NCBI GenBank assembly: GCA_015063245.1
Contig: SUSV01000008.1
Span: forward strand, 1-64,000
DNA: 64,000 nucleotides
From: Thermoplasmata archaeon
GTDB taxonomy: Archaea; Thermoplasmatota; Thermoplasmata; Methanomassiliicoccales; Methanomethylophilaceae
Reading direction: 5' to 3'
Shown here: in pieces, positions 1 to 64,000 of the stretch
How positions within the stretch are numbered: the first letter of the stretch is position 1
How the letters are laid out: every line of letters begins with the position of its first letter
Program-made: the position numbers and the translations under genes
Notes under the pieces: generated by a model
Database searches by the model: none
Seen by the model: the letters and a program-made list of their open reading frames with translations, nothing else
Told to the model about the DNA's origin: nothing

Positions 1-1264
1 ATGAATGTCGCACTTTTTCATTCCTTGCGTTCCATCCTCGACGAGTCTGCCGCTCGTTTTTGTTGCTGGTCATTTCCAGGAATTCCTTCAGTGAACAGCA
101 GATTATCCCGGTTTCGGTGACTCCACGGTAAACTCCAGGCTCCATCATGACCACATATTTCGGGAAACTGTCCGATATCTTGTCAAGATTCCCAAATTCT
201 CTGTCGAAGGTATCTCTACTGTCGATAAGCGAACAGGCCTGAATGTAAAGCCTCGAGCCATCCTTGATGGCCACGATGTCTATCTCCTTACCGTTATAAT
301 CGCCTATATACACCTCGTAGCCCCTGTACATGAGTTCGGTGAAGAGGATGTTTTCCATATGGCCGGAGATGTCCTCCGGCCTGTATCCCAGCAACGAGTG
401 CTTCAGCCCCAGGTCCGTGGCATAATACTTGTGTTTATTCTCGAGGATCCTCCTTCCCTTGAGATCGAACACGCTGGCGCGTATTATCAGGTTCGCCGCT
501 TCGAGATGCCCGATGTACTCATTGACAGTATCCACAGTGGTCTTTGAACCCGTCTCTTTTATGGTGGCACATATGTTGTTGGAAGATACGTAATTGCCGA
601 TGGTGGACAGGATTGTACGGTATATGTCCCTCAAGAGCACATGATTGCGTATGTTGAACCTCTGTTCGATGTCTTTCGAAAGGATTACTTCTGTGATGTC
701 TCTCACGGTCTGCATGCAGGATCTCTCAGACATGTCGGTGATCCACAGGATGGGAAATCCGCCTATGCGCATGTATCTGTCCAGGACGTCCTTTTCCGGC
801 AGGAAGCGTTGCGCAAAGACCTTGCATTCTGCGTACGACAGGGGCAGCATGCGTATGCGGTTATATCTGCCCCCGAGATGTGTCGAATACTCGGACGAGA
901 GCAGATTGGCGTTTGATCCAGTAAGATAGATGTCGAACATCTTCCTGGCGATGAGATCGCGTATCGCCAGTTCCCATTTCTCTATGTTCTGGATCTCGTC
1001 CACGATCAGGACATTGTCGGTTCCTTCACGATATTCCGATTCGATGTAAGAGAGGAGTTTCTCCCAATCATTCAGGCGGAAAAATTTGTGAAGCTCCGTG
1101 TCTATGTAGACAACATTGGCATCGACCAGATTCTGACGATATATGTCCAGCAGGGTCGATTTTCCGCAGCGGCGGATGCCTGTTATTACTTTAGCATTAC
1201 CATTGCCGATGAACGGTTCGATCTCAGCGAGATACCGGTCACGCGATACCAAGGACTCTTCCAT
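1..1264 (-). CDS. AAA_14/DUF4143-type ATPase, 3' end runs off the window
   Basis: Manual minus-strand translation: MEESLVSRDRYLAEIEPFIGNGNAKVITGIRRCGKSTLLDIY (Walker A) ... NVLIVDEIQNIEKWE (Walker B) ... YLTGSNANLL ... KYYATDLGLKHSLLG ... GKEIDIVAIK; no stop before base 1, so absent from the complete-ORF track. Alternative in-frame start at 1288. Confidence 0.85.
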   Translation of the reverse strand, partial: MEESLVSRDRYLAEIEPFIGNGNAKVITGIRRCGKSTLLDIYRQNLVDANVVYIDTELHKFFRLNDWEKLLSYIESEYREGTDNVLIVDEIQNIEKWELAIRDLIARKMFDIYLTGSNANLLSSEYSTHLGGRYNRIRMLPLSYAECKVFAQRFLPEKDVLDRYMRIGGFPILWITDMSERSCMQTVRDITEVILSKDIEQRFNIRNHVLLRDIYRTILSTIGNYVSSNNICATIKETGSKTTVDTVNEYIGHLEAANLIIRASVFDLKGRRILENKHKYYATDLGLKHSLLGYRPEDISGHMENILFTELMYRGYEVYIGDYNGKEIDIVAIKDGSRLYIQACSLIDSRDTFDREFGNLDKISDSFPKYVVMMEPGVYRGVTETGIICCSLKEFLEMTSNKNERQTRRGWNARNEKVRHS

Positions 1265-1302
1265 GATAATCCATACCTTACTGTGCATTAAAGCATTATG
1301 AT

Positions 1303-1368
1303 TTTATCATCCTATGCAACGATAAATCATTCTATAATGTAGTTTATATCATTATACAAAACGATATA
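1303..1368. repeat. Two dyads 42 bp apart upstream of the ATPase at 1-1264
   Basis: TTTATC-12 nt-GATAAA (1303-1326) and TATATC-12 nt-GATATA (1345-1368): same geometry, compensatory change. Confidence 0.6.
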
Positions 1369-1465
1369 ATTTCTTGTATCTATGACAAACCAGTAAAACA
1401 AATGCTACCTCTATTCATGCAAATATGCACACAAATAGGCCGATTAAGGGCATAACTGAATAATC

Positions 1466-1610
1466 GGTATACTGCTGGTATACTGCAGTATACGAGCCAT
1501 TTTTCAATAATTTGGCGGACCCGCCGGGAACCGCTTGAGGCAATAGCCAGACATCAGAAATCAAGGTAACTTATACCCTGTATACGGGTATAAGTTCGGT
1601 CACTTATCAA
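1466..1610 (+). repeat. Intergenic hairpin-rich repeat element, copy A
   Basis: GGTATACTGCTGGTATACTGCAGTATAC ... GGCGGACCCGCCGGGAACCGCTTGAGGCAATAGCCAGACATCAGAAATC ... CTTATACCCTGTATACGGGTATAAG; matches copies at 2951, 4897 and 6538. Confidence 0.85.
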
Positions 1611-1625
1611 CGAGGTCGGAAACGA

Positions 1626-2813
1626 TCATTCCATTAACCAATCCAGAACGTTCCTGATCAGTATCCCATTCTCGTTCCCTAGACCGAAACGGTCCAGTGT
1701 CAGGATAGTCTTGGCATAGTTGTCCTTCGGCCTCAAGAGCGGTTTGACCTCCCGTTTACGGGTATCGTCCGTCATCAGGGTCTGGCAGACCTGGATGTAC
1801 TCCATGGTATCGTACCTCACGGCAAGGAAATCCACCTCGGAATCCCTGTAGCATCCTACCCTGACGTCATATCCCCTGCGCAGCAGCTCCACGTACACCA
1901 GATTCTCCAGCGGTTTGCTTATATCGGTACCTGCGGTAATATTCAGAACAGCCTTCCTCATCCCCAGATCAGCAACGTAATACTTCCCGATGGTGGAGAA
2001 CAGTTTCTTTCCGACCATGTCATAACGGTCACAGGGCAGTATGAGGAACGCCTCCTCCATGGCCTTCATGTAGATCCCCACGGTGGATTCCGGGATTCCG
2101 GTACCTTGAGATACTGAGGCCTTGCTGGTGATGTTGCCGATATTTGCATAGAGGAACCTCGCTATCGCCTCCACCTTCGTGGGATCGCTGACATTGACAT
2201 GCCTGAGAACGTCCTTGACGACGATGGTGTTGTACGCCCCCTGAAGATAATCCTGCCTGTACCTCAGATCCCTCGAGGGGCCCACCCCCGGCAGTCCCCC
2301 GCATTCGAGGTATTCGATGAATGCCTTCTCCCTGTCGGTGTATCCGTGCATCTCCATGTACTCGGAGAATGACAGGGGGAACACCTCGATCTCCGTGTGG
2401 CGTCCGGATATATGGGTGGCCAGCTGTGATGAGAGCATATCGGAGTTGGAACCAGTGACATAGACATCGCAGTTCTTCTCAGCGTTCAGCGCCGAAAGGG
2501 ATAATTCCCAATCCTTCACATCCTGTATCTCATCCAAAAGAACATACATTATGCGGTCCGGATTGATCCTCTGATGGAGATAATCGTTCAGCTGTTCGCT
2601 GGTCTTTATCTTCTGGAACTCGAATTTCTCGAAATTGATGAAGATGATGTCCTCCTCAGGAACGCCGGACCTTCTGAGCTCTTCGGCATAAAGTTCCATG
2701 ATGACAGACTTTCCGCAGCGCCTCATCCCCGTTATGACCTTGATGACTCCCGTATCGTCACGGCCTGCACGGATCTTGCTGAGATACTGCTCGCGTACCA
2801 GATACTCTCCCAT
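1626..2813 (-). CDS. AAA_14/DUF4143-type ATPase
   Basis: VITGMRRCGKSVIMELY, YVLLDEIQDVKDWE, VYVTGSNSDMLS, KYYVADLGMRKAVL, DSEVDFLAV...YIQVCQTL. Confidence 0.9.
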   Translation of the reverse strand: MGEYLVREQYLSKIRAGRDDTGVIKVITGMRRCGKSVIMELYAEELRRSGVPEEDIIFINFEKFEFQKIKTSEQLNDYLHQRINPDRIMYVLLDEIQDVKDWELSLSALNAEKNCDVYVTGSNSDMLSSQLATHISGRHTEIEVFPLSFSEYMEMHGYTDREKAFIEYLECGGLPGVGPSRDLRYRQDYLQGAYNTIVVKDVLRHVNVSDPTKVEAIARFLYANIGNITSKASVSQGTGIPESTVGIYMKAMEEAFLILPCDRYDMVGKKLFSTIGKYYVADLGMRKAVLNITAGTDISKPLENLVYVELLRRGYDVRVGCYRDSEVDFLAVRYDTMEYIQVCQTLMTDDTRKREVKPLLRPKDNYAKTILTLDRFGLGNENGILIRNVLDWLME

Positions 2814-2847
2814 GTTTTGGACATGGTATCATATGTATAAATCTTTT

Positions 2848-2904
2848 ATTAATCGTGGATTTATGTAAATAATTCATAAAAATTCGATTACTCGTATATT
2901 TATG
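2848..2904. repeat. Direct repeat pair upstream of the ATPase at 1626-2813
   Basis: ATTAATCGTGGATTTATG (2848-2865) and ATTACTCGTATATTTATG (2887-2904), 39-bp period. Confidence 0.6.
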
Positions 2905-2950
2905 CTATTAATCAAAATAGCCAGAGATGATATGCAGTATAATGATTCCT

Positions 2951-3095
2951 GTATACTGCCGGTATACTGCGGTATACAGCCTGTTTTCGATTAAATGAGC
3001 GGACCCGCCGGGAACCGCTTATAGCATTAGCCAGACGGAATAATCGAAGGTACATTATACCCCATTTTGGGAGATAATCCAGTACATTATCTTCC
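2951..3095 (+). repeat. Intergenic hairpin-rich repeat element, copy B
   Basis: GTATACTGCCGGTATACTGCGGTATACAGCCTGTTTTCGATTAAATGAGCGGACCCGCCGGGAACCGCTTATAGCATTAGCCAGACGG. Confidence 0.85.
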
Positions 3096-3162
3096 AAAAC
3101 GAAACGGGCAATTGTCATCTCATATCCTCTGTTTATGATCCTGCATACACTTTTTGGCAGTT

Positions 3163-3235
3163 ATCCAATTATTTCTAAAATAATAGAATTTATTTGTTGA
3201 ATATCTAATTAATTCTGAAAAATCAGAATTTTTTA
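3163..3235. repeat. Direct repeat pair with internal dyad upstream of the ATPase at 3260-4441
   Basis: ATCCAATTATTTCTAAAATAATAGAATTTATTT (3163) and ATCTAATTAATTCTGAAAAATCAGAATTTTTT (3203), 40-bp period; second copy has the perfect dyad AATTCTGA-AAAA-TCAGAATT. Confidence 0.75.
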
Positions 3236-3259
3236 ATACGCAGAGGGACATGTACGGTC

Positions 3260-4441
3260 ATGGAGATCATCAGAGAAGATTATCTGGCTTTCTTGACAGC
3301 CTCCAAGGACATGCCCAGTACGGTCAAGGTCCTAACGGGGATGAGACGCACTGGGAAGACAACTGTGCTCAACCAATTCGTAGGCCGTCTTCGTTCGATG
3401 GACACAGACGAGGAAAACATCTGTCATATCAATCTGGATCTCCTGGTCGATGAACCGAATATAAACTGGCTCCATGAACAGATAAAACCGGTACTCGAAA
3501 GGAAAGGGATGCACTACATCCTGATAGACGAGATACAGGATGTGGACGGATGGGAAAGGCTGGTGGCCATGCTTGTAGCACGCAGGGACTGCGATGTCTA
3601 TATCACCGGTTCCAATTCCAAGATGCTCTCCTCCGAATTGTCCACCAAACTGTCCGGAAGATATATCGAGATTGAGATCCTGCCCCTCTCGTTCAAGGAG
3701 TATATGGAACTGCATCCGGGCGAGAAGGAGAAAAGATTGGAAGACTTTCTGAAATTCGGCGGATTGCCGATGATAGACCCGGACAGGGGGGAATCCGTAT
3801 GCATGTATCAATCGGAGGGTGTGTTCAACACCGTGGTGATGAAGGATATAATGTCCCGCATATCAGGCAGCACAAGAAGACTGGACGCCATATGCAGGTT
3901 CCTGTACTCCAACATAGGCAACGTTACCAATCCGGACAGGATATCCGAGGCACTGAACATACCTAAGGATGATGTCTACAGGTTCATGAACGAAATCGTC
4001 TCCGCCCATCTGTTCTATCATGTCGACAGATATGATATCGTCGGGAAGAAATACCTGAAATCCAAGGGGAAATACTACGCTACCGACCTGGGGATGAGAT
4101 ACATGTTACTGAATCCCGGCAGCCTGGCGGATCTCAGCAAACCCTTGGAGAATGCCGTGTATTTCGAACTGCTCAGGAGAGGCTACAAGGTATCAGTAGG
4201 GAGCTACAACGATTCCGAGATAGATTTCACCGCCATGAAGGGTGACCGGATTATCTACTATCAGGTGACCCAGACCATGCATGCCGAACAAACGAAGAAA
4301 AGGGAACTGGTGCCATTGGAGAAAGTCACGGATAATTACCGGAAGATCGTTCTGACCGAGGACCGTATCGGCCTCGGTTCCTACGACGGGATCGATGTCG
4401 TCAACGTCATTGACTGGCTCTGTGGAATGGATATTGCGTGA
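3260..4441 (+). CDS. AAA_14/DUF4143-type ATPase
   Basis: VLTGMRRTGKTTVLNQF, YILIDEIQDVDGWE, VYITGSNSKMLSSE, KYYATDLGMRYMLL, DSEIDFTAM...YYQVTQTM; close paralog of 1626-2813. Confidence 0.9.
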   Translation: MEIIREDYLAFLTASKDMPSTVKVLTGMRRTGKTTVLNQFVGRLRSMDTDEENICHINLDLLVDEPNINWLHEQIKPVLERKGMHYILIDEIQDVDGWERLVAMLVARRDCDVYITGSNSKMLSSELSTKLSGRYIEIEILPLSFKEYMELHPGEKEKRLEDFLKFGGLPMIDPDRGESVCMYQSEGVFNTVVMKDIMSRISGSTRRLDAICRFLYSNIGNVTNPDRISEALNIPKDDVYRFMNEIVSAHLFYHVDRYDIVGKKYLKSKGKYYATDLGMRYMLLNPGSLADLSKPLENAVYFELLRRGYKVSVGSYNDSEIDFTAMKGDRIIYYQVTQTMHAEQTKKRELVPLEKVTDNYRKIVLTEDRIGLGSYDGIDVVNVIDWLCGMDIA

Positions 4442-4448
4442 AAGGTAT

Positions 4449-4467
4449 GCCCGCCCTTCGGGCGGGC
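4449..4467. terminator. GC hairpin followed by T-rich tract
   Basis: GCCCGCCCTTCGGGCGGGCTTTATT between converging genes. Confidence 0.6.
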
Positions 4468-4504
4468 TTTATTGATAGCAGATCCGCTTCTTTCCGAGAT
4501 TGAC

Positions 4505-4822
4505 TCAAGCGGAACCATATACAACCTCGCCAGTCTTCATTATCTCAGAGATGATTGAGGATTCATCGTATCTTTCTGCCTCGATTTCCTGTGGTGTAAA
4601 AACCAACAGATCCATTGCCATCCCGATGGCTCCGATGCATACGCGTACTTTCACATTGCGTTCATGCTCTGATAAATCTGAATCCATGATGATTGCGATA
4701 TCAAGATCGCTGTCATCGGTTGAATTGCCTTTGGCGGCAGAACCGAAAACAATGATTGCTTTCGGGTCGAAGTTTTTGGTGACCCTATCGACAATCATCT
4801 TGATCTTGTCCTCGAACATCAT
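4505..4822 (-). CDS. Minimal nucleotidyltransferase (MNT-type) domain protein
   Basis: MFEDKIKMIVDRVTKNFDPKAIIVFGSAAKGNSTDDSDLDIAIIMDS: GSxxxG...DxDxxI motif. No HEPN partner recognised next to it. Confidence 0.75.
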   Translation of the reverse strand: MMFEDKIKMIVDRVTKNFDPKAIIVFGSAAKGNSTDDSDLDIAIIMDSDLSEHERNVKVRVCIGAIGMAMDLLVFTPQEIEAERYDESSIISEIMKTGEVVYGSA

Positions 4823-4896
4823 GATTCTCAATACAGTATTGCAAATTATAATGATTATCGACAACCTCAAAAGCAGTTATTTCTCATTATATTCAG

Positions 4897-5026
4897 GTAT
4901 ACTGCAACATACAGGCTGTTTTCTAGGAATGAAGCGGACCCGCCGGGAATCGCTTAAGGCAATGGCCAGACATCAGAAATCGAGCTAACATATTCCCTGT
5001 ATACGGATATAAGTTCGGTAACTTAT
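4897..5026 (+). repeat. Intergenic hairpin-rich repeat element, copy C
   Basis: GGTATACTGCAACATACAGGCTGTTTTCTAGGAATGAAGCGGACCCGCCGGGAATCGCTTAAGGCAATGGCCAGACATCAGAAATC ... CCCTGTATACGGATATAAGTTCGGTAACTTAT. Confidence 0.85.
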
Positions 5027-5084
5027 TCCCAATGAAGGAGGGCTGCACAGACTCAACCTCATTGAGAGTTATCAGGAAATCCCT

Positions 5085-6383
5085 TCAAGGACCCAGCGAG
5101 GTTATCGGTACTACGTAGACGCCATCGTCCCTCATGTATGCCGCAGAGGACATTCCGCAGATGACAGCCAGGAATTCTGGAGGCCTCCCCTTGGGATCGT
5201 CGCGGATCAATGCATCCATATCCTTCAGGCTCTTCGCGCCCTCTTCTATGGCCCCCGCACCGAGTTTGATCTCAAACGCACCCCATCTTCCGTCCGACAT
5301 CTCTACAACCGCATCGATCTCCCTGTCCTTCCCGTCCCTGTAATGATAGAGATTGCCGCCGTTCACGTATGCATATATCTGCAGATCCCTCTCGCACATC
5401 GCCTCGAACATGAAACCGAACGTATCCAGATCGTCCAGCAGCATCTCCTTGGTCAGTCCGAGCGCGGATATCGCCAGAGCCGGATCGGTTAGATGTCTCT
5501 TCGGGGTCTTCCCAACACGTACAGAAGACCTAAGGTTTGGATTGAATGCGCCCTGGTTCTCTATGAGACACATCCTGTCCAATACAGATATGTACTCCCC
5601 GACGGTATCGTCGGATATCGTATCATCATCGAACTCCTTCATATCCCTGGCAATGACTTTCCTGCTCGCCAGCGTGGATTCGTTGCGGGACAGAGACCTG
5701 AGCACACGCATCATCCTTGCCGGATCCTTGCTGCTGTCCACGGCAGGAAGATCCTCATAACATATCTGTCTGGCATACACTGACATGGCCTTTGCCGCCT
5801 GTGACGGGTTCAACCCCAGATTGCCGGGCCATCCTCCTCTGATGGTCAGATCGAGAAGGGTGTCCAGCAGAACATCCTTCATGGGGGTGTTGGCGAACCT
5901 TCCCTCGAACATCCCTTTCAGCGATACTGCACCGTCCGAATCCTTCGACTCGAAAAGGGACATGGTCCTCATGCGAACCGGTGCGATCCTGCCCAATCCG
6001 CTGTGGAGCGGTTTCGACTCCTTCTTAGGGGTCGATGATCCCGACAGGATGTACATCCCCTTGAGACCCTTCTCATCGACAATATTGCGGACCGCATCCC
6101 ATACCGCAGGGAGAAGCTGCCATTCATCGATCAGACGCGGACTGTCCCCCTTCAACGCATACCCCAGATCCAACTTGGCCAGTTTCAGGTTACGATAATC
6201 GCCGTCCGGCAGATCCAACTGATAGAAACTGTTGCAATGATGCTTGGAGGTCCAGGTCTTACCGCAGTATTTTGGACCATTCATATGCACGGCACCGCTG
6301 ACAGCAAGAGTCTCGTCGACGATATCGTCAACGAGTCTCGGGAGATACTTATCATTCTCGATCATACGGCTTAAGAAATGCAT
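5085..6383 (-). CDS. ATPase with DUF4143-like C-terminus, divergent subgroup
   Basis: VHMNGPKYCGKTWTSKHH (Walker A-like), PRLIDEWQLLPAVWDAVR, YILSGSSTP, GKDREIDAVVEMSDGRWGAFEIKLG (intact E...EIK nuclease-like motif). Confidence 0.85.
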   Translation of the reverse strand: MHFLSRMIENDKYLPRLVDDIVDETLAVSGAVHMNGPKYCGKTWTSKHHCNSFYQLDLPDGDYRNLKLAKLDLGYALKGDSPRLIDEWQLLPAVWDAVRNIVDEKGLKGMYILSGSSTPKKESKPLHSGLGRIAPVRMRTMSLFESKDSDGAVSLKGMFEGRFANTPMKDVLLDTLLDLTIRGGWPGNLGLNPSQAAKAMSVYARQICYEDLPAVDSSKDPARMMRVLRSLSRNESTLASRKVIARDMKEFDDDTISDDTVGEYISVLDRMCLIENQGAFNPNLRSSVRVGKTPKRHLTDPALAISALGLTKEMLLDDLDTFGFMFEAMCERDLQIYAYVNGGNLYHYRDGKDREIDAVVEMSDGRWGAFEIKLGAGAIEEGAKSLKDMDALIRDDPKGRPPEFLAVICGMSSAAYMRDDGVYVVPITSLGP

Positions 6384-6393
6384 TGCTTATATA

Positions 6394-6456
6394 ATAAGGT
6401 AGTTTTCACCATTTTCATAAGGTAGTTTTCACCATTTTCATAAGGTAGTTTTCACT
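6394..6456. repeat. Three tandem 23-bp repeats upstream of the ATPase at 5085-6383
   Basis: ATAAGGTAGTTTTCACCATTTTC at 6394 and 6417, partial third at 6440; exact 23-bp period. Confidence 0.85.
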
Positions 6457-6537
6457 CAAGATGGTTGTGCGTGTCCCTAAGTATACAATACAATGTGAAT
6501 TAGAGACCGTTTGAACAGGGTTGACTCGGATTATTCC

Positions 6538-6612
6538 GTATACTGCCGGTATACTGCGGTATACATCCTGTTTTCAATGTAATGAGCGGACCCGCCGGGA
6601 ATCGCTAGAGGG
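6538..6612 (+). repeat. Intergenic hairpin-rich repeat element, copy D (3'-truncated)
   Basis: GTATACTGCCGGTATACTGCGGTATACATCCTGTTTTCAATGTAATGAGCGGACCCGCCGGGAATCGCT, then diverges. Confidence 0.85.
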
Positions 6613-6737
6613 TCTGCAAGATACCTCGCACTCATCGGATCGATCCGAACCGCTCATTCCATCGGAGATATCCGTTGTCGGCGGACAATCACTATATATG
6701 AGGATATTTTGGGTGACCTCACATAAGGTGATCTTAA

Positions 6738-7433
6738 ATGGATTCATCAATGAGAAAATACCTCGCAGAGGCAATCGGAACATTCGTTCTGGTGTTCTTC
6801 GGAGTAGGTACGGCCATCTTCACAATGGGTGCCTGGGCCGGAGTAGATTATGTCGCCATCGCACTCGCATTCGGACTTTCCGTCGTGGTCATGTCCGTCA
6901 CCATCGGAAGGATCTCCGGATGCCACCTCAACCCTGCAATCTCACTTGCAATGTTCCTCGACAAGAAGCTCGAGCAGAAAGATTTCATCGGATACGTGGT
7001 CGGACAGATCATCGGTGCGGTTGTCGCAGGTCTCATCCTGCTGCTCCTCGCATATTCCGTCTTCGACGCACCCTCCTGGGGAGACTTCCTCGATGCAGGA
7101 CCCTGGGGAGCGAACGGAACGGAGAAGGTCTTCCCTGCACTCATCGCAGAGATCATCATGACCTTCTTCTTCGTCCTCGTCGTCTTCGGAGCCACAGCAA
7201 AGGACGGAATGGACAAGTTCGCAGGACTCTACATCGGTCTCGCACTGACGATGGTCCACCTCGTCGGAATCGGAATCACCGGTACATCCGTCAACCCCGC
7301 AAGGTCCATCGGTATGGCCCTCTTCCAGCCCGATGCATGGGGGGATCTCTGGATCTTCATCGTCGCACCTCTCATCGGTGGAGTTCTCGCCTGGCTCGTA
7401 TGGAGCAAGGTCCTCCGCGACGAGTCCGAGTGA
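6738..7433 (+). CDS. MIP-family aquaporin/glycerol channel
   Basis: Six hydrophobic segments; two NPA motifs (GCHLNPAISLAMF and TSVNPARSIGMAL). Confidence 0.9.
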   Translation: MDSSMRKYLAEAIGTFVLVFFGVGTAIFTMGAWAGVDYVAIALAFGLSVVVMSVTIGRISGCHLNPAISLAMFLDKKLEQKDFIGYVVGQIIGAVVAGLILLLLAYSVFDAPSWGDFLDAGPWGANGTEKVFPALIAEIIMTFFFVLVVFGATAKDGMDKFAGLYIGLALTMVHLVGIGITGTSVNPARSIGMALFQPDAWGDLWIFIVAPLIGGVLAWLVWSKVLRDESE

Positions 7434-7448
7434 TTTCTAAACTTCAAG

Positions 7449-7470
7449 ACCGTCCCCGGAAGGGGACGGT
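7449..7470. terminator. Hairpin terminator after the aquaporin gene
   Basis: ACCGTCCCCGGAAGGGGACGGT followed by GATTATTATC. Confidence 0.6.
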
Positions 7471-7486
7471 GATTATTATCAACAAA

Positions 7487-7683
7487 TCATATTGTGCGGA
7501 TACGTTCGCTTATTTTGATGAACGATTCCCTCTTCCATCCGTTCAGAGCATCTCTGTTCGTAATGAATGGGATGACATCCTTCTTTGCATCTTCAAAATC
7601 GACAGATTCGAATCTTTCCCTGATCATCCTCATCAACTCTTCGCGATCGAATATACAGTCCTCGTGAACATAGCTCGACTATA
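7487..7683 (-). pseudogene. C-terminal remnant of an AbiEii-like toxin
   Basis: Manual minus translation between stops: SSYVHEDCIFDREELMRMIRERFESVDFEDAKKDVIPFITNRDALNGWKRESFIKISERIRTI*, resembling the AbiEii C-terminus (D-F-E-x-A-K-K-D-V-x-P-F-I). The N-terminal nucleotidyltransferase part is missing. Confidence 0.5.
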
Positions 7684-7707
7684 ACAGCAGTTCCGGGAGC
7701 CCGCGCA

Positions 7708-8295
7708 TTATATGATCTTCTCCATAACCTTTCCGAACAGCTTCACATTTGAGCACCCATACATCTTTGACAGTTTCTTGATACGGTCAAAATCCAGTTC
7801 CATCAAATCATCTATGTTTATTCTAAGGTCTTCGAACAGCATATCCTTGAGATCCCTCTGCGAGTACACTGGTGGCTTTATGTACAGTTCATCACAGATA
7901 GCCTTCTCAGGGGTGGCGATCCACCATGTGTATCCATTCTCAGTAATCATTTTCGTTCCGTAAGGGAAAGCATTCGGTGCAACATCGCGGTACCAATAAT
8001 CGCCGAAATGGTTGGAATAAAACTTACTCCTGCGTGTCTTGTATGTTGCCGAGGTGTACACATATACCGCCTCCGGTATGAGTCCGTGATATGCCAGAGC
8101 CCATTCGAAAGAGAGGTATGATGGATTGCGGATTGCTTGCGCGAGATAGTGGCCAGGCGTATCCGGATCGGTTTCATAGATCCCTCTCACAACCCTGATG
8201 TAATCGCCGTTCTTCACCATCCTCTCTAATTTGCAGGCAGGATTGGAATAATCCTTGAGGGATTCCATTATTAAAGAAGATGTAACTATCATCAA
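7708..8295 (-). CDS. AbiEi-type antitoxin / transcriptional regulator-like protein
   Basis: MESLKDYSNPACKLERMVKNGDYIRVVRGIYETDP..., SYLSFEWALAYHGLIPE, TYKTRRSKFYSNHFGDYWYRDV, WWIATPEKAICDELYIKPP: typical AbiEi layout. Confidence 0.75.
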   Translation of the reverse strand: MMIVTSSLIMESLKDYSNPACKLERMVKNGDYIRVVRGIYETDPDTPGHYLAQAIRNPSYLSFEWALAYHGLIPEAVYVYTSATYKTRRSKFYSNHFGDYWYRDVAPNAFPYGTKMITENGYTWWIATPEKAICDELYIKPPVYSQRDLKDMLFEDLRINIDDLMELDFDRIKKLSKMYGCSNVKLFGKVMEKII

Positions 8296-8340
8296 TTTGC
8301 TACACTAATTATACAAGTATAATATTTATTGTAGCAAATT
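8294..8340. promoter_or_regulatory. Inverted repeat operator candidate upstream of abiEi
   Basis: AATTTGCTACA (8294-8304) ... TGTAGCAAATT (8330-8340), perfect 11-bp arms. Confidence 0.65.
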
Positions 8341-8382
8341 CGTATAATACAGTCTTTATACAGTATCCGATTAGCCTCTGAT

Positions 8383-9030
8383 ATGGAGCACCCTGTCAGA
8401 CGCATCTCGATGTTCGTCATCGGATTGTTCGTTATGACGTTCGGCATAGCGGTCTCCACCAAGGCCGATATCGGTACGACGCCGATATCCTCCATTCCAT
8501 TCGTCCTCACGTTGGCGACGGGCATCGACCTCTACATACACACATTTGTTTTCAACATCATCCTGATCCTCATCCAGTACATCGTGCTTCGTAAGGACTT
8601 CAAGCTCGTCAGCCTGCTGCAATTACCGACTACGCTGCTGTTCACATTGTTCACGAAGATCACTGTCGATATGGTGGATGGATGGAACCCCGCTTCATAT
8701 GCGGAATGCTGGCTGTATGTCATAGCGAGCACCGTAATAGTCGGGATAGGGGTCGCCATAGTCGTCAACTCCAGGACGACTGTAATGCCTGGTGAGGGTG
8801 CGGTACTGGCACTGTCCGTCAGGACCCGCATCCAGTTCAGCAAGATGAAGATCATCTTCGACATCTCCAACATCACGATCGCCGCGATCATATCCGTGAT
8901 AGCGATGGGCGGACTGTACGGCGTGAGGGAGGGAACGATATTCGCGGCGGTCTTCGTCGGGATAGTCGTCAGGCTCATCACCAGGCTCATCAAGAAGGTC
9001 CTCCCCGACCCGGATAACCACATCAGCTGA
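8383..9030 (+). CDS. YczE/YitT-like integral membrane protein
   Basis: GLFVMTFGIAVSTKADIGTTPISSIPFVLTLATG; multiple TM segments. Confidence 0.6.
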   Translation: MEHPVRRISMFVIGLFVMTFGIAVSTKADIGTTPISSIPFVLTLATGIDLYIHTFVFNIILILIQYIVLRKDFKLVSLLQLPTTLLFTLFTKITVDMVDGWNPASYAECWLYVIASTVIVGIGVAIVVNSRTTVMPGEGAVLALSVRTRIQFSKMKIIFDISNITIAAIISVIAMGGLYGVREGTIFAAVFVGIVVRLITRLIKKVLPDPDNHIS

Positions 9031-9068
9031 GTTTCATCGACAGGCATCCAGGATTATTTTGAACGAAA

Positions 9069-9132
9069 TTTTTCCACTTTTTACCCCCCAAAAAGTAGAA
9101 TTTTTTCCACTTTTTACCCCCCAAAAAGTAGA
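9069..9132. repeat. Two tandem 33-bp repeats upstream of the ATPase at 9162
   Basis: TTTTTCCACTTTTTACCCCCCAAAAAGTAGA twice, 33-bp period; internal dyad CTTTTT-ACCCCCC-AAAAAG. Confidence 0.85.
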
Positions 9133-9161
9133 TTAAAATATGAAGCGAACAATATTGACAT

Positions 9162-10505
9162 ATGATGAGAAGATCCGTCGAGGAGAAACTCCTGTCCTGG
9201 AAAGAATCCGAAAGGCGCAAGCCGCTCATATTGCTGGGGATACGCCAGTGCGGGAAGACATTCATCCTGACGGAATTCGGGAAGAACAATTTCAAAGATT
9301 ACGTCCGCTTCGATTTCGAGCGCAATCCTCAGCTGACTGATGTATTCCGCGATCTCGATCCAATCCGTATAATGAAAGAACTGTCAGCATTCAGAGGAAA
9401 GAAGATAACGAAGGATACGCTGGTCATATTCGATGAGATCCAGCATTGCTATCCCGCGCTGACATCGCTGAAATATCTTGGTGAGGAACTGCCTGGATAT
9501 CATATCGTCTGCGCCGGATCCCTTTTGGGACTGGCATTGGCAGAACGCGAGAGAAAGGACAGCCCGGGATGGAAGACCTCGTTCCCGGTGGGCAAGGTCA
9601 ATTTCATAAGGATGTGGCCCATGGATTTCGGCGAATTCGTTCTTGCCACAAAGGGCGAGGATTACTTCGGAACATTGGATGATGTCGAAGCGGATGTGCC
9701 CCTGCCGGAATGGATGATGTCCGAACTGAACGAGCTGTACATCGATTACCTGATTGTCGGCGGGATGCCCGAGGCCGTACAGACCTGGGTAGACACGCAG
9801 GATATGGACGAAGTCAGGAAGGTGCAGAGGGACATCGTCCGTTCGTTCAAGGAGGACATGGGGAAATACAGCGGCGAGAACTATCAGAGGATCTCTGCAT
9901 TATGGGATTCGGCCGCATATCAGGTCGCGGAAGCAGGCAATCGTTTCAACTTGAAGAAGGCAGGCGGTACGAACAAGACCCTTTCCGACCCAATCCAGTG
10001 GTTGCTGGATGCCGATTTCCTGAGGCGTACCTGGGAGGTCAACGACGATTCCGTGCCTCCGAATCCTCGTGGCGGGATCTATTATAAGCTATATCTGCCC
10101 GATACGGGATTGCTCACATGCATGGCCGGCATCGATCGTCCGATACTCGTCTCCAAGGATGAGAGCACATCGAAGATCCGCGGCGCCGTAGCAGAGAACT
10201 ATATCCTCACCCAGATGTCATCAGCCTTGGATATCGAGGGGGATACGTATTTCTGGACCAACTCCAAGGGGGATGCAGAGGTGGATTTCGAGCTGCTGCG
10301 CGGCATGACCCTGGTCCCTGTGGAGGTCAAGTCGGGGGAGGTCGGCAGACTGAAGTCTCTGGAGACGTATTGCGGGAGGTACTCTCCGAAGGAGGTGCTG
10401 GTATTCTCGAACAGGAACACACGCATCAACAAAGGGGGGTACACATTCATACCGCTGTACATGGCATGGAAGCTGGAGATGTACCTGGAAAACCTGGGGC
10501 TTTGA
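9162..10505 (+). CDS. AAA_14/DUF4143 ATPase, EVK subgroup
   Basis: LILLGIRQCGKTFILTEFG, LVIFDEIQHCYPALTSLKYL, VCAGSLLGLAL, FPVGKVNFIRMWPMDFGEFVLA, GDAEVDFELLRGMTLVPVEVKSGE. Confidence 0.95.
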   Translation: MMRRSVEEKLLSWKESERRKPLILLGIRQCGKTFILTEFGKNNFKDYVRFDFERNPQLTDVFRDLDPIRIMKELSAFRGKKITKDTLVIFDEIQHCYPALTSLKYLGEELPGYHIVCAGSLLGLALAERERKDSPGWKTSFPVGKVNFIRMWPMDFGEFVLATKGEDYFGTLDDVEADVPLPEWMMSELNELYIDYLIVGGMPEAVQTWVDTQDMDEVRKVQRDIVRSFKEDMGKYSGENYQRISALWDSAAYQVAEAGNRFNLKKAGGTNKTLSDPIQWLLDADFLRRTWEVNDDSVPPNPRGGIYYKLYLPDTGLLTCMAGIDRPILVSKDESTSKIRGAVAENYILTQMSSALDIEGDTYFWTNSKGDAEVDFELLRGMTLVPVEVKSGEVGRLKSLETYCGRYSPKEVLVFSNRNTRINKGGYTFIPLYMAWKLEMYLENLGL

Positions 10506-10684
10506 TACCGGCATGATCGGTTCAGGATATCTCAGGAACGGGAAACGAATCTCAGGCTTGAAATAGGGTTCTGCCGGCCGCATGGACTTTCACAGCAGGC
10601 TCTGGGCATAAGGCAATTCTCACCTTTTCCGACCATCATTCGAACATTTTTAAAATGCTCATCTGGTTTCTCCTTTCGATATCA

Positions 10685-11551
10685 ATGAGTGACTTTGATA
10701 CACTTTGCAAAGAGCTTGAACAGATGGATCCCGAAACATTCACGAATCTCTTCAACGAGCTGTCGGTCGACGTCATCAAGGAACTGGTGGCGCTCACAGC
10801 GGACGGAACGGACGGACTCACCGCATACATGCAGTTCCTTCTCGCATCCGTCGCAGCCGACGGAACCCTCTCGGAGGCGGAGTTCGATCTCCTGAAGCCG
10901 TTCTTCGACAAGATGGCGGACAAGGACCTCACATACGAGCAGGGCGTCCAGATCTTCAGGGACCTCGGTCTCGACAACTCCGCATCCTACAGGAAGGTCA
11001 TCGACACCATGGTCGACATCATCGGACTGGTGGATGACTCCCTCAAGGACAAGATCGTCATGATCTGTCTCCTCGTCTGCGCCATCGACGGCGAGGTCTC
11101 AAAGGAGGAGAAGGACTGGATCAGACAGCTCCTGGAGCCACTGGACATCAAGATCGACGTCATGAGCTACATCGACAAGTTCCTGTCCGATGCCAAGGTG
11201 TTCACCCTCGCGACCACATGCGGCGACCAACCCAGGATGAGGGTCCTCGGACTGAAGGTCAAGCTCGACGGAAAGCTGTACTTCGCAGTCGGCACATTCA
11301 AGGACGTCTACAAGCAGCTCCAGGCGAACCCCAAGTGCGAGATCCTCGCATCCGTCGGAACCGACTTCCTCCGCTGGGATGGAATCGCCACGTTCTGCGA
11401 CGACCCCAGGCTCATGCAGATAACTGAGAATATGATGCCCGACCTCTGCAACATGTACGCCAAGATGGGATGGAAGCTCGGATTCTTCACACTCGAGAAC
11501 GGCTCCGCCGAAATCGTCAATGTGAACAACGAGAAGAAGAGAATCCTTTGA
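10685..11551 (+). CDS. TerB-like helical domain fused to a pyridoxamine-5'-phosphate-oxidase-like split-barrel domain
   Basis: N-terminal acidic helical repeats (LASVAADGTLSEAEFDLLKPFF..., LVCAIDGEVSKEEKDWIRQLL); C-terminal KVFTLATTCGDQPRMRVLGLKVKLDGKLYFAVGTFKDVYKQLQANPKCEI. Confidence 0.65.
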   Translation: MSDFDTLCKELEQMDPETFTNLFNELSVDVIKELVALTADGTDGLTAYMQFLLASVAADGTLSEAEFDLLKPFFDKMADKDLTYEQGVQIFRDLGLDNSASYRKVIDTMVDIIGLVDDSLKDKIVMICLLVCAIDGEVSKEEKDWIRQLLEPLDIKIDVMSYIDKFLSDAKVFTLATTCGDQPRMRVLGLKVKLDGKLYFAVGTFKDVYKQLQANPKCEILASVGTDFLRWDGIATFCDDPRLMQITENMMPDLCNMYAKMGWKLGFFTLENGSAEIVNVNNEKKRIL

Positions 11552-11567
11552 AACGCTAAACAAACGA

Positions 11568-11581
11568 GGGGGGCAACCCCC
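11568..11581. terminator. Short G/C hairpin
   Basis: GAGGGGGGCAACCCCCTTC directly after the gene ending at 11551. Confidence 0.4.
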
Positions 11582-11690
11582 TTCAACCTTCTTGATGGAT
11601 AGGTCTCTGATATCTCGCTGCACGCCGGTCACTGCCCTATCCTGTGAATTGAACCATTGTTCGAACCTAAGCTCGTTTGTTATAACAGAC

Positions 11691-11804
11691 GTAAAAAAAC
11701 GGTTCAAATAGGCTGATAACGGCATAAAAAAACGGTTCTAAATAGCCATTTAGGACATAAAAAAACGGTTATAAACAGTCTTTTAGCACGTAAAAAAACG
11801 GTTA
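11691..11804. repeat. Four tandem 33-bp repeats upstream of the ATPase at 11835
   Basis: RTAAAAAAACGGTT cores at 11691, 11724, 11757 and 11790, exact 33-bp period; flanks AAAYAG also partly conserved. Confidence 0.9.
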
Positions 11805-11834
11805 ATATATAAACATAGAGAATAATCAGCATCC

Positions 11835-13397
11835 ATGAAGAGGCTGATCTACGATGAATTGCTGGAGTGGAAGAGCGATCCCGCCCGTAAGCCGCTTGTT
11901 CTCGACGGAGTTCGCCAATGCGGGAAGACCTATCTTCTGAAGGAATTAGGATCGGAGGAGTTCGATAACTGCGTCTATTGCAATTTCGAGGAGGCAAAGG
12001 GGCTGAAGGCCCTGTTCAGCGGCAGCATGGAACCTTCCAAGATCGTCCGCGACATAGAGCTGATGAACAATGTGAAGATCACTCCTGGGAAGACCCTCCT
12101 CATACTGGATGAGATTCAGGAATGCGATTCGGCGATCACCTCTCTGAAATACTTCTGCGAACACATGCCCGAGCTTCATGTGGCATGCGCCGGACCCCTG
12201 TTAGGGGTATTGAAATCTGAGGCATCGTTCCCTGTTGGAAAGGTTGATACCAAGCACCTATACCCCATGAACTTCTGCGAATACCTCATGGCAGAAGGGG
12301 AGACCTCTCTTGCCGAGTTCATCCTATCCGACCCCGATCCAGAGGATATCTCAGAACCGATCCACGAGGCCCTTCAGAGGCTGATGAGGGACTACTGCAT
12401 AGTCGGCGGGATGCCGGAGGTCGTTCACTCATGGGTCACGCAGCATGACATCAACAAGGTCGATTCCCTGCAGAGGGAGCTTCTGCAGAACTATGAGAAG
12501 GATTTCGCGAAGCATGGGGGGAGCATGCTGGAGATGCTGACGTCCATATGGGAATCCCTTCCTTCGTTCCTATCAAGGGAGAACCATAAGTTCGTATTCA
12601 AAGAACTGAAGAAGGATGGCAGGTCTGACGATTTCAGAGATCCGGTGCAATGGCTGAGCAATGCCCACCTGATATACAAGGTCAACCTGATGAAAGGTCA
12701 TGCATATCCGCCCTCCATCGGAAAGGATGAGAATCAATACAAGCTGTATATGTGCGATATCGGTCTGCTCAGGGCGATGGCCGGACACCCTGCGGGCATC
12801 ATGCTCACGGAGAACGATGATGCCCATCTGTACAAAGGGGGCATGTACGAGAATCTGGCGGTGTGCGAGATGATGTCCGCAGGTGCCGGGAACCTCTACT
12901 ATTGGAGGGAGGGCAGATACGAGGTCGATCTGATATCGGCCATCGATGGCAGGACAGTGCCCATCGAGGTCAAATCCGGAACCAACTTCTCAACGGAATC
13001 CCTTAACCTCTATCAGAAGAAGTTCAATGTATCATGGGGGCTCATAATCTCCAACAGGATGCCCAGGAAAGGGAATGGAAGGGATGCGATCCCATTCTAT
13101 CTAGCCGGCAATATGCAGAGGGCTAGAAATGCACATGTCGATGACTGTTACGTGAATGCATCCGGTCTGCCTTACGAATTTCAATTCAGGAAGGAAGATT
13201 GGATAGAGGTCGGCAAAGGATTCAGACTCATCATCCCAGTCAGCAGGCATCACAGAGGTCTGATACCAAAATGCAATGTCCAGATAAGGGATGGGGATGC
13301 CTGGAAGGATACAGGAGCTTCGATCTCCACGGATAATGGCGACGTGATCATCGAATCCAATAGCAGATTCGACGGAAGAGCTGTCATCAGAATCTGA
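11835..13397 (+). CDS. AAA_14/DUF4143 ATPase (EVK subgroup) with a ~100-aa C-terminal extension
   Basis: LVLDGVRQCGKTYLLKELG, LLILDEIQECDSAITSLKYF, CAGPLLGVLKSEASFPVGKVDTKHLYPMNFCEYL, RYEVDLISAIDGRTVPIEVKSGT; extra tail after PFYLAGNM. Confidence 0.9.
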   Translation: MKRLIYDELLEWKSDPARKPLVLDGVRQCGKTYLLKELGSEEFDNCVYCNFEEAKGLKALFSGSMEPSKIVRDIELMNNVKITPGKTLLILDEIQECDSAITSLKYFCEHMPELHVACAGPLLGVLKSEASFPVGKVDTKHLYPMNFCEYLMAEGETSLAEFILSDPDPEDISEPIHEALQRLMRDYCIVGGMPEVVHSWVTQHDINKVDSLQRELLQNYEKDFAKHGGSMLEMLTSIWESLPSFLSRENHKFVFKELKKDGRSDDFRDPVQWLSNAHLIYKVNLMKGHAYPPSIGKDENQYKLYMCDIGLLRAMAGHPAGIMLTENDDAHLYKGGMYENLAVCEMMSAGAGNLYYWREGRYEVDLISAIDGRTVPIEVKSGTNFSTESLNLYQKKFNVSWGLIISNRMPRKGNGRDAIPFYLAGNMQRARNAHVDDCYVNASGLPYEFQFRKEDWIEVGKGFRLIIPVSRHHRGLIPKCNVQIRDGDAWKDTGASISTDNGDVIIESNSRFDGRAVIRI

Positions 13398-13464
13398 ACG
13401 CGATCCGCCATAGCAGTTTCAGATACATGGTCAGTCCTTATTCTCCGAACCTATCAAAAGCAGA

Positions 13465-14088
13465 TCAGAGCATCATCCAGAAGATGATGGCGGTGATCGC
13501 TCCGCCGACGATAGCTCCCATCGCGAGCTGCAGCGGTGTATGCTTCCTCAGGACATATCTGCTCCAGATCACAGGCGGCAGGAGGAGGAAGTAGAGCAGC
13601 CCATACGGCCAGAATCCTACAGACAGGACCATGGACGGCCCCACCACTCCGCAGGAGTGCACGCTGATCTTCCAGAAGAACGTGATCAGCATCATAGCCG
13701 CGGTCACTACGGCGTAGCACAGCATCAGGACCGTGGCAAGATCGGGTGCATCAAGGTACCACAGCAGCCCGAATCCCAACGAGTATCCCATTATGCCGAA
13801 GATCATCGGAAGGAACCTGTCCTCCTTCCTTACGACGTCCAATCTGTCGTCGTTCCCGTATCTCTTAGAGAAGTAAACTATCAGTGCCAGTGGTATGATC
13901 GTGGTGGTGATTATCGCTATCGCAGAGAAGATCAATCCGTCTTCCAAATCATCGGTCTTAAGCATGCAGATGAGGATGAAGACGGGTATCGAGAGGAACG
14001 GCGGCTGCTCTATCAGGGATATGATCTTCGCCAGCCTCTCCCTCTTCGGTGTGAGCGATCCCTGGAACTTCCCGGTGGGGTCGTGCAT
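13465..14088 (-). CDS. Integral membrane PAP2-like phosphatase-fold protein
   Basis: Multi-TM; FWKISVHSCGVVGPSMVLS ... LRKHTPLQLAMGAIVGGAITAIIF resembles the PAP2 SxH...H layout. Confidence 0.5.
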   Translation of the reverse strand: MHDPTGKFQGSLTPKRERLAKIISLIEQPPFLSIPVFILICMLKTDDLEDGLIFSAIAIITTTIIPLALIVYFSKRYGNDDRLDVVRKEDRFLPMIFGIMGYSLGFGLLWYLDAPDLATVLMLCYAVVTAAMMLITFFWKISVHSCGVVGPSMVLSVGFWPYGLLYFLLLPPVIWSRYVLRKHTPLQLAMGAIVGGAITAIIFWMML

Positions 14089-14667
14089 TCAGTCACGCTC
14101 CACTTCAGCCAATATCGCTCTGGTCTGCTCGAGTGTATTCTCCAGCGTCCCTGAGTTGTCGACCACCCTCCATGACCCGGTGATCCCATGCATCTTGGAG
14201 CGGGTCTTCCTGAGCTTCTCCGATGTCTCGAAGGTCTCCAGGTCCTCCCCTCTCGCCAGGATGCGCTCCAATGCCGTATCCGGATCCACATCCACGTAGA
14301 TCTTCACATCCGGCACCGGGAGCACCAGCTCGATGAACCGGTATCCGATTTTGCATAGGAATGAAGGCAGATATGCCGCTGCAAGGCTGTATCTGACGAA
14401 GATGACATCATCGTATTCATCCTGATGCTTCTTCTTGACCTTCAGCGAATGGAGCACATCCCTGATGTAGTACCAGCCTGCCATGATAACAGCCAGCTTG
14501 CCGTCCTTGCAGAGGTACTTGGCGGCCTTCCTCCCGTATTCGGTATCGGTGTTGGGATGGGTGATCTCAAGCACCCTCCTTCCCTCCGAGATCAGTTGCT
14601 CCCTTATGAAATCCGACGACGTGGTCTTGCCTGAGCCGTCCATTCCGTCCACTGCGTACCACGTCAT
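14089..14667 (-). CDS. Thymidylate kinase-like P-loop NMP kinase
   Basis: MTWYAVDGMDGSGKTTSSDFIREQL; DVKIYVDVDPDTALERILARGE. Confidence 0.8.
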   Translation of the reverse strand: MTWYAVDGMDGSGKTTSSDFIREQLISEGRRVLEITHPNTDTEYGRKAAKYLCKDGKLAVIMAGWYYIRDVLHSLKVKKKHQDEYDDVIFVRYSLAAAYLPSFLCKIGYRFIELVLPVPDVKIYVDVDPDTALERILARGEDLETFETSEKLRKTRSKMHGITGSWRVVDNSGTLENTLEQTRAILAEVERD

Positions 14668-14671
14668 GCTC

Positions 14672-15397
14672 TCACAATCCCAGCAGGACCATGACCCCTG
14701 TCACGGCCATGCAGTTCACTATGTTGTCCACCCATCCGGGTGAGAACGTCTCTGTCACAGCGACCACGATCCCTGCGATGATGCAGCACAGGTAGATCGG
14801 TATGTCCGCTTCAAGGACTATCCCCGAACCTGCGGGAAGGTCAACCATGCCGAGGAAGATCACAAGTATTATCGAGACGACGGCCGTCACGGCGAACACA
14901 CCAATCGTACCTTCGATCGATTTGCCGTTCACCGACTTATGTCTGCCGAACCTCTTCCCGACTATGCTGCCGAACCCGTCGCCCCAGGTCATCGCCACGA
15001 TGCCTATCGAGGCCGCTGTCCAATGGTCCTCGAAGCACAATGCGATCAGCACTGCGATGCTGACCACGTACAGGAACAGGCCCTGCTTATGGCCCTGGTT
15101 GTTCGCTATGTCCCCGAGCTTCGAATTGGAGACGATGTTGTCCTTCAGCATGGCGATGAACAATACGACAGCGAACGGGATGGCGAAGAAGGCCTCCATC
15201 ACCCACGCATGGTCGAACATCCACCATATGAACACGAAGTTACCTATCCCGACATGGATGACCTTTCTCACATCCACCCTGTCGGACTTCTTCTGGATGT
15301 AGAATGCTATGCCGAGGACTGCGATGATGAGCAGATAGACGAGGATGAGGGCCGTGACATCATTGTCAGATATCCCGAATAACCCGTCAGTATCCAT
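14672..15397 (-). CDS. Polyprenol/dolichol kinase- or CDP-diglyceride synthetase-like membrane protein
   Basis: DVRKVIHVGIGNFVFIWW, VAMTWGDGFGSIVGKRFGRHK.....GKSIEGTIGVF (CTP-transferase family signature), multi-TM. Confidence 0.7.
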   Translation of the reverse strand: MDTDGLFGISDNDVTALILVYLLIIAVLGIAFYIQKKSDRVDVRKVIHVGIGNFVFIWWMFDHAWVMEAFFAIPFAVVLFIAMLKDNIVSNSKLGDIANNQGHKQGLFLYVVSIAVLIALCFEDHWTAASIGIVAMTWGDGFGSIVGKRFGRHKSVNGKSIEGTIGVFAVTAVVSIILVIFLGMVDLPAGSGIVLEADIPIYLCCIIAGIVVAVTETFSPGWVDNIVNCMAVTGVMVLLGL

Positions 15398-15569
15398 GTG
15401 CAGAACCCCGTTTGGCTCTAGGTAAGTTAGTCCTACAAATAAAGCTACTGATTATTGCTCTCCATCCATGGCTGGATGAAAGGGGATCCCTCAACCGGAG
15501 GAGAGGATGCTGCATCGGAGGTTCTTCGCTCCATGTCGACTCGATGCCTGCATTCGCTAGCGACTCAAA

Positions 15570-15714
15570 TCGGTCCCTTGCTGAGGAAACCTGTCAAATA
15601 TACAGGGATGTTCAGAACACCGTCGGTCATACCGATGTTCTTGGTGGATATGATGATCGGGGCATCAGAGTCGTCAACGTGATCGATCGGCTTCTCGACG
15701 GACCCTCCTCCTGA
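15570..15714 (+). pseudogene. Possible C-terminal relic of a DUF4143-type ATPase
   Basis: One frame gives GYDDRGIRVVNVIDRLLDG*, like the C-termini ...GSYDGIDVVNVIDWLCG and ...NENGILIRNVLDWLME of intact paralogs; another gives IGPLLRKPVKYTGMF. Frames are broken. Confidence 0.4.
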
Positions 15715-15832
15715 GCATGCCGATCGAAGACCGTGTTCCAAAGGGGCGCAGTTATATCCTTTCAATGTATGCCACGCACAGATGACGGAAGAGGTCTAGG
15801 AAGCCGATTCGAAACAGCCCTCCAGTGCAAGG

Positions 15833-16960
15833 GTGAAGTCGATCGACGTCCTCAAGGGAGTGGCGATGATAGGCATCGTCATAGCGCATATCGCGCTCCT
15901 GCAGAACCAGGGCGGAGGCGGTTCCGGAGGCTCCGACGAGGCCTATTCCGTGTTCAAGGGATTGGTGGGGATACCATATTCCCTCCTGTGCATGTTCTTC
16001 GTGGTATCGGGGTATTTCTACAAGCCCGGTAATGGATACTGGCACAATGTCAAGGACAGGGTGCTCAAGCTGTTCCTGTTCTTCGTTGCGAGCGTGGTGC
16101 TGTTCACATCCCTGATGTACGCGGTCCTGTGGGCGCAGGGGTACGACCTGTCGTCCTATTCGCTTATCGATGTGATCGTCGAGGTCATCATTGGGAAGGG
16201 CTACTTCGTGGATTTCGACGATCCCTCCATAGGAGGGGAGAACATCCTCGCTCCGTTCGAGGTAACGCATCCCCTGTACTTCCTGCAGATAATCATGGTC
16301 GGATACCTGATCTTCTACGCCATAGCCGACTACGTCATGGAGAGCGACAAGAGGACGGTCATCACGATAGCGGTGCTTCTGACAACCACTGCCCTCTACA
16401 TGGAGTTCATCCACATTCAGCTGCCCTTCTCCGCACAGCTCGGGCCCCTGGTGGCATCATACCTCCTGATGGGGACGATGCTGAGGAGGAAGAGGTTCTA
16501 CGAGAACCTGGAGTTCGGACATACGGATCGGAGATACTGGAAGATATTCCTCATATCGCTGGCCATCGCCGTCATTCTGTGCGCCCTGTTCCCTTCGGAC
16601 CTCGCCCTGATATACTCCAAGTTCGGCGATTACGGAGGGTGGTCGGTATATCCGTTCTTCATCTCGATGCTCTTCAGCGGGATCGTGATGTCGTACATCA
16701 TATCCTGGGTGGTCAGGGGATGCCATAGGCTCTCAGCCCTTCTTGCGGAGATAGGGGTCATGTGCCTGTTCGTACACGTCTCCCACATGTTCATCGCCAA
16801 GGCGGTATGCTCGCCGTTCGTCACCCTGGATACAGAGGTATGGATCCCGATCAGCCTGCCGGCAGGGATCGTGGTATCGTTCGTGGCGATCGCCATAGCG
16901 ATGGTCGCTTCCGAACTATTGTTCGGAAGATGGTCGCGCCGCGCACGCAGGGACGATTAA
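15833..16960 (+). CDS. Acyltransferase-3 family membrane protein (GTG start)
   Basis: VKSIDVLKGVAMIGIVIAHIALL; FFVVSGYFYKPG; many TM segments. Confidence 0.75.
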   Translation: MKSIDVLKGVAMIGIVIAHIALLQNQGGGGSGGSDEAYSVFKGLVGIPYSLLCMFFVVSGYFYKPGNGYWHNVKDRVLKLFLFFVASVVLFTSLMYAVLWAQGYDLSSYSLIDVIVEVIIGKGYFVDFDDPSIGGENILAPFEVTHPLYFLQIIMVGYLIFYAIADYVMESDKRTVITIAVLLTTTALYMEFIHIQLPFSAQLGPLVASYLLMGTMLRRKRFYENLEFGHTDRRYWKIFLISLAIAVILCALFPSDLALIYSKFGDYGGWSVYPFFISMLFSGIVMSYIISWVVRGCHRLSALLAEIGVMCLFVHVSHMFIAKAVCSPFVTLDTEVWIPISLPAGIVVSFVAIAIAMVASELLFGRWSRRARRDD

Positions 16961-16991
16961 TCATTATAAATAGGAAGCCGTTGAGGGCAAT

Positions 16992-17822
16992 ATGAACAAG
17001 TATCTCCGGCTCTTCAGGACCGTGAACGCGCTGATAGGCTCGTTCGCCGTCTTCATCGCCGCATTCATGGCCGCGGGGACATCGATGTTCGATGAGTGGA
17101 TGAATCTCATCATCGGATTCTTCGTCGTGTTCACGTTCGTATCCGGAGGTAACTCGCTGAACGACTACATCGATGTGGAGATCGACCGTACCGCGCATCC
17201 CACGCGCCCGGTCGTGACCGGGGAGATAACGCCCAATCAGGCCAGGAACATAGGGGTCTCGATGCTGACCGTGTCCGTGCTGCTCTCGCTGCTCACCCTG
17301 GACATCTACTGCATCGCGATAGTCATCGCGGCTGCGGTACTGATGTTCCTGTACGAGACATGCCTCAAGCAGAGGGGATTCGTCGGGAATCTGACGATCG
17401 CCATATTGACCGGATTGGTGTTCGTTCTCGCAGGAGCATTGGTCGGGGACATCTACGCCAACATCGCCGTCGGAGGCATGGCCGCCCTCGTCTCAGTGGG
17501 AAGGGAGATCGCCAAGGACATCGAGGATATGGAATCCGACATCGGAAGGAGGACGCTTCCCATGTCCGTCGGGGTCAGGAACGCCTCGATTGTCTCATGC
17601 TTGTTCTTCATCGCAGGCCCTGTTCTCAGCTGGCTGCCCATCTGGCAGGACCCGGAGAACTATCTGTACTACGTGGTGGTCATCGCCGATGTCATATTCT
17701 TCTACTGCGCATACAAGGTCTTCTCGGACCCCCACACCGCGCAGAGCAAGGCGAAGATCGGTATGCTCTTCGGTCTGCTCGCATTCGTCATGAGCGCCAT
17801 ATACACGAGCTTCCTGGCGTGA
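16992..17822 (+). CDS. UbiA prenyltransferase, probable digeranylgeranylglyceryl phosphate synthase
   Basis: GGNSLNDYIDVEIDRTAHPTRPVVTGEI (NDxxDxxxD) and GREIAKDIEDMESDI second Asp motif. Confidence 0.85.
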   Translation: MNKYLRLFRTVNALIGSFAVFIAAFMAAGTSMFDEWMNLIIGFFVVFTFVSGGNSLNDYIDVEIDRTAHPTRPVVTGEITPNQARNIGVSMLTVSVLLSLLTLDIYCIAIVIAAAVLMFLYETCLKQRGFVGNLTIAILTGLVFVLAGALVGDIYANIAVGGMAALVSVGREIAKDIEDMESDIGRRTLPMSVGVRNASIVSCLFFIAGPVLSWLPIWQDPENYLYYVVVIADVIFFYCAYKVFSDPHTAQSKAKIGMLFGLLAFVMSAIYTSFLA

Positions 17823-17826
17823 TCCC

Positions 17827-18192
17827 ATGAAGTTCAGGCAGGACACATCTGTACCGAAACCTATGGAGGTATGGAACGCGAAGGTCGATTTTGATAATCT
17901 CACCGGAGCCAAGAACCGTCCCGTCATAGTCCTTGGGAAGAAGAACGATTCCTTCATCGTGTTCATGGTCACGTCCCACGGGCATCATCCCGAGACGGAT
18001 ATCAAGCTGATGGATCCATACGAGGTCATGCTCGATAAATCCTCAACAGTCAGGACCGACAGGACATTCAACGTCTCGAAGGACAGGTTCAACTACAAGC
18101 TCGGTGACCTCGCACAGGACGATGTCGAGATGATATCGTCGTTCTATGAGCGTGTGAAGAACGGAAGGCGTTTACGCACAGAATACGTATGA
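17827..18192 (+). CDS. MazF/PemK-like (SH3-fold) small protein, tentative
   Basis: VWNAKVDFDNLTGAKNRPVIVLGKKNDSFIVFMVTSH ... FNYKLGDLAQDDVEMI; starts 5 bp after the ubiA stop; no antitoxin gene next to it. Confidence 0.4.
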   Translation: MKFRQDTSVPKPMEVWNAKVDFDNLTGAKNRPVIVLGKKNDSFIVFMVTSHGHHPETDIKLMDPYEVMLDKSSTVRTDRTFNVSKDRFNYKLGDLAQDDVEMISSFYERVKNGRRLRTEYV

Positions 18193-19878
18193 TCAGGAAT
18201 ACAGCCTGATGACCTTTCCCATGTTGATTAGATGGTCTGCCACCCTCTCGGAGTCCGATGCCATCGCCAGGAACTCGGAGCCGACGTCCAGCGTGCAGAT
18301 ACCTTCGTTCAGCCTCTTGATGTGGTTCTCGGCCATCTCCTCGGTGATGATGTCGACCCTCTCCTCGATATCGTAGGCTTCCTCGAGGGCCCTCTCGTTG
18401 TTCTCGGAGTAAGCCCACTCGATCTTGTCGTAGAGCTGCGCGATAAGGGCCTCCATCCTCATTGTCTCCTCTATGGCGACAGGCGAGAACGTCTCCCCGA
18501 GGCCGTTCATCTTCTCGGCATACTCCATGATGTTCTTGGAATAATCGCCGATGCGCTCCAGGTCCGAGATGGTATGGTATACCGTGGAGATGTAGATCTG
18601 GTCCCTCTCGCTCAGCCTGTTCTCCGACAGCTTCACGAGGAAACGCGCGATCTCCTTGTTCAGGAAGTTGAGCTCCTATTCGTTGTTGCAGAACTTCTCC
18701 TTCTCCTCGAAGTCCATGGTACGGATCATATGGCAGGCGATCCTGTAGTTCTCCATGGCGATCTGAGACATGTTGAGGACCTCCCTCATGACCTGCTGGA
18801 CCGCCATAGGGGGCGTCCTGAGCATGTAGTCGTTGAGGAAGTGCAGCTTGGGTATGAACTCGCCCTCGTCCTTGTCGGACCTCCTCTCGGGGACCAGCCT
18901 GACGACGAGTCCGATGAGCATCCCTGTGAGGGGCAGCATGATGATCACGGTGATGACGTTGAACACCGTGTGGAACATGGCCAGCTGTGTCGAGGGCGCA
19001 TCGGGGAAGGCCGTCTCGAACAGCCCGGCATAGGTGATGTCGAAAAATCCGAGGATGACTCCCACTATGACGAATATCAGCACACCGAACACGTTGAACA
19101 GAAGGTGGATGACCGCGGTCCTCTTCGCGTTCATGCCTCCGGAGAATCCGGCCAGGAGCGCGACGATACAAGAACCGATGTTGGATCCCAATGTAAGGTA
19201 GATTCCCTGGTTGAGGTCGATCAGGCCCGACACGACCATGGTGATGGCAAGGGTGGTGACGACAGACGAGCTCTGTACAAGGGCGGTGAGAAGGATTCCG
19301 ATGAGGAGAAGAAGGATGATGTTATCGATGTCGGAGAGGAAGTCCACGACCTCCGGGAGTTTCGCGAAGTCCTCCATGGACAGGGCCATCATGTACAGTC
19401 CGAAGAACAGAAGTCCGAATCCCGTGAGGATACCGGCGATGTTCTTCGTCCTTTCCTTCTTGGCGAAGCTCATCATGAATGCGCCGATTCCGGCCAGGGA
19501 TGCGAATATGAGTGCGAGCGAGACGGAGTTGCCTCCGAACATTCCCAACGCGGCCAGCTGTGCCGTTATGGTGGTTCCGATGTTGGCTCCGTAGATGATC
19601 GTCGCCGCCAGCGGGAGCGTCATGATCCCCGCGTTAACGAATCCGATGACCATGACGGTCATGGCTCCGGAGCTCTGGATCGCAGCGGTTCCGACCGTAC
19701 CGATGCCGACACCGTAGAGCTTGCTCTTCGATGCCTTGGTGAACATCTTCTTCAGCTTGCCGCTCGAGAGCGATTCCAGGTTGGAGCTGAGCATGATGCA
19801 TGCGGTCAGGAACACACCGATTCCCGCAAGAAGGGTAAGTACCGCCGTTGTGATCATCACATCGTCCAAAAACAACAC
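18193..19878 (-). CDS. Na+/Pi cotransporter (NptA-like) with PhoU-like C-terminal domain, interrupted by an in-frame TAG at 18676-18678
   Basis: N-terminal ORF MLFLDDVMITTAVLTLLAGIGVFLTACIMLSSNLESLSSGKLKKMF ... TAAIQSSGAMTVMVIG; ends FCNNE-TAG-ELNFLNKEIARFLVKLSENRLSERDQIYIS...; the two track ORFs (18676-19878 and 18193-18636) share one frame. Confidence 0.85.
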
Positions 19879-19987
19879 GCTCCAATCATTCTTCCACTGC
19901 CGATGGTTGCTGTATTTCTTGATATAATATAACCGTTGACCCGCAACAGGGAACTATTTAGTGGCGGATTATTTACTATTATCAGTA

Positions 19988-20022
19988 GTAATTTTTTACT
20001 ATTATTGTGCGTAAAAAATTAC
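19988..20022. promoter_or_regulatory. Perfect 12-bp inverted repeat between divergent transporter genes
   Basis: GTAATTTTTTAC (19988-19999) ... GTAAAAAATTAC (20011-20022). Confidence 0.65.
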
Positions 20023-20042
20023 GATTTTTGTGGAAACAGTAG

Positions 20043-21218
20043 GTGACGGGCCTGCCCATGAACACATTTATTATCCCCGCTGGATTCCAAGACCTTATGG
20101 ACGTGCACGGATTCGTGAAGAAGGAGTTCCTCCTGGTAATCTCCGCGGCCCTTGCGCTGACATCCCTGTTCCTGGTCCCGATGGACACCGTCGCATCCTA
20201 TGACTACCTGAGGATCATGGAGACCATATGCACCCTGCTGTTCTTCCTGCTCATAGTCGCGGGTCTGAAGGAGTGCAGGGCCCTGGACATCCTTGCCAGG
20301 AAGACGCTGTGGAATCTGAGGACCACGACATCGCTCTGCCTCGTCCTGATACTCCTCCCGTTCTTCTGCGCCATGCTCTTCTCGAATGATGTCTCCCTTC
20401 TCACATTTGTGCCTCTGGCCATCACGATCCTCTGCGTGGCCGAGCAGAAGAGGCTGATACCGATAGTGATCATACTGCAGACGGTCGCGGCGAACATCGG
20501 GAGCAGCCTCACACCCTTCGGGAATCCTCACAACCTGTACATCTACAACCTCGATGACCATTACGGATTCACGCTCATGGAATACGAGATGGCGCTGATC
20601 CCCATAGTCATAGTCGGTATAACCGCGGTCATCGCCATGACCATGCTCATACCGAGACATGACCTCAGCGTGGAATTCGGGGAGAGGATCGAGCTCCAGC
20701 ACAGGCCGCAGTTCTTCGTCATCCTCGCATTGTTCGCAGTCGCGATAATCACGGTCCTGGATGTCATACCGTTCTACATCACGGCGGTCGTGATGGTGGC
20801 TGCATTCCTTATCATGATGCCGAGGGTGCTGATGAAGGTGGACTACTGCATCCTGTTCGTGTTCTTCTTCCTGTTCGTGTTCGCCAACGGCATCACGAAT
20901 CTGGATTCGGTCCATTCGGTTCTATCGGATCTGATGGCGGATAACCCTATGATGACCACTGTGGCCGTATCTCAGTTCACCAGCAACGTGCCCGCCACGA
21001 TACTCCTGCAGCCGTTCACCGACGACTGGGCCGCGGTGCTTGTCGGAGCGGACATCGGAGGGTTCGGAACGCCGATCGCATCGATGGCATTCGTCATCAC
21101 GCTTAGGCTCTACCTGCTAAACAAGGATGCGGATCTGAAGCTGTACTTCAGGACATTCATCACCGTGAACATCGTGATGCTGGCTCTGCTGATCCCGACA
21201 TATTATCTGCTTTGTTGA
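20043..21218 (+). CDS. SLC13/ArsB-type anion permease
   Basis: Multi-TM; IILQTVAANIGSSLTPFGNPHNLYIY and VAVSQFTSNVPATILLQPF ion-transporter hairpins. Confidence 0.8.
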   Translation: MTGLPMNTFIIPAGFQDLMDVHGFVKKEFLLVISAALALTSLFLVPMDTVASYDYLRIMETICTLLFFLLIVAGLKECRALDILARKTLWNLRTTTSLCLVLILLPFFCAMLFSNDVSLLTFVPLAITILCVAEQKRLIPIVIILQTVAANIGSSLTPFGNPHNLYIYNLDDHYGFTLMEYEMALIPIVIVGITAVIAMTMLIPRHDLSVEFGERIELQHRPQFFVILALFAVAIITVLDVIPFYITAVVMVAAFLIMMPRVLMKVDYCILFVFFFLFVFANGITNLDSVHSVLSDLMADNPMMTTVAVSQFTSNVPATILLQPFTDDWAAVLVGADIGGFGTPIASMAFVITLRLYLLNKDADLKLYFRTFITVNIVMLALLIPTYYLLC

Positions 21219-21301
21219 TATGACCGGCAACTGTGTGGAAAGGATCGGCCAAGACCAACGATCTCAAGTGAATTATATATACTGAGTATTTGGTGTTTCA
21301 C

Positions 21302-21468
21302 TCAAGACATTGACCGCTGTCCCGGAGACAGCGTAAGGTGTTTGTCGTTGCTCATTAACTGAGCAGCGCTGTCAGCAATTCGATAGCAACACGAATTGCC
21401 AACAGGACCAGAGTCGTGGTTTGGGAATGCGTTGGATTCTGGTCCTTCTTCTTCTCGTCAGCAGGTAA
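21302..21468. repeat. Tandem structured element, copy 1
   Basis: TCAAGACATTGACCG + P1 CGCTGTC-5nt-GACAGCG; TGCTCATTAACTGAGCA; GCAATTCG/CGAATTGC; GGACCAGAGTC-19nt-GATTCTGGTCC. Homologous to 21546-21712. Confidence 0.85.
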
Positions 21469-21545
21469 TTCATCGGACAGGCCACATAACCCGTCATTCG
21501 AATCCCATGAGTGAACAATTATATACGGAGGATTCAGTGATAGAA

Positions 21546-21712
21546 TCAAGACATTGACCGTCGCCACGAGGGCGACGTAAAGTGTTTGCTGCTGCTCATT
21601 AACTGAGCAGCGCTGTCAGCAATACGTAAGCGATACGGATTGCCAACAGGACCAGAGTCATGATTTCAGACTTCTTGGGACTCTGGTCCGGTTTCTCACT
21701 TTCAGCAGGCAT
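21546..21712. repeat. Tandem structured element, copy 2 (244 bp downstream of copy 1)
   Basis: TCAAGACATTGACCG + P1 CGTCGCC-5nt-GGCGACG; GCTGCTCATTAACTGAGCAGC; GGACCAGAGTC-19nt-GACTCTGGTCC (perfect). Confidence 0.85.
21599..21712 (-). CDS. 37-aa peptide with hydrophobic C-terminal half
   Basis: MPAESEKPDQSPKKSEIMTLVLLAIRIAYVLLTALLS*, preceded by AAGGAGGTGAGAA (Shine-Dalgarno-like). Copy 1 encodes ...LPADEKKKDQNPTHSQTTTLVLLAIRVAIELLTALLS* without an obvious ATG. Confidence 0.5.
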   Translation of the reverse strand: MPAESEKPDQSPKKSEIMTLVLLAIRIAYVLLTALLS

Positions 21713-21999
21713 TTCTCACCTCCTTCAGATCGATCCCAGATCACAGTCCGTCCGTTCCATCAGACCTCATAAGGAAGTCTGACGTCTCGGACTTCCTCCC
21801 TGGTCGTCAATTGACTTGGTACCATCCTATATAACTTCGACAAGGGGAGGTGGGTGAAAGTGGAATTATCAAATCCTGGGATTATTATCTAAGGGGCTTA
21901 GATTCGGAGAATATCTGGATGTTAAGCGCCTATCGGAAAATCGTCGAAGGTTCATAGATTCGGACGCAGTGAAAGTGGATGTCACTATTAACATCCGCT

Positions 22000-23301
22000 T
22001 CAGTAATCCCTCATCTCGGATTTCATGTACTCCCTGAGGAGACATGTGGCGTAGTTGCCCTTGGGGAGCATGAACCTCAGTTTGTAGGACTCGTCGGATA
22101 TCTCATAATCGAGGTTCTTCAGCGGGCAGATGATCTCCCTCCTGCTTCCCTTCGAGGTGCATCTGGGGAGTCCGGGGATGACGAAGTCCTCGTGAGAGAG
22201 CTTGTTCTCCTCTATGACCTTCCTCTCGATCTCGCCCATCTCGCCCTCGGCAAGATCCCCGTCGGATCCGAAGAGGGTGATGGTCACGAAGGCCCTTCCG
22301 GCCCTGCACTGCCTTGTCACCAGGTCTATGTTTTTCGATGTGGTGAGGATCGGGTTCTCGTGCTGGGGGATCTTGTTGGCGTCGAGAGGGATGATTATGT
22401 CCCCTTCGACAGGGGTGTTCAGGGGCATCCCCGCATCCATCCTCCTGCTGAGCATCTCGTTGAACAGCCATGACTGATACGCATGGGTGAACATCATCTG
22501 CAGGTTGGGCGGTGCCGCCTCGATGGCAGACTTCCAATCGCCTGGACTGGACAGAAGAGTGCCGACCATCATCTTCTCGAACGACATCTTGGCAGGTATG
22601 GTGCTGTAGAGCTCCGGCCATCTGGAGACATCCTCGAGCTCCTTCCTCTTGATCCTCAGCTCCTCTTCCTCCTCCGGGGTGGAGTAGCAGATGTAGGTCA
22701 TGACAGCTCCCTCGATGTCCCCGCGGACCAGCCTCTCTCCTACGAGATGGGTTACCGGCCTCACGGAACCGAACCTCTGGACGCCGAAATAGTTGGGGAA
22801 CCCTCCGGTCTTCCTTATGATGGACGTGTTGGTCTCCACTGTCTCCTTTATCCTGGCGGGATCCATTGAGCAGTCCCTGACGGTGATCTCGAAATCGTTT
22901 CCTATGAGATCGCCTATGCCGAGGCCTCTGGCACCTCTGTAGACGTTCTCTATCGTCACGTCCTTCAGATCGATCTTGGCGACCATCTCGGGTGTGCCGT
23001 AGAATGACATCAGCTGAGTGGTGACGGCCCTCTTGTCCTTGGTACCTGCGAACCCTATGCGGTCCCTTGAGACGCCCATGCATCTGGACATGAGGCGGAC
23101 CATGCGGTTTGTCTCCCAGTTCCTGGCAGTCACCGTTGCTATGGTATAGTCCCCGTTGGGCTTCTCCCTCGGGGGGTCGGAGATCTCCCTGACGATGAAA
23201 TCCTCGGGGAGGGTCTTCAGATGACCGCCCGTACCGTCGGTGTCGCATAGGTAGTTGCGCATGCCGATGGTGGTCTCGGCGGTCGTGCATCTGCGATACA
23301 C
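22000..23301 (-). CDS. truD: tRNA pseudouridine(13) synthase TruD
   Basis: GRNxxVRLMSRCMGVSRDRIGFAGTKDKRAVTTQ (truD signature), NYFGVQRFGSVRPVTHLVG. Confidence 0.92.
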   Translation of the reverse strand: MYRRCTTAETTIGMRNYLCDTDGTGGHLKTLPEDFIVREISDPPREKPNGDYTIATVTARNWETNRMVRLMSRCMGVSRDRIGFAGTKDKRAVTTQLMSFYGTPEMVAKIDLKDVTIENVYRGARGLGIGDLIGNDFEITVRDCSMDPARIKETVETNTSIIRKTGGFPNYFGVQRFGSVRPVTHLVGERLVRGDIEGAVMTYICYSTPEEEEELRIKRKELEDVSRWPELYSTIPAKMSFEKMMVGTLLSSPGDWKSAIEAAPPNLQMMFTHAYQSWLFNEMLSRRMDAGMPLNTPVEGDIIIPLDANKIPQHENPILTTSKNIDLVTRQCRAGRAFVTITLFGSDGDLAEGEMGEIERKVIEENKLSHEDFVIPGLPRCTSKGSRREIICPLKNLDYEISDESYKLRFMLPKGNYATCLLREYMKSEMRDY

Positions 23302-23305
23302 GGTA

Positions 23306-23554
23306 TCAGTTGATCGTGTAATAACCGGATACGGATTCCGCAGCCTTCTGGACTGCCTTCATCGCGTCGCCCTTCTTGGTCTCGACGTAGAGGACGCGGT
23401 CCTGGAGCTCAGGGTGCTTGTCGATATACCTCACGATGATGACGTCGTCATCGTCGTCCAGAGCCTTCAGGATGGGTGTGATGAGCGTGAGGTTGATCTC
23501 TTTGAATCCGAGTTTGACACTGTTCTTACTCTTCTCGATAAGATATGTCTGCAT
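23306..23554 (-). CDS. rpoL: RNA polymerase subunit L (Rpb11-like)
   Basis: LITPILKALDDDDDVIIVRYIDKHPELQDRVLYVETKKGDAMKAVQKAAESV fits the archaeal RpoL pattern (xHPxxxxxxLxxxTK). Confidence 0.65.
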   Translation of the reverse strand: MQTYLIEKSKNSVKLGFKEINLTLITPILKALDDDDDVIIVRYIDKHPELQDRVLYVETKKGDAMKAVQKAAESVSGYYTIN

Positions 23555-23763
23555 GGGATATGGGTTAACGCGCGCGATATAATAAGATATCGGGGCTGGC
23601 AGGTCTCAATTCAATGTCTCCCATCTACCTCTGCTAGATCGTCCGCCGATCTCAAATCAGGAAACGAAAGATGTTCCAGCAGATCTGTTTAATCTTCTTT
23701 TGTTTGGTTTTTCATTTGAATTCAAATAAAAAATCAAATGAAATCAAATAAAACAAATTGAAA

Positions 23764-24537
23764 TCAAACGAAGCCTCTTTCCGCATCACGTATCGCGAGA
23801 AGGAGATCATGGAACGTGGTCTTATCGGGGATGAGGTCGGGATTCCTTCCCAATGATGCAAGCATGTCGGCAGTGGGCCTTCCGATGGCTGCTACTTTCA
23901 CGTGATCTTTCATCATCTGGCTATATTGCTCTCCGAACTTCTCCTCCATTCTGTCGAAGAAGGTGGATGCGGACATCGGAGATGTGAAAGCCATCCAGTC
24001 CAGCTCCTTCCTGTCGATGGCTTCAAGCAGCGATTCCATCTCCTCTCCGACCTCTGCGGCTACCAGCTTGTAGGCTGCGATGTCGACGAGCTCCAATCCC
24101 ATCGAGACGATGCCTTTGGAGATGATGTCCGTGCCGCTGTCGGAACGGACCACTATGATCCTTCCCTCATGATATCTCTCTTTTATCATGTCGACGAGAC
24201 CGAACGAGGAGTAGTCATCGGGGATAAGATCGACCCTGACTCCAAGTGATTCCAGGCGTTCAGCCGTGCCCGGTCCGATCGCTATGACCTCGCATACCGA
24301 GATCATCACGGGGAATTCATCCCTGTATTCCCTGCTGCAGTGGTCCGCTGCCGTGGTGGAGCCGAATATGACGGGAACGCCGTTGTATACCGAATCCTTC
24401 AATCTGGCGAATTCCGATGCATCGCCGTGGATGACCTCCAGCGATGGTGCGGCATATACCTTGAATCCCAATGATTCCGCTTCAAGGATTGAATCCTGAA
24501 GCTTGGATGCGGGGCGGGTGAATCCCAATACCGTCAT
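23764..24537 (-). CDS. hemD: Uroporphyrinogen-III synthase
   Basis: Position at the end of the heme operon; IAIGPGTAERLESLGVRVDLIPDDYSSFGLVDMI; VAAIGRPTADMLASLGRNPDLIPDKTTFHDLL. Confidence 0.85.
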   Translation of the reverse strand: MTVLGFTRPASKLQDSILEAESLGFKVYAAPSLEVIHGDASEFARLKDSVYNGVPVIFGSTTAADHCSREYRDEFPVMISVCEVIAIGPGTAERLESLGVRVDLIPDDYSSFGLVDMIKERYHEGRIIVVRSDSGTDIISKGIVSMGLELVDIAAYKLVAAEVGEEMESLLEAIDRKELDWMAFTSPMSASTFFDRMEEKFGEQYSQMMKDHVKVAAIGRPTADMLASLGRNPDLIPDKTTFHDLLLAIRDAERGFV

Positions 24538-25277
24538 TGAAGGTCACCAAGGACATCGCGGAGCGATGCCACGGTACCGACGACCATGATGCCCGGGGGC
24601 TCGAGTGCCTTATCTCTGATGGTGTTCTCGAGATTCGAGACAGTCGTGACCTCGACCCTCTGCTTGGGTGTGGAACCGCTGCAGATTATCGCTGCTGGCA
24701 TATTCGGTGACATGCCTCCCTCGATCAATCCCTTGGAGATGTTGCCCGCGTTGCCGAGACCCATCAGGATGACCAAGGTACCATGTCCTCCGACGAGCTT
24801 CCTCCAATCGATGCGGTCCTCCGAGCGGCCGTCCTTCTCGTGCCCGGTTATGAATGTGACCATCGACGTGTGGTCGCGATGGGTGACGGGTATGCCCGCG
24901 AGTTCGGGTACCGAGATGGATGATGAGACGCCGGGGACGACATGCACCTCCGCGCCTGCCTTCCTGAGCTCCTCCGCCTCCTCGGCTCCGCGACCGAACA
25001 GGAACGGGTCCCCTCCCTTGAGCCTCACGACTATCTTCCCTTCGGAGGCGTACTTCACGAGCAGCTCGTTGGTCTCCCACTGCTTGAGGTGGTGGTCCCC
25101 TCCGCGCTTCCCCGCATCGATGAGCTCCGCTCCCGCCTTGCACTCCTTGAGGAGGTCGGGATTCGCCAACGCGTCGTACATGACGACGTCAGCCTCCCTG
25201 AGAAGCTGCAATCCCTTCACAGTCATGAGCCCGGGGTCTCCCGGTCCCGCTCCGACAAGGTAAACCTTTCCTGTCAT
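24534..25277 (-). CDS. cobA: Uroporphyrinogen-III C-methyltransferase
   Basis: VYLVGAGPGDPGLMTVKGLQLLREADVVMYDALANPDLL; VRLKGGDPFLFGRGAEEAEEL. Confidence 0.95.
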   Translation of the reverse strand: MTGKVYLVGAGPGDPGLMTVKGLQLLREADVVMYDALANPDLLKECKAGAELIDAGKRGGDHHLKQWETNELLVKYASEGKIVVRLKGGDPFLFGRGAEEAEELRKAGAEVHVVPGVSSSISVPELAGIPVTHRDHTSMVTFITGHEKDGRSEDRIDWRKLVGGHGTLVILMGLGNAGNISKGLIEGGMSPNMPAAIICSGSTPKQRVEVTTVSNLENTIRDKALEPPGIMVVGTVASLRDVLGDLQ

Positions 25278-26149
25278 AATGAATCCCTCTTTCCTGTAAG
25301 ATAGTCCGCGATGTCCTGCAGGACCTGCGGACCGTGTTTCCTGGGGACGGCGACGTCCACCTTCCTGGGCTCAGGCGTGTAATCGAATGAGATAGCCCTT
25401 ATGAGCAGCTCATCCCCTCTGATCTCCGCGTTTATCCCGACGGGTGCGGAGCATCCCGCGCCCATGATCCTCATAATCTCCCTCTCGGCATCCACGGCCT
25501 CGCGGGTCTCCTGATGGTCCAGGGTCTTGAGCACATTGATCGCTTCAGCATCATCCGACCTGCATTCCACCGCGATAGTGCCCTGTCCGGGAGCGGGGAT
25601 GAAGACCGTCTTGTCAAGAGTGTGCATAGGCCTCTCGATCCCCATCCTCTCCAATCCGGCCTTGGCCAGGAGGATGGCGTCGTATTCTCCATTGTCAAGC
25701 TTGTTCAGGCGGGTGTGGATGTTCCCCCTGAGCTGCACGATCTCGAGGTCTGGGCGTATCGATTGGATGAGCCTCATCCTCCTGACGGACGATGTGCCGA
25801 CCTTGGCTCCCTTCGGGAGATCTTCTAACGGGCACGGGAGGATCACATCCTCCGGCGAGTCCCTCTCGAATATCGCTACGACTGTGAGCCCCGGCGTCAT
25901 CTTCGTGGGGATGTCCTTGAGAGAGTTCACGGATGCATCGATCCTGTGCTGCAGCATCGCCTCGTCCAGCTCGCGGACGAACGCTCCCACGCTGGACATC
26001 TGGCTGAGGGGCGATTTAAGGTCTATATCGCCCAATGCCTTCATCGATACGATGTCCACCTTCACTTCAGGGTGCCTGGATGCCATCAGCTGCTGGAAGA
26101 TCTCCGTCTGGCGCATCGCCAGCTTGCTCTCTCTGGTCCCTACGATCAT
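25274..26149 (-). CDS. hemC: Hydroxymethylbilane synthase
   Basis: IVGTRESKLAMRQTEIF; VNSLKDIPT; GCSAPVGINAEI (cofactor Cys). Confidence 0.95.
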   Translation of the reverse strand: MIVGTRESKLAMRQTEIFQQLMASRHPEVKVDIVSMKALGDIDLKSPLSQMSSVGAFVRELDEAMLQHRIDASVNSLKDIPTKMTPGLTVVAIFERDSPEDVILPCPLEDLPKGAKVGTSSVRRMRLIQSIRPDLEIVQLRGNIHTRLNKLDNGEYDAILLAKAGLERMGIERPMHTLDKTVFIPAPGQGTIAVECRSDDAEAINVLKTLDHQETREAVDAEREIMRIMGAGCSAPVGINAEIRGDELLIRAISFDYTPEPRKVDVAVPRKHGPQVLQDIADYLTGKRDSL

Positions 26150-27411
26150 TCCTTCACGCTCTCGAAGAATCCCTTGAACTTGTCCTCCAGGACGGTCACG
26201 TCGTCCTTGCTGTGCGCGAGGGACATGAAGTCGACCTCCAATGCGGAGGGCGGGAGGTACACCCCGTTGGCGAGCATGTACCTGAACATCCTGTCGAACA
26301 TCTGACGGTCGGCGGCCATGGCCTCAGTGCCGTTGGTCGCCTTCTCGATACCGAAGAAGATGGAGAACATCGATGCGACGCTGTTGACGCATCCGACTAT
26401 CTTATTGTCGATCATGGAGTCCCTGATCGTGTTTACGAGGGATTCCGTCCTCTTCTCCAGTTTGCTGTAGTTGTCATTGCTGCACATCAGGTCGATTGTG
26501 GCGAGACCTGCCGCGGCGGATACGGGATTGCCTGCGAACGTTCCGGCGACATACACCTGTCCCTGGGGGGCGACGTTCTCCATGATGTCCTTCCTTCCCA
26601 TGAACGCGCCTGCCGCGAAGCCGCCTCCCACGATCTTTCCCATCGTGGTCATGTCCGGAGTCACGTTGTATCTCTTCTGAGCTCCTCCGGAGGATGCGCG
26701 GAATCCCATGATGACCTCGTCGAAGATTAGGATGGTGTCGTGCTCCTTGGTGATCTTGCGCACTTCTTCCAGATAACCTTTCTCGGGTGTGACGATACCT
26801 ACGTTGCCCATCACGGGCTCCATTATCACGCATGCGATGTCGTTCTTGTCGAGGATGTCGGACATGCATTGAGCATCGTTGTATTCTGCAGTGAACGTGT
26901 GCTTCGCCACATCGGCGAGCACTCCTTTGGATGAGGGCACGCCTCCTGCGCTGCCGGAGCCTGCCGCAACGAGAGCGGCGTCATGAGCCCCGTGGAACCC
27001 GCCGTTCATCTTAACGATGTCATCCTTTCCGGTGACGCCCCTGGCGACGCGGATGGCGTGCATCGTAGCCTCCGTACCGGAGCATCCGAGCCTGACCATC
27101 TCGGCCGAAGGCACTTCCTTGACTATCCTCTCGATGAGCTTCAGCTCTATCTCCGAAGGCGCTCCGTAGACGGTCCCCTTGGAGATCTGCTCCTTTGCCT
27201 TCTCCATTATGATGGGGCATGCATGCCCTGCGATGAGCGGTCCGTATGCCATGCACAGGTCGATGTACTCGTTGCCGTCTGCATCCCATACTTTGCTTCC
27301 CTGCGCCTTGTCTATGAACAGGGGATTCGGCTTGAACGCCCTTACGGGACTGGACACCCCTCCAGGTGCCACCTGCGTGGACCTCATGTAGAGCTCGGCG
27401 GATCTGTCCAT
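26146..27411 (-). CDS. hemL: Glutamate-1-semialdehyde 2,1-aminomutase
   Basis: PGGVSSPVRAFK; RLGCSGTEATMHAIRVARGVTGKDDIVKMNGGFHGAHD; TTMGKIVGGGFAAGAFMG (PLP Lys). Confidence 0.95.
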   Translation of the reverse strand: MDRSAELYMRSTQVAPGGVSSPVRAFKPNPLFIDKAQGSKVWDADGNEYIDLCMAYGPLIAGHACPIIMEKAKEQISKGTVYGAPSEIELKLIERIVKEVPSAEMVRLGCSGTEATMHAIRVARGVTGKDDIVKMNGGFHGAHDAALVAAGSGSAGGVPSSKGVLADVAKHTFTAEYNDAQCMSDILDKNDIACVIMEPVMGNVGIVTPEKGYLEEVRKITKEHDTILIFDEVIMGFRASSGGAQKRYNVTPDMTTMGKIVGGGFAAGAFMGRKDIMENVAPQGQVYVAGTFAGNPVSAAAGLATIDLMCSNDNYSKLEKRTESLVNTIRDSMIDNKIVGCVNSVASMFSIFFGIEKATNGTEAMAADRQMFDRMFRYMLANGVYLPPSALEVDFMSLAHSKDDVTVLEDKFKGFFESVKE

Positions 27412-27415
27412 GCTA

Positions 27416-28384
27416 TCACAGCAGTTTCGCCGCTTCCTCGGCGAAGTAGGTGATGATCATGTCGGCTCCCGCCCTCTTGATTCCGAGGAGGGATTCCATC
27501 ATGACGCGGTCGTGGTCTATCCATCCGTTCTGCGCTGCCGCTTTTATCATGGCATACTCTCCTGAGACCTGATAGGCCGCGAGGGGGAGGTCGAAGGTGT
27601 TGGCGGCATCCCTTATGATGTCAAGGTAGGGTCCTGCGGGCTTGACCATGATCATGTCCGCTCCCTCGGCGATGTCGAACTCGATCTCCCTCATCGCCTC
27701 CTTCCTGTTGCCGCACTGCATCTGGTATCCTGCCCTGTTGCCCTTGCCGGGTGCCGAGTTGGCCACATCCCTGAAGGGTCCGTAGTATGCGCTGTAGAAC
27801 TTGGCGCTGTAGGCCATGATCGGGACGTTCTTGTGTCCCGCATCGTCAAGAGCCATCCTGATCGCTGCGATCTGACCGTCCATCATGCCGCTGGGGGCGA
27901 TGATGTCCGCACCGGCATCCGCTTGGGATACGGCTGTCTTCCCGTACAGCTCGATGGTCTCGTCGTTCATGACGTATCCGCTGTCGTCCAGGACACCGCA
28001 GTGGCCGTGGTCTGTATACTCGCACAGGCAGAGGTCGGAGATGACCAGCATGTCGGAGTTCTCCTTGATCCCCTCGATGGCTTTCTGGACCACTCCGTCC
28101 TTGGCGTATGCGCTGGAGCCGACAGCATCCTTGTGCTCCGGCACCCCGAAGACGAGGACGCTGTTGACGCCGTTGTCCTGGATGTCCGACGCTATCTTGT
28201 CGTATCCCTTGAGCGGGAAGGTCCTCACTCCGGGCATGGATGCCGTGGTCTTCTCCTGCGAGATGGTCTCGTCGAAGAATATGGGCAGTATGAACTGGTC
28301 CGCATTGAGCCTGGTCTCCGCTACGAGGTCCCTCATCCTTTCGTTCTGTCTGAGCCTTCTCAGGCGCACTTCCGGGTACATCAT
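27416..28384 (-). CDS. hemB: Delta-aminolevulinic acid dehydratase (porphobilinogen synthase)
   Basis: MMYPEVRLRRLRQNERMRDLVAETRL; SDLCLCEYTDHGHCGVLD; YQVSGEYAMIKAA. Confidence 0.95.
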   Translation of the reverse strand: MMYPEVRLRRLRQNERMRDLVAETRLNADQFILPIFFDETISQEKTTASMPGVRTFPLKGYDKIASDIQDNGVNSVLVFGVPEHKDAVGSSAYAKDGVVQKAIEGIKENSDMLVISDLCLCEYTDHGHCGVLDDSGYVMNDETIELYGKTAVSQADAGADIIAPSGMMDGQIAAIRMALDDAGHKNVPIMAYSAKFYSAYYGPFRDVANSAPGKGNRAGYQMQCGNRKEAMREIEFDIAEGADMIMVKPAGPYLDIIRDAANTFDLPLAAYQVSGEYAMIKAAAQNGWIDHDRVMMESLLGIKRAGADMIITYFAEEAAKLL

Positions 28385-28386
28385 GT

Positions 28387-29619
28387 TTACCTTACTCCGA
28401 ATAATTCCGCCAACACATTGCACGCGCTCAGGTCGCCCTCGCGGGACGCCCTCCTGAGATTCACGTACAGGTCGGCCGTGATCTTGTTCACTAAAGCCCT
28501 GGACATGTCGTCCAGGAGCGTTTCCACGTCAGTGGAGTTTCTGTGGGAGATGGCTGTCTCCAGCTCCCTGTCCCTGATCTCCGCCAGCTTGATGCTGATG
28601 AGCTTGATGACCTCGTTGGCCGTCTCCTCCCTCTTCTCGGAGTCCAGCTTCTCCAGCTCCTGCGCGATGATCTTCTCGGCGGAGCTGATCTCCTTCCTTC
28701 TCCTCTCAACGTTCTGCTGGGCGATGGTCTCCAGCGAGTCCATGTTCTCGAGGTCCACGTTCTCGACCTCGACGATGTCCTCGTCGACGTTGTGCGGTAT
28801 GGATACATCTATGACAAGCAGCTTCCTGTCGGGGCGCTGCAGCATAGCCTTGTATATGGTGGGCTTGTGGAGGACGGTGTGCGGTGCGCCCGTGGCGACC
28901 AGCACGAGATCGCTGTCTGCGATGGCATCCTGCATCCTGTCCATGCTGACTGCGTTCCCTCCCAGGTCGCGGGCCAGCTCCAACGCGCGGCTGTAGGTAC
29001 GGTTCGAGACGAACACGGTGCCCAGATTCTTTCCTATGAGGTTCTTGGCGATGACCGATGCCATGTCCCCTGCTCCGAGGATGGTGATGGCCTTCCCGTT
29101 CAGGTCGCCGATCTTCGATTCCGCAAGCTCCACTGCCGCGGAACCCACGGATACGGCACCCTTGTTGAGCTCGGTCTCCGACCTCACCCTCTTGCCGACA
29201 ACGATGGCCTTCTCGAAGAGACGGGACAGCATCCCGTTGACGTGCCCCTCCTCCTTGGCCTTGAAATAGCATTCGCGGACCTGGTGCTGGATCTGGTCCT
29301 CACCGACTATGAGCGAATCCAATCCGCAGACCACCCTGAACAGGTGCTTGATGCTCTCCCTGTCCTCCAGTATATATGAAATGTTAGAAGATGGGACCAG
29401 TGCACGGATGAGCCCCTCCATGTAGCTGACGATCATGTGGTTGTCCTGGGTGGCGATGTAGACCTCGAACCTGTTGCATGTGCGCACTATGACGTATTCC
29501 CTGATGGCATCCATGTCGGCGATATACTCGGGAACGTAGGTCTCCATGACCCTGACGACGTTGTTTAGCCCTTCCGTGCCTCCGGCGGAGGAATGCGTTA
29601 TGTGCATACTGACGATCAT
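28387..29619 (-). CDS. hemA: Glutamyl-tRNA reductase
   Basis: RTCNRFEVYIA; FRVVCGLDSLIVGEDQIQHQVRECY; ILGAGDMASVIAKNL. Confidence 0.95.
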   Translation of the reverse strand: MIVSMHITHSSAGGTEGLNNVVRVMETYVPEYIADMDAIREYVIVRTCNRFEVYIATQDNHMIVSYMEGLIRALVPSSNISYILEDRESIKHLFRVVCGLDSLIVGEDQIQHQVRECYFKAKEEGHVNGMLSRLFEKAIVVGKRVRSETELNKGAVSVGSAAVELAESKIGDLNGKAITILGAGDMASVIAKNLIGKNLGTVFVSNRTYSRALELARDLGGNAVSMDRMQDAIADSDLVLVATGAPHTVLHKPTIYKAMLQRPDRKLLVIDVSIPHNVDEDIVEVENVDLENMDSLETIAQQNVERRRKEISSAEKIIAQELEKLDSEKREETANEVIKLISIKLAEIRDRELETAISHRNSTDVETLLDDMSRALVNKITADLYVNLRRASREGDLSACNVLAELFGVR

Positions 29620-30287
29620 TGCAGTCCGCCCTCCCTCATGACCTTCTCGAATGCTTCGTCATCTCTGTTCTCCCTGAGCAGGGCCCATACGTCCTGGTCG
29701 TCCAGGACGTCCGCGAGGAACTTCGCCCTCTCGGGCTGTGTTGGAATCTTCTCTCTGATGACCGGTCTTATCCTCATCAGGAGATCGAGCATCGAATCGT
29801 ACGACGGGTCGAGGAAACCGTCCAGCGCCTTGATCACATAGGGCGGGAAGGCCGGCACGCGTCCCTCCGACGATACCGTGATGGAGTATCCGGGGCGCTT
29901 GAGCACAGATGGGATGAGCACATCCCCTCCGCCGTGGGCGGAGTTGGTCATGATGCCCTTAGAGAGTGACACGTCCCTTATCGAATCGTTCAGCGAGTGG
30001 ACGGATGTAGCTGCGATGACTATGTCCGCTCCCTCCATGTACCGCGAGGCGGAATCCGGATCGATCTCAGCCTCCACGACCTCGTCCGCGATGGAGCGGA
30101 GCTCTGGAAGGATATCCTTCGCAATAACCTTGATATGGAATCCCTCGAAGTGCAGGCATTTCCTGAGCGCTACCTTCCCTCCTCCGAAAACCACTACCTT
30201 GCGGTTCCCCGGAGAAAGATAAATCGGGGACATCAGTACCTTTTTGCCGGTCTTCGGCGAGTCGGATAATCCATCCATCTCGGTCAT
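29616..30287 (-). CDS. Precorrin-2 dehydrogenase / sirohydrochlorin ferrochelatase-type siroheme synthase
   Basis: YLSPGNRKVVVFGGGKVALRKCLHFEGFHIKVIAKDI; ADIVIAATSVHSLNDSI; likely start at ~30236 (MSPIYLSPG). Confidence 0.85.
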   Translation of the reverse strand: MTEMDGLSDSPKTGKKVLMSPIYLSPGNRKVVVFGGGKVALRKCLHFEGFHIKVIAKDILPELRSIADEVVEAEIDPDSASRYMEGADIVIAATSVHSLNDSIRDVSLSKGIMTNSAHGGGDVLIPSVLKRPGYSITVSSEGRVPAFPPYVIKALDGFLDPSYDSMLDLLMRIRPVIREKIPTQPERAKFLADVLDDQDVWALLRENRDDEAFEKVMREGGLQ

Positions 30288-30441
30288 CGAACCTCAAATG
30301 CCGATGAGATATATATTGCATACGGATGGGGGGTATGCTTTTCCCCATCTGGATTGGATGATAGCAGGCTAGACTTTCCCACATTTTCCCGGTCGCTAGA
30401 AGCCGCTTTATGAAGGTCTTCGAATCCATAACGATTTATAT

Positions 30442-30477
30442 TCATAATTTAATGGATATATCCAGTAAATTCTGGTT
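30442..30477. repeat. 36-bp flanking repeat with internal palindrome, 5' copy
   Basis: TCATAATTTAATGGATATATCCAGTAAATTCTGGTT; GGATATATCC palindrome inside AATTTA...TAAATT. Confidence 0.95.
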
Positions 30478-30483
30478 GATACG

Positions 30484-31731
30484 ATGGAGATCAAAAGGGA
30501 CAGATATCTGACACGCCTGAGGAAACTCAGGTTCAAGGGCGGAGTCAAAATTGTCACGGGGCTCAGACGCTCGGGCAAATCCTATCTTCTCTTCAATATC
30601 CTCTACAACGACCTCCTGGATTCGGGGGTATCCGAGGACCATATCATCCGTATCGCTCTGGATTCGTTCGAGAACGCCGATTTGCAGGATGCGACGAACC
30701 TATACAACAAGGTGGTCTCGATGCTGGTTGACGATTCTCAATATTATGTGATGATAGATGAGATACAGCTCGCCGAGGGCTTCGAAAGCGTGGTCAACAG
30801 CCTCATGCGCAGGAAGAACGTGGACCTCTACATCACCGGCAGCAATTCGAAATTCCTCTCAACGGACATCATCACCGAATTCAGGGGGAGAGGAACCCAG
30901 ATCAACGTGCGTCCCTTGTCTTTCTCCGAGTTCATCGATGCTGTGGACATGGATGAGCGCAAGGCCTGGGAGTCCTATCTCACCTACGGCGGTCTCCCCG
31001 ATACAGTTTTCCTGGATGACGAGGAGAAGGTCAACTACCTGACCGGCCTGATAGATGTGGTGTATCTGAGGGACATAGTCGAGAGGAACAAGGTGAAGCG
31101 CCAGGATATACTGGTCTCCGTCTATGATGTGCTGTCCTCCGCCGTGGGCTCGCTCACAAATCCAAACAGGATCACCAATGTCATGAAGGGGAGGGGCATC
31201 GAGGTGGACGGGGGCACCATCAAGGAATACATGGGATACTATGAGGATGCGTTCCTGTTCGAGGAGTCCAAACGGTTCGACCTGAAAGGCAACGCATATA
31301 TCGACACCCCGTCGAAGTACTATTCGGTCGACCTCGGGCTCAGGAACGCGAAGCTTGGATTCAGGCAGACCGAATACACGCATTTGATGGAGAACGCGAT
31401 TTACAACGAGCTCAGATACAGGGGATTCTCCGTCGATGTCGGGGCCATAGGCATCAGGGAATATGTGAACGGGAAGAGGGAGTCCAAGCAGCTGGAGATT
31501 GATTTCATCGCCAACAAGGGCGATGTCAGATACTACATCCAATCCGCCTACAGCATATACGGTGAAGGGAAGGAGGAGCAGGAGCTGAGGCCGTTCCTCA
31601 AGCTCAACGACAGCTTCAGGAAGATCATCCTCGTGGGGGAGGATGCGATACGCCACTACAACGAGAAGGGGATCCTGATCATGAACGTCATTGATTTCAT
31701 GAAGGACCCGGACAGCCTCCTCGATATGTAA
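30484..31731 (+). CDS. AAA_14/DUF4143-type ATPase
   Basis: IVTGLRRSGKSYLLFNILY, YVMIDEIQLAEGFESVV, LYITGSNSKFLS, KYYSVDLGLRNAKLG, LEIDFIANKGDVRYYIQSAYS. Confidence 0.93.
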   Translation: MEIKRDRYLTRLRKLRFKGGVKIVTGLRRSGKSYLLFNILYNDLLDSGVSEDHIIRIALDSFENADLQDATNLYNKVVSMLVDDSQYYVMIDEIQLAEGFESVVNSLMRRKNVDLYITGSNSKFLSTDIITEFRGRGTQINVRPLSFSEFIDAVDMDERKAWESYLTYGGLPDTVFLDDEEKVNYLTGLIDVVYLRDIVERNKVKRQDILVSVYDVLSSAVGSLTNPNRITNVMKGRGIEVDGGTIKEYMGYYEDAFLFEESKRFDLKGNAYIDTPSKYYSVDLGLRNAKLGFRQTEYTHLMENAIYNELRYRGFSVDVGAIGIREYVNGKRESKQLEIDFIANKGDVRYYIQSAYSIYGEGKEEQELRPFLKLNDSFRKIILVGEDAIRHYNEKGILIMNVIDFMKDPDSLLDM

Positions 31732-31767
31732 TCATAATTTAATGGATATATCCACTAAATTCTGGTT
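31732..31767. repeat. 36-bp flanking repeat, 3' copy
   Basis: TCATAATTTAATGGATATATCCACTAAATTCTGGTT; 35/36 identical to 30442-30477; begins at the base after the ATPase stop codon. Confidence 0.95.
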
Positions 31768-31854
31768 AGCTATACGGAACATCCATCGGTCCTGGCCCTC
31801 TGAACATCCGAGAGAACCACTTATAAACAACCTCCAGAATACACAACCGATTAG

Positions 31855-33285
31855 ATGTCTTTGATGATCCATAACACACTGAGCAACTCCAAAGAGGAGT
31901 TCAAGACCATCGAACCGGGAAAAGTCAAGATGTACGTTTGCGGGGTCACCGTCTACGACGACATCCACATGGGGCACGCCAGATGCATGATCGTGTTCGA
32001 CACCGTGGTCCGCTATCTCAGGTATCTCGGCTATCAGGTCACCCACGTCACCAACTTCACAGACGTGGACGACAAGATCATCAACAAGGCCAACGCCGAG
32101 GGCATCGACCCCCTCGAGCTCTCGAGGAGGTACATCGACAGGTACTTCGAGGACGCATCCAAGCTGGGCATCAACAAGGCGGACATATACCCCAAAGCGA
32201 GCGAGTGCATCCCCGACATCATCAGCATGGTCCAGAAGATCATCGACAACGGCTTCGGATACGTGACGAGCGACGGAAGCGTCTACTTCTCCATCGACAA
32301 GGTCCAGAACTATGGAAGGCTCGTCAAGTCCAAGCTCGAGGACATGTCCTCGTCAGGACGCGTCCAGATGGACGACGAGAAGAGGAACCCCATGGACTTC
32401 GCGGTCTGGAAGGCGGCGAAGCCCGGAGAGTGCTCCTGGGACTCCCCCTGGGGAAAGGGAAGGCCCGGATGGCATATCGAGTGCTCAGCTATGATCGACA
32501 AGTATCTCGGAGACCAGATCGACATCCACGGAGGAGGGAACGACCTGATCTTCCCCCACCATGAGAATGAGATCCTCCAGACAGAGGCGGTCACAGGCAG
32601 GCCCCTGTCCAACTACTGGATGCACAACGGTATGCTCCAGGTCAAGGGGCACGGCATGTCCAAGGAGGAGAAGATGTCCAAATCCCTGGGCAACTTCTTC
32701 ACCGTCAAGGACGTCGCGGCCAAGTTCGACCCCCAGACAATCAGGTTCTACTTCCTGAACACACACTACATGAGCCCGCTCCTGTACGGGGAGGACATGC
32801 TCGAGGAAGCCAAGGCCGCGGATTCCAGGATCATCAACAGCTACAAGGACCTCAAGTCCTACATCAAGACCGCCCCTGAGGGAGATGCGGAGTCAGACGA
32901 CTGCTGCGACCTCATCGAGCAGTACAGGCAGGGCTTCAGGGATGCGATGGACGACGATTTCAACACCCGCCAGGCAATCGAGGTCATCTTCCAGATGGTC
33001 AGAGCCACCAACAAGGCCATGAACGAGAAGACACTGAGCAAGAAGGCCGCACAGAGGCATCTTGACCTCATGGACGAGTTCAACGGCATCCTCAACATCA
33101 TCCCCGCCGACGACGGCGCCGACGACGGCACCCTTGATGATGTCATGCAGATCCTCATCGACCTCCGCGCAGAGCTGAGGAAGAACAAGATGTACGACCT
33201 CGCAGACATGATCCGCGACAGGCTCAAGGCTGCCGGAATCGTTATGGAGGATTCCAAGGACGGGGCCAAATGGAAGAAGATCTGA
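31855..33285 (+). CDS. cysS: Cysteinyl-tRNA synthetase
   Basis: MYVCGVTVYDDIHMGHARCMIVFDTVVRYL (HIGH-type), HHENEILQTEA, KEEKMSKSLGNFFTV (KMSKS). Confidence 0.97.
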   Translation: MSLMIHNTLSNSKEEFKTIEPGKVKMYVCGVTVYDDIHMGHARCMIVFDTVVRYLRYLGYQVTHVTNFTDVDDKIINKANAEGIDPLELSRRYIDRYFEDASKLGINKADIYPKASECIPDIISMVQKIIDNGFGYVTSDGSVYFSIDKVQNYGRLVKSKLEDMSSSGRVQMDDEKRNPMDFAVWKAAKPGECSWDSPWGKGRPGWHIECSAMIDKYLGDQIDIHGGGNDLIFPHHENEILQTEAVTGRPLSNYWMHNGMLQVKGHGMSKEEKMSKSLGNFFTVKDVAAKFDPQTIRFYFLNTHYMSPLLYGEDMLEEAKAADSRIINSYKDLKSYIKTAPEGDAESDDCCDLIEQYRQGFRDAMDDDFNTRQAIEVIFQMVRATNKAMNEKTLSKKAAQRHLDLMDEFNGILNIIPADDGADDGTLDDVMQILIDLRAELRKNKMYDLADMIRDRLKAAGIVMEDSKDGAKWKKI

Positions 33286-34211
33286 GGGTCAAGACCCAAT
33301 TCATGCTCTCAGGCGCCACCCTCAAGGTGCCCGAGGGCTTCTCACATCCCTTCGCCGATGCGAAGGCTGACGGCACAGGCTCGATCATCGTATCCTTCGG
33401 GGATTCGAGGATGAGGTTCAGATACGCTCCGGACAAAGGGGAGTACGACCTCGTCCGCGAAGGTGATTCATATTCGATTATTCACAAAGGCATGCCGATC
33501 CTGCAGGATGTCAAGTTCGTGCAGGCCTTCTGCCACTCGCCGTACCAGGCGAATGTCAGCCTGGCCAAGTTCGATTCGATCGATGACATGATGGAATACC
33601 TCGACAGGATAGTCTCCACCGGAACGGTCGGAGGCATACCGATCAGCGGCAGCGACGACATGCCCGCGGAGCGCTTCATCGAGGCGATAAAGGCGATCCA
33701 TTCAAAATATCCAGACATCCCGATCGGGCTCACATACAGAGTATGTCCCAAGGATGAGATGGTCAGGTTCAGGGAAGCAGGCTTATCGGAATTCAAGCTG
33801 TCGGTAGGGTCGACTTCTCCAAGGATATTCGCAGCCCTCCAGCCGGATCAGGACCTCGATACGGTGATGGGATGCCTGAAGGATGCAGTGGACGTATTCG
33901 GAAAGGGAAAGGTCCAGACAGGCCTCTTCCTCGGTCTGGGAGAATCAGACGAGGAAGCGGTAAAGACATTCGAGGATGTCAGCAGGATTGGCGTCCTCGC
34001 CGATATCAAACTGAAGAAGTTCAGTCCCAAGAGCAGGGAGGAGTTCGAATTCAAACTGGGAAAAATCGAGCCTATCTCTCAAGATAGGTTGATACATCTG
34101 GCTCATGCGCTCAAGGACATTCAGAACAGTTTCAATCTTGATACCAATTCGGCATCCACGATATGCTTGTCATGCAGGTGCTGCAACATAGTCCCGTTCA
34201 AGGATTTCTGA
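33270..34211 (+). CDS. Radical-SAM-like barrel protein lacking the canonical CX3CX2C motif
   Basis: VKTGLFLGLGESDEEAVKTFEDVSRIGVLADIKLKKFSP-like barrel elements; QAFCHSPYQANVSL at the expected cluster position; C-terminal CLSCRCC. Confidence 0.5.
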   Translation: MEEDLRVKTQFMLSGATLKVPEGFSHPFADAKADGTGSIIVSFGDSRMRFRYAPDKGEYDLVREGDSYSIIHKGMPILQDVKFVQAFCHSPYQANVSLAKFDSIDDMMEYLDRIVSTGTVGGIPISGSDDMPAERFIEAIKAIHSKYPDIPIGLTYRVCPKDEMVRFREAGLSEFKLSVGSTSPRIFAALQPDQDLDTVMGCLKDAVDVFGKGKVQTGLFLGLGESDEEAVKTFEDVSRIGVLADIKLKKFSPKSREEFEFKLGKIEPISQDRLIHLAHALKDIQNSFNLDTNSASTICLSCRCCNIVPFKDF

Positions 34212-35127
34212 GCTGGGCCATCTTATTCTGCGCATCAGCGAGCAGGTCGCAGGATTTGCATTTCTTGCCGACTGTTGGCTCCCCGCATTTGCAGAAGTGG
34301 AGATTTGATGTTGTATACTCTTTATAGAGCATCGGACGCAGGGTGTCATATGACGAGACGATGCTGTGCCTCGATCCCGGGGAACGGTCCTCCAGCTGAT
34401 CTACGATATCCCTGTATTGGTTGCGAAGAGCCTCCTGCCAGTAGGGGCACTCCCCGTCCCAGAACTCGATATTATTGACTATCGCGTAGAGGAGGCTCTC
34501 CTTCTCGGGGATCAGCCTCAGCGGAAGGAACCTGGGGATCAGCCCTGGCTGGACCCTCTCATGGGGTCCCATCCTGGCAAGTCTCTCGACATCCCCTCTG
34601 ACGAAGTTCATCATGATGGACTGCGCCATGTCGTCAAGGTTATGGCCGGTGGCGAGGAACTTCGCACCGACCTTCCTGGCCTCGTCGTTCATGAGCCTCC
34701 TGCGGAACACGCCGCAGTATGTGCAGGGGCTGCTGTCCCTGGACAGCGGGGCGATGGCATCCATCGTGACGCCCAATTCTGTGAAGGATCTCAGATGGAA
34801 CTGGATATCATTCTTCTCGCAGAACCTCCTGACGATATCGACGCTGGGAGGCCTGTATCCATCGATACCTTCGTCGATAGTGATCGCATGCACTCCGATC
34901 CTGTTCCTAGGTCCGAACACATCGGATATGAGCTTGAGGGCGACCATGCTGTCCTTTCCGCCAGATACGGCGACCGCTATCTGGTCGCCCGGATAGACCT
35001 TGATCTGCTTCCTGATCTCCCTCTTGACCCTCTTCTCCACGAATCTGGAGTAATCCTCGGCGCAGAGATGCATCCCGTTGTATCTGATGAAGGTGATTGC
35101 ATCCTTGCCGCACTGGTCACACTTCAT
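34198..35127 (-). CDS. NcsA/TtuA-family tRNA 2-thiolation protein
   Basis: MKCDQCGKDAITFIRYNGMHLC Zn-ribbon; VAVSGGKDSMVALKLI PP-loop; PCTYCGVFRRR; C-terminal CKCGEPTVGKKCKSC. Confidence 0.85.
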   Translation of the reverse strand: MKCDQCGKDAITFIRYNGMHLCAEDYSRFVEKRVKREIRKQIKVYPGDQIAVAVSGGKDSMVALKLISDVFGPRNRIGVHAITIDEGIDGYRPPSVDIVRRFCEKNDIQFHLRSFTELGVTMDAIAPLSRDSSPCTYCGVFRRRLMNDEARKVGAKFLATGHNLDDMAQSIMMNFVRGDVERLARMGPHERVQPGLIPRFLPLRLIPEKESLLYAIVNNIEFWDGECPYWQEALRNQYRDIVDQLEDRSPGSRHSIVSSYDTLRPMLYKEYTTSNLHFCKCGEPTVGKKCKSCDLLADAQNKMAQLRNP

Positions 35128-36307
35128 CGAAAACACCCTCTTCCCTGATGTCATCCTCAAGGAGCGTCTCGATCTTCGAGGCGAGGACCTTCGACGGAAT
35201 GTCGGGCAGCGACAGCTTGGTGGTCCTCCCGTTCTTCCCGTCGGTCAGGACCTTGGTCTTCACGAACCCGGTCCGCTCCAGGTCCTGTATGTACTTCCAG
35301 AACTGGGTGTGCTTCCTTGCTGGCACGTTGTACTCCTCGCACACGACCGCATACGTCCTCTCTGCCGACGATATGGGGATGACAGCGTACTGCTTCATCG
35401 CACGTGCGACGGAAAGGAGGGCGATCTTCCTGTTGATGTCCAGCGACATCAGCTTGGATTCGGATACCGTGCTGTAGATGGACGCCTTCGCAGCGCGCAC
35501 ATCCTCCACGTTCACCTCTCCCGCTGTGCCCTTCTCGGCTATCATGGATGATTTCTCGAGGAGCTCTATGGCCATCCTCGCATCCCCGAACTCGTTGGAG
35601 ATGTCCGCAATCTGGTCTATCGCATCGTCCGTTATCCTGCCAGGGAAGAGCGCCATTTCCGCCCTCTCCTTGACAATGGCCTTCAGCTCCTCCTCGGAGT
35701 ACCTGTTGAACTTGACGGTGATGGCCCTCTTGAATGTGGATATCGAGGCCTCGTCCATCAGCTGGTAGATGGATTCCTGGGAGATCAGTATCAGGGAGAT
35801 GGGAGCGGGCTTGTTCACGTCGTCCGACATCCTGGTGATCTGATAGATGATATCGACCGTGCTCTTCTTGAGCAGCACGTCCACCTCGTCGAGGATGACG
35901 ACCAGAGCAATCTTGTTCTTGGTGAGATGGTTCTTGAGGACGCGCGCCATCTCCTCCGTGGAGAATCCCCTCTCCGGATATCCCGCATCGAAGTGATGGA
36001 TCAGATTCACCAGAACGGCGTTCTCGGAGTTGTCGATCCTGCAGTTCACATAGATGTTCTCGATCCTCTTGCCGTTCTTGGCGCAGTGCTCCTTCATATC
36101 CGAGCAGAAGCGCTTGGCGGTGACCGTCTTACCGGTTCCCACGGAACCTGTGAGGAATGCGTTGCACGCCCTGTTGGATTCTACGAGAGGCCAGAAGAGT
36201 GTCTCCATCTGATTCATCTGTTCCTCCCTGTTCACCAGGTTCTTGGGAACGTACCCGTAATCGAAAACGGACGGGTCCTTGATGATGCTGGAGCCTCTCT
36301 CGAACAT
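35117..36307 (-). CDS. Orc1/Cdc6-type initiator ATPase
   Basis: FLTGSVGTGKTVTAKRFCSDM, LVVILDEVDVLLKK, LILISQES...; C-terminal winged-helix region ARKHTQFWKYIQDLERTGFV. Confidence 0.9.
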   Translation of the reverse strand: MFERGSSIIKDPSVFDYGYVPKNLVNREEQMNQMETLFWPLVESNRACNAFLTGSVGTGKTVTAKRFCSDMKEHCAKNGKRIENIYVNCRIDNSENAVLVNLIHHFDAGYPERGFSTEEMARVLKNHLTKNKIALVVILDEVDVLLKKSTVDIIYQITRMSDDVNKPAPISLILISQESIYQLMDEASISTFKRAITVKFNRYSEEELKAIVKERAEMALFPGRITDDAIDQIADISNEFGDARMAIELLEKSSMIAEKGTAGEVNVEDVRAAKASIYSTVSESKLMSLDINRKIALLSVARAMKQYAVIPISSAERTYAVVCEEYNVPARKHTQFWKYIQDLERTGFVKTKVLTDGKNGRTTKLSLPDIPSKVLASKIETLLEDDIREEGVFDEV

Positions 36308-36496
36308 TGTCAATCCTCTTCGTGGTCTGTTTTTTCGGTAGGAATCCACGCTTTGCGTGTTCGGGATGGCGAAGGAACGATATAATCTATGGTCTCGGGA
36401 AGTGGCAGCTGGGCCTCGGATCGTGCATCATCATCTCGATATCGATAAGATCGTTATCTCATATCCTGTGATGCTCCGCATATTGCGTCCTTAAAG

Positions 36497-36534
36497 CGAT
36501 AAAACTTCACAAAACTGAAAGTTTTATCGCGTTA
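36497..36534. repeat. Dyad repeat at the 3' end of the ATPase 36532-37758, overlapping its stop codon
   Basis: CGATAAAACTTCACAAAACTGAAAGTTTTATCGCGTTA; arms CGATAAAACTT/AAGTTTTATCG perfect. Confidence 0.85.
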
Positions 36535-37758
36535 GAATTTAAACCCGTCACCCAACAGGAAATCATCGATCAGACGCAGTCTTCTGATTCCCTTCCTATC
36601 GATAGCTATCGGGTCCATCGAGATGATGTATTTCGGATAGTTGTCCTCGATCTTCAGAAGGGGACGTTCCTCCCTATCCTCGGTCTCGGCCGTCGCCATC
36701 AGATATGTCACCTGCACATATGCGATGCCCCTTCCGTCCGATACCACGAAATCCACCTCGGTGTTCCTCAATTTCCCGACCTGCACGTCGTATCCCCTGG
36801 CGTTCAATTCATTGAAGACTATGTTCTCGATGATGTGACCCATTTTCAGATCGTGCCTGCGGTCAGGGTATGATGTGTGCAGCGAGATGTCCGCGACATA
36901 TGATTTGTAATGGGTCTTCAGCGCCTTCTTCCCGAAGATGTCAAGACGCATGCATCTGTCCGCCAGTTTGCTGGCATATATCATGTCCAGGTAGTTGTTG
37001 ACCGTGTTGGGGGTGGTCCTGATCCTCTCGGAACGCAGATAATCGGCGATGGATGTGGATGAAATCTCCGCACCCGGTGTGGACAGGATGTAGTCCAGTA
37101 TCTTGCTCAGGAGGGCCTTGTTCCTGACCTTCTTGTTCATGAGTATGTCCTTCTTAATGGTCTCCTCGATCACCGAGCGGATATACAGCACCCTGTTCTC
37201 AGGATTGTCATACGAGAAGCTCTTGGGATATCCCCCGTTCAGGATATAGTCCTGGAACGCCTCAGAGGGGATGAAATCCATGCCGTTCTCTTGATAGAAT
37301 GCCTTTACTTCACTGAGGGAGAATGTGAATATCCTGAATTCGATGTATCTCCCTGTGAGTTTGGTGACCAGCTCTCCGCTTAGCAGATATGAGTTGGAAC
37401 CCGTGATGAATACGGATACGCCATCGTTGCGGTAAGCGTTGACCAAAGGTTCGAAATCCTTCACATTCTGGATCTCATCGATGAAGAGGTATCTGTCGCC
37501 TTCATATTCCCCGAATTCCGAGTCTATCAGCTTCTCTAATGAATCCTTGGTCCTGATCCCAAGGTTTCTCTTGCTGTCCAAATCGACATAGACCGCTGCT
37601 CTCTTATCGTCCAGATCGGAGAGGATCTCCTCCATGATTTGTCTCATTATCGTGGATTTGCCGCATCTGCGGACGCCGGTTAACACCTTGATCAGATCAC
37701 GGTCTTTGTAGAAGGGGCGGATTCTGGAAAGATATCTCTCCCTCTTCAGTTCTTTCAT
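36532..37758 (-). CDS. AAA_14/DUF4143-type ATPase
   Basis: VLTGVRRCGKSTIMRQIME, YLFIDEIQNVKDFEPLV, VFITGSNSYLLSGE, NTEVDFVVSDGRGIAYVQVTYLM. Confidence 0.93.
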   Translation of the reverse strand: MKELKRERYLSRIRPFYKDRDLIKVLTGVRRCGKSTIMRQIMEEILSDLDDKRAAVYVDLDSKRNLGIRTKDSLEKLIDSEFGEYEGDRYLFIDEIQNVKDFEPLVNAYRNDGVSVFITGSNSYLLSGELVTKLTGRYIEFRIFTFSLSEVKAFYQENGMDFIPSEAFQDYILNGGYPKSFSYDNPENRVLYIRSVIEETIKKDILMNKKVRNKALLSKILDYILSTPGAEISSTSIADYLRSERIRTTPNTVNNYLDMIYASKLADRCMRLDIFGKKALKTHYKSYVADISLHTSYPDRRHDLKMGHIIENIVFNELNARGYDVQVGKLRNTEVDFVVSDGRGIAYVQVTYLMATAETEDREERPLLKIEDNYPKYIISMDPIAIDRKGIRRLRLIDDFLLGDGFKF

Positions 37759-37778
37759 AACATTAGTATATAATGTAA

Positions 37779-37818
37779 CGATATAAAACTTTCAATTTTG
37801 AAAAGTTTTATCGCGTTA
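37779..37818. repeat. Dyad repeat at the 5' side of the ATPase 36532-37758
   Basis: CGATATAAAACTTTCAATTTTGAAAAGTTTTATCGCGTTA; direct repeat of 36497-36534. Confidence 0.85.
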
Positions 37819-37958
37819 AACCCTGTCCGAGAAATCTTCCAGAGGTGATCCGCAGCCCCCATCCCCAAGGTTCGGTTTCCAGGATCATACTCACCGACGG
37901 CCGTATCGGCTTCGCCTGTCTGAATCCATCCACAATAATTCATTATATCCGAACATCC

Positions 37959-38936
37959 ATGGCACGGCCGGTATCAATGAACGAGATTTGGACTGAGAAG
38001 TACAGGCCCAAGACCTTGGACGATGTGGTGGGACAGAAGCATGTCACGGAGAGGCTCAAGGCCTACGTGGCATCGAGGAACATGCCCCATCTGCTGTTCA
38101 CAGGACCGGCAGGTACGGGAAAGACCACCTGTTCATTGGCCCTCGCCAAATCCATGTTCGGCGACGAGTGGAAGGGCAACTTCATCGAGCTCAACGCCTC
38201 GGACGAGAGGGGGATCGATGTGGTCCGCGGGAAGATCAAGGAGTTCGCCAGGACCGCTCCTCTCGGAGGCGCGGAGTTCAAGATCATCTTCATGGACGAG
38301 GCCGATGCCCTCACTTCGGATGCGCAGGCCGCCCTCAGGAGGACCATGGAGAAGTTCTCGGGGATATGCCGTTTCATCCTATCATGCAATTATTCTTCCA
38401 AGATCATCGACCCTATCCAGTCGAGATGCGCGGTGTTCAGGTTCAAGCCCCTGACCTCCGACGACGTGAAAGAGTTCCTCCAGATGATCGTGCAGAAGGA
38501 GAACGTCCAGATCGAAGACGATGCCATGCAGGGATTAATCCGTGTGGCAAGGGGTGACATGAGGCGTGCCGTCAATTCGCTCCAGGTCGCGGCATCGCTT
38601 GGAAAGAAGATCGACCTCGACATCATCTATCAGACCACAGGAATGGCCAACCCGGAGGCGGTGAAGAAGATGATTGAGACCGCCCTTGCAGGCGAGTTCA
38701 TCAAGGCCCGCGACATGCTCGACGACATAATGATTACATTCGGCCTGTCAGGTCAGGATGTCATAAAACAGATACACTCCACATTCTTCGACCTCAGCAT
38801 AACCGATGCGGAGAAGGTCAGATTCATGGACAAGACCGGTGAGATAGAGTTCCGTATCGTCGAGGGAAGCAACGAGAGGATCCAGCTGGAGGCCCTCCTC
38901 GCATACATGGTCATGCTCGGCGGAAGCAAGAGATGA
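37959..38936 (+). CDS. rfcS: Replication factor C small subunit
   Basis: IWTEKYRPKTLDDVVGQKHVTERLKAYV; LLFTGPAGTGKTTCSLALAKSMFG; SCNYSSKIIDPIQSRCAVFRF. Confidence 0.97.
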   Translation: MARPVSMNEIWTEKYRPKTLDDVVGQKHVTERLKAYVASRNMPHLLFTGPAGTGKTTCSLALAKSMFGDEWKGNFIELNASDERGIDVVRGKIKEFARTAPLGGAEFKIIFMDEADALTSDAQAALRRTMEKFSGICRFILSCNYSSKIIDPIQSRCAVFRFKPLTSDDVKEFLQMIVQKENVQIEDDAMQGLIRVARGDMRRAVNSLQVAASLGKKIDLDIIYQTTGMANPEAVKKMIETALAGEFIKARDMLDDIMITFGLSGQDVIKQIHSTFFDLSITDAEKVRFMDKTGEIEFRIVEGSNERIQLEALLAYMVMLGGSKR

Positions 38937-39699
38937 ACTTCGGGACCAGTTTCTCAAGGGCCTCGTCAAGCACTTCCTGGGATGAGCACATCACCAGGAT
39001 GCCGTGATCCTTTACAAGCTCTTTATCGTAAACAGCACCCGCCTTCTCGGCGATGTGCATCCCGGGCATGAAGTCCCATATCTTGTTGAGGAACCTGATG
39101 TGGATGTCCGTCCTTCCCGATGCGAGGTATGTGAAATCGGTGCACGCTGCACCGAGAACCTTGAATCTGGCTATGTCGGAATAGCAGTCATGGAAGATGG
39201 CTGCCTGAGCGTCCCTGAACGTCTGCGAGCGCCTGCTGAAATCGCCTGTCGACAGGATGCATTTGCTCAGAGGTCTCGGCTCGGAGGTGTGTATCCTGAT
39301 GCCGTTGAGGAACGCCCCCTCATCGGAAGCGGTGAACATCTCGTCGAATACGGGAAGATAGACTACTGATGCCTTCGGCACCCCGTCGATCATGAAGCTT
39401 CCCTGTATCCCGAATATAGGTATCCCGCGGGAATAGTTCATCGTCCCGTCGATAGGATCGATGGTCCAGCATCTCTCGGATAATTCCTGATCGGGATTCG
39501 TCTCTTCGGATATTATGGAATCATCTGGAAATTCTCTGAGAATATCATCTATGATGGAGCGCTCCGCGATGACATCGGAATCTGTGACGATATCATAGGT
39601 ACCGATAACAGTCCCTTTATCCTTGGCGGAGCGGTCTCCGCCGAGAACTATGCCAGCAGCCTTTATTATGGCGGATTCGAGGACTTCCAGTTCCTTCAT
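38911..39699 (-). CDS. Inositol monophosphatase family protein
   Basis: DIVTDSDVIAERSIIDDI; SEETN; WTIDPIDGTMNYSRGIP. The 5' part of the track ORF (to 40056) lies antisense to paaK and is not used. Confidence 0.9.
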   Translation of the reverse strand: MKELEVLESAIIKAAGIVLGGDRSAKDKGTVIGTYDIVTDSDVIAERSIIDDILREFPDDSIISEETNPDQELSERCWTIDPIDGTMNYSRGIPIFGIQGSFMIDGVPKASVVYLPVFDEMFTASDEGAFLNGIRIHTSEPRPLSKCILSTGDFSRRSQTFRDAQAAIFHDCYSDIARFKVLGAACTDFTYLASGRTDIHIRFLNKIWDFMPGMHIAEKAGAVYDKELVKDHGILVMCSSQEVLDEALEKLVPKFISCFRRA

Positions 39700-39701
39700 G
39701 G

Positions 39702-40937
39702 TCAGTAACGGTTGTCGAAGATGCGGTTGGTCTTCTTCTCGCTCCTGGGCAGGTATCCTATATCGACAGCCTTCGGAACGATGGTCACGTTCAGCTTGGA
39801 TTTGATCTTCTCCATGAGCTCCTGCTCCGCGGCGGCACGGGCATCGCCTGTCGCCGGGGTCTCGAAGTAGACTGTGATGATGTCCCTTCCCTCCAGGTGG
39901 TCGATCATGATCTGATACTCGCTGGTGGCGTCCTTCATCGTTGCAAAGGTCTCCTCGAACTGCGCGGGGAACATGTTGACTCCCTTGACCTTGATCATGT
40001 CGTCGGTGCGTCCGACGATGATATCGATACGAGGGAACCTTGAGCCGCATGGGCACTCTCCGGGGATGATCCTTGTGAGGTCGTGTGTCCTGTATCTGAT
40101 AAGAGGCGCTCCTTCTTTTCTGAGGGTTGTGATGACCAATTCACCGTACTCCCCGTCAGGAAGCACCTTCCCTGTCTTCGGGTCGATGATCTCGAAATAG
40201 ATGTAATCGTCCCACATGTGGATACCGTTGCGGTAGTCGCAGCTGATTCCAATCCCGGGGCCGTATATCTCTGTAAGACCGTAGATGTCGTAGAAATCAA
40301 CGCCCAGTTCCTCGGCGATGGCCTTGCGCATCTTGTCGCCCCAGCGCTCGGAACCGATGATTCCCTTCCTGAGGCAGAGCTTATCCCTGATGCCGCGCTT
40401 CTTGATCTCCTCGGATAGCAGCAATGCATACGAGGATGTTGCGCAGAGAACAGTGGATTTGAGGTCTTCCATCATGCGGAGCTGCTTCTCGGTGTTGCCG
40501 GGACCCATAGGGATCGCCATCGCTCCGAGCCTCTCGCATCCGGCCTGGAATCCGATTCCTGCTGTCCATAATCCGTAGCCGGGTGTGATGTGGATGCGGT
40601 CCTTCTCGGTGACTCCCGCCATCCTGTAGCAGCGCTCGAAGATGATCGCCCAGTCATCTACATCCTTCTTGGTGTAAGGGATGACGACGGGTGTACCTGT
40701 GGTGCCTGATGATGAATGAATCCTTACGATGTCCTTCTCGGGGACCGCCGCCAATCCCAGAGGATAGGCTTCCCTGAGATCTCCCTTGTCGGTGAACGGA
40801 AGCTTCTCGAAATCCTCCTGGGACCTGATGCTCTCGACATCGATCCCATCGTACTTCTTGGCGTAGAACGGGCTGCACTTCTTGATGGTTGCAAGCTCGT
40901 TGAAGATCATCTCTTTCTGATACTCGTTCATCCTCAC
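39702..40937 (-). CDS. Phenylacetate-CoA ligase-like adenylate-forming enzyme
   Basis: IHSSSGTTGTPVVIPYTKKDVDDWA; DIYGLTEIYGPGIGISCDYRNGIHMWDDYIYFEIIDP. Confidence 0.93.
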   Translation of the reverse strand: MRMNEYQKEMIFNELATIKKCSPFYAKKYDGIDVESIRSQEDFEKLPFTDKGDLREAYPLGLAAVPEKDIVRIHSSSGTTGTPVVIPYTKKDVDDWAIIFERCYRMAGVTEKDRIHITPGYGLWTAGIGFQAGCERLGAMAIPMGPGNTEKQLRMMEDLKSTVLCATSSYALLLSEEIKKRGIRDKLCLRKGIIGSERWGDKMRKAIAEELGVDFYDIYGLTEIYGPGIGISCDYRNGIHMWDDYIYFEIIDPKTGKVLPDGEYGELVITTLRKEGAPLIRYRTHDLTRIIPGECPCGSRFPRIDIIVGRTDDMIKVKGVNMFPAQFEETFATMKDATSEYQIMIDHLEGRDIITVYFETPATGDARAAAEQELMEKIKSKLNVTIVPKAVDIGYLPRSEKKTNRIFDNRY

Positions 40938-41683
40938 TTCAGTTCACCGCTGTTTATCCTTCCGAGCAAATCAGAGGCTTCTGCGGAGCCCCTGTTGGCT
41001 GCTTTGATCAGCCACTTCTTTGCATTAGATAAACTATGTGTCATGCCTTGTCCAGAAAGGTGCATTTTCCCGAGCTCGCACATCGCGTCCTCGGAGCCCA
41101 TCTCTGCGGCCTTGATGAAGTATCTGGATGCCTTGTCGGCGCTGGCAGGGAACCCCCTGCCCTCGAGGTTCATCATCCCGAGGCGGTATCCCGCCTTAGG
41201 GAATCCCCCCTCGAAGCATCTTGAATAGAATTCGATCGCGGTAGGGAGGTCCATCGGGATGCCTCTCCCCTCCTCCTTCATCACGCCCATCCTGTAGAGA
41301 GCGATGATGTTGCCTGCCTCCGCGGCCTTGGAATACCAATGGTATGCCTTCTCCCAGTCCTGCTCTATGCCCTCGACATCCGAGTACATGAAACCGAGGT
41401 TGAACATCGCCCTGGCATCGCCGAGCTCCGCCGCCTTATGGTACAACTCCATGGATTTGTCGAGATCCAATCTGACCCCTATCCCGTGGGCTCTCATGTG
41501 GCCGAGGTTGCACATAGCCTCCGCATTCCCTTGATCCGCTGCGAGATAGAACCATCTGGCGGCCTCCCTGCGGTCCTGGACCACGCCGTCGCCCTTGAAG
41601 AAGAGGTAACCCATCGCGACCTGCGCATCCGCATCGCCGTCCTGGGCCTTCCTGAGGACCTCCTCGAATCCCATGGTGCTCAC
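40934..41683 (-). CDS. Sel1-repeat protein
   Basis: Repeated A-x-x-x-L-G-x-M/L-Y...G-x-G-x-x-x-D-x-x-K-A-x-x-W/L-Y-x-K-A-A-E units. Confidence 0.92.
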   Translation of the reverse strand: MSTMGFEEVLRKAQDGDADAQVAMGYLFFKGDGVVQDRREAARWFYLAADQGNAEAMCNLGHMRAHGIGVRLDLDKSMELYHKAAELGDARAMFNLGFMYSDVEGIEQDWEKAYHWYSKAAEAGNIIALYRMGVMKEEGRGIPMDLPTAIEFYSRCFEGGFPKAGYRLGMMNLEGRGFPASADKASRYFIKAAEMGSEDAMCELGKMHLSGQGMTHSLSNAKKWLIKAANRGSAEASDLLGRINSGELK

Positions 41684-43125
41684 CTTTTCTTGGATTTCAT
41701 CATGTTGAGGAGGGCAGCCGCATCGGGGTCGCCCTGCTTGGCGGCCATGTTGAGGTATCTCTTGGCGCGGAGGTCGTTCTTCTTGACGTACTTCCCCTCG
41801 TAGTAGAGTTTCCCGAGGTAGAACTGTGCCTCATAGTATCCCGCCTTGGAGGAATCCTCGAGCAATTGCAATCCTTCCTCCACGTTCTGCTCCACTCCGG
41901 AGCCTGTGACCTTGAACATGCCGAGGAACGCCATCGCTGCGGGATGCCCTTTCTCAGCTGCTTCTGTATACCATACCGCGGCCTCTGTGAGGTCCCTCTC
42001 GGTACCCCTTCCCTCGTAGTAGAAGCATCCGAGGCAGTATTGGGAGTTGACCTCTCCCATCTCCGCCGCCTCCCTGAACCATTTGAGTGCCAGCTCGTCG
42101 CTCTGCTCGTAGTAATATCCGTTGCCGTACATGCATGCGAGCGCGTATTGCGCATAACCGTTGCAGTGGTTCGCCGCCTCGGTGAACCATCTCGCCGCCT
42201 TCTCCAGATCCTTCGGGACCAGCTGTCCCTCGAAGCACATGTTGGCGAAGTCCACCATCGCCTGCTGGTATCCATTTTTGCATGATTCTTCGAACCATTT
42301 CACGGCGAGGGACGGGTCCCTGTTGATGCCCTGCCCGTATGCATAGCACATGCCCAGCTGGTACTGGGCCTCGGCATGGCCCTGCTCCGCCGCCCTCTTG
42401 AACATCTCCGCACCCTTCTTGGCGTTGGTGCGCTTGGTGTTGGGGATCATGCATGTGCATCCGATGGAGAACTGCGCGTCCCTGTTCCCGGCCTCGGCGG
42501 CCTTCTCGAACCACTCGTTGGCCTTCTTCTCGTCGGGGTCGGTGTTGCATAATCCTTGGTCGTACATCTGGCCGATGCGGTACATGGCGAGCCCGTCGCC
42601 GTTCTCCGCGGCCATCTCCAGCCACTTCAGCGCGAGGCCCCTGTCCTTCGGGATACCCTTGCCCATGAGGTACATGAATCCGATCTTGGTCTGTGCACCG
42701 ACATCCCCTTGCTCGGCGCATGCTGTGTAGAATCTCACGGCCTCGGCATGGCTCTTCTTCACCTTGTCGTTGCCCTTGTCGTACATCAGGAAGAGCTCCT
42801 TCGATGCCTCCGCATCCCTCTGCTCTCCTTTGAATCTCAGGGCGATGAGCCCGTCCATGACATCTCCTGTGTTCTTACCGAACTCCTTCGCGACGATGTC
42901 CGCCTCCTTGGAATCGGATGCCGCCTCGGCGAACAATGCCTTCGCCGCATCCTTGTCCTGAGCGATTCCTCCCTCCCCGAGGTACATGAACAATGCGTAC
43001 AGGTACTTCGCATCCGCGTTCTCGGATGAGGCTTCCTTCGCTGCGGATGCCGCTTTCGGAAGATCGTAATCCTTGGAACTGCGGTCCATGAGGGAACGTG
43101 CTGTCATGAAGGGCTCTGCGACCAT
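41680..43125 (-). CDS. Sel1-repeat protein, about 10 repeats
   Basis: Many SLR units such as AQTKIGFMYLMGKGIPKDRGLALKWLEMAAENGDGLAMYRIGQMY. Confidence 0.93.
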   Translation of the reverse strand: MVAEPFMTARSLMDRSSKDYDLPKAASAAKEASSENADAKYLYALFMYLGEGGIAQDKDAAKALFAEAASDSKEADIVAKEFGKNTGDVMDGLIALRFKGEQRDAEASKELFLMYDKGNDKVKKSHAEAVRFYTACAEQGDVGAQTKIGFMYLMGKGIPKDRGLALKWLEMAAENGDGLAMYRIGQMYDQGLCNTDPDEKKANEWFEKAAEAGNRDAQFSIGCTCMIPNTKRTNAKKGAEMFKRAAEQGHAEAQYQLGMCYAYGQGINRDPSLAVKWFEESCKNGYQQAMVDFANMCFEGQLVPKDLEKAARWFTEAANHCNGYAQYALACMYGNGYYYEQSDELALKWFREAAEMGEVNSQYCLGCFYYEGRGTERDLTEAAVWYTEAAEKGHPAAMAFLGMFKVTGSGVEQNVEEGLQLLEDSSKAGYYEAQFYLGKLYYEGKYVKKNDLRAKRYLNMAAKQGDPDAAALLNMMKSKKR

Positions 43126-43239
43126 AATCTCACTATCCCCCTGTTAATGGCGCGCGATATATGACGGTTCCCATTGCAATGGTAAGAAAGCGCGAATCAA
43201 TCCCGACATGTATTTATTGTCGGTATCGATGGACTGACC

Positions 43240-43905
43240 ATGATTTCGGACTCGGATGTGATGGAGCCTGTCGAGAGGGCAAAGTACATCATTCGCATGA
43301 GGGACGAGCCCGGATATCTGGACGCTTATAACATACTCATCCGCGAGACCAAGAACGACAGTGCGGAGGCTTGCTACTATCTTGCATTGATGTATGCGAG
43401 GGGGCAGGGTGTCGCCAAGGACTACGTCTCGGCACGCGTATGGTTCGAGAAGGGATTCGAGGGTGGACATCCCGCATGCGCATACTATCTGGGTATGATC
43501 TATCTGAACGGACTCCGTGTCGATAAGGATCCGCAGAAGGCCAAGGAGTACTTCCTCATGGCGGCCGGAAGAGGGGACGTGCGTGCGGAGTACGAGTTGG
43601 GATTGATCCACTTCAAGGACGAGGGCATCCCCAGGGACCTGGAGGTCTCAGCGAGCTGGATGAAGCTGGCGGCGGAGCACGGCCACATCGAGGCGCAGTT
43701 CATCCTCGGTCAGTACTACAAGACCGGGGCTGGTGTGGACAGGGACATCACCAAGGCGGTGAGGTGGCTGATGACGGCCGCAATGAACAACCACCAGGGT
43801 GCGCAGGTCCTGCTTGGCAACATGTACAGGAACGGCGACGGCGTCGAGGCCAATCAAGATGAAGCAGACCGCTGGTACGATATGGCCGACAAGGGGAAGG
43901 TTTGA
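43240..43905 (+). CDS. Sel1-repeat protein
   Basis: ACYYLALMYARGQGVAKDYVSARVWFEKGFEGGHPACAYYLGMIYLNG. Confidence 0.92.
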   Translation: MISDSDVMEPVERAKYIIRMRDEPGYLDAYNILIRETKNDSAEACYYLALMYARGQGVAKDYVSARVWFEKGFEGGHPACAYYLGMIYLNGLRVDKDPQKAKEYFLMAAGRGDVRAEYELGLIHFKDEGIPRDLEVSASWMKLAAEHGHIEAQFILGQYYKTGAGVDRDITKAVRWLMTAAMNNHQGAQVLLGNMYRNGDGVEANQDEADRWYDMADKGKV

Positions 43906-44319
43906 AACCTATACCCCTGAACCCTATTCTTCAATCCATAGTCTTCATTTTGGGTATTCGACGATATGTGTAATTCGAGGATACGGTGGACACAATTCAT
44001 ATCTTCAGGTAATTTGTTGCTGAATTTCGTAATGATTTAGGTAATATTCGTAATAAGGTTAGATGTATGTTTCCTTTATTTGACACCTGTATTTTATAAA
44101 TGCAAGACCTCACAAGGACCAAAAACTCAGAACGGATTCCCGCGGCAATGTTCGGGTTGGATGTCCGCCCCTACCCGATAGGGGCCTGTGCATCCCGCTC
44201 ATCGGACATTCCGCGGAGCATCTGTTCGTCATTCGCAGACATGGAGATGTGATCGAGTTGTCTGCTATACTCCTCGGGAAGGATCAGCAATCCGTTTTCG
44301 GGGGGAGGGGGAATTAGGA

Positions 44320-47300
44320 ATGAAAAACAAAGGAATAAAGCTCTTCTCGATGATTTTGATCATGGTCATGGCTTTCGCTGTATTCGCCGTTGTCGGTGAT
44401 TCAGATGAGAGAGATGCCATCGATGCAGGAGAACCTGAGATAATCCCAATAGAAGAAGACATCACAGTAAATACCGCTTGGGATGGTTATCGCATATACA
44501 AAATATCCGAGGATAGAACAATACACATCAAGGCAGATGTTACACTAAGTGCGAATTTAAACATTGAACAAGGTTCCAAGTTGATAATAGATTCAGGATG
44601 TTCCCTTACTGTTACAGGCAGTACAGAAGAAACAGAAATTGGTTACCTTACTTGTTATGGGGACATAATCAACCATGGAACACTCGACGTAGCAGGTATC
44701 ATGCATTTAGGCGAAGGTTCAGGCGACAGATCGCGTGGCAATATTGGTGACCGGAGCGTGGATGAATCACAGGATGATGAAGTTGTGTATTCATATCTCG
44801 TCAACGAAATCAATGCAGGAGTAGTTACCGAAAGCGGTGATGGATTCATGACAGTTCACCCCACCGGCAGATTAGCCTTGTACATTCCTGATCAAACCAC
44901 AACCTACGATGGGGATCAGTCTTCAACAATCGCAGATGTAGAAACAGGTTTTTATGACAAAAAAGTCACACTGACATTCGTCACGAACGATACTGATGAT
45001 GGAAATGCCGGAACATATTCGTACAACATCTCGGCCGCTTCTGCAGGCCTGTATTCAATAAGCGTGACTCCTGAGGAAGGAAGTACAATCGAACCTGCCA
45101 TTTACGAGGCCGGTGATTGGACAATCAGTCCGAAGGAGATCGTCATAGGTGATATAACGCTACTGTACCAAGAGCTTGAATACAACGCCAGTGTTCAGCA
45201 GCAAGGAGTTGTCATCAGGATCGACGACACGGAGCTGGAAGAGGGAACGGATTATGATGTCTCTGGAGATACAGAGGGTACAGATGCCGATGATTACATC
45301 TTAAAAGTCAAAGGAAAGGGCAACTATTCTGGAGAAGTTGATGTCGAGTGGAGCATCCACCCGTTTGAAATAAGTGAATATCGCGAGGGCGTAGCGTATA
45401 CGGTCACCAACCCAACATATACAGGTTCGGAGCAGACTGTCACTGTTGTACTGACTATAGATGGCTTCACCATCACTGAAGACGATTATGATCTGGAAGG
45501 AACCACATCAGCGACATATAAGACTGAAACCGATCAATACCCGGTATCGATAGTAGGTACAGGCAATTTCGGCGGCGTAATTGCCACATATTGGAATATC
45601 GAACCCAGGGACATCGGTGATGCCGAAGTGCTTCTCGCAGATTCACCGATATACAATTTTGGCGAGGAGGTCACGCAGGGTGTCGTCTCCATTACAGTGG
45701 ATAATTTGACGTTCTTCCTCAGCGATCATGATGATCTGGAAGTTTCCGATGACGTAGGTAGCGATATCAGGGCGGATGGTTATGTACTGTATGTAGACGG
45801 AAACAATAACTTCATCGGTTCTTGTTCAGCATCATGGAATGTTCAGCCCATGCCCTTGGACGGCGATGGTGTGACAGTGGATGTCTCCTTTGCGGACATG
45901 CCCGTCTATGACGGGATCCAGAAGACTCCGACGATCACATCGGTTTCTATCGATGAATACGATCTCGACGCTTCCAATGATTACCATGTAGAGTGCACGG
46001 CCCAGACCGATGTTAACACGAACGGCAGCTATTCACTGACAATATACGGAGACGGCAATTTCACAGGATCCATCTCGAGGGAATGGAATATCCAGCAAGC
46101 ATCACTCGAAAGCGTTATCCTCACATTGGCAGCAGAATCCGGCACATATACGGGTTCGGTTCAGAATGGTCCGACATACACGATCAAGATTGGAGATGTC
46201 GATGTATCTGGGGATTTCAACGATCCGTCTTGGTCCTCGGATGCAATTAAGGATGTCGGCATATACACCCTTACCATCTCATCCAAGAATACGAACATCG
46301 TACCCGGCGTTAAGACTGGAGACTTCGAGGTCACAGCCGCATCCACAAGTGATGTGACATTCAACGTGGCTTATCCCGAACTCACTTACACCGGATCGGA
46401 TCAGGAGAATTCCGTCACCGCTTCACTCAACGGTGTCGATGTTACCGCTGACTTCACAGTGACGATGCCCGAAGATATGAAGAACGCTGGCGACAAGTCA
46501 ATCAGTATCGCACCTGCGAACAGCAATTTCATCGGTTCTACTACCGCGTCATTCACAATCCAATCCGCATCAGCATCATCCGAGGAAGTTGTAGTTACGC
46601 TCACTTCAAAATCCGGAGTCTTTAACGAACAGCCGCATGAGGTAGGATTCACCGTCACCTTCAACGATGTCGATGTGACCGCTGACTTCAACGGAGAATG
46701 GCCCGAGGATATGACCAGTACAGGCGATAAGACTCTGACCCTCACTCCCAAGAACGATAACTTTACTGGAGAGGCTTCAGCGACATACACGATCATGCCT
46801 GAACCCGTCTCTACCGAAAACATAACCGTGGACTTTGGAGAGGATGTCAGCAGCGTGTACGATGGAGAGCCCAAGACCGCTCGTGTCACAGGAGGTCTGG
46901 ATTTCGATGATTCGTATTACACCATCTCATTCGTGAAGAACGGAACCGATCCCGCCGTTACTGAATTCCTGACAGCAGGGACATATGATGTGATAATCGC
47001 ACTCAACGATGGCGCAGGAGTGGATTTCATATTCGACGGACCCGGAGTGTCCGAGGACCACAGATCCATCACACTCAGCTCCGCACTGACGATCGAGAAG
47101 GCAGACTACGACATGTCCGGCGTCAGCTTCCACAACGCCACCAAGAAGTACAACAGGCTGCCCCAGCACCTCGAGATCTCTGGAACCCTCCCCACAGGAG
47201 CGGATGGGATACAGGTTACCGTAAGCTACTCAGGATCGGCAATTACAGCAAGGGATGGGCCTAGGACCATCACCGCTGTGTTCGCCACCGAGTCCGAGAA

Positions 47301-47514
47301 CTACAACGTTCCCGCACCGATGACGGCCGTTCTGACGATATCGGAGCCAGCGAATCCGCCCGCACCCATCGACTACGATTCCGGATCCGGAACCACGACG
47401 GAGAAGAAAAACGACAAAGATGACGACATCGATCCGATCGTCGTAGCATGCATCGCAGCCGTTGCAGCGGCAGCAGCGATCGCAGTCGCAATCGTTTTCT
47501 TCAGGCAGCAGTGA
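44320..47514 (+). CDS. Large secreted, repeat-containing surface protein with C-terminal TM anchor
   Basis: Signal MKNKGIKLFSMILIMVMAFAVFAVV; repeated modules ending GNYSGEVDVEWSI/GNFTGSISREWNI/DNFTGEASATYTI; tail IDPIVVACIAAVAAAAAIAVAIVFFRQQ. Confidence 0.85.
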   Translation: MKNKGIKLFSMILIMVMAFAVFAVVGDSDERDAIDAGEPEIIPIEEDITVNTAWDGYRIYKISEDRTIHIKADVTLSANLNIEQGSKLIIDSGCSLTVTGSTEETEIGYLTCYGDIINHGTLDVAGIMHLGEGSGDRSRGNIGDRSVDESQDDEVVYSYLVNEINAGVVTESGDGFMTVHPTGRLALYIPDQTTTYDGDQSSTIADVETGFYDKKVTLTFVTNDTDDGNAGTYSYNISAASAGLYSISVTPEEGSTIEPAIYEAGDWTISPKEIVIGDITLLYQELEYNASVQQQGVVIRIDDTELEEGTDYDVSGDTEGTDADDYILKVKGKGNYSGEVDVEWSIHPFEISEYREGVAYTVTNPTYTGSEQTVTVVLTIDGFTITEDDYDLEGTTSATYKTETDQYPVSIVGTGNFGGVIATYWNIEPRDIGDAEVLLADSPIYNFGEEVTQGVVSITVDNLTFFLSDHDDLEVSDDVGSDIRADGYVLYVDGNNNFIGSCSASWNVQPMPLDGDGVTVDVSFADMPVYDGIQKTPTITSVSIDEYDLDASNDYHVECTAQTDVNTNGSYSLTIYGDGNFTGSISREWNIQQASLESVILTLAAESGTYTGSVQNGPTYTIKIGDVDVSGDFNDPSWSSDAIKDVGIYTLTISSKNTNIVPGVKTGDFEVTAASTSDVTFNVAYPELTYTGSDQENSVTASLNGVDVTADFTVTMPEDMKNAGDKSISIAPANSNFIGSTTASFTIQSASASSEEVVVTLTSKSGVFNEQPHEVGFTVTFNDVDVTADFNGEWPEDMTSTGDKTLTLTPKNDNFTGEASATYTIMPEPVSTENITVDFGEDVSSVYDGEPKTARVTGGLDFDDSYYTISFVKNGTDPAVTEFLTAGTYDVIIALNDGAGVDFIFDGPGVSEDHRSITLSSALTIEKADYDMSGVSFHNATKKYNRLPQHLEISGTLPTGADGIQVTVSYSGSAITARDGPRTITAVFATESENYNVPAPMTAVLTISEPANPPAPIDYDSGSGTTTEKKNDKDDDIDPIVVACIAAVAAAAAIAVAIVFFRQQ

Positions 47515-47546
47515 ACGGCTGTGAACGATAAACCATAATCAAAACA

Positions 47547-47564
47547 GGGCCCCGAACGGGGCCC
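47547..47564. terminator. Hairpin terminator
   Basis: GGGCCCCGAACGGGGCCC followed by TTT. Confidence 0.6.
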
Positions 47565-47933
47565 TTTACACCTCATTTCGCCACTCATTCACACAATCTT
47601 TTACAAAGGCATACGATTAGATGGATCAAACAGCATCGACATTTCACGTAGAGCACGAGAATCATATGAAATCGGGATAGAAAGCTTATTTTACTGACGT
47701 TATTAAATAATTCTAAAGATTTTATATTATTATAATCGAGGAACAAAACTTCTGAGACCCTGCATATCTGCTGACGGTTCTTCCTATTTGAGATCATTAT
47801 CAGTTATCGTCCGGGTTTGGGGATGTTGTTCGTCGTTAGCAGAAGTCCTATCGCTGCTCAACGGCATGCGGAGGTGTCTGCAGTCAATCTTAGATGCGGA
47901 TATCGGTCCGCATAAAGGAAAGGGGGAAAAGAA

Positions 47934-50237
47934 ATGAAAAACAAAGGAACAAGGCTTCTTGTTGCTCTTGCGATTCTGGCGATGGCGATCGCAGTCTTCG
48001 CCACAATCGATTATTCTGATGACAGCACAGCAGTCGTTTCGAATCCCGATCAGTTCAAATCCATTGAACAAGAGGCTGAGGGAGATCAGGGTGGGGAACC
48101 ATCTGAAGAGATCATAATAATTAATCAGAATATTACGAATGAAAACTATGTAACGAATAGATATCTGGACGGTTTCGGATACGAAGTCAGCAGTGATGTG
48201 TCCGACGGAGTAGCACTTACCGTCGACGCTATCCTGTCTACCGAATTGGTGATTCCAGACGGAGCTACGTTGATAATCGACTCTGGTTGTACGTTGACAA
48301 TTGATTATAAACTTTCCATTTATGAGGGAGGTAAACTCATCAATCTCGGTACAATCAAATTCAGTGACCAACTCAGAGGATACTCTTACCTATTGATTGA
48401 AAACTACGGAACGATCCAGAACGGTTCTGAAGATTCTCAGGCTGCCGAAGACGGTATCCTTACTGTAAAATCGGGCGCTAATGTTTTCAATAATGGTACA
48501 GTCAACAATTATGGTACCATTGCAGTTTCTGAAGACGGTGTATTCTCCAATGAATACATCAGTTCTACTCTCAACATTTACGCAGAAGCTGCATTAAATG
48601 TTGGTGGAGGTGGACACTTCGAAAATGGAGGTATCATCAACAACGATGGTACCATCACGATTTCCGGATTCGTCGTTGATACGACCGATCTTGAAGGTCT
48701 TTCAGAGAATGAGATGCCTATCCCCGGATATTTCAAGAATCGTACCACTCCTGATGTCAAAGGCATGTCAAAAAGTTCCATCGATACAACCTTGGATCGT
48801 GCCCAGATAATCAATAACGGTAGCATCAACATTCTGTATTTCGGAGAATTGGATAATTACGATGTCGTCATCAATTACGGTACGATTTCAGTTGCAGGGG
48901 AGTCTGAGGATGAATTCGGAGTACTATTGAATGGTATGCCCGAATTACTTGAGATATACGAAGGCGGCGATAACTACAGAGGATTGATCGACAACGATCT
49001 GGAGTCTCTTGCCGATAATGAGGCACTCATAGACAACTGTGTGGGTGGAACCATCAGTATCTCCGGAATAATGGTCAATTACAAACTGTTCATCAATCAC
49101 GGATCCGTTGAGATAGTCTCTGAGATCAGGAACGGAGGCATCCTTGCCAACGATATCATAAACGGAACTGTCGATGGAGACATCATCTGTGATTTCACGG
49201 AAAAAATCTATGAAAGTGGAACTTCAATCGATTATAATGGACAACTGAAGCTCATCATCCCCGAGTATTCTGTTTACTATACGGGGGAAGACACTTTCGA
49301 AGAAGAAGTGGAGACCGGATTCGGAGATTCGGTAGTTACCATGACATTCGCGACTAGCGATATCGAGTTTGGAGACTATTACTACAAGGCAGCAGAAGGT
49401 AACTCGTACCTTATTCAGGAATACGAACTGGCCAAGGTCGTAATTCGCAGCGACTCAGAATCTGAAACCGATTCCAGTGAGGTCCCCGTCGATTACGATG
49501 AGTATTGGTTCGATTTGTTCTATGGTCCCGATTATCCCGGAATATTCTCGATCATCGAGATGCCTCTGACAGACAGTTGGGTCGATGAGCCCGCTGTATC
49601 GAAGAAGTACGGCGAGGACCCTGTCATCACTGGAACCCTTCAGTCAGGCAACTCAGTTGACAACCTCTCCGTGAAGTACTACTCTGATGCAGACTGTGAG
49701 AACGAGATCGAGGATATCAACTCGGTTAACGCAGGCGAGACCATATTCGTCAAGATATTCTATGATGGAGAGGACTATCCTCCGTTCGAGTATGTAAAGC
49801 AGGTCACAATCGCCAAGGGCGATTACGACATGTCCGGTGTCAGTTTCAAGGATGCTAGCAAGAGGTACAACCGTCTGCCCCAGCACATCGAGATCTCCGG
49901 AAAGCTCCCCGTCGGAGCCGACGGAAGCAGCCCCACAGTGAGCTACTCCGGTTCAGCCAAGACCGCCAGCGACGGACCGACCAGGATCACCGCGTCGTTC
50001 TCCACAACATCGCCGAACTACAACGCACCCAGGTCGATGACCGCCATGCTTACCATCATCGGACCCGATGCACCCGCATCGCCAACCTATGATGATACCG
50101 GATCCTCCGGAAGCACCGCTCAGAACAATGATGACGACGGTGGCGACAAGGTCGATTCCGTGGTAGTCGCTTGCATCGCGGCAATCGCCAGTGCAGCAGC
50201 GATCATCGTTGCCATCGTGTTCTTCAGAGCACACTGA
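47934..50237 (+). CDS. Secreted surface protein (beta-helix-like N-terminal part) sharing its C-terminal module with 44320-47514
   Basis: MKNKGTRLLVALAILAMAIAVFA signal; NNGTVNNYGTI-type repeats; KGDYDMSGVSFKDASKRYNRLPQHIEISGKLPVGADGSSPTVSYSGSAKTA; tail VDSVVVACIAAIASAAAIIVAIVFFRAH. Confidence 0.85.
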   Translation: MKNKGTRLLVALAILAMAIAVFATIDYSDDSTAVVSNPDQFKSIEQEAEGDQGGEPSEEIIIINQNITNENYVTNRYLDGFGYEVSSDVSDGVALTVDAILSTELVIPDGATLIIDSGCTLTIDYKLSIYEGGKLINLGTIKFSDQLRGYSYLLIENYGTIQNGSEDSQAAEDGILTVKSGANVFNNGTVNNYGTIAVSEDGVFSNEYISSTLNIYAEAALNVGGGGHFENGGIINNDGTITISGFVVDTTDLEGLSENEMPIPGYFKNRTTPDVKGMSKSSIDTTLDRAQIINNGSINILYFGELDNYDVVINYGTISVAGESEDEFGVLLNGMPELLEIYEGGDNYRGLIDNDLESLADNEALIDNCVGGTISISGIMVNYKLFINHGSVEIVSEIRNGGILANDIINGTVDGDIICDFTEKIYESGTSIDYNGQLKLIIPEYSVYYTGEDTFEEEVETGFGDSVVTMTFATSDIEFGDYYYKAAEGNSYLIQEYELAKVVIRSDSESETDSSEVPVDYDEYWFDLFYGPDYPGIFSIIEMPLTDSWVDEPAVSKKYGEDPVITGTLQSGNSVDNLSVKYYSDADCENEIEDINSVNAGETIFVKIFYDGEDYPPFEYVKQVTIAKGDYDMSGVSFKDASKRYNRLPQHIEISGKLPVGADGSSPTVSYSGSAKTASDGPTRITASFSTTSPNYNAPRSMTAMLTIIGPDAPASPTYDDTGSSGSTAQNNDDDGGDKVDSVVVACIAAIASAAAIIVAIVFFRAH

Positions 50238-50265
50238 GCGACAGACGAACCTGAAATGTAAACCG

Positions 50266-50283
50266 GACCCCTTCGGGGGTCCA
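50266..50283. terminator. Hairpin terminator
   Basis: GGACCCCTTCGGGGGTCC. Confidence 0.6.
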
Positions 50284-50364
50284 TTAATCCTCTTTTCAAT
50301 GATTCGTAGAAATCATCAGAACCTCCATCTGGGTATTATGAGAATTCTGCTGGTTAAACAATAT

Positions 50365-50388
50365 AAAAAATTTTAACTTAAATTTTTT
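50365..50388. promoter_or_regulatory. A/T dyad upstream of the DUF234-type ATPase
   Basis: AAAAAATTT-TAACTT-AAATTTTTT, perfect 9-bp arms (low complexity). Confidence 0.35.
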
Positions 50389-50431
50389 TCTATTAGCGAA
50401 CATTCAAATATCCTCAAAAGCATTGCACATC

Positions 50432-51868
50432 ATGGAATTCATCGGCAGGGAAGAAGAGCTGAAGATACTCGAGGAGCAATATGCCTTAGATCATTCCTTC
50501 GTCATCCTCAAAGGGAGGCGCAGGGTCGGCAAGAGCAGACTGCTAGAGGAGTTCCTGAAGGATAAAGAACATCTGTATTTCGAGGTCGATCGCGAGACCT
50601 CCTCATCTATCCTCAAATCCCTCTCCGCCGAGATTTCCGGACCGTCGGGGATTTCTCTGGGATTCAGCAGCTGGTCGGATGCGTTGCGTTATTACGCATC
50701 CCAAGCAGAAGGAAAGGTCGTGATCGCGATAGACGAGTTCCCCTATGCCGTATCTGCCGACAAGAACCTCCTGAAGGAATTCCAGGCGCTATGGGACAGG
50801 TATCTCTCAAGCATGGGCGTGATGCTCATTCTATGCGGTTCTTCGCTCGTTTCCATGAACGGACTCACGGAGAATTCGAAGAGCCCCTTGTACGGAAGGA
50901 ACACTTGTGACCTGATGCTTCTGCCGCTCACATTCCGCCAAACCTTCACCGGCGGAGATTACAGGACAGCTGTGGAGAGATTCGCTGTAACCGGAGGGGT
51001 TCCGCATTACATGATGTTGCTGGGCAGCAAGGAACCGATAGACGGAGCAATATCCATGACCATGAAGCCCGGTGCACCCTTGCTCAATGAAGGGGAATAC
51101 CTCCTGGGTTCGGAATTTAGCAATCTGTCCAGTTACAACACGTATTTGAAGGCCATAGCGAATGGGAACAGGACCATGGAGAAGATCACCGGTGCCGTCC
51201 AGGCACCGTCCAATGAGATACTCCCCTACATAAAGAGGCTCATGGATACCGGTATGGTAACGAAGATCGTTCCCGTGACGGAGGGCAAACCTGAGAAGAG
51301 CAGGAACGCTCAGTATCTGATTTCCGACAATTTCCTCTCACTATGGTTCCGTTTCGTATACCCGTATGCCAAATCGATATCCAGAAGGGAGAACGAGGTT
51401 GCAATCAGGGGCCTGGAAGAGCACTTCGTTGATTCGCATGCAGCATTCGTGTTCGAAGATGTATGCAGAGAGGAGCTCCGCAGATATTTGCTGTCTCGCG
51501 GAGTATGCGCGGAATATGGAAAATACTGGGGTAAAGGCGAGATAGACCTCATAGCTCTGGACAGGAAGAACGGCCGTGCTTATGTGGCCGAATGCAAGTT
51601 CACTTCGAAACCAATAGGATTGACGGTACTCAACTCACTCAGGAGCAAAGTATCCGTGGTACGGGAGTTGAGCGATTTTGATATCACCTACTGTCTGTTC
51701 TCCGTATCCGGTTACATAGACGGTATCGCTGAAGAATGCGGCGACGATGTGCTGTTGTTCGACAGAGGTGAGTTGATAAACCGATGTCAGGCCGGATCAT
51801 CCGGTCTGTGCCTAGGCACTCTCGACAGCCCTACATACAGGACTCGATCCGATCTCGGTTGTCGATAA
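50432..51868 (+). CDS. Archaeal ATPase with DUF234-like C-terminal nuclease-fold domain
   Basis: MEFIGREEELKILEEQY; VILKGRRRVGKSRLLEEF; LILCGSSLVSM; KGEIDLIALDRKNGRAYVAECKFTSKPI. Confidence 0.9.
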   Translation: MEFIGREEELKILEEQYALDHSFVILKGRRRVGKSRLLEEFLKDKEHLYFEVDRETSSSILKSLSAEISGPSGISLGFSSWSDALRYYASQAEGKVVIAIDEFPYAVSADKNLLKEFQALWDRYLSSMGVMLILCGSSLVSMNGLTENSKSPLYGRNTCDLMLLPLTFRQTFTGGDYRTAVERFAVTGGVPHYMMLLGSKEPIDGAISMTMKPGAPLLNEGEYLLGSEFSNLSSYNTYLKAIANGNRTMEKITGAVQAPSNEILPYIKRLMDTGMVTKIVPVTEGKPEKSRNAQYLISDNFLSLWFRFVYPYAKSISRRENEVAIRGLEEHFVDSHAAFVFEDVCREELRRYLLSRGVCAEYGKYWGKGEIDLIALDRKNGRAYVAECKFTSKPIGLTVLNSLRSKVSVVRELSDFDITYCLFSVSGYIDGIAEECGDDVLLFDRGELINRCQAGSSGLCLGTLDSPTYRTRSDLGCR

Positions 51869-51906
51869 TCGAACCCTCAGGTTCTGTACAAAAAAATGGA
51901 AGTAAA

Positions 51907-51920
51907 AGGGGATGTCCCCC
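51907..51920. terminator. Short hairpin downstream of fhs
   Basis: AGGGGATGTCCCCC just 3' of the fhs stop on the minus strand. Confidence 0.4.
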
Positions 51921-51929
51921 TGAAGAGTT

Positions 51930-53606
51930 TCACTTGAGTCCGACGATGGTTCCGTCGTCCTTGAGGTCCATCCTCATCGCCGCAGGCACCTTGGGGAGTC
52001 CGGGCATGAGGGTGAGCGTACCGCACTCGGGGACGATGAATCCCGCACCTGCGGAGATGTTGATCTCCCTGACATGGAGCTTCCATCCCTTGGGCACACC
52101 CTTGAGGGTGGACACATCGGACAGGGATGCCTGGGTCTTCGCGATGCAGATCGGGAGCTTCCCGAATCCGTCCTTCTCGTAGCCCTCGATCCTCTTGTCG
52201 ACGAGCGGGTCGTATGTGACGCCGTCGGCTCCGTAGATCTTCTTGGCGATGATCTCGATCTTGTCCTTGATGGGCTGGTCGAGGTCGTAGAGGAACTTGA
52301 AGTCTGTCTTCTTGGACTCGATGGTGTCCACGACGGTCTGGGCGAGCTCGGCGGCTCCCTCCCCTCCCTTCATGAATCCGTCGTTGAAGGCGACGGGTAT
52401 TCCCATCTCCCTGCAGTGGTCGCGGATGACATCCATCTCCTCCTGCTTGTCCTGAGCGAAGTGGTTGATTCCGACAACCACGGGGACTCCGTAGGAGGAC
52501 ATGTTCTCGATGTGCTTGTCGAGGTTGCAGATTCCCTTCTTGAGGGCATCTATGGTGAGGGTGGACTCGTCGTCGAGGACGCCTCCGCCGTGCGTCATCA
52601 ATGCCTTGACGGTGGCGACGATGACAACGCAGGAAGGCCTGAGGCCGGATTCCCTGCAGACGATGTCCATGAACTTCTCCCCTCCAAGATCGGAGGCGAA
52701 ACCGGATTCCGTCACGACGTAGTCGGCCAGCTTGAGAGCCGTCCTCGTCGCGATGATGGAGTTGTTGCCGTGCGCGATGTTCGCGAAGGGGAATCCGTGG
52801 ATGAACACGGGCTGTCCCTCCAGGGTCTGGACGAGGTTGGGGTTGATGGCATCCTTCAGGATGACCATCATGGCTCCGACGCACTTCAGGTCCTTCACCG
52901 TGACGGGCTTGTTGTCGTAGGTGTATGCGACGACGATCCTCTCGAGCCTCGCCCTGAGGTCCGCGCGGTCCTTTGCAAGACAGAGGATAGCTGCGATCTC
53001 CGATGCGGATGTGATGATGAATCCCGACTCGTGGGGCACTCCGCCCTTGATCTTGTCCTTTCCGAGACCGGTGACGATGTTCCTGAGCTCACGGACGTTC
53101 ATATCGACGGTCTTCCTCCACACGACGCGTGCGGGGTCGATGCCGAGGGGGTTGTCCCTTACGAGCTCGTTGTCAACGATAGCTGACAGGAGGTTGTGCG
53201 CCGCAGCCACGGCGTGGATGTCGCCGGTGAAGTGGAGGTCGATATCCCACATGGGGTAGACCTGGGCGTTTCCTCCTCCGGTGGCTCCTCCCTTGATTCC
53301 GAACGTGGGTCCGAGGGAAGGCTCCCTGAGTGCACCAACAACGTTCTTTCCGAGGTAGCCGAGTCCCTCCATCAATCCGATGGATGTGACTGTCTTACCC
53401 TCTCCTGCGGGAGTGGGCGTGATCGCTGTGACCATGATCAGCTTTCCATCCTTCTTGTCCTTGAGCTTCTCGAGGTGCTCGATCGGGACCTTGGCGATGT
53501 ACTTTCCGTATGGGCTGATGTCGTCCTCTGTGAGGCCGATCTTGGCCGCAATCTCCTTGATCGGTTTCGCGTTCGCCGCGTATGCGATCTCGATATCTGT
53601 CTGCAT
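51930..53606 (-). CDS. fhs: Formate-tetrahydrofolate ligase
   Basis: MVTAITPTPAGEGKTVTSIGLMEGL; LREPSLGPTFGIKGGATGGGNAQVYPMWDIDLHFTGD. Confidence 0.97.
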   Translation of the reverse strand: MQTDIEIAYAANAKPIKEIAAKIGLTEDDISPYGKYIAKVPIEHLEKLKDKKDGKLIMVTAITPTPAGEGKTVTSIGLMEGLGYLGKNVVGALREPSLGPTFGIKGGATGGGNAQVYPMWDIDLHFTGDIHAVAAAHNLLSAIVDNELVRDNPLGIDPARVVWRKTVDMNVRELRNIVTGLGKDKIKGGVPHESGFIITSASEIAAILCLAKDRADLRARLERIVVAYTYDNKPVTVKDLKCVGAMMVILKDAINPNLVQTLEGQPVFIHGFPFANIAHGNNSIIATRTALKLADYVVTESGFASDLGGEKFMDIVCRESGLRPSCVVIVATVKALMTHGGGVLDDESTLTIDALKKGICNLDKHIENMSSYGVPVVVGINHFAQDKQEEMDVIRDHCREMGIPVAFNDGFMKGGEGAAELAQTVVDTIESKKTDFKFLYDLDQPIKDKIEIIAKKIYGADGVTYDPLVDKRIEGYEKDGFGKLPICIAKTQASLSDVSTLKGVPKGWKLHVREINISAGAGFIVPECGTLTLMPGLPKVPAAMRMDLKDDGTIVGLK

Positions 53607-53681
53607 GAGTAGAGTGATTCATTAGTCCATAATAAAGATGGCCGTAAGTAAGATATAAAGAACTAAGACTTGTACCAAAAA

Positions 53682-53725
53682 TTTAGTTATTCCTAAAATT
53701 TAAATATCTTTTAGTCATTCCTAAA
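53682..53725. promoter_or_regulatory. Two DtxR/IdeR-like boxes
   Basis: TTTAGTTATTCCTAAA (53682-53697) and TTTAGTCATTCCTAAA (53710-53725), matching the boxes upstream of both feo operons. Confidence 0.6.
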
Positions 53726-53726
53726 T

Positions 53727-53975
53727 CTGTGAACGAATGATGCAATACATCATCGGTCAGAAACGGAAGGCAACCCGCAGGTTGTGATCTTCGTCAAACT
53801 GTTTATCACCACCAACAGGGGGTCGGGGGGCCCCCTGACTCAAACAATTTAGTGAACCGACAGGAAGCGGACGGACAGCCTCAAACCAACGTAACCTCGA
53901 TAATCAACCGTCCGATGCCGGCAAGGTCCATGATTAGTAACCTCGACCGGGGACAAGGGAAGTCCCCGGTATATC
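53727..53975 (+). ncRNA. Candidate structured non-coding RNA ending in a strong hairpin
   Basis: CAACC-CGCA-GGTTG; CAGGGGG...CCCCCTG; CGGACGG...CCGTCCG; ACCGGGGAC-AAGGGAA-GTCCCCGGT terminator-like hairpin (53947-53970); no supported ORF. Confidence 0.35.
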
Positions 53976-54060
53976 CCCCTCTTTGTCAGTCATATCGATG
54001 CAGTTGTGCTATTTCTGACAGCAGCCCGGAATTGTCAGACCGAGCACATTATATAGCTAG

Positions 54061-54076
54061 TTTAGGTTCTCCTAAT
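54061..54076. promoter_or_regulatory. DtxR/IdeR-like box between TATA and start codon of feo operon 1
   Basis: ATTATATAG then TTTAGGTTCTCCTAAT, ATG at 54078. Confidence 0.7.
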
Positions 54077-54077
54077 C

Positions 54078-54356
54078 ATGGCGAAGGAATCCCTAAATCT
54101 CAACGTGGACAGCACAGCCGATGTTTCGCATGTCCCTTCCATCCCGCTGTCGTTCCTCAGGAACGGGGAGAGCGGAAAGGTCGTGAGGATCTCCGGCAAG
54201 TGCGAAGTCAAGAGATTCCTTGAAGGGTTGGGATTCATCCCCGGCACCAGCATCAGGATGGTCAATCTCGATAAATCGGGACGCATCCTCGAGGTCAGGG
54301 GTTCTAGGATCGCCATCGACGAAGGGATGGCCGCCAAGATAATGGTCACCCAGTGA
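54078..54356 (+). CDS. FeoA-domain protein
   Basis: LRNGESGKVVRISGKCEVKRFLEGLGFIPGTSIRMVNLDKSGRILEVRGSRIAIDEGMAAKI. Confidence 0.85.
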   Translation: MAKESLNLNVDSTADVSHVPSIPLSFLRNGESGKVVRISGKCEVKRFLEGLGFIPGTSIRMVNLDKSGRILEVRGSRIAIDEGMAAKIMVTQ

Positions 54357-54589
54357 GTTTGTTAGCCATGACCACCCTGAACGACATCCCCGTAGGCGGT
54401 ACAGCCATAGTCAAGAAATTGCACGGGGAGGGGCCTGTGAGAAGGCACATCATGGACATGGGCATCACCAAGGGTGTGAGGATACAGGTCTGCAAGATGG
54501 CTCCCCTCGGGGATCCGATCGAGATAACGGTCCGCGGATATCAGCTCACCCTGAGGAAGGCGGATGCCAAGCAGATAGAAGTCGAATAA
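54353..54589 (+). CDS. feoA: FeoA-domain protein
   Basis: GEGPVRRHIMDMGITKGVRIQVCKMAPLGDPIEITVRGYQLTLRKADAKQIEV. Confidence 0.92.
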   Translation: MSLLAMTTLNDIPVGGTAIVKKLHGEGPVRRHIMDMGITKGVRIQVCKMAPLGDPIEITVRGYQLTLRKADAKQIEVE

Positions 54590-54612
54590 CACCTTTCCCG
54601 GAGGAACCCCCC

Positions 54613-56754
54613 TTGACCCTCACCATAGCACTCGCCGGAAACCCCAACTGCGGGAAGACCACGCTGTTCAACGCCCTCACAGGATCGTCGCAGCGTGTGG
54701 GCAACTGGCCCGGAGTGACCATCGACAAGAAGGTCGGAAGGATCAGGGGATGCGACGCCGAGCTGGTGGACCTTCCGGGGATTTATTCATTATCACCTTA
54801 TTCCCCTGAGGAGATCGTATCCAGGAACTACATAGTCAACGAGAAGCCGGATGCGATCATCAACATCGTCGACGCCACTAACCTGGAGAGGAACCTGTAC
54901 CTCTCATTGCAGATCATCGACATGGGCATACCGATGGTAATCGCCATGAACATGATGGACGAGGTCGAGAAGGCGGGCGACCATATCGATTCGGATCTCA
55001 TAGCGAAATCCTTCGGTATATCTGTCATACCGATCTCCGCTGCGAAGAAGGAGAACATCGACAAGCTGGTCGGAGCGATCATGGATGCCGCCACCTCGAG
55101 GAAGGTGCCGCCCCATGTCATCTATGACGATACCATAGAGAGCACGGCGCAGGAGGCCGAGAACGCCCTGAAGGGTAAGGTGCCCGAGGAGAACATAAGG
55201 TTCTACGCATTCAAGCTGATCGACGACGACCCGCTGGTGAACGAGTCTGTGCCAGGTGCAAGGGAATCCATCATGGGTTCCATAAGGAGGATGGAGGAGG
55301 AGTATGACGATTCCGCCGATTCCATCATCGCCGACAGCAGGTACAGGAAGATCACTGAGGTTGTTGATGCCGCTGTAAAGAGGGCGCCCCGCGATGAGCG
55401 CGGATCCCTCTCCGACCGTGTCGATAGGATCGTCACCCACAGGATAATCGGTATCCCGATATTCATAGTTGTAATCGCGATGGTCTACTTCCTCGCTCTC
55501 TACGACGGGGAATCGTTCACATCGCCCGGGGCATGGGCTACAGGCTGTTTCAACGACTGGTTCGCCGAGATGAGCGCTGACCTGTCAGAATGGTGTGACG
55601 AGAACGACGTATCTGAGATAACGTCGGGCATACTCATCGACGGTATAATGGCGGGAGTAGGAGCGGTCCTCGGATTCCTCCCGCAGATCGCCATAATGTT
55701 CACACTCCTGATCATCCTCGAGGAAGTAGGATACATGGCCCGTGTCGCTTTCGTCATGGACCGTATCTTCAGATACTTCAACCTCTCCGGAAAGTCGTTC
55801 ATCCCTCTCCTCGTGGGAACGGGATGCGGAGTGCCAGGAGTCATGTCCGCACGCACGATCGAGAGCGAATCCGACCGCCGTATCACGGCGATGACGGTCA
55901 CGTTCATGCCCTGCAGCGCCAAGCTGCCGATCATCTCGGCGATAGCCGGAGCCCTTGCAGGGAACATGTGGGTCGCAGTCTACGCATACTTCATGGGAAT
56001 AGTCCTCGTCATCTTCTCGGGAATCATCCTGAAGAAGTTCAAGAGGCTCGCAGGGAATCCCGCTCCGTTCATCATGGAGCTCCCGCCCTACCACATCCCC
56101 AAGCTCTACGGAGTGCTCAAGGGAATCTTCGACAGGTGCTGGGCATTCGTCAAGAAGGCCTTCACCGTTGTCCTTCTGGCATCCGTGATCATCTGGTTCC
56201 TCTGCCACTTCGACTTCGCACTGAACTATCTCGATCCCGAGACAGAGATGGAGGATTCTATCCTCGCGACGCTCGGAGGATACATCGCATACATCTTCAT
56301 CCCGCTGGGATGGGAGAACCACTGGGAGCTCGCCGCATCCACCATCACCGGACTGATGGCGAAGGAGAACATCGTAGCAACCCTGGGCGTGGTCCTCGTC
56401 GGGGATTCGGAGGCTACCATTTCATCTGTCTCCGATGCTTTGGCGGTAATGCTGGGCAACGAGGCCGCCATACTGTCGTTCTTCAGCTTCAACATATTCT
56501 GTGCGCCTTGCGTTGCGGCGATCGGGGCGATCCACAGGGAGCTCGACACATGGGGCGCGACCGGGCTCGCGGTGCTCTACCAGTGCACGGTGTCCTACTG
56601 CATCGCCATAATCGTCTATGCGGTGTACGGAACGATAATAGGTGTGGACATCGATTGGTACACATACGCCCTGGCAGCCGTGGACGTGGTCATCCTCGCC
56701 TACCTGCTGGTGGCCAAGGACCCGTTCAGACAGAAGAGGGAGGCAAAGGCATGA
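54613..56754 (+). CDS. feoB: Ferrous iron transporter FeoB
   Basis: ALAGNPNCGKTTLFNALTGSSQRVGNWPGVTIDKK; DLPGIYSLSPYSPEE; NMMDEVEKAG; multi-TM GTCFGVP-type gate RTIESESDRRITAMTVTFMPCSAKLPI. Confidence 0.97.
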   Translation: MTLTIALAGNPNCGKTTLFNALTGSSQRVGNWPGVTIDKKVGRIRGCDAELVDLPGIYSLSPYSPEEIVSRNYIVNEKPDAIINIVDATNLERNLYLSLQIIDMGIPMVIAMNMMDEVEKAGDHIDSDLIAKSFGISVIPISAAKKENIDKLVGAIMDAATSRKVPPHVIYDDTIESTAQEAENALKGKVPEENIRFYAFKLIDDDPLVNESVPGARESIMGSIRRMEEEYDDSADSIIADSRYRKITEVVDAAVKRAPRDERGSLSDRVDRIVTHRIIGIPIFIVVIAMVYFLALYDGESFTSPGAWATGCFNDWFAEMSADLSEWCDENDVSEITSGILIDGIMAGVGAVLGFLPQIAIMFTLLIILEEVGYMARVAFVMDRIFRYFNLSGKSFIPLLVGTGCGVPGVMSARTIESESDRRITAMTVTFMPCSAKLPIISAIAGALAGNMWVAVYAYFMGIVLVIFSGIILKKFKRLAGNPAPFIMELPPYHIPKLYGVLKGIFDRCWAFVKKAFTVVLLASVIIWFLCHFDFALNYLDPETEMEDSILATLGGYIAYIFIPLGWENHWELAASTITGLMAKENIVATLGVVLVGDSEATISSVSDALAVMLGNEAAILSFFSFNIFCAPCVAAIGAIHRELDTWGATGLAVLYQCTVSYCIAIIVYAVYGTIIGVDIDWYTYALAAVDVVILAYLLVAKDPFRQKREAKA

Positions 56755-56933
56755 ATGCATACGAGCTGCTGATAATCGCGATAATCCTGATCCTCGTGGT
56801 CAATGCCGTCATCTTCCTCATCAGGGGCAGGCGCAAAGGAAAGAACGGATGCGGATGCGACCGCTCCTGCAGCCATTGCGAGGGATGTTCCCAGCCCAAC
56901 GTTATCATCGATGAGGGCGACGGGAAGGAATGA
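56751..56933 (+). CDS. FeoB-associated Cys-rich single-TM protein
   Basis: MNAYELLIIAIILILVVNAVIFLIRGRRKGKNGCGCDRSCSHCEGCSQPNVIIDEGDGKE; overlaps the feoB stop. Confidence 0.75.
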   Translation: MNAYELLIIAIILILVVNAVIFLIRGRRKGKNGCGCDRSCSHCEGCSQPNVIIDEGDGKE

Positions 56934-57078
56934 GGTTCTCGAGCACTGATTCCGTCTCATGATATGGGCGCTTAGATAAGCTGTTTCCATCCTAACAGAT
57001 GCTTTTTGTAGAACCATCGGATAGATCACTTACTTTTAGGCAGCAGCATGTTAACGCGACCCTTTATTCCTCCAAATA

Positions 57079-57175
57079 TGTATTATAATACATTTTTTTG
57101 ACCTATTTTTTCGTGAATTCTGTATTACAATACAACAATTGTCTGTTTTTTCTTCAAAATCTGCATTATAATGCA
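57079..57175. repeat. Three spaced 14-bp palindromes (TGYATTAYAATRCA)
   Basis: TGTATTATAATACA (57079), TGTATTACAATACA (57121), TGCATTATAATGCA (57162); spacings 42 and 41 bp. Confidence 0.85.
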
Positions 57176-57262
57176 ATTTTTGTTTCTGTTGAATCGTAGA
57201 GTTGCGATTGTTATCATAACCTAATCATAGTTTTAGCCGTGTCTAAAATATTATATATCGTT

Positions 57263-57278
57263 TTTAGGTTATCCTAAT
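57263..57278. promoter_or_regulatory. DtxR/IdeR-like box upstream of feo operon 2
   Basis: TATA-like ATTATATATCG then TTTAGGTTATCCTAAT. Confidence 0.7.
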
Positions 57279-57456
57279 TTAGAGTCTGATAATTCTGCGT
57301 CCCCCCGGCACCTTCTCGGTGGCAGAAATCGACGGCGAGAACGGTTCCTCCGTTCACCGCCGATACAGAACGGATTCACAACCTGGCACTAGGGAGGGAT
57401 GTATCTGCTCGATACCTGCGGAGAGCTCCGAACCTATGTTTCAGAGAGATGATAGA

Positions 57457-57678
57457 ATGAGCACATTGAAGGAAGCCGCCGTGGGTTCCACAGTCAAAGT
57501 GAAGAAACTCAACGGCGAAGGAGCTTCGAAGAGGCACATCATGGACATGGGCATCACCAAAGGGGTCGAGATCTATGTCCGCAAGGTCGCACCGCTCGGG
57601 GACCCTATCGAGGTCACCGTCCGCGGTTACGAGCTGAGCCTCAGGAAGGAGTATGCGGAGATGATAGAGGTCGAATGA
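57457..57678 (+). CDS. feoA: FeoA-domain protein, second operon
   Basis: MSTLKEAAVGSTVKVKKLNGEGASKRHIMDMGITKGVEIYVRKVAPLGDPIEVTVRGYELSLRKEYAEMIEVE. Confidence 0.92.
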   Translation: MSTLKEAAVGSTVKVKKLNGEGASKRHIMDMGITKGVEIYVRKVAPLGDPIEVTVRGYELSLRKEYAEMIEVE

Positions 57679-59861
57679 CCTCCAGCTCCCAGGAGAGGAT
57701 GACTATGAGTTTTACAATCGCATTGGCCGGTAATCCTAACTGCGGTAAGACCACCCTGTTCAACGCTCTGACGGGTGCGTCGCAGCGTGTTGGTAACTGG
57801 CCCGGAGTGACCATCGACAAGAAGGTCGGAAAGATCAAGGGCACCGACTCTGAGCTGGTGGATCTTCCCGGAATCTATTCTTTGTCCCCCTATTCGCCGG
57901 AGGAGGTAGTTTCCAGGAACTTCATCGTCGAGGAGAGGCCCGATGCAATAATCAACATTGTGGATGCAACGAACCTGGAGAGGAACCTGTTCCTGACGAT
58001 GCAGCTGATCGACATGGGCAGACCCATGGTCGTCGCACTCAACATGATGGATCAGATCGAGGCCGCAGGCGACGAGATCGATATCGACGGTCTGTCCAAG
58101 GCATTGGGCGTTCCGGTCGTGCCGATATCCGCTTCCAAGAAGAGGAACATCGACGAGCTGGTCAGCACCATACAGTCCGTCGCCGAAAACAAGACAGCCC
58201 CTGCGGTCAGCAAGTACGATGACTCTATCGAGATCGTCGTCGAGGCCGCAATGAAGGAGCTGAGCGGCAAGGTCCCCGAGGACAGCTTGAGATTCTACGC
58301 TTTCAAGCTCATCGAAGGCGATTCCCTGATAGACGAGGTAGCTCCCGGATCGAGGGAAGCTATCTCATCATGGATCAAGGACATGGAGGAGACCTTCGAC
58401 GATTCCGCCGATTCCATCATCGCTGACAGCAGGTATGAGAGGATCGGACAGGCTGTATCTGGCGTGTGCAAGAGGGCTCCGAGGAGCGATAAGGGAACGA
58501 GGTCCGACCGCATCGACAGGATCGTAACCAACAGGTGGCTCGGACTCCCGATATTCGCAGTCATCATCGCAGCCGTCTACTTCATCGCAATGTACGACGG
58601 AAAGCTCGGTACTTCGCCCGGAGCATGGGCGACCGGATGGCTCAACGATTACATCGGCGACGAGCTCATTCCCATGGTAGAGGAATGGTGCGTCGACGCA
58701 GGTGTCAGCGACATCCTCACAGGCCTCCTGTGCGACGGTATCCTGAACGGAGTCGGAGCGGTCATAGGTTTCCTGCCTCAGATGATCGTGTTGTTCATCT
58801 GTCTGGTCATTCTCGAGGAGATCGGATACATGGCCCGTGTCGCATTCGTCATGGACCGTATCTTCAGATACTTCAACCTCTCCGGAAAGTCATTCATCCC
58901 CCTTCTCGTGGGAACCGGATGCGGAATCCCCGGAGTCATGGCCTGCCGTACCATCGAGAGCGAAGCAGACCGTCGTATCACCGCCATGACAGTCACATTC
59001 ATGCCCTGCGGAGCAAAGCTCCCCGTCATCGCAGCCATCACCGCCGCACTGGCCGGTGCATGGTGGGTCGGAGTGTGCGCATACTTCGGAGGAATCATAC
59101 TCGTCATCACATCGGGAATCATCCTGAAGAAGTTCAAGCACCTCGCAGGAAAGCCGGCACCCTTCATCATGGAGCTGCCCCCGTACCACGTGCCCGGGCT
59201 ATTCACTAGCATCAAGTCGGTGTTCGACAGATCCTGGGCATTCGTCAAGAAGGCCGGAACGATCATCCTCCTAACGATGATCCTCATCTGGTTCCTCTCG
59301 CACTTCACGCTGTCGTTCGACTACATCGATCCCGATGAGGATATGGGAGACTCCATCCTCGCCGCGATCGGCGGAGTCATCGCATACATCTTCATGCCTC
59401 TCGGATGGGGAGACAGCTGGGAGCTCGCATCTGCATCGATCACAGGTCTCATCGCAAAGGAGGACCTCATTGGAACCCTCGCCATCGTCCTCGGAGGCAA
59501 CCCCGACCTGGACGAGGATGCTGTCGGAGAGCTGCTCGCGCTGATCCTCCAGGACAGCGCCATCGTGTCGTTCTTCACGTTCAACATGTACTGTGCACCC
59601 TGCTTCGCAGCAATCGGAGCCATCCACAGGGAGCTGGGCACATGGAAGCATACCGCGATCGCGGTCGCATACCAGTGCCTCCTTGCATACTTCGTGTCCA
59701 TCATCGTGTATGTGGTGTACGGAACGATCATCGGAGATACGATAGATTGGTACTCGTATGTGCTCGCAGCCATCGATGCAGTCATCCTGATCTACCTGCT
59801 GGTCGCCAAGGATCCGTTCAGGCAGCTGGGCAAGGCAGATCCGGAGGGAGCAGAGGAATGA
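57675..59861 (+). CDS. feoB: Ferrous iron transporter FeoB, second copy
   Basis: ALAGNPNCGKTTLFNALTGASQRVGNWPGVTIDKK; strongly similar to 54613-56754. Confidence 0.97.
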   Translation: MTSSSQERMTMSFTIALAGNPNCGKTTLFNALTGASQRVGNWPGVTIDKKVGKIKGTDSELVDLPGIYSLSPYSPEEVVSRNFIVEERPDAIINIVDATNLERNLFLTMQLIDMGRPMVVALNMMDQIEAAGDEIDIDGLSKALGVPVVPISASKKRNIDELVSTIQSVAENKTAPAVSKYDDSIEIVVEAAMKELSGKVPEDSLRFYAFKLIEGDSLIDEVAPGSREAISSWIKDMEETFDDSADSIIADSRYERIGQAVSGVCKRAPRSDKGTRSDRIDRIVTNRWLGLPIFAVIIAAVYFIAMYDGKLGTSPGAWATGWLNDYIGDELIPMVEEWCVDAGVSDILTGLLCDGILNGVGAVIGFLPQMIVLFICLVILEEIGYMARVAFVMDRIFRYFNLSGKSFIPLLVGTGCGIPGVMACRTIESEADRRITAMTVTFMPCGAKLPVIAAITAALAGAWWVGVCAYFGGIILVITSGIILKKFKHLAGKPAPFIMELPPYHVPGLFTSIKSVFDRSWAFVKKAGTIILLTMILIWFLSHFTLSFDYIDPDEDMGDSILAAIGGVIAYIFMPLGWGDSWELASASITGLIAKEDLIGTLAIVLGGNPDLDEDAVGELLALILQDSAIVSFFTFNMYCAPCFAAIGAIHRELGTWKHTAIAVAYQCLLAYFVSIIVYVVYGTIIGDTIDWYSYVLAAIDAVILIYLLVAKDPFRQLGKADPEGAEE

Positions 59862-60046
59862 GCGCCGGCGATCTGGCCGTAGGCGGCATAATCCTCCTTT
59901 GGGTGGCCGGCGCGGTCTACATCCTCCTTCGCAACAAGCGCAAGGGCAGGAGCAGCTGCGGCTGCAACTGCCCCGGGTGTGCAAAGGGGAATGCGCCCAA
60001 TGTGACCATCGAGGAAGAGTGCACCTGCGGATGCAGGAAGGACTGA
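59858..60046 (+). CDS. FeoB-associated Cys-rich single-TM protein, second copy
   Basis: [62 protein letters not shown]. Confidence 0.75.
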
Positions 60047-60057
60047 AACCATAAAAC

Positions 60058-60071
60058 GGGGGGCATCCCCC
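60058..60071. terminator. Hairpin terminator after feo operon 2
   Basis: GGGGGGCATCCCCCACTTTTCTTTCTTT. Confidence 0.55.
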
Positions 60072-60152
60072 ACTTTTCTTTCTTTAATTGTTCTTATTAG
60101 AACGGCGTCTGTTCAGACATCATTAAATATGCACAGACAGAAACATCATCTC

Positions 60153-60290
60153 ATGAAATACAGGTGCCCTGTCTGCGGTTACATCTACGACGAAGAGAAG
60201 ATGGGCGTCAAGTTCGAGGATCTCCCCGATGATTGGGAGTGCCCGATCTGCGGCGAGCCCAAGTCCGAGTTCAAGCCCATCGAGGATTGA
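60153..60290 (+). CDS. Rubredoxin (45 aa)
   Basis: Manual translation [45 protein letters not shown] (two CxxCG motifs). Confidence 0.95.
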
Positions 60291-61268
60291 TCAGAGACCG
60301 TCGATCTTGATGAATTGGGTGTTCTGCTTCCTGCGGAGGTCGGTCATGAACTCAAAGGCCAGCTGATTCCCCAGCTGAGCGGAACGCCCGAACCTTTTCA
60401 ACGCTTCTTCCATGTTCTGATCAGTTCCAAGTCCTTCGTAGAGCATCCTCGCGGTCATGAACAGCGCATCGGCATCGTCCAGCGCCGCTACCTCATCATA
60501 GAGTTCGTAGGCACGCTTGACGTTCCTCTCGCTCCCCCTTCCCTCGTAGTACATCGTGGCGAGGTTGAACTTGGCAGGAGCGAATCCCTTGTCGGCGGCC
60601 ATGGTGTACCATTGCATGGCGACCCTGTCCCCGCCCTCGATAAGTTTCTCCTCAGCGGCCTTCGCCATCCTGAACTGGGCCTCGGGGATGCCGGCGACAG
60701 CAGCCTTGCGGAACCAGTCTATCCCTCCCTTGATGTCCTTCTCGGTGCCGACGCCCTCCGTCTTCATGTATCCTATCATGAACATTGATTGGGGCTCTCC
60801 GGCATCCGCTGCCTTCTGATAGTAATGATTGGCCTTGACGGGATCCGCCTCCGTCCCGTATCCATAGAGGTATATCGCGGCGATCTCAGGGTATGCGAGC
60901 TCTATCCCGCCTTCGGCCGCCTTCTCGAACCAGAACCTGCACTGCTCCTTGTCCTCGGGGTAGCCGTAGGAGCCTGTGTACATCGACCCCAACCTGAACA
61001 TCGCAGGGGTGTTGCCCATCTCAGCAGATTTCCTGTATAATTCAACCGCACCGGGGATGTCCGTCTCCGTACCCATGCCGTTGATCTTCATCTCGGCCAG
61101 TCCGAAGAATCCCTCCGGCGAGCCGAGCTCGGATGCGTGTGTGAAAAGAGCAACCGCCCTCTTGGGATCGGTCTGATAGCATTCTACTGCCTGCATGCAG
61201 AGCTCAGCGGGATCTTCCATGCCTCCCGCATCTCGGTGAGAGATTAAAAGTGTTGGAGTGATATGCAT
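60291..61268 (-). CDS. Sel1-repeat protein
   Basis: GAVELYRKSAEMGNTPAMFRLGSMYTGSYGYPEDKEQCRFWFEKAAEGGIELAYPEIAAIYLYGYG. Confidence 0.92.
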   Translation of the reverse strand: MHITPTLLISHRDAGGMEDPAELCMQAVECYQTDPKRAVALFTHASELGSPEGFFGLAEMKINGMGTETDIPGAVELYRKSAEMGNTPAMFRLGSMYTGSYGYPEDKEQCRFWFEKAAEGGIELAYPEIAAIYLYGYGTEADPVKANHYYQKAADAGEPQSMFMIGYMKTEGVGTEKDIKGGIDWFRKAAVAGIPEAQFRMAKAAEEKLIEGGDRVAMQWYTMAADKGFAPAKFNLATMYYEGRGSERNVKRAYELYDEVAALDDADALFMTARMLYEGLGTDQNMEEALKRFGRSAQLGNQLAFEFMTDLRRKQNTQFIKIDGL

Positions 61269-61272
61269 TCTT

Positions 61273-61470
61273 ATGATGAAAGGACCCTTGGTCTATGTCG
61301 CTATCGGCCTCGCCGTCATCCTGATGATCCTGTCCGCCGTCATGGTGCTCAACAGGGATTTCTTCCTTGACAATGCGGAGATCATCGCCGGAATCTCCGG
61401 AGTGCTGGCATTGGCCGTTGTGGCAGTGATTATTCTGATCATGATGCGCTATCGTGACAAACCTCAGTAA
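61273..61470 (+). CDS. Small two-TM membrane protein
   Basis: MMKGPLVYVAIGLAVILMILSAVMVLNRDFFLDNAEIIAGISGVLALAVVAVIILIMMRYRDKPQ. Confidence 0.55.
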   Translation: MMKGPLVYVAIGLAVILMILSAVMVLNRDFFLDNAEIIAGISGVLALAVVAVIILIMMRYRDKPQ

Positions 61471-61485
61471 ACCCCTGTTAAGACA

Positions 61486-61527
61486 GCGGAATCGGCCCTT
61501 TACGATTTTCGTAGGGCTTGATTCCGC
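61486..61527. terminator. Long hairpin containing TACGA-TTT-TCGTA
   Basis: GCGGAATC-G-GCCC-TT-TACGA-TTT-TCGTA-GGGC-TT-GATTCCGC. Confidence 0.6.
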
Positions 61528-61561
61528 CACTCAAAAGTTAAGCTTCAACCTTTTAATTCGC

Positions 61562-61574
61562 TACGATTTTCGTA
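61562..61574. promoter_or_regulatory. Second TACGATTTTCGTA copy upstream of the Hsp70-VWA gene
   Basis: Identical 13-mer to 61501-61513, followed by TATA-like TTATATTATATA. Confidence 0.5.
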
Positions 61575-61628
61575 ATCGTCCTCCTTTATATTATATACGG
61601 TGAAAAACATGGGGAGAACGATGGGATT

Positions 61629-63659
61629 ATGAAGGTTGGAATTGACCTCGGAACAACATACTCTGCAGTAGCAAGGTACGACAAGCAATCGAACAAACCG
61701 ATCATGCTGAGCAACTCGTTCGGCAAGGAGATAACGCCGTCAGTCATCTGTTTCCTGGATGACGGCGACATCCTGGTCGGAGAAGACGCAAAAGACATGC
61801 AGTCCAACGGAACCGGAGTGAATGCTGCCGCTTTCAAGCGCAACATGGGAGACGGTTCCACCGTTGTAAGCTTCAACGGTAAGGATTACACCGCAGAGGA
61901 CCTCTCCGCGATGCTGCTCAAGCACCTCATCTCAGATGCCGAGGCAGCCTGCGGCGAGAAGATCGACGAAGCGGTCATCACCGTACCTGCATACTTCGAG
62001 GATGCACAGAGGATCGCCACCAAGCGCGCAGGAGAGTCCTGCGGAATCAAGGTCCCCAAGATCATCAACGAGCCCACAGCGGCCGCCATCTCATACGGAT
62101 ACAAGCACTCCGCCGACAAGACCCTGCTGGTCTACGATCTCGGAGGAGGAACCTTCGATGTCACCATCGTAAGAATCACCAAAGGAAACATCGAGGTCAT
62201 CGGAACCCACGGAAACCACATCCTGGGAGGAAAGGACTGGGATGCAGCCATCGTCAAGTACGTCTGCGACAAGTTCTACAACGAGTTCGACGTGGATCCC
62301 AGGGACGACCTGCCCACCAAGAACGAGCTCATCGTCGCCGCCGAGGGATACAAGAAGACGCTGTCCATCGCGGAGAGCGTCACCATCCCCGTGAACTACG
62401 AGGGATGCAGCGAGAAGTACACGCTCACAAGGGAGGAGTTCGAGTCCATGACCGAGCACCTCATGAATGCTACGAAGGACGTCATGGACGAGCTCATCAA
62501 GGACCTCGGAATGGAGTGGACCGACATCGATGAGATCCTTCTCGTCGGAGGATCCACCAGGATGCCCGGAGTCGCCAAGTTCCTCAGGGACTTCACAGGA
62601 CGCGAGGTCGTCACACACAGCGATACCGATCTGGCGGTCGCCAAGGGAGCAGCCATCACGGCAGAGCTCTACAGCAGCAGCGCCACCGGAATGAGGGCCG
62701 CCATGACCGTGACCGATGTCACGGCACACAGCCTCGGAGCGCTCTCCGTCAGCCAGGACGGAACGAAGTACGTCAACGAGATCATGATCAAGAAGAACTC
62801 CAAGGTCCCCAGCACGGAGAGGAGGAAGTTCTCCATCAAGCCCGGCAACATGACCGACAAGATCGAGGTCTACACCCTCCAGGGTGAGTCCAGGGTGCCC
62901 CTGGACTGCAATGTGCTCGCGAAGGTTGTCATCACCGGATTCTACAACGACGGAAAGGGTCTCATCGTCGACATCGAGTACAACTACGACGAGAACGGAA
63001 TCGTCAACATCAAGGCATTCCAGGGCGAGGACGCCCTGCAGGTCAAGTCAGAGCCCGTTCCCGAGGACATCAGATGGATGGGAGGAAACCCCCGCGACAG
63101 GCCCAACGAGGACAAGATCGCCAAGAACATCGCCATCTGCGTCGACCTCTCCAGGAGTATGCAGGGAGAGCCCATCGAGGCCGCCAAGGACTCGATCCGC
63201 AGGTTCGTGCACACCCTCGAGGATGAGAAGACCAAGTTCTCCCTCATCGGATTCGGAGACAAGGTCAAGGTCGTCACCGAGCTCACCGGGGACACAGGCG
63301 TCGTCATCAATTCAATCGAGGACCTCAAGGTCAACATGCTCGGAAGAGGAACCGACATGAGCCCGCTGGAGACAGCGAGGTCAGTTGTCTCATCCTCGCC
63401 CGGAGTCGGTATCATCGTCGTCCTTACGGACGGAATCTGGGGTAAGAGGGACAGGGCCGTCGACCAGGCAGCAAGGTGCAGGGACGGCGGTATCGCGATC
63501 ATCGCCATCGGGCTCGGAGAGGCCGACACATCGTTCCTCAGGCAGATCGCCACAGTCGACGACGGAGCATTGTTCACAACCATCGACAAGCTCGGCGACA
63601 CCTTCGGAACCATCGCAACGGCGATCACATCAGGTAACATGGGACTCGCAGTACGCTGA
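61629..63659 (+). CDS. Hsp70 (DnaK-like) ATPase fused to a C-terminal von Willebrand factor A domain
   Basis: VGIDLGTTYSAVARYD, VPAYFEDAQRIATKRAGE, VYDLGGGTFDVTIV, LLVGGSTRMPGVAKFL; C-terminal NIAICVDLSRSMQGEPIEAAKDSIRRFV ... GRGTDMSPLETA ... VVLTDGIWG (MIDAS-type). Confidence 0.93.
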   Translation: MKVGIDLGTTYSAVARYDKQSNKPIMLSNSFGKEITPSVICFLDDGDILVGEDAKDMQSNGTGVNAAAFKRNMGDGSTVVSFNGKDYTAEDLSAMLLKHLISDAEAACGEKIDEAVITVPAYFEDAQRIATKRAGESCGIKVPKIINEPTAAAISYGYKHSADKTLLVYDLGGGTFDVTIVRITKGNIEVIGTHGNHILGGKDWDAAIVKYVCDKFYNEFDVDPRDDLPTKNELIVAAEGYKKTLSIAESVTIPVNYEGCSEKYTLTREEFESMTEHLMNATKDVMDELIKDLGMEWTDIDEILLVGGSTRMPGVAKFLRDFTGREVVTHSDTDLAVAKGAAITAELYSSSATGMRAAMTVTDVTAHSLGALSVSQDGTKYVNEIMIKKNSKVPSTERRKFSIKPGNMTDKIEVYTLQGESRVPLDCNVLAKVVITGFYNDGKGLIVDIEYNYDENGIVNIKAFQGEDALQVKSEPVPEDIRWMGGNPRDRPNEDKIAKNIAICVDLSRSMQGEPIEAAKDSIRRFVHTLEDEKTKFSLIGFGDKVKVVTELTGDTGVVINSIEDLKVNMLGRGTDMSPLETARSVVSSSPGVGIIVVLTDGIWGKRDRAVDQAARCRDGGIAIIAIGLGEADTSFLRQIATVDDGALFTTIDKLGDTFGTIATAITSGNMGLAVR

Positions 63660-63669
63660 AGGAGAACAC

Positions 63670-64000
63670 ATGGCTAGCAAGACTGACAACTACTGTCAAC
63701 TCCTGGGCCTGAATCCCTTCAACGAAGCCAAGTACACTCCCGAGTCGATCAAGGACAAGATCGACAAGCAGGAGACCAGATGGGCAAACGAGTTCAGGAA
63801 CAAACAGAACGACACCGGCCAGAGGTTCAAGTACCACAAGCTGCTGGACGAGGTTCCCGAGATCAGGCGCTGTATGTCGGACCCGATCCTCAGGAAGAAG
63901 GTCTTCGCTGACGGGATGAAGGATCTCGAGGGCAAGTGCCAGAAGATCAAGCTCGACTGCGTCATCCTCGCGGACGGCACCATGGTCGTCCTCCCCGGAG
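63670..64000 (+). CDS. J-domain-like partner protein, truncated by window end
   Basis: MASKTDNYCQLLGLNPFNEAKYTPESIKDKIDKQETRWANEFRNKQNDTGQRFKYHKLLDEVPEIRRCMSDPILRKKVF...; J-like helical pattern, no HPD; starts 10 bp after the Hsp70-VWA stop. Confidence 0.5.
   Translation, partial: MASKTDNYCQLLGLNPFNEAKYTPESIKDKIDKQETRWANEFRNKQNDTGQRFKYHKLLDEVPEIRRCMSDPILRKKVFADGMKDLEGKCQKIKLDCVILADGTMVVLPG

Follow-up and report, generated by a model that had tools for sequence, protein, structure and literature searches.

Two hairpin-rich elements lie in tandem between a CitMHS transporter gene (20043-21218, plus strand) and truD (22000-23301, minus strand) in a 64,000-nucleotide stretch of archaeal DNA (the window), and they raise the question of whether one strand or both are functional and whether the product is an RNA, a peptide or the two in combination. 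The genome of the window has matches to McrA and PylS, implying a methanogen with pyrrolysine machinery. An earlier note on this DNA had described two 167-bp copies 244 bp apart, proposed to be either an uncharacterised structured RNA family or a type I toxin-antitoxin-like pair. The two copies and their spacing (244 nt from start to start) stand, whereas the length does not, the alignment being slightly longer at 196 nt (21276-21471 and 21520-21715, 77% identity). By eye, the minus-strand ORFs next to truD (23764-28423) resemble a tetrapyrrole synthesis cluster.

Conserved hairpins and family distribution

On the plus strand, both copies consist of four hairpins back to back, P1 to P4, located at 21305-21343, 21344-21369, 21370-21404 and 21405-21445 in copy 1 and at 21549-21587, 21588-21613, 21614-21648 and 21649-21689 in copy 2. 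All four fold in each copy, as had been anticipated for the hairpins beyond P1, with minimum free energies of -61.6 (copy 1) and -65.9 kcal/mol (copy 2) and z scores of -4.6 and -6.1, respectively, which none of 200 shuffled sequences equalled. The covariation claimed for P1 is likewise borne out, the stem being CGCTGTC/GACAGCG in copy 1 and CGTCGCC/GGCGACG in copy 2, i.e. with three pairs changed on both sides. Copy 2 is complete, having both TATA boxes, the plus-strand RNA and, on the minus strand, a leader, a Shine-Dalgarno sequence (SD) and an ORF; copy 1 keeps the plus-strand TATA box and RNA together with the reading frame, and has lost the leader, SD and ATG.

A covariance model built from the two window copies gave strong matches in genomes of the same genus and finds a large family, in line with the suggested uncharacterised structured RNA family; the homologs that the earlier note had asked after exist and keep the stems by compensatory change. 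A second model, built from 32 sequences, matched 32 of the 147 genomes of the order, with 117 matches in all, some of which overlap each other in antisense at a single place. Matches with E < 0.001 were obtained in 26 genomes, nearly all from one family, with many copies in tandem and at most 13 non-overlapping places per genome. The element occurs at about 100 places, spread over at least 26 genomes from a single archaeal family, and 92 distinct copies were analysed after removal of overlaps and near-duplicates.

Among 350 genomes of the class, a single weak match lay outside the family (E 0.006, chance level). A blastn search with the element gave matches in its own genome only, a scan of genome contigs with a 15-mer loop pattern gave unspecific matches only and tblastn against plasmids and phages gave no match; in viral contigs, the exact motif had no matches, the P4-P3 pattern had three chance matches and the covariance model had one weak match, located within a long open coding frame. 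No Rfam family lay above the gathering threshold, the window being searched at that threshold and the element and seven homologous loci at a relaxed one. In Pfam-A and NCBIfam, where very short families are hard to match, three representative peptides had no match except NapE (E 0.2). The family is absent from both Rfam and Pfam. At the loci inspected by eye, the element is flanked by ordinary chromosomal reading frames, among which no partner recurs, and the truD-CitMHS neighbourhood was not found in relatives; no empty insertion site could be aligned at truD because synteny is broken. Enrichment of SD-less copies in tandem pairs was not convincing (12/42 vs 13/59).

The predicted plus-strand RNA

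The plus-strand RNA spans 21304-21452 in copy 1 (covariance models R1/R2) and 21548-21697 in copy 2, where it shows covariation and lies antisense to the ORF. Copy 1 has a TATA box, TTATATATA, at 21273-21281 (plus), the motif beginning 31 nt ahead of the RNA model start, and copy 2 has TTATATA at 21519-21525 (plus), 29 nt ahead of it. The proposal that flanking TATATA sequences could drive either strand thus holds for the plus strand, on which the box is about 30 nt before P1, but not for the minus strand, the likely promoter of which is outside the interval then considered (21828-21834). Across the family, 36 of 90 copies have a TATA-like octamer at -42 to -22 relative to the RNA start, whereas the two control windows gave 6 and 8 of 90; the best positions cluster at -31 to -27, a placement expected of an archaeal promoter, to which it probably corresponds. 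Strong TATA matches are limited to about 40-50% of copies.

In the 32-sequence alignment, two-sided compensatory change was observed in 41 of 46 pairs and standard pairs make up 88.9% of pair cells, compared with 72% in shuffled and 35-52% in slid controls. The covariation score is 0.40 (shuffled 0.17, slid at most 0.14), these numbers being flattered by an alignment fitted to the structure, with the controls still far below. In outer P1, G-U and A-C combinations stand at 60:5, an excess which implies that the helix has been selected as plus-strand RNA, and the P1 region has the better fold on the plus strand (p=0.001). TATA position, covariation and G-U asymmetry together support a putative antisense RNA gene that would be driven by a promoter of its own, its product being complementary to the peptide mRNA. 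If this RNA ends after P4, it would leave the SD uncovered.

The predicted minus-strand mRNA

On the minus strand of copy 2, a TATA box (TTATATA, 21828-21834) lies 30 nt ahead of a structured 5' leader (21725-21804, ACCAGGGAGGAAGTCCGAG...), followed by the SD (21716-21724, AGGAGGTGA) and a 37-aa ORF (21599-21712, MPAESEKPDQSPKKSEIMTLVLLAIRIAYVLLTALLS*), the stop codon of which lies in the P2 loop. The ORF, its good SD and a stop within a hairpin had been noted before and were recovered as described; the promoter and the structured leader are additions to that list. The equivalent frame of copy 1 (21355-21468, minus, LPADEKKKDQ...LLTALLS*) is kept as a relic with neither SD nor start codon, in agreement with the reported lack of a clear ATG. 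Comparison of the two frames gives pS 0.20 and pN 0.23, values from few codons (37) that would fit relaxed coding constraint in copy 1.

This arrangement recurs in the homologs. A structured leader (GCCAGGGnGGAAGUCCGG...) precedes the SD and, where detectable, a TATA box lies at the spacing seen in the window, about 30 nt ahead of the leader (27-33 nt in 17 of the 39 leaders found). Among the 91 distinct copies matched by the peptide, 67 have GGAGG beyond P4, as read on the minus strand. The minus strand gives the better fold for the leader (p=4e-7, mean z -2.8) and for P3 and P4 (p=6e-6), and the SD lies within a local hairpin, often paired with CCU just past the start position, which is more stable on the minus strand in 56 of 60 copies (-4.6 vs -2.2 kcal/mol for shuffles). 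The strand asymmetry indicates that the RNAs of both strands are under selection. The peptide mRNA is predicted to be structured and its SD restrained, as is common, although not universal, in type I toxin mRNAs, SD sequestration by hairpins being documented in those of bacteria (PMC6733600).

Some further observations concern this strand. In homologs, the leader has at its 5' end GCCAGGG, the complement of which is found in the ORF as CCCUGGUC, in the P4 3' arm; this pairing could allow a long-distance mRNA fold and is present in some predicted folds. By eye, many homologs have a P1 loop that on the minus strand reads UUCG or is GNRA-like (GAAA, GAGA), and the mRNA 3' end may also use the P1 loop, even though selection on outer P1 is for the plus-strand RNA. 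Two candidate roles were dropped. One was an sRNA mimicking the anti-SD (plus strand, UCACCUCC), a motif already accounted for by the ORF, leader and TATA box of the minus strand; the other was a leader-peptide role, there being no minus-strand gene downstream in the window.

The conserved peptide and its start codons

The peptide is 31-37 aa long and amphipathic, with the consensus ..KDQG...LVLEAIRLLxELL.. and its stop in P2. Mean entropies at codon positions 1, 2 and 3 are 1.0, 0.61 and 1.38 (1.77, 0.66 and 1.61 for loop codons); within the P3 loop, which is unpaired, T is retained at position 2 and positions 1 and 3 vary. For the peptide core, pN is 0.25 and pS is 0.46. These codon patterns support the predicted translation of the minus-strand ORF. 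In 31 genomes, a peptide profile led back, on the opposite strand, to the places already found with the RNA model, a result not independent of that model because the DNA overlaps.

For the single window peptide, AlphaFold2 predicts a helix over residues 12-36, with pLDDT >90 over most of the C-terminal half; the hydrophobic moment of the helix is 0.25-0.56 and the 18-residue hydrophobicity 0.8-2.7. The likeness to type I toxins as hydrophobic peptides of <60 aa is one of size and hydrophobicity only. The helix has internal R and E residues, which make it more amphipathic than type I toxins of the classical transmembrane kind, and three representative peptides gave no match to family models of known type I toxins (Hok, Fst/Ldr, Ibs, TisB, Hol-Tox).

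An in-frame start at a suitable spacing is present in 22 of the 67 SD-bearing copies (19 ATG, 3 GTG/TTG). In the remainder, the codons picked were ATC (15), CTG (6), ATA (5), AAG (5), ACG (4), ATT (1) and others (9), such that about half of the SD-bearing copies have a near-cognate codon (e.g. AUC, AUA or CUG) instead of the expected AUG, near-cognate counts that are overstated because the script favoured such codons among two or three candidates and that come from related copies, i.e. from events that are not independent. The frame and SD are often intact in near-cognate-start copies, and copies of the L141 type have an ATG overlapping the SD. This pattern would be accounted for either by weak initiation at non-AUG codons or by a silenced peptide. 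In-frame stops occur within the peptide frame of several copies (TAG 7, TGA 3, TAA 4). In-frame TAG codons inside the conserved frame are found at loci L135 (both copies), L204, L207 and L234 (both copies), where UAG might be read as pyrrolysine, the window genome having its PylS match.

A candidate toxin-antitoxin module and its alternatives

On balance, we lean towards the interpretation that copy 2 is a two-gene module operating in the manner of bacterial type I toxin-antitoxin systems. The layout of the family, i.e. a tiny helical peptide, a restrained mRNA and an opposed antisense RNA, matches that of such systems, and the earlier suggestion of a type I-like pair is supported as an architecture at the sequence level, with the minus-strand peptide conserved as a protein. 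The case is built from the family itself, both promoter signatures, the covarying structure, the strand asymmetry, the SD sequestration and the peptide conservation. Counting against it are the standard start codons in only 22 of the 67 SD-bearing copies, the in-frame stops, the limited share of copies with a strong TATA match and the internal charges of the helix, along with an alignment fitted to the structure and a plus-strand RNA that may end short of the SD.

Transcription, translation, antisense repression and toxicity, as we infer them, would proceed as follows. The mRNA from the minus strand would carry a stable hairpin at its 5' end and have its SD tied up in a small hairpin, and would encode the 37-aa peptide, which, with a charged N terminus and a hydrophobic amphipathic C-terminal helix, is probably membrane-acting and harmful when over-made. 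From its own promoter, the plus strand would give an RNA of ~150 nt with four hairpins; its complementarity would take in most of the ORF and the 3' part of the mRNA, and pairing would keep the peptide off. Copy 1 would be a tandem duplicate that has lost its leader, SD and start, with only the RNA gene left, and could therefore supply extra antitoxin-like RNA. More tentatively, and with slightly less than even confidence, we propose that the elements, spread across one methanogen family, form a type I toxin-antitoxin family that may be the first in archaea. Many of its toxin genes would have an SD and coding sequence but initiate at AUC, AUA or CUG, which would throttle translation, with retention of the antisense RNA gene.

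The main rival is that the peptide is a non-toxic, useful, small amphipathic membrane-associated protein (e.g. with a stress or envelope role), the structured mRNA of which would be under adjustment by the antisense RNA. The conserved peptide, SD hairpin, antisense RNA and every other sequence feature fit this equally well, and the internal charges suit a peripheral amphipathic helix; however, the patchy distribution among close relatives, the high copy number per genome and the occurrence of tandem duplicates and of decayed copies are more toxin-antitoxin-like than housekeeping, and we consider such a protein rather unlikely. It is improbable that the plus-strand RNA is the functional product, as a trans-acting sRNA or RNP component, with the minus-strand frame an ancestral or decaying by-product: its strong covariation, its retention in copies without SD or start and the missing ATG of many copies would suit this, but the minus strand has its own TATA box, the leader and SD hairpin are more stable on the minus strand, as is the fold of P3 and P4, and codon-position constraint is seen within an unpaired loop. 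Least probable of all is a non-autonomous mobile or selfish (MITE-like) repeat carrying hairpins and promoters, since, although the copies are dispersed, multi-copy, intergenic and beside unrelated genes, and relatives do not share the truD-CitMHS neighbourhood, no terminal inverted repeats surround the unit in the window, no linked transposase was noticed at the loci inspected and codon-level and strand-specific selection is unexpected for a MITE.

Comparison with known systems

If the toxin-antitoxin interpretation holds, an archaeal family with both strands conserved would extend RNA-controlled toxins to another domain and would give these methanogens a testable growth-control module, and the non-AUG codons that recur at the start position open weak-start regulation in archaea to testing. 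The covariance model and peptide profile should aid annotation of genes now missed by pipelines. A 2025 paper on a cyanobacterial case (PMC12390103) states that all earlier finds of type I systems came from Proteobacteria, Firmicutes and Tenericutes, and a haloarchaeal antisense study refers to type II systems in archaea (PMC6523106). In the literature searched, coverage of which was partial, we found no archaeal type I system.

The txpA/RatA and par fst systems have a short hydrophobic peptide, an opposed, overlapping antisense RNA and a structured, SD-restrained mRNA, as is predicted for the archaeal family. The same likeness extends to bsrG/SR4, in which the antisense RNA lies over the toxin mRNA and 3'-overlap antisense control is documented (PMC8309996). 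Compared with these three, the archaeal family has predicted archaeal promoters, an unrelated peptide and an antisense RNA over most of the ORF. In Helicobacter aapA/IsoA, an antisense RNA likewise lies opposite a small membrane toxin, and the SD-sequestering hairpins use 5' UTR or early ORF sequence (PMC6733600). The archaeal SD hairpin, in contrast, uses CCU beside the start codon, and no sequence relation to aapA/IsoA was detected. CreTA is a haloarchaeal RNA-based toxin-antitoxin pair linked to CRISPR-Cas, CreT being a toxic RNA in CRISPR-Cas loci. As an archaeal module with an RNA regulator it resembles the arrangement predicted here, which differs in its conserved peptide and dispersed chromosomal sites.
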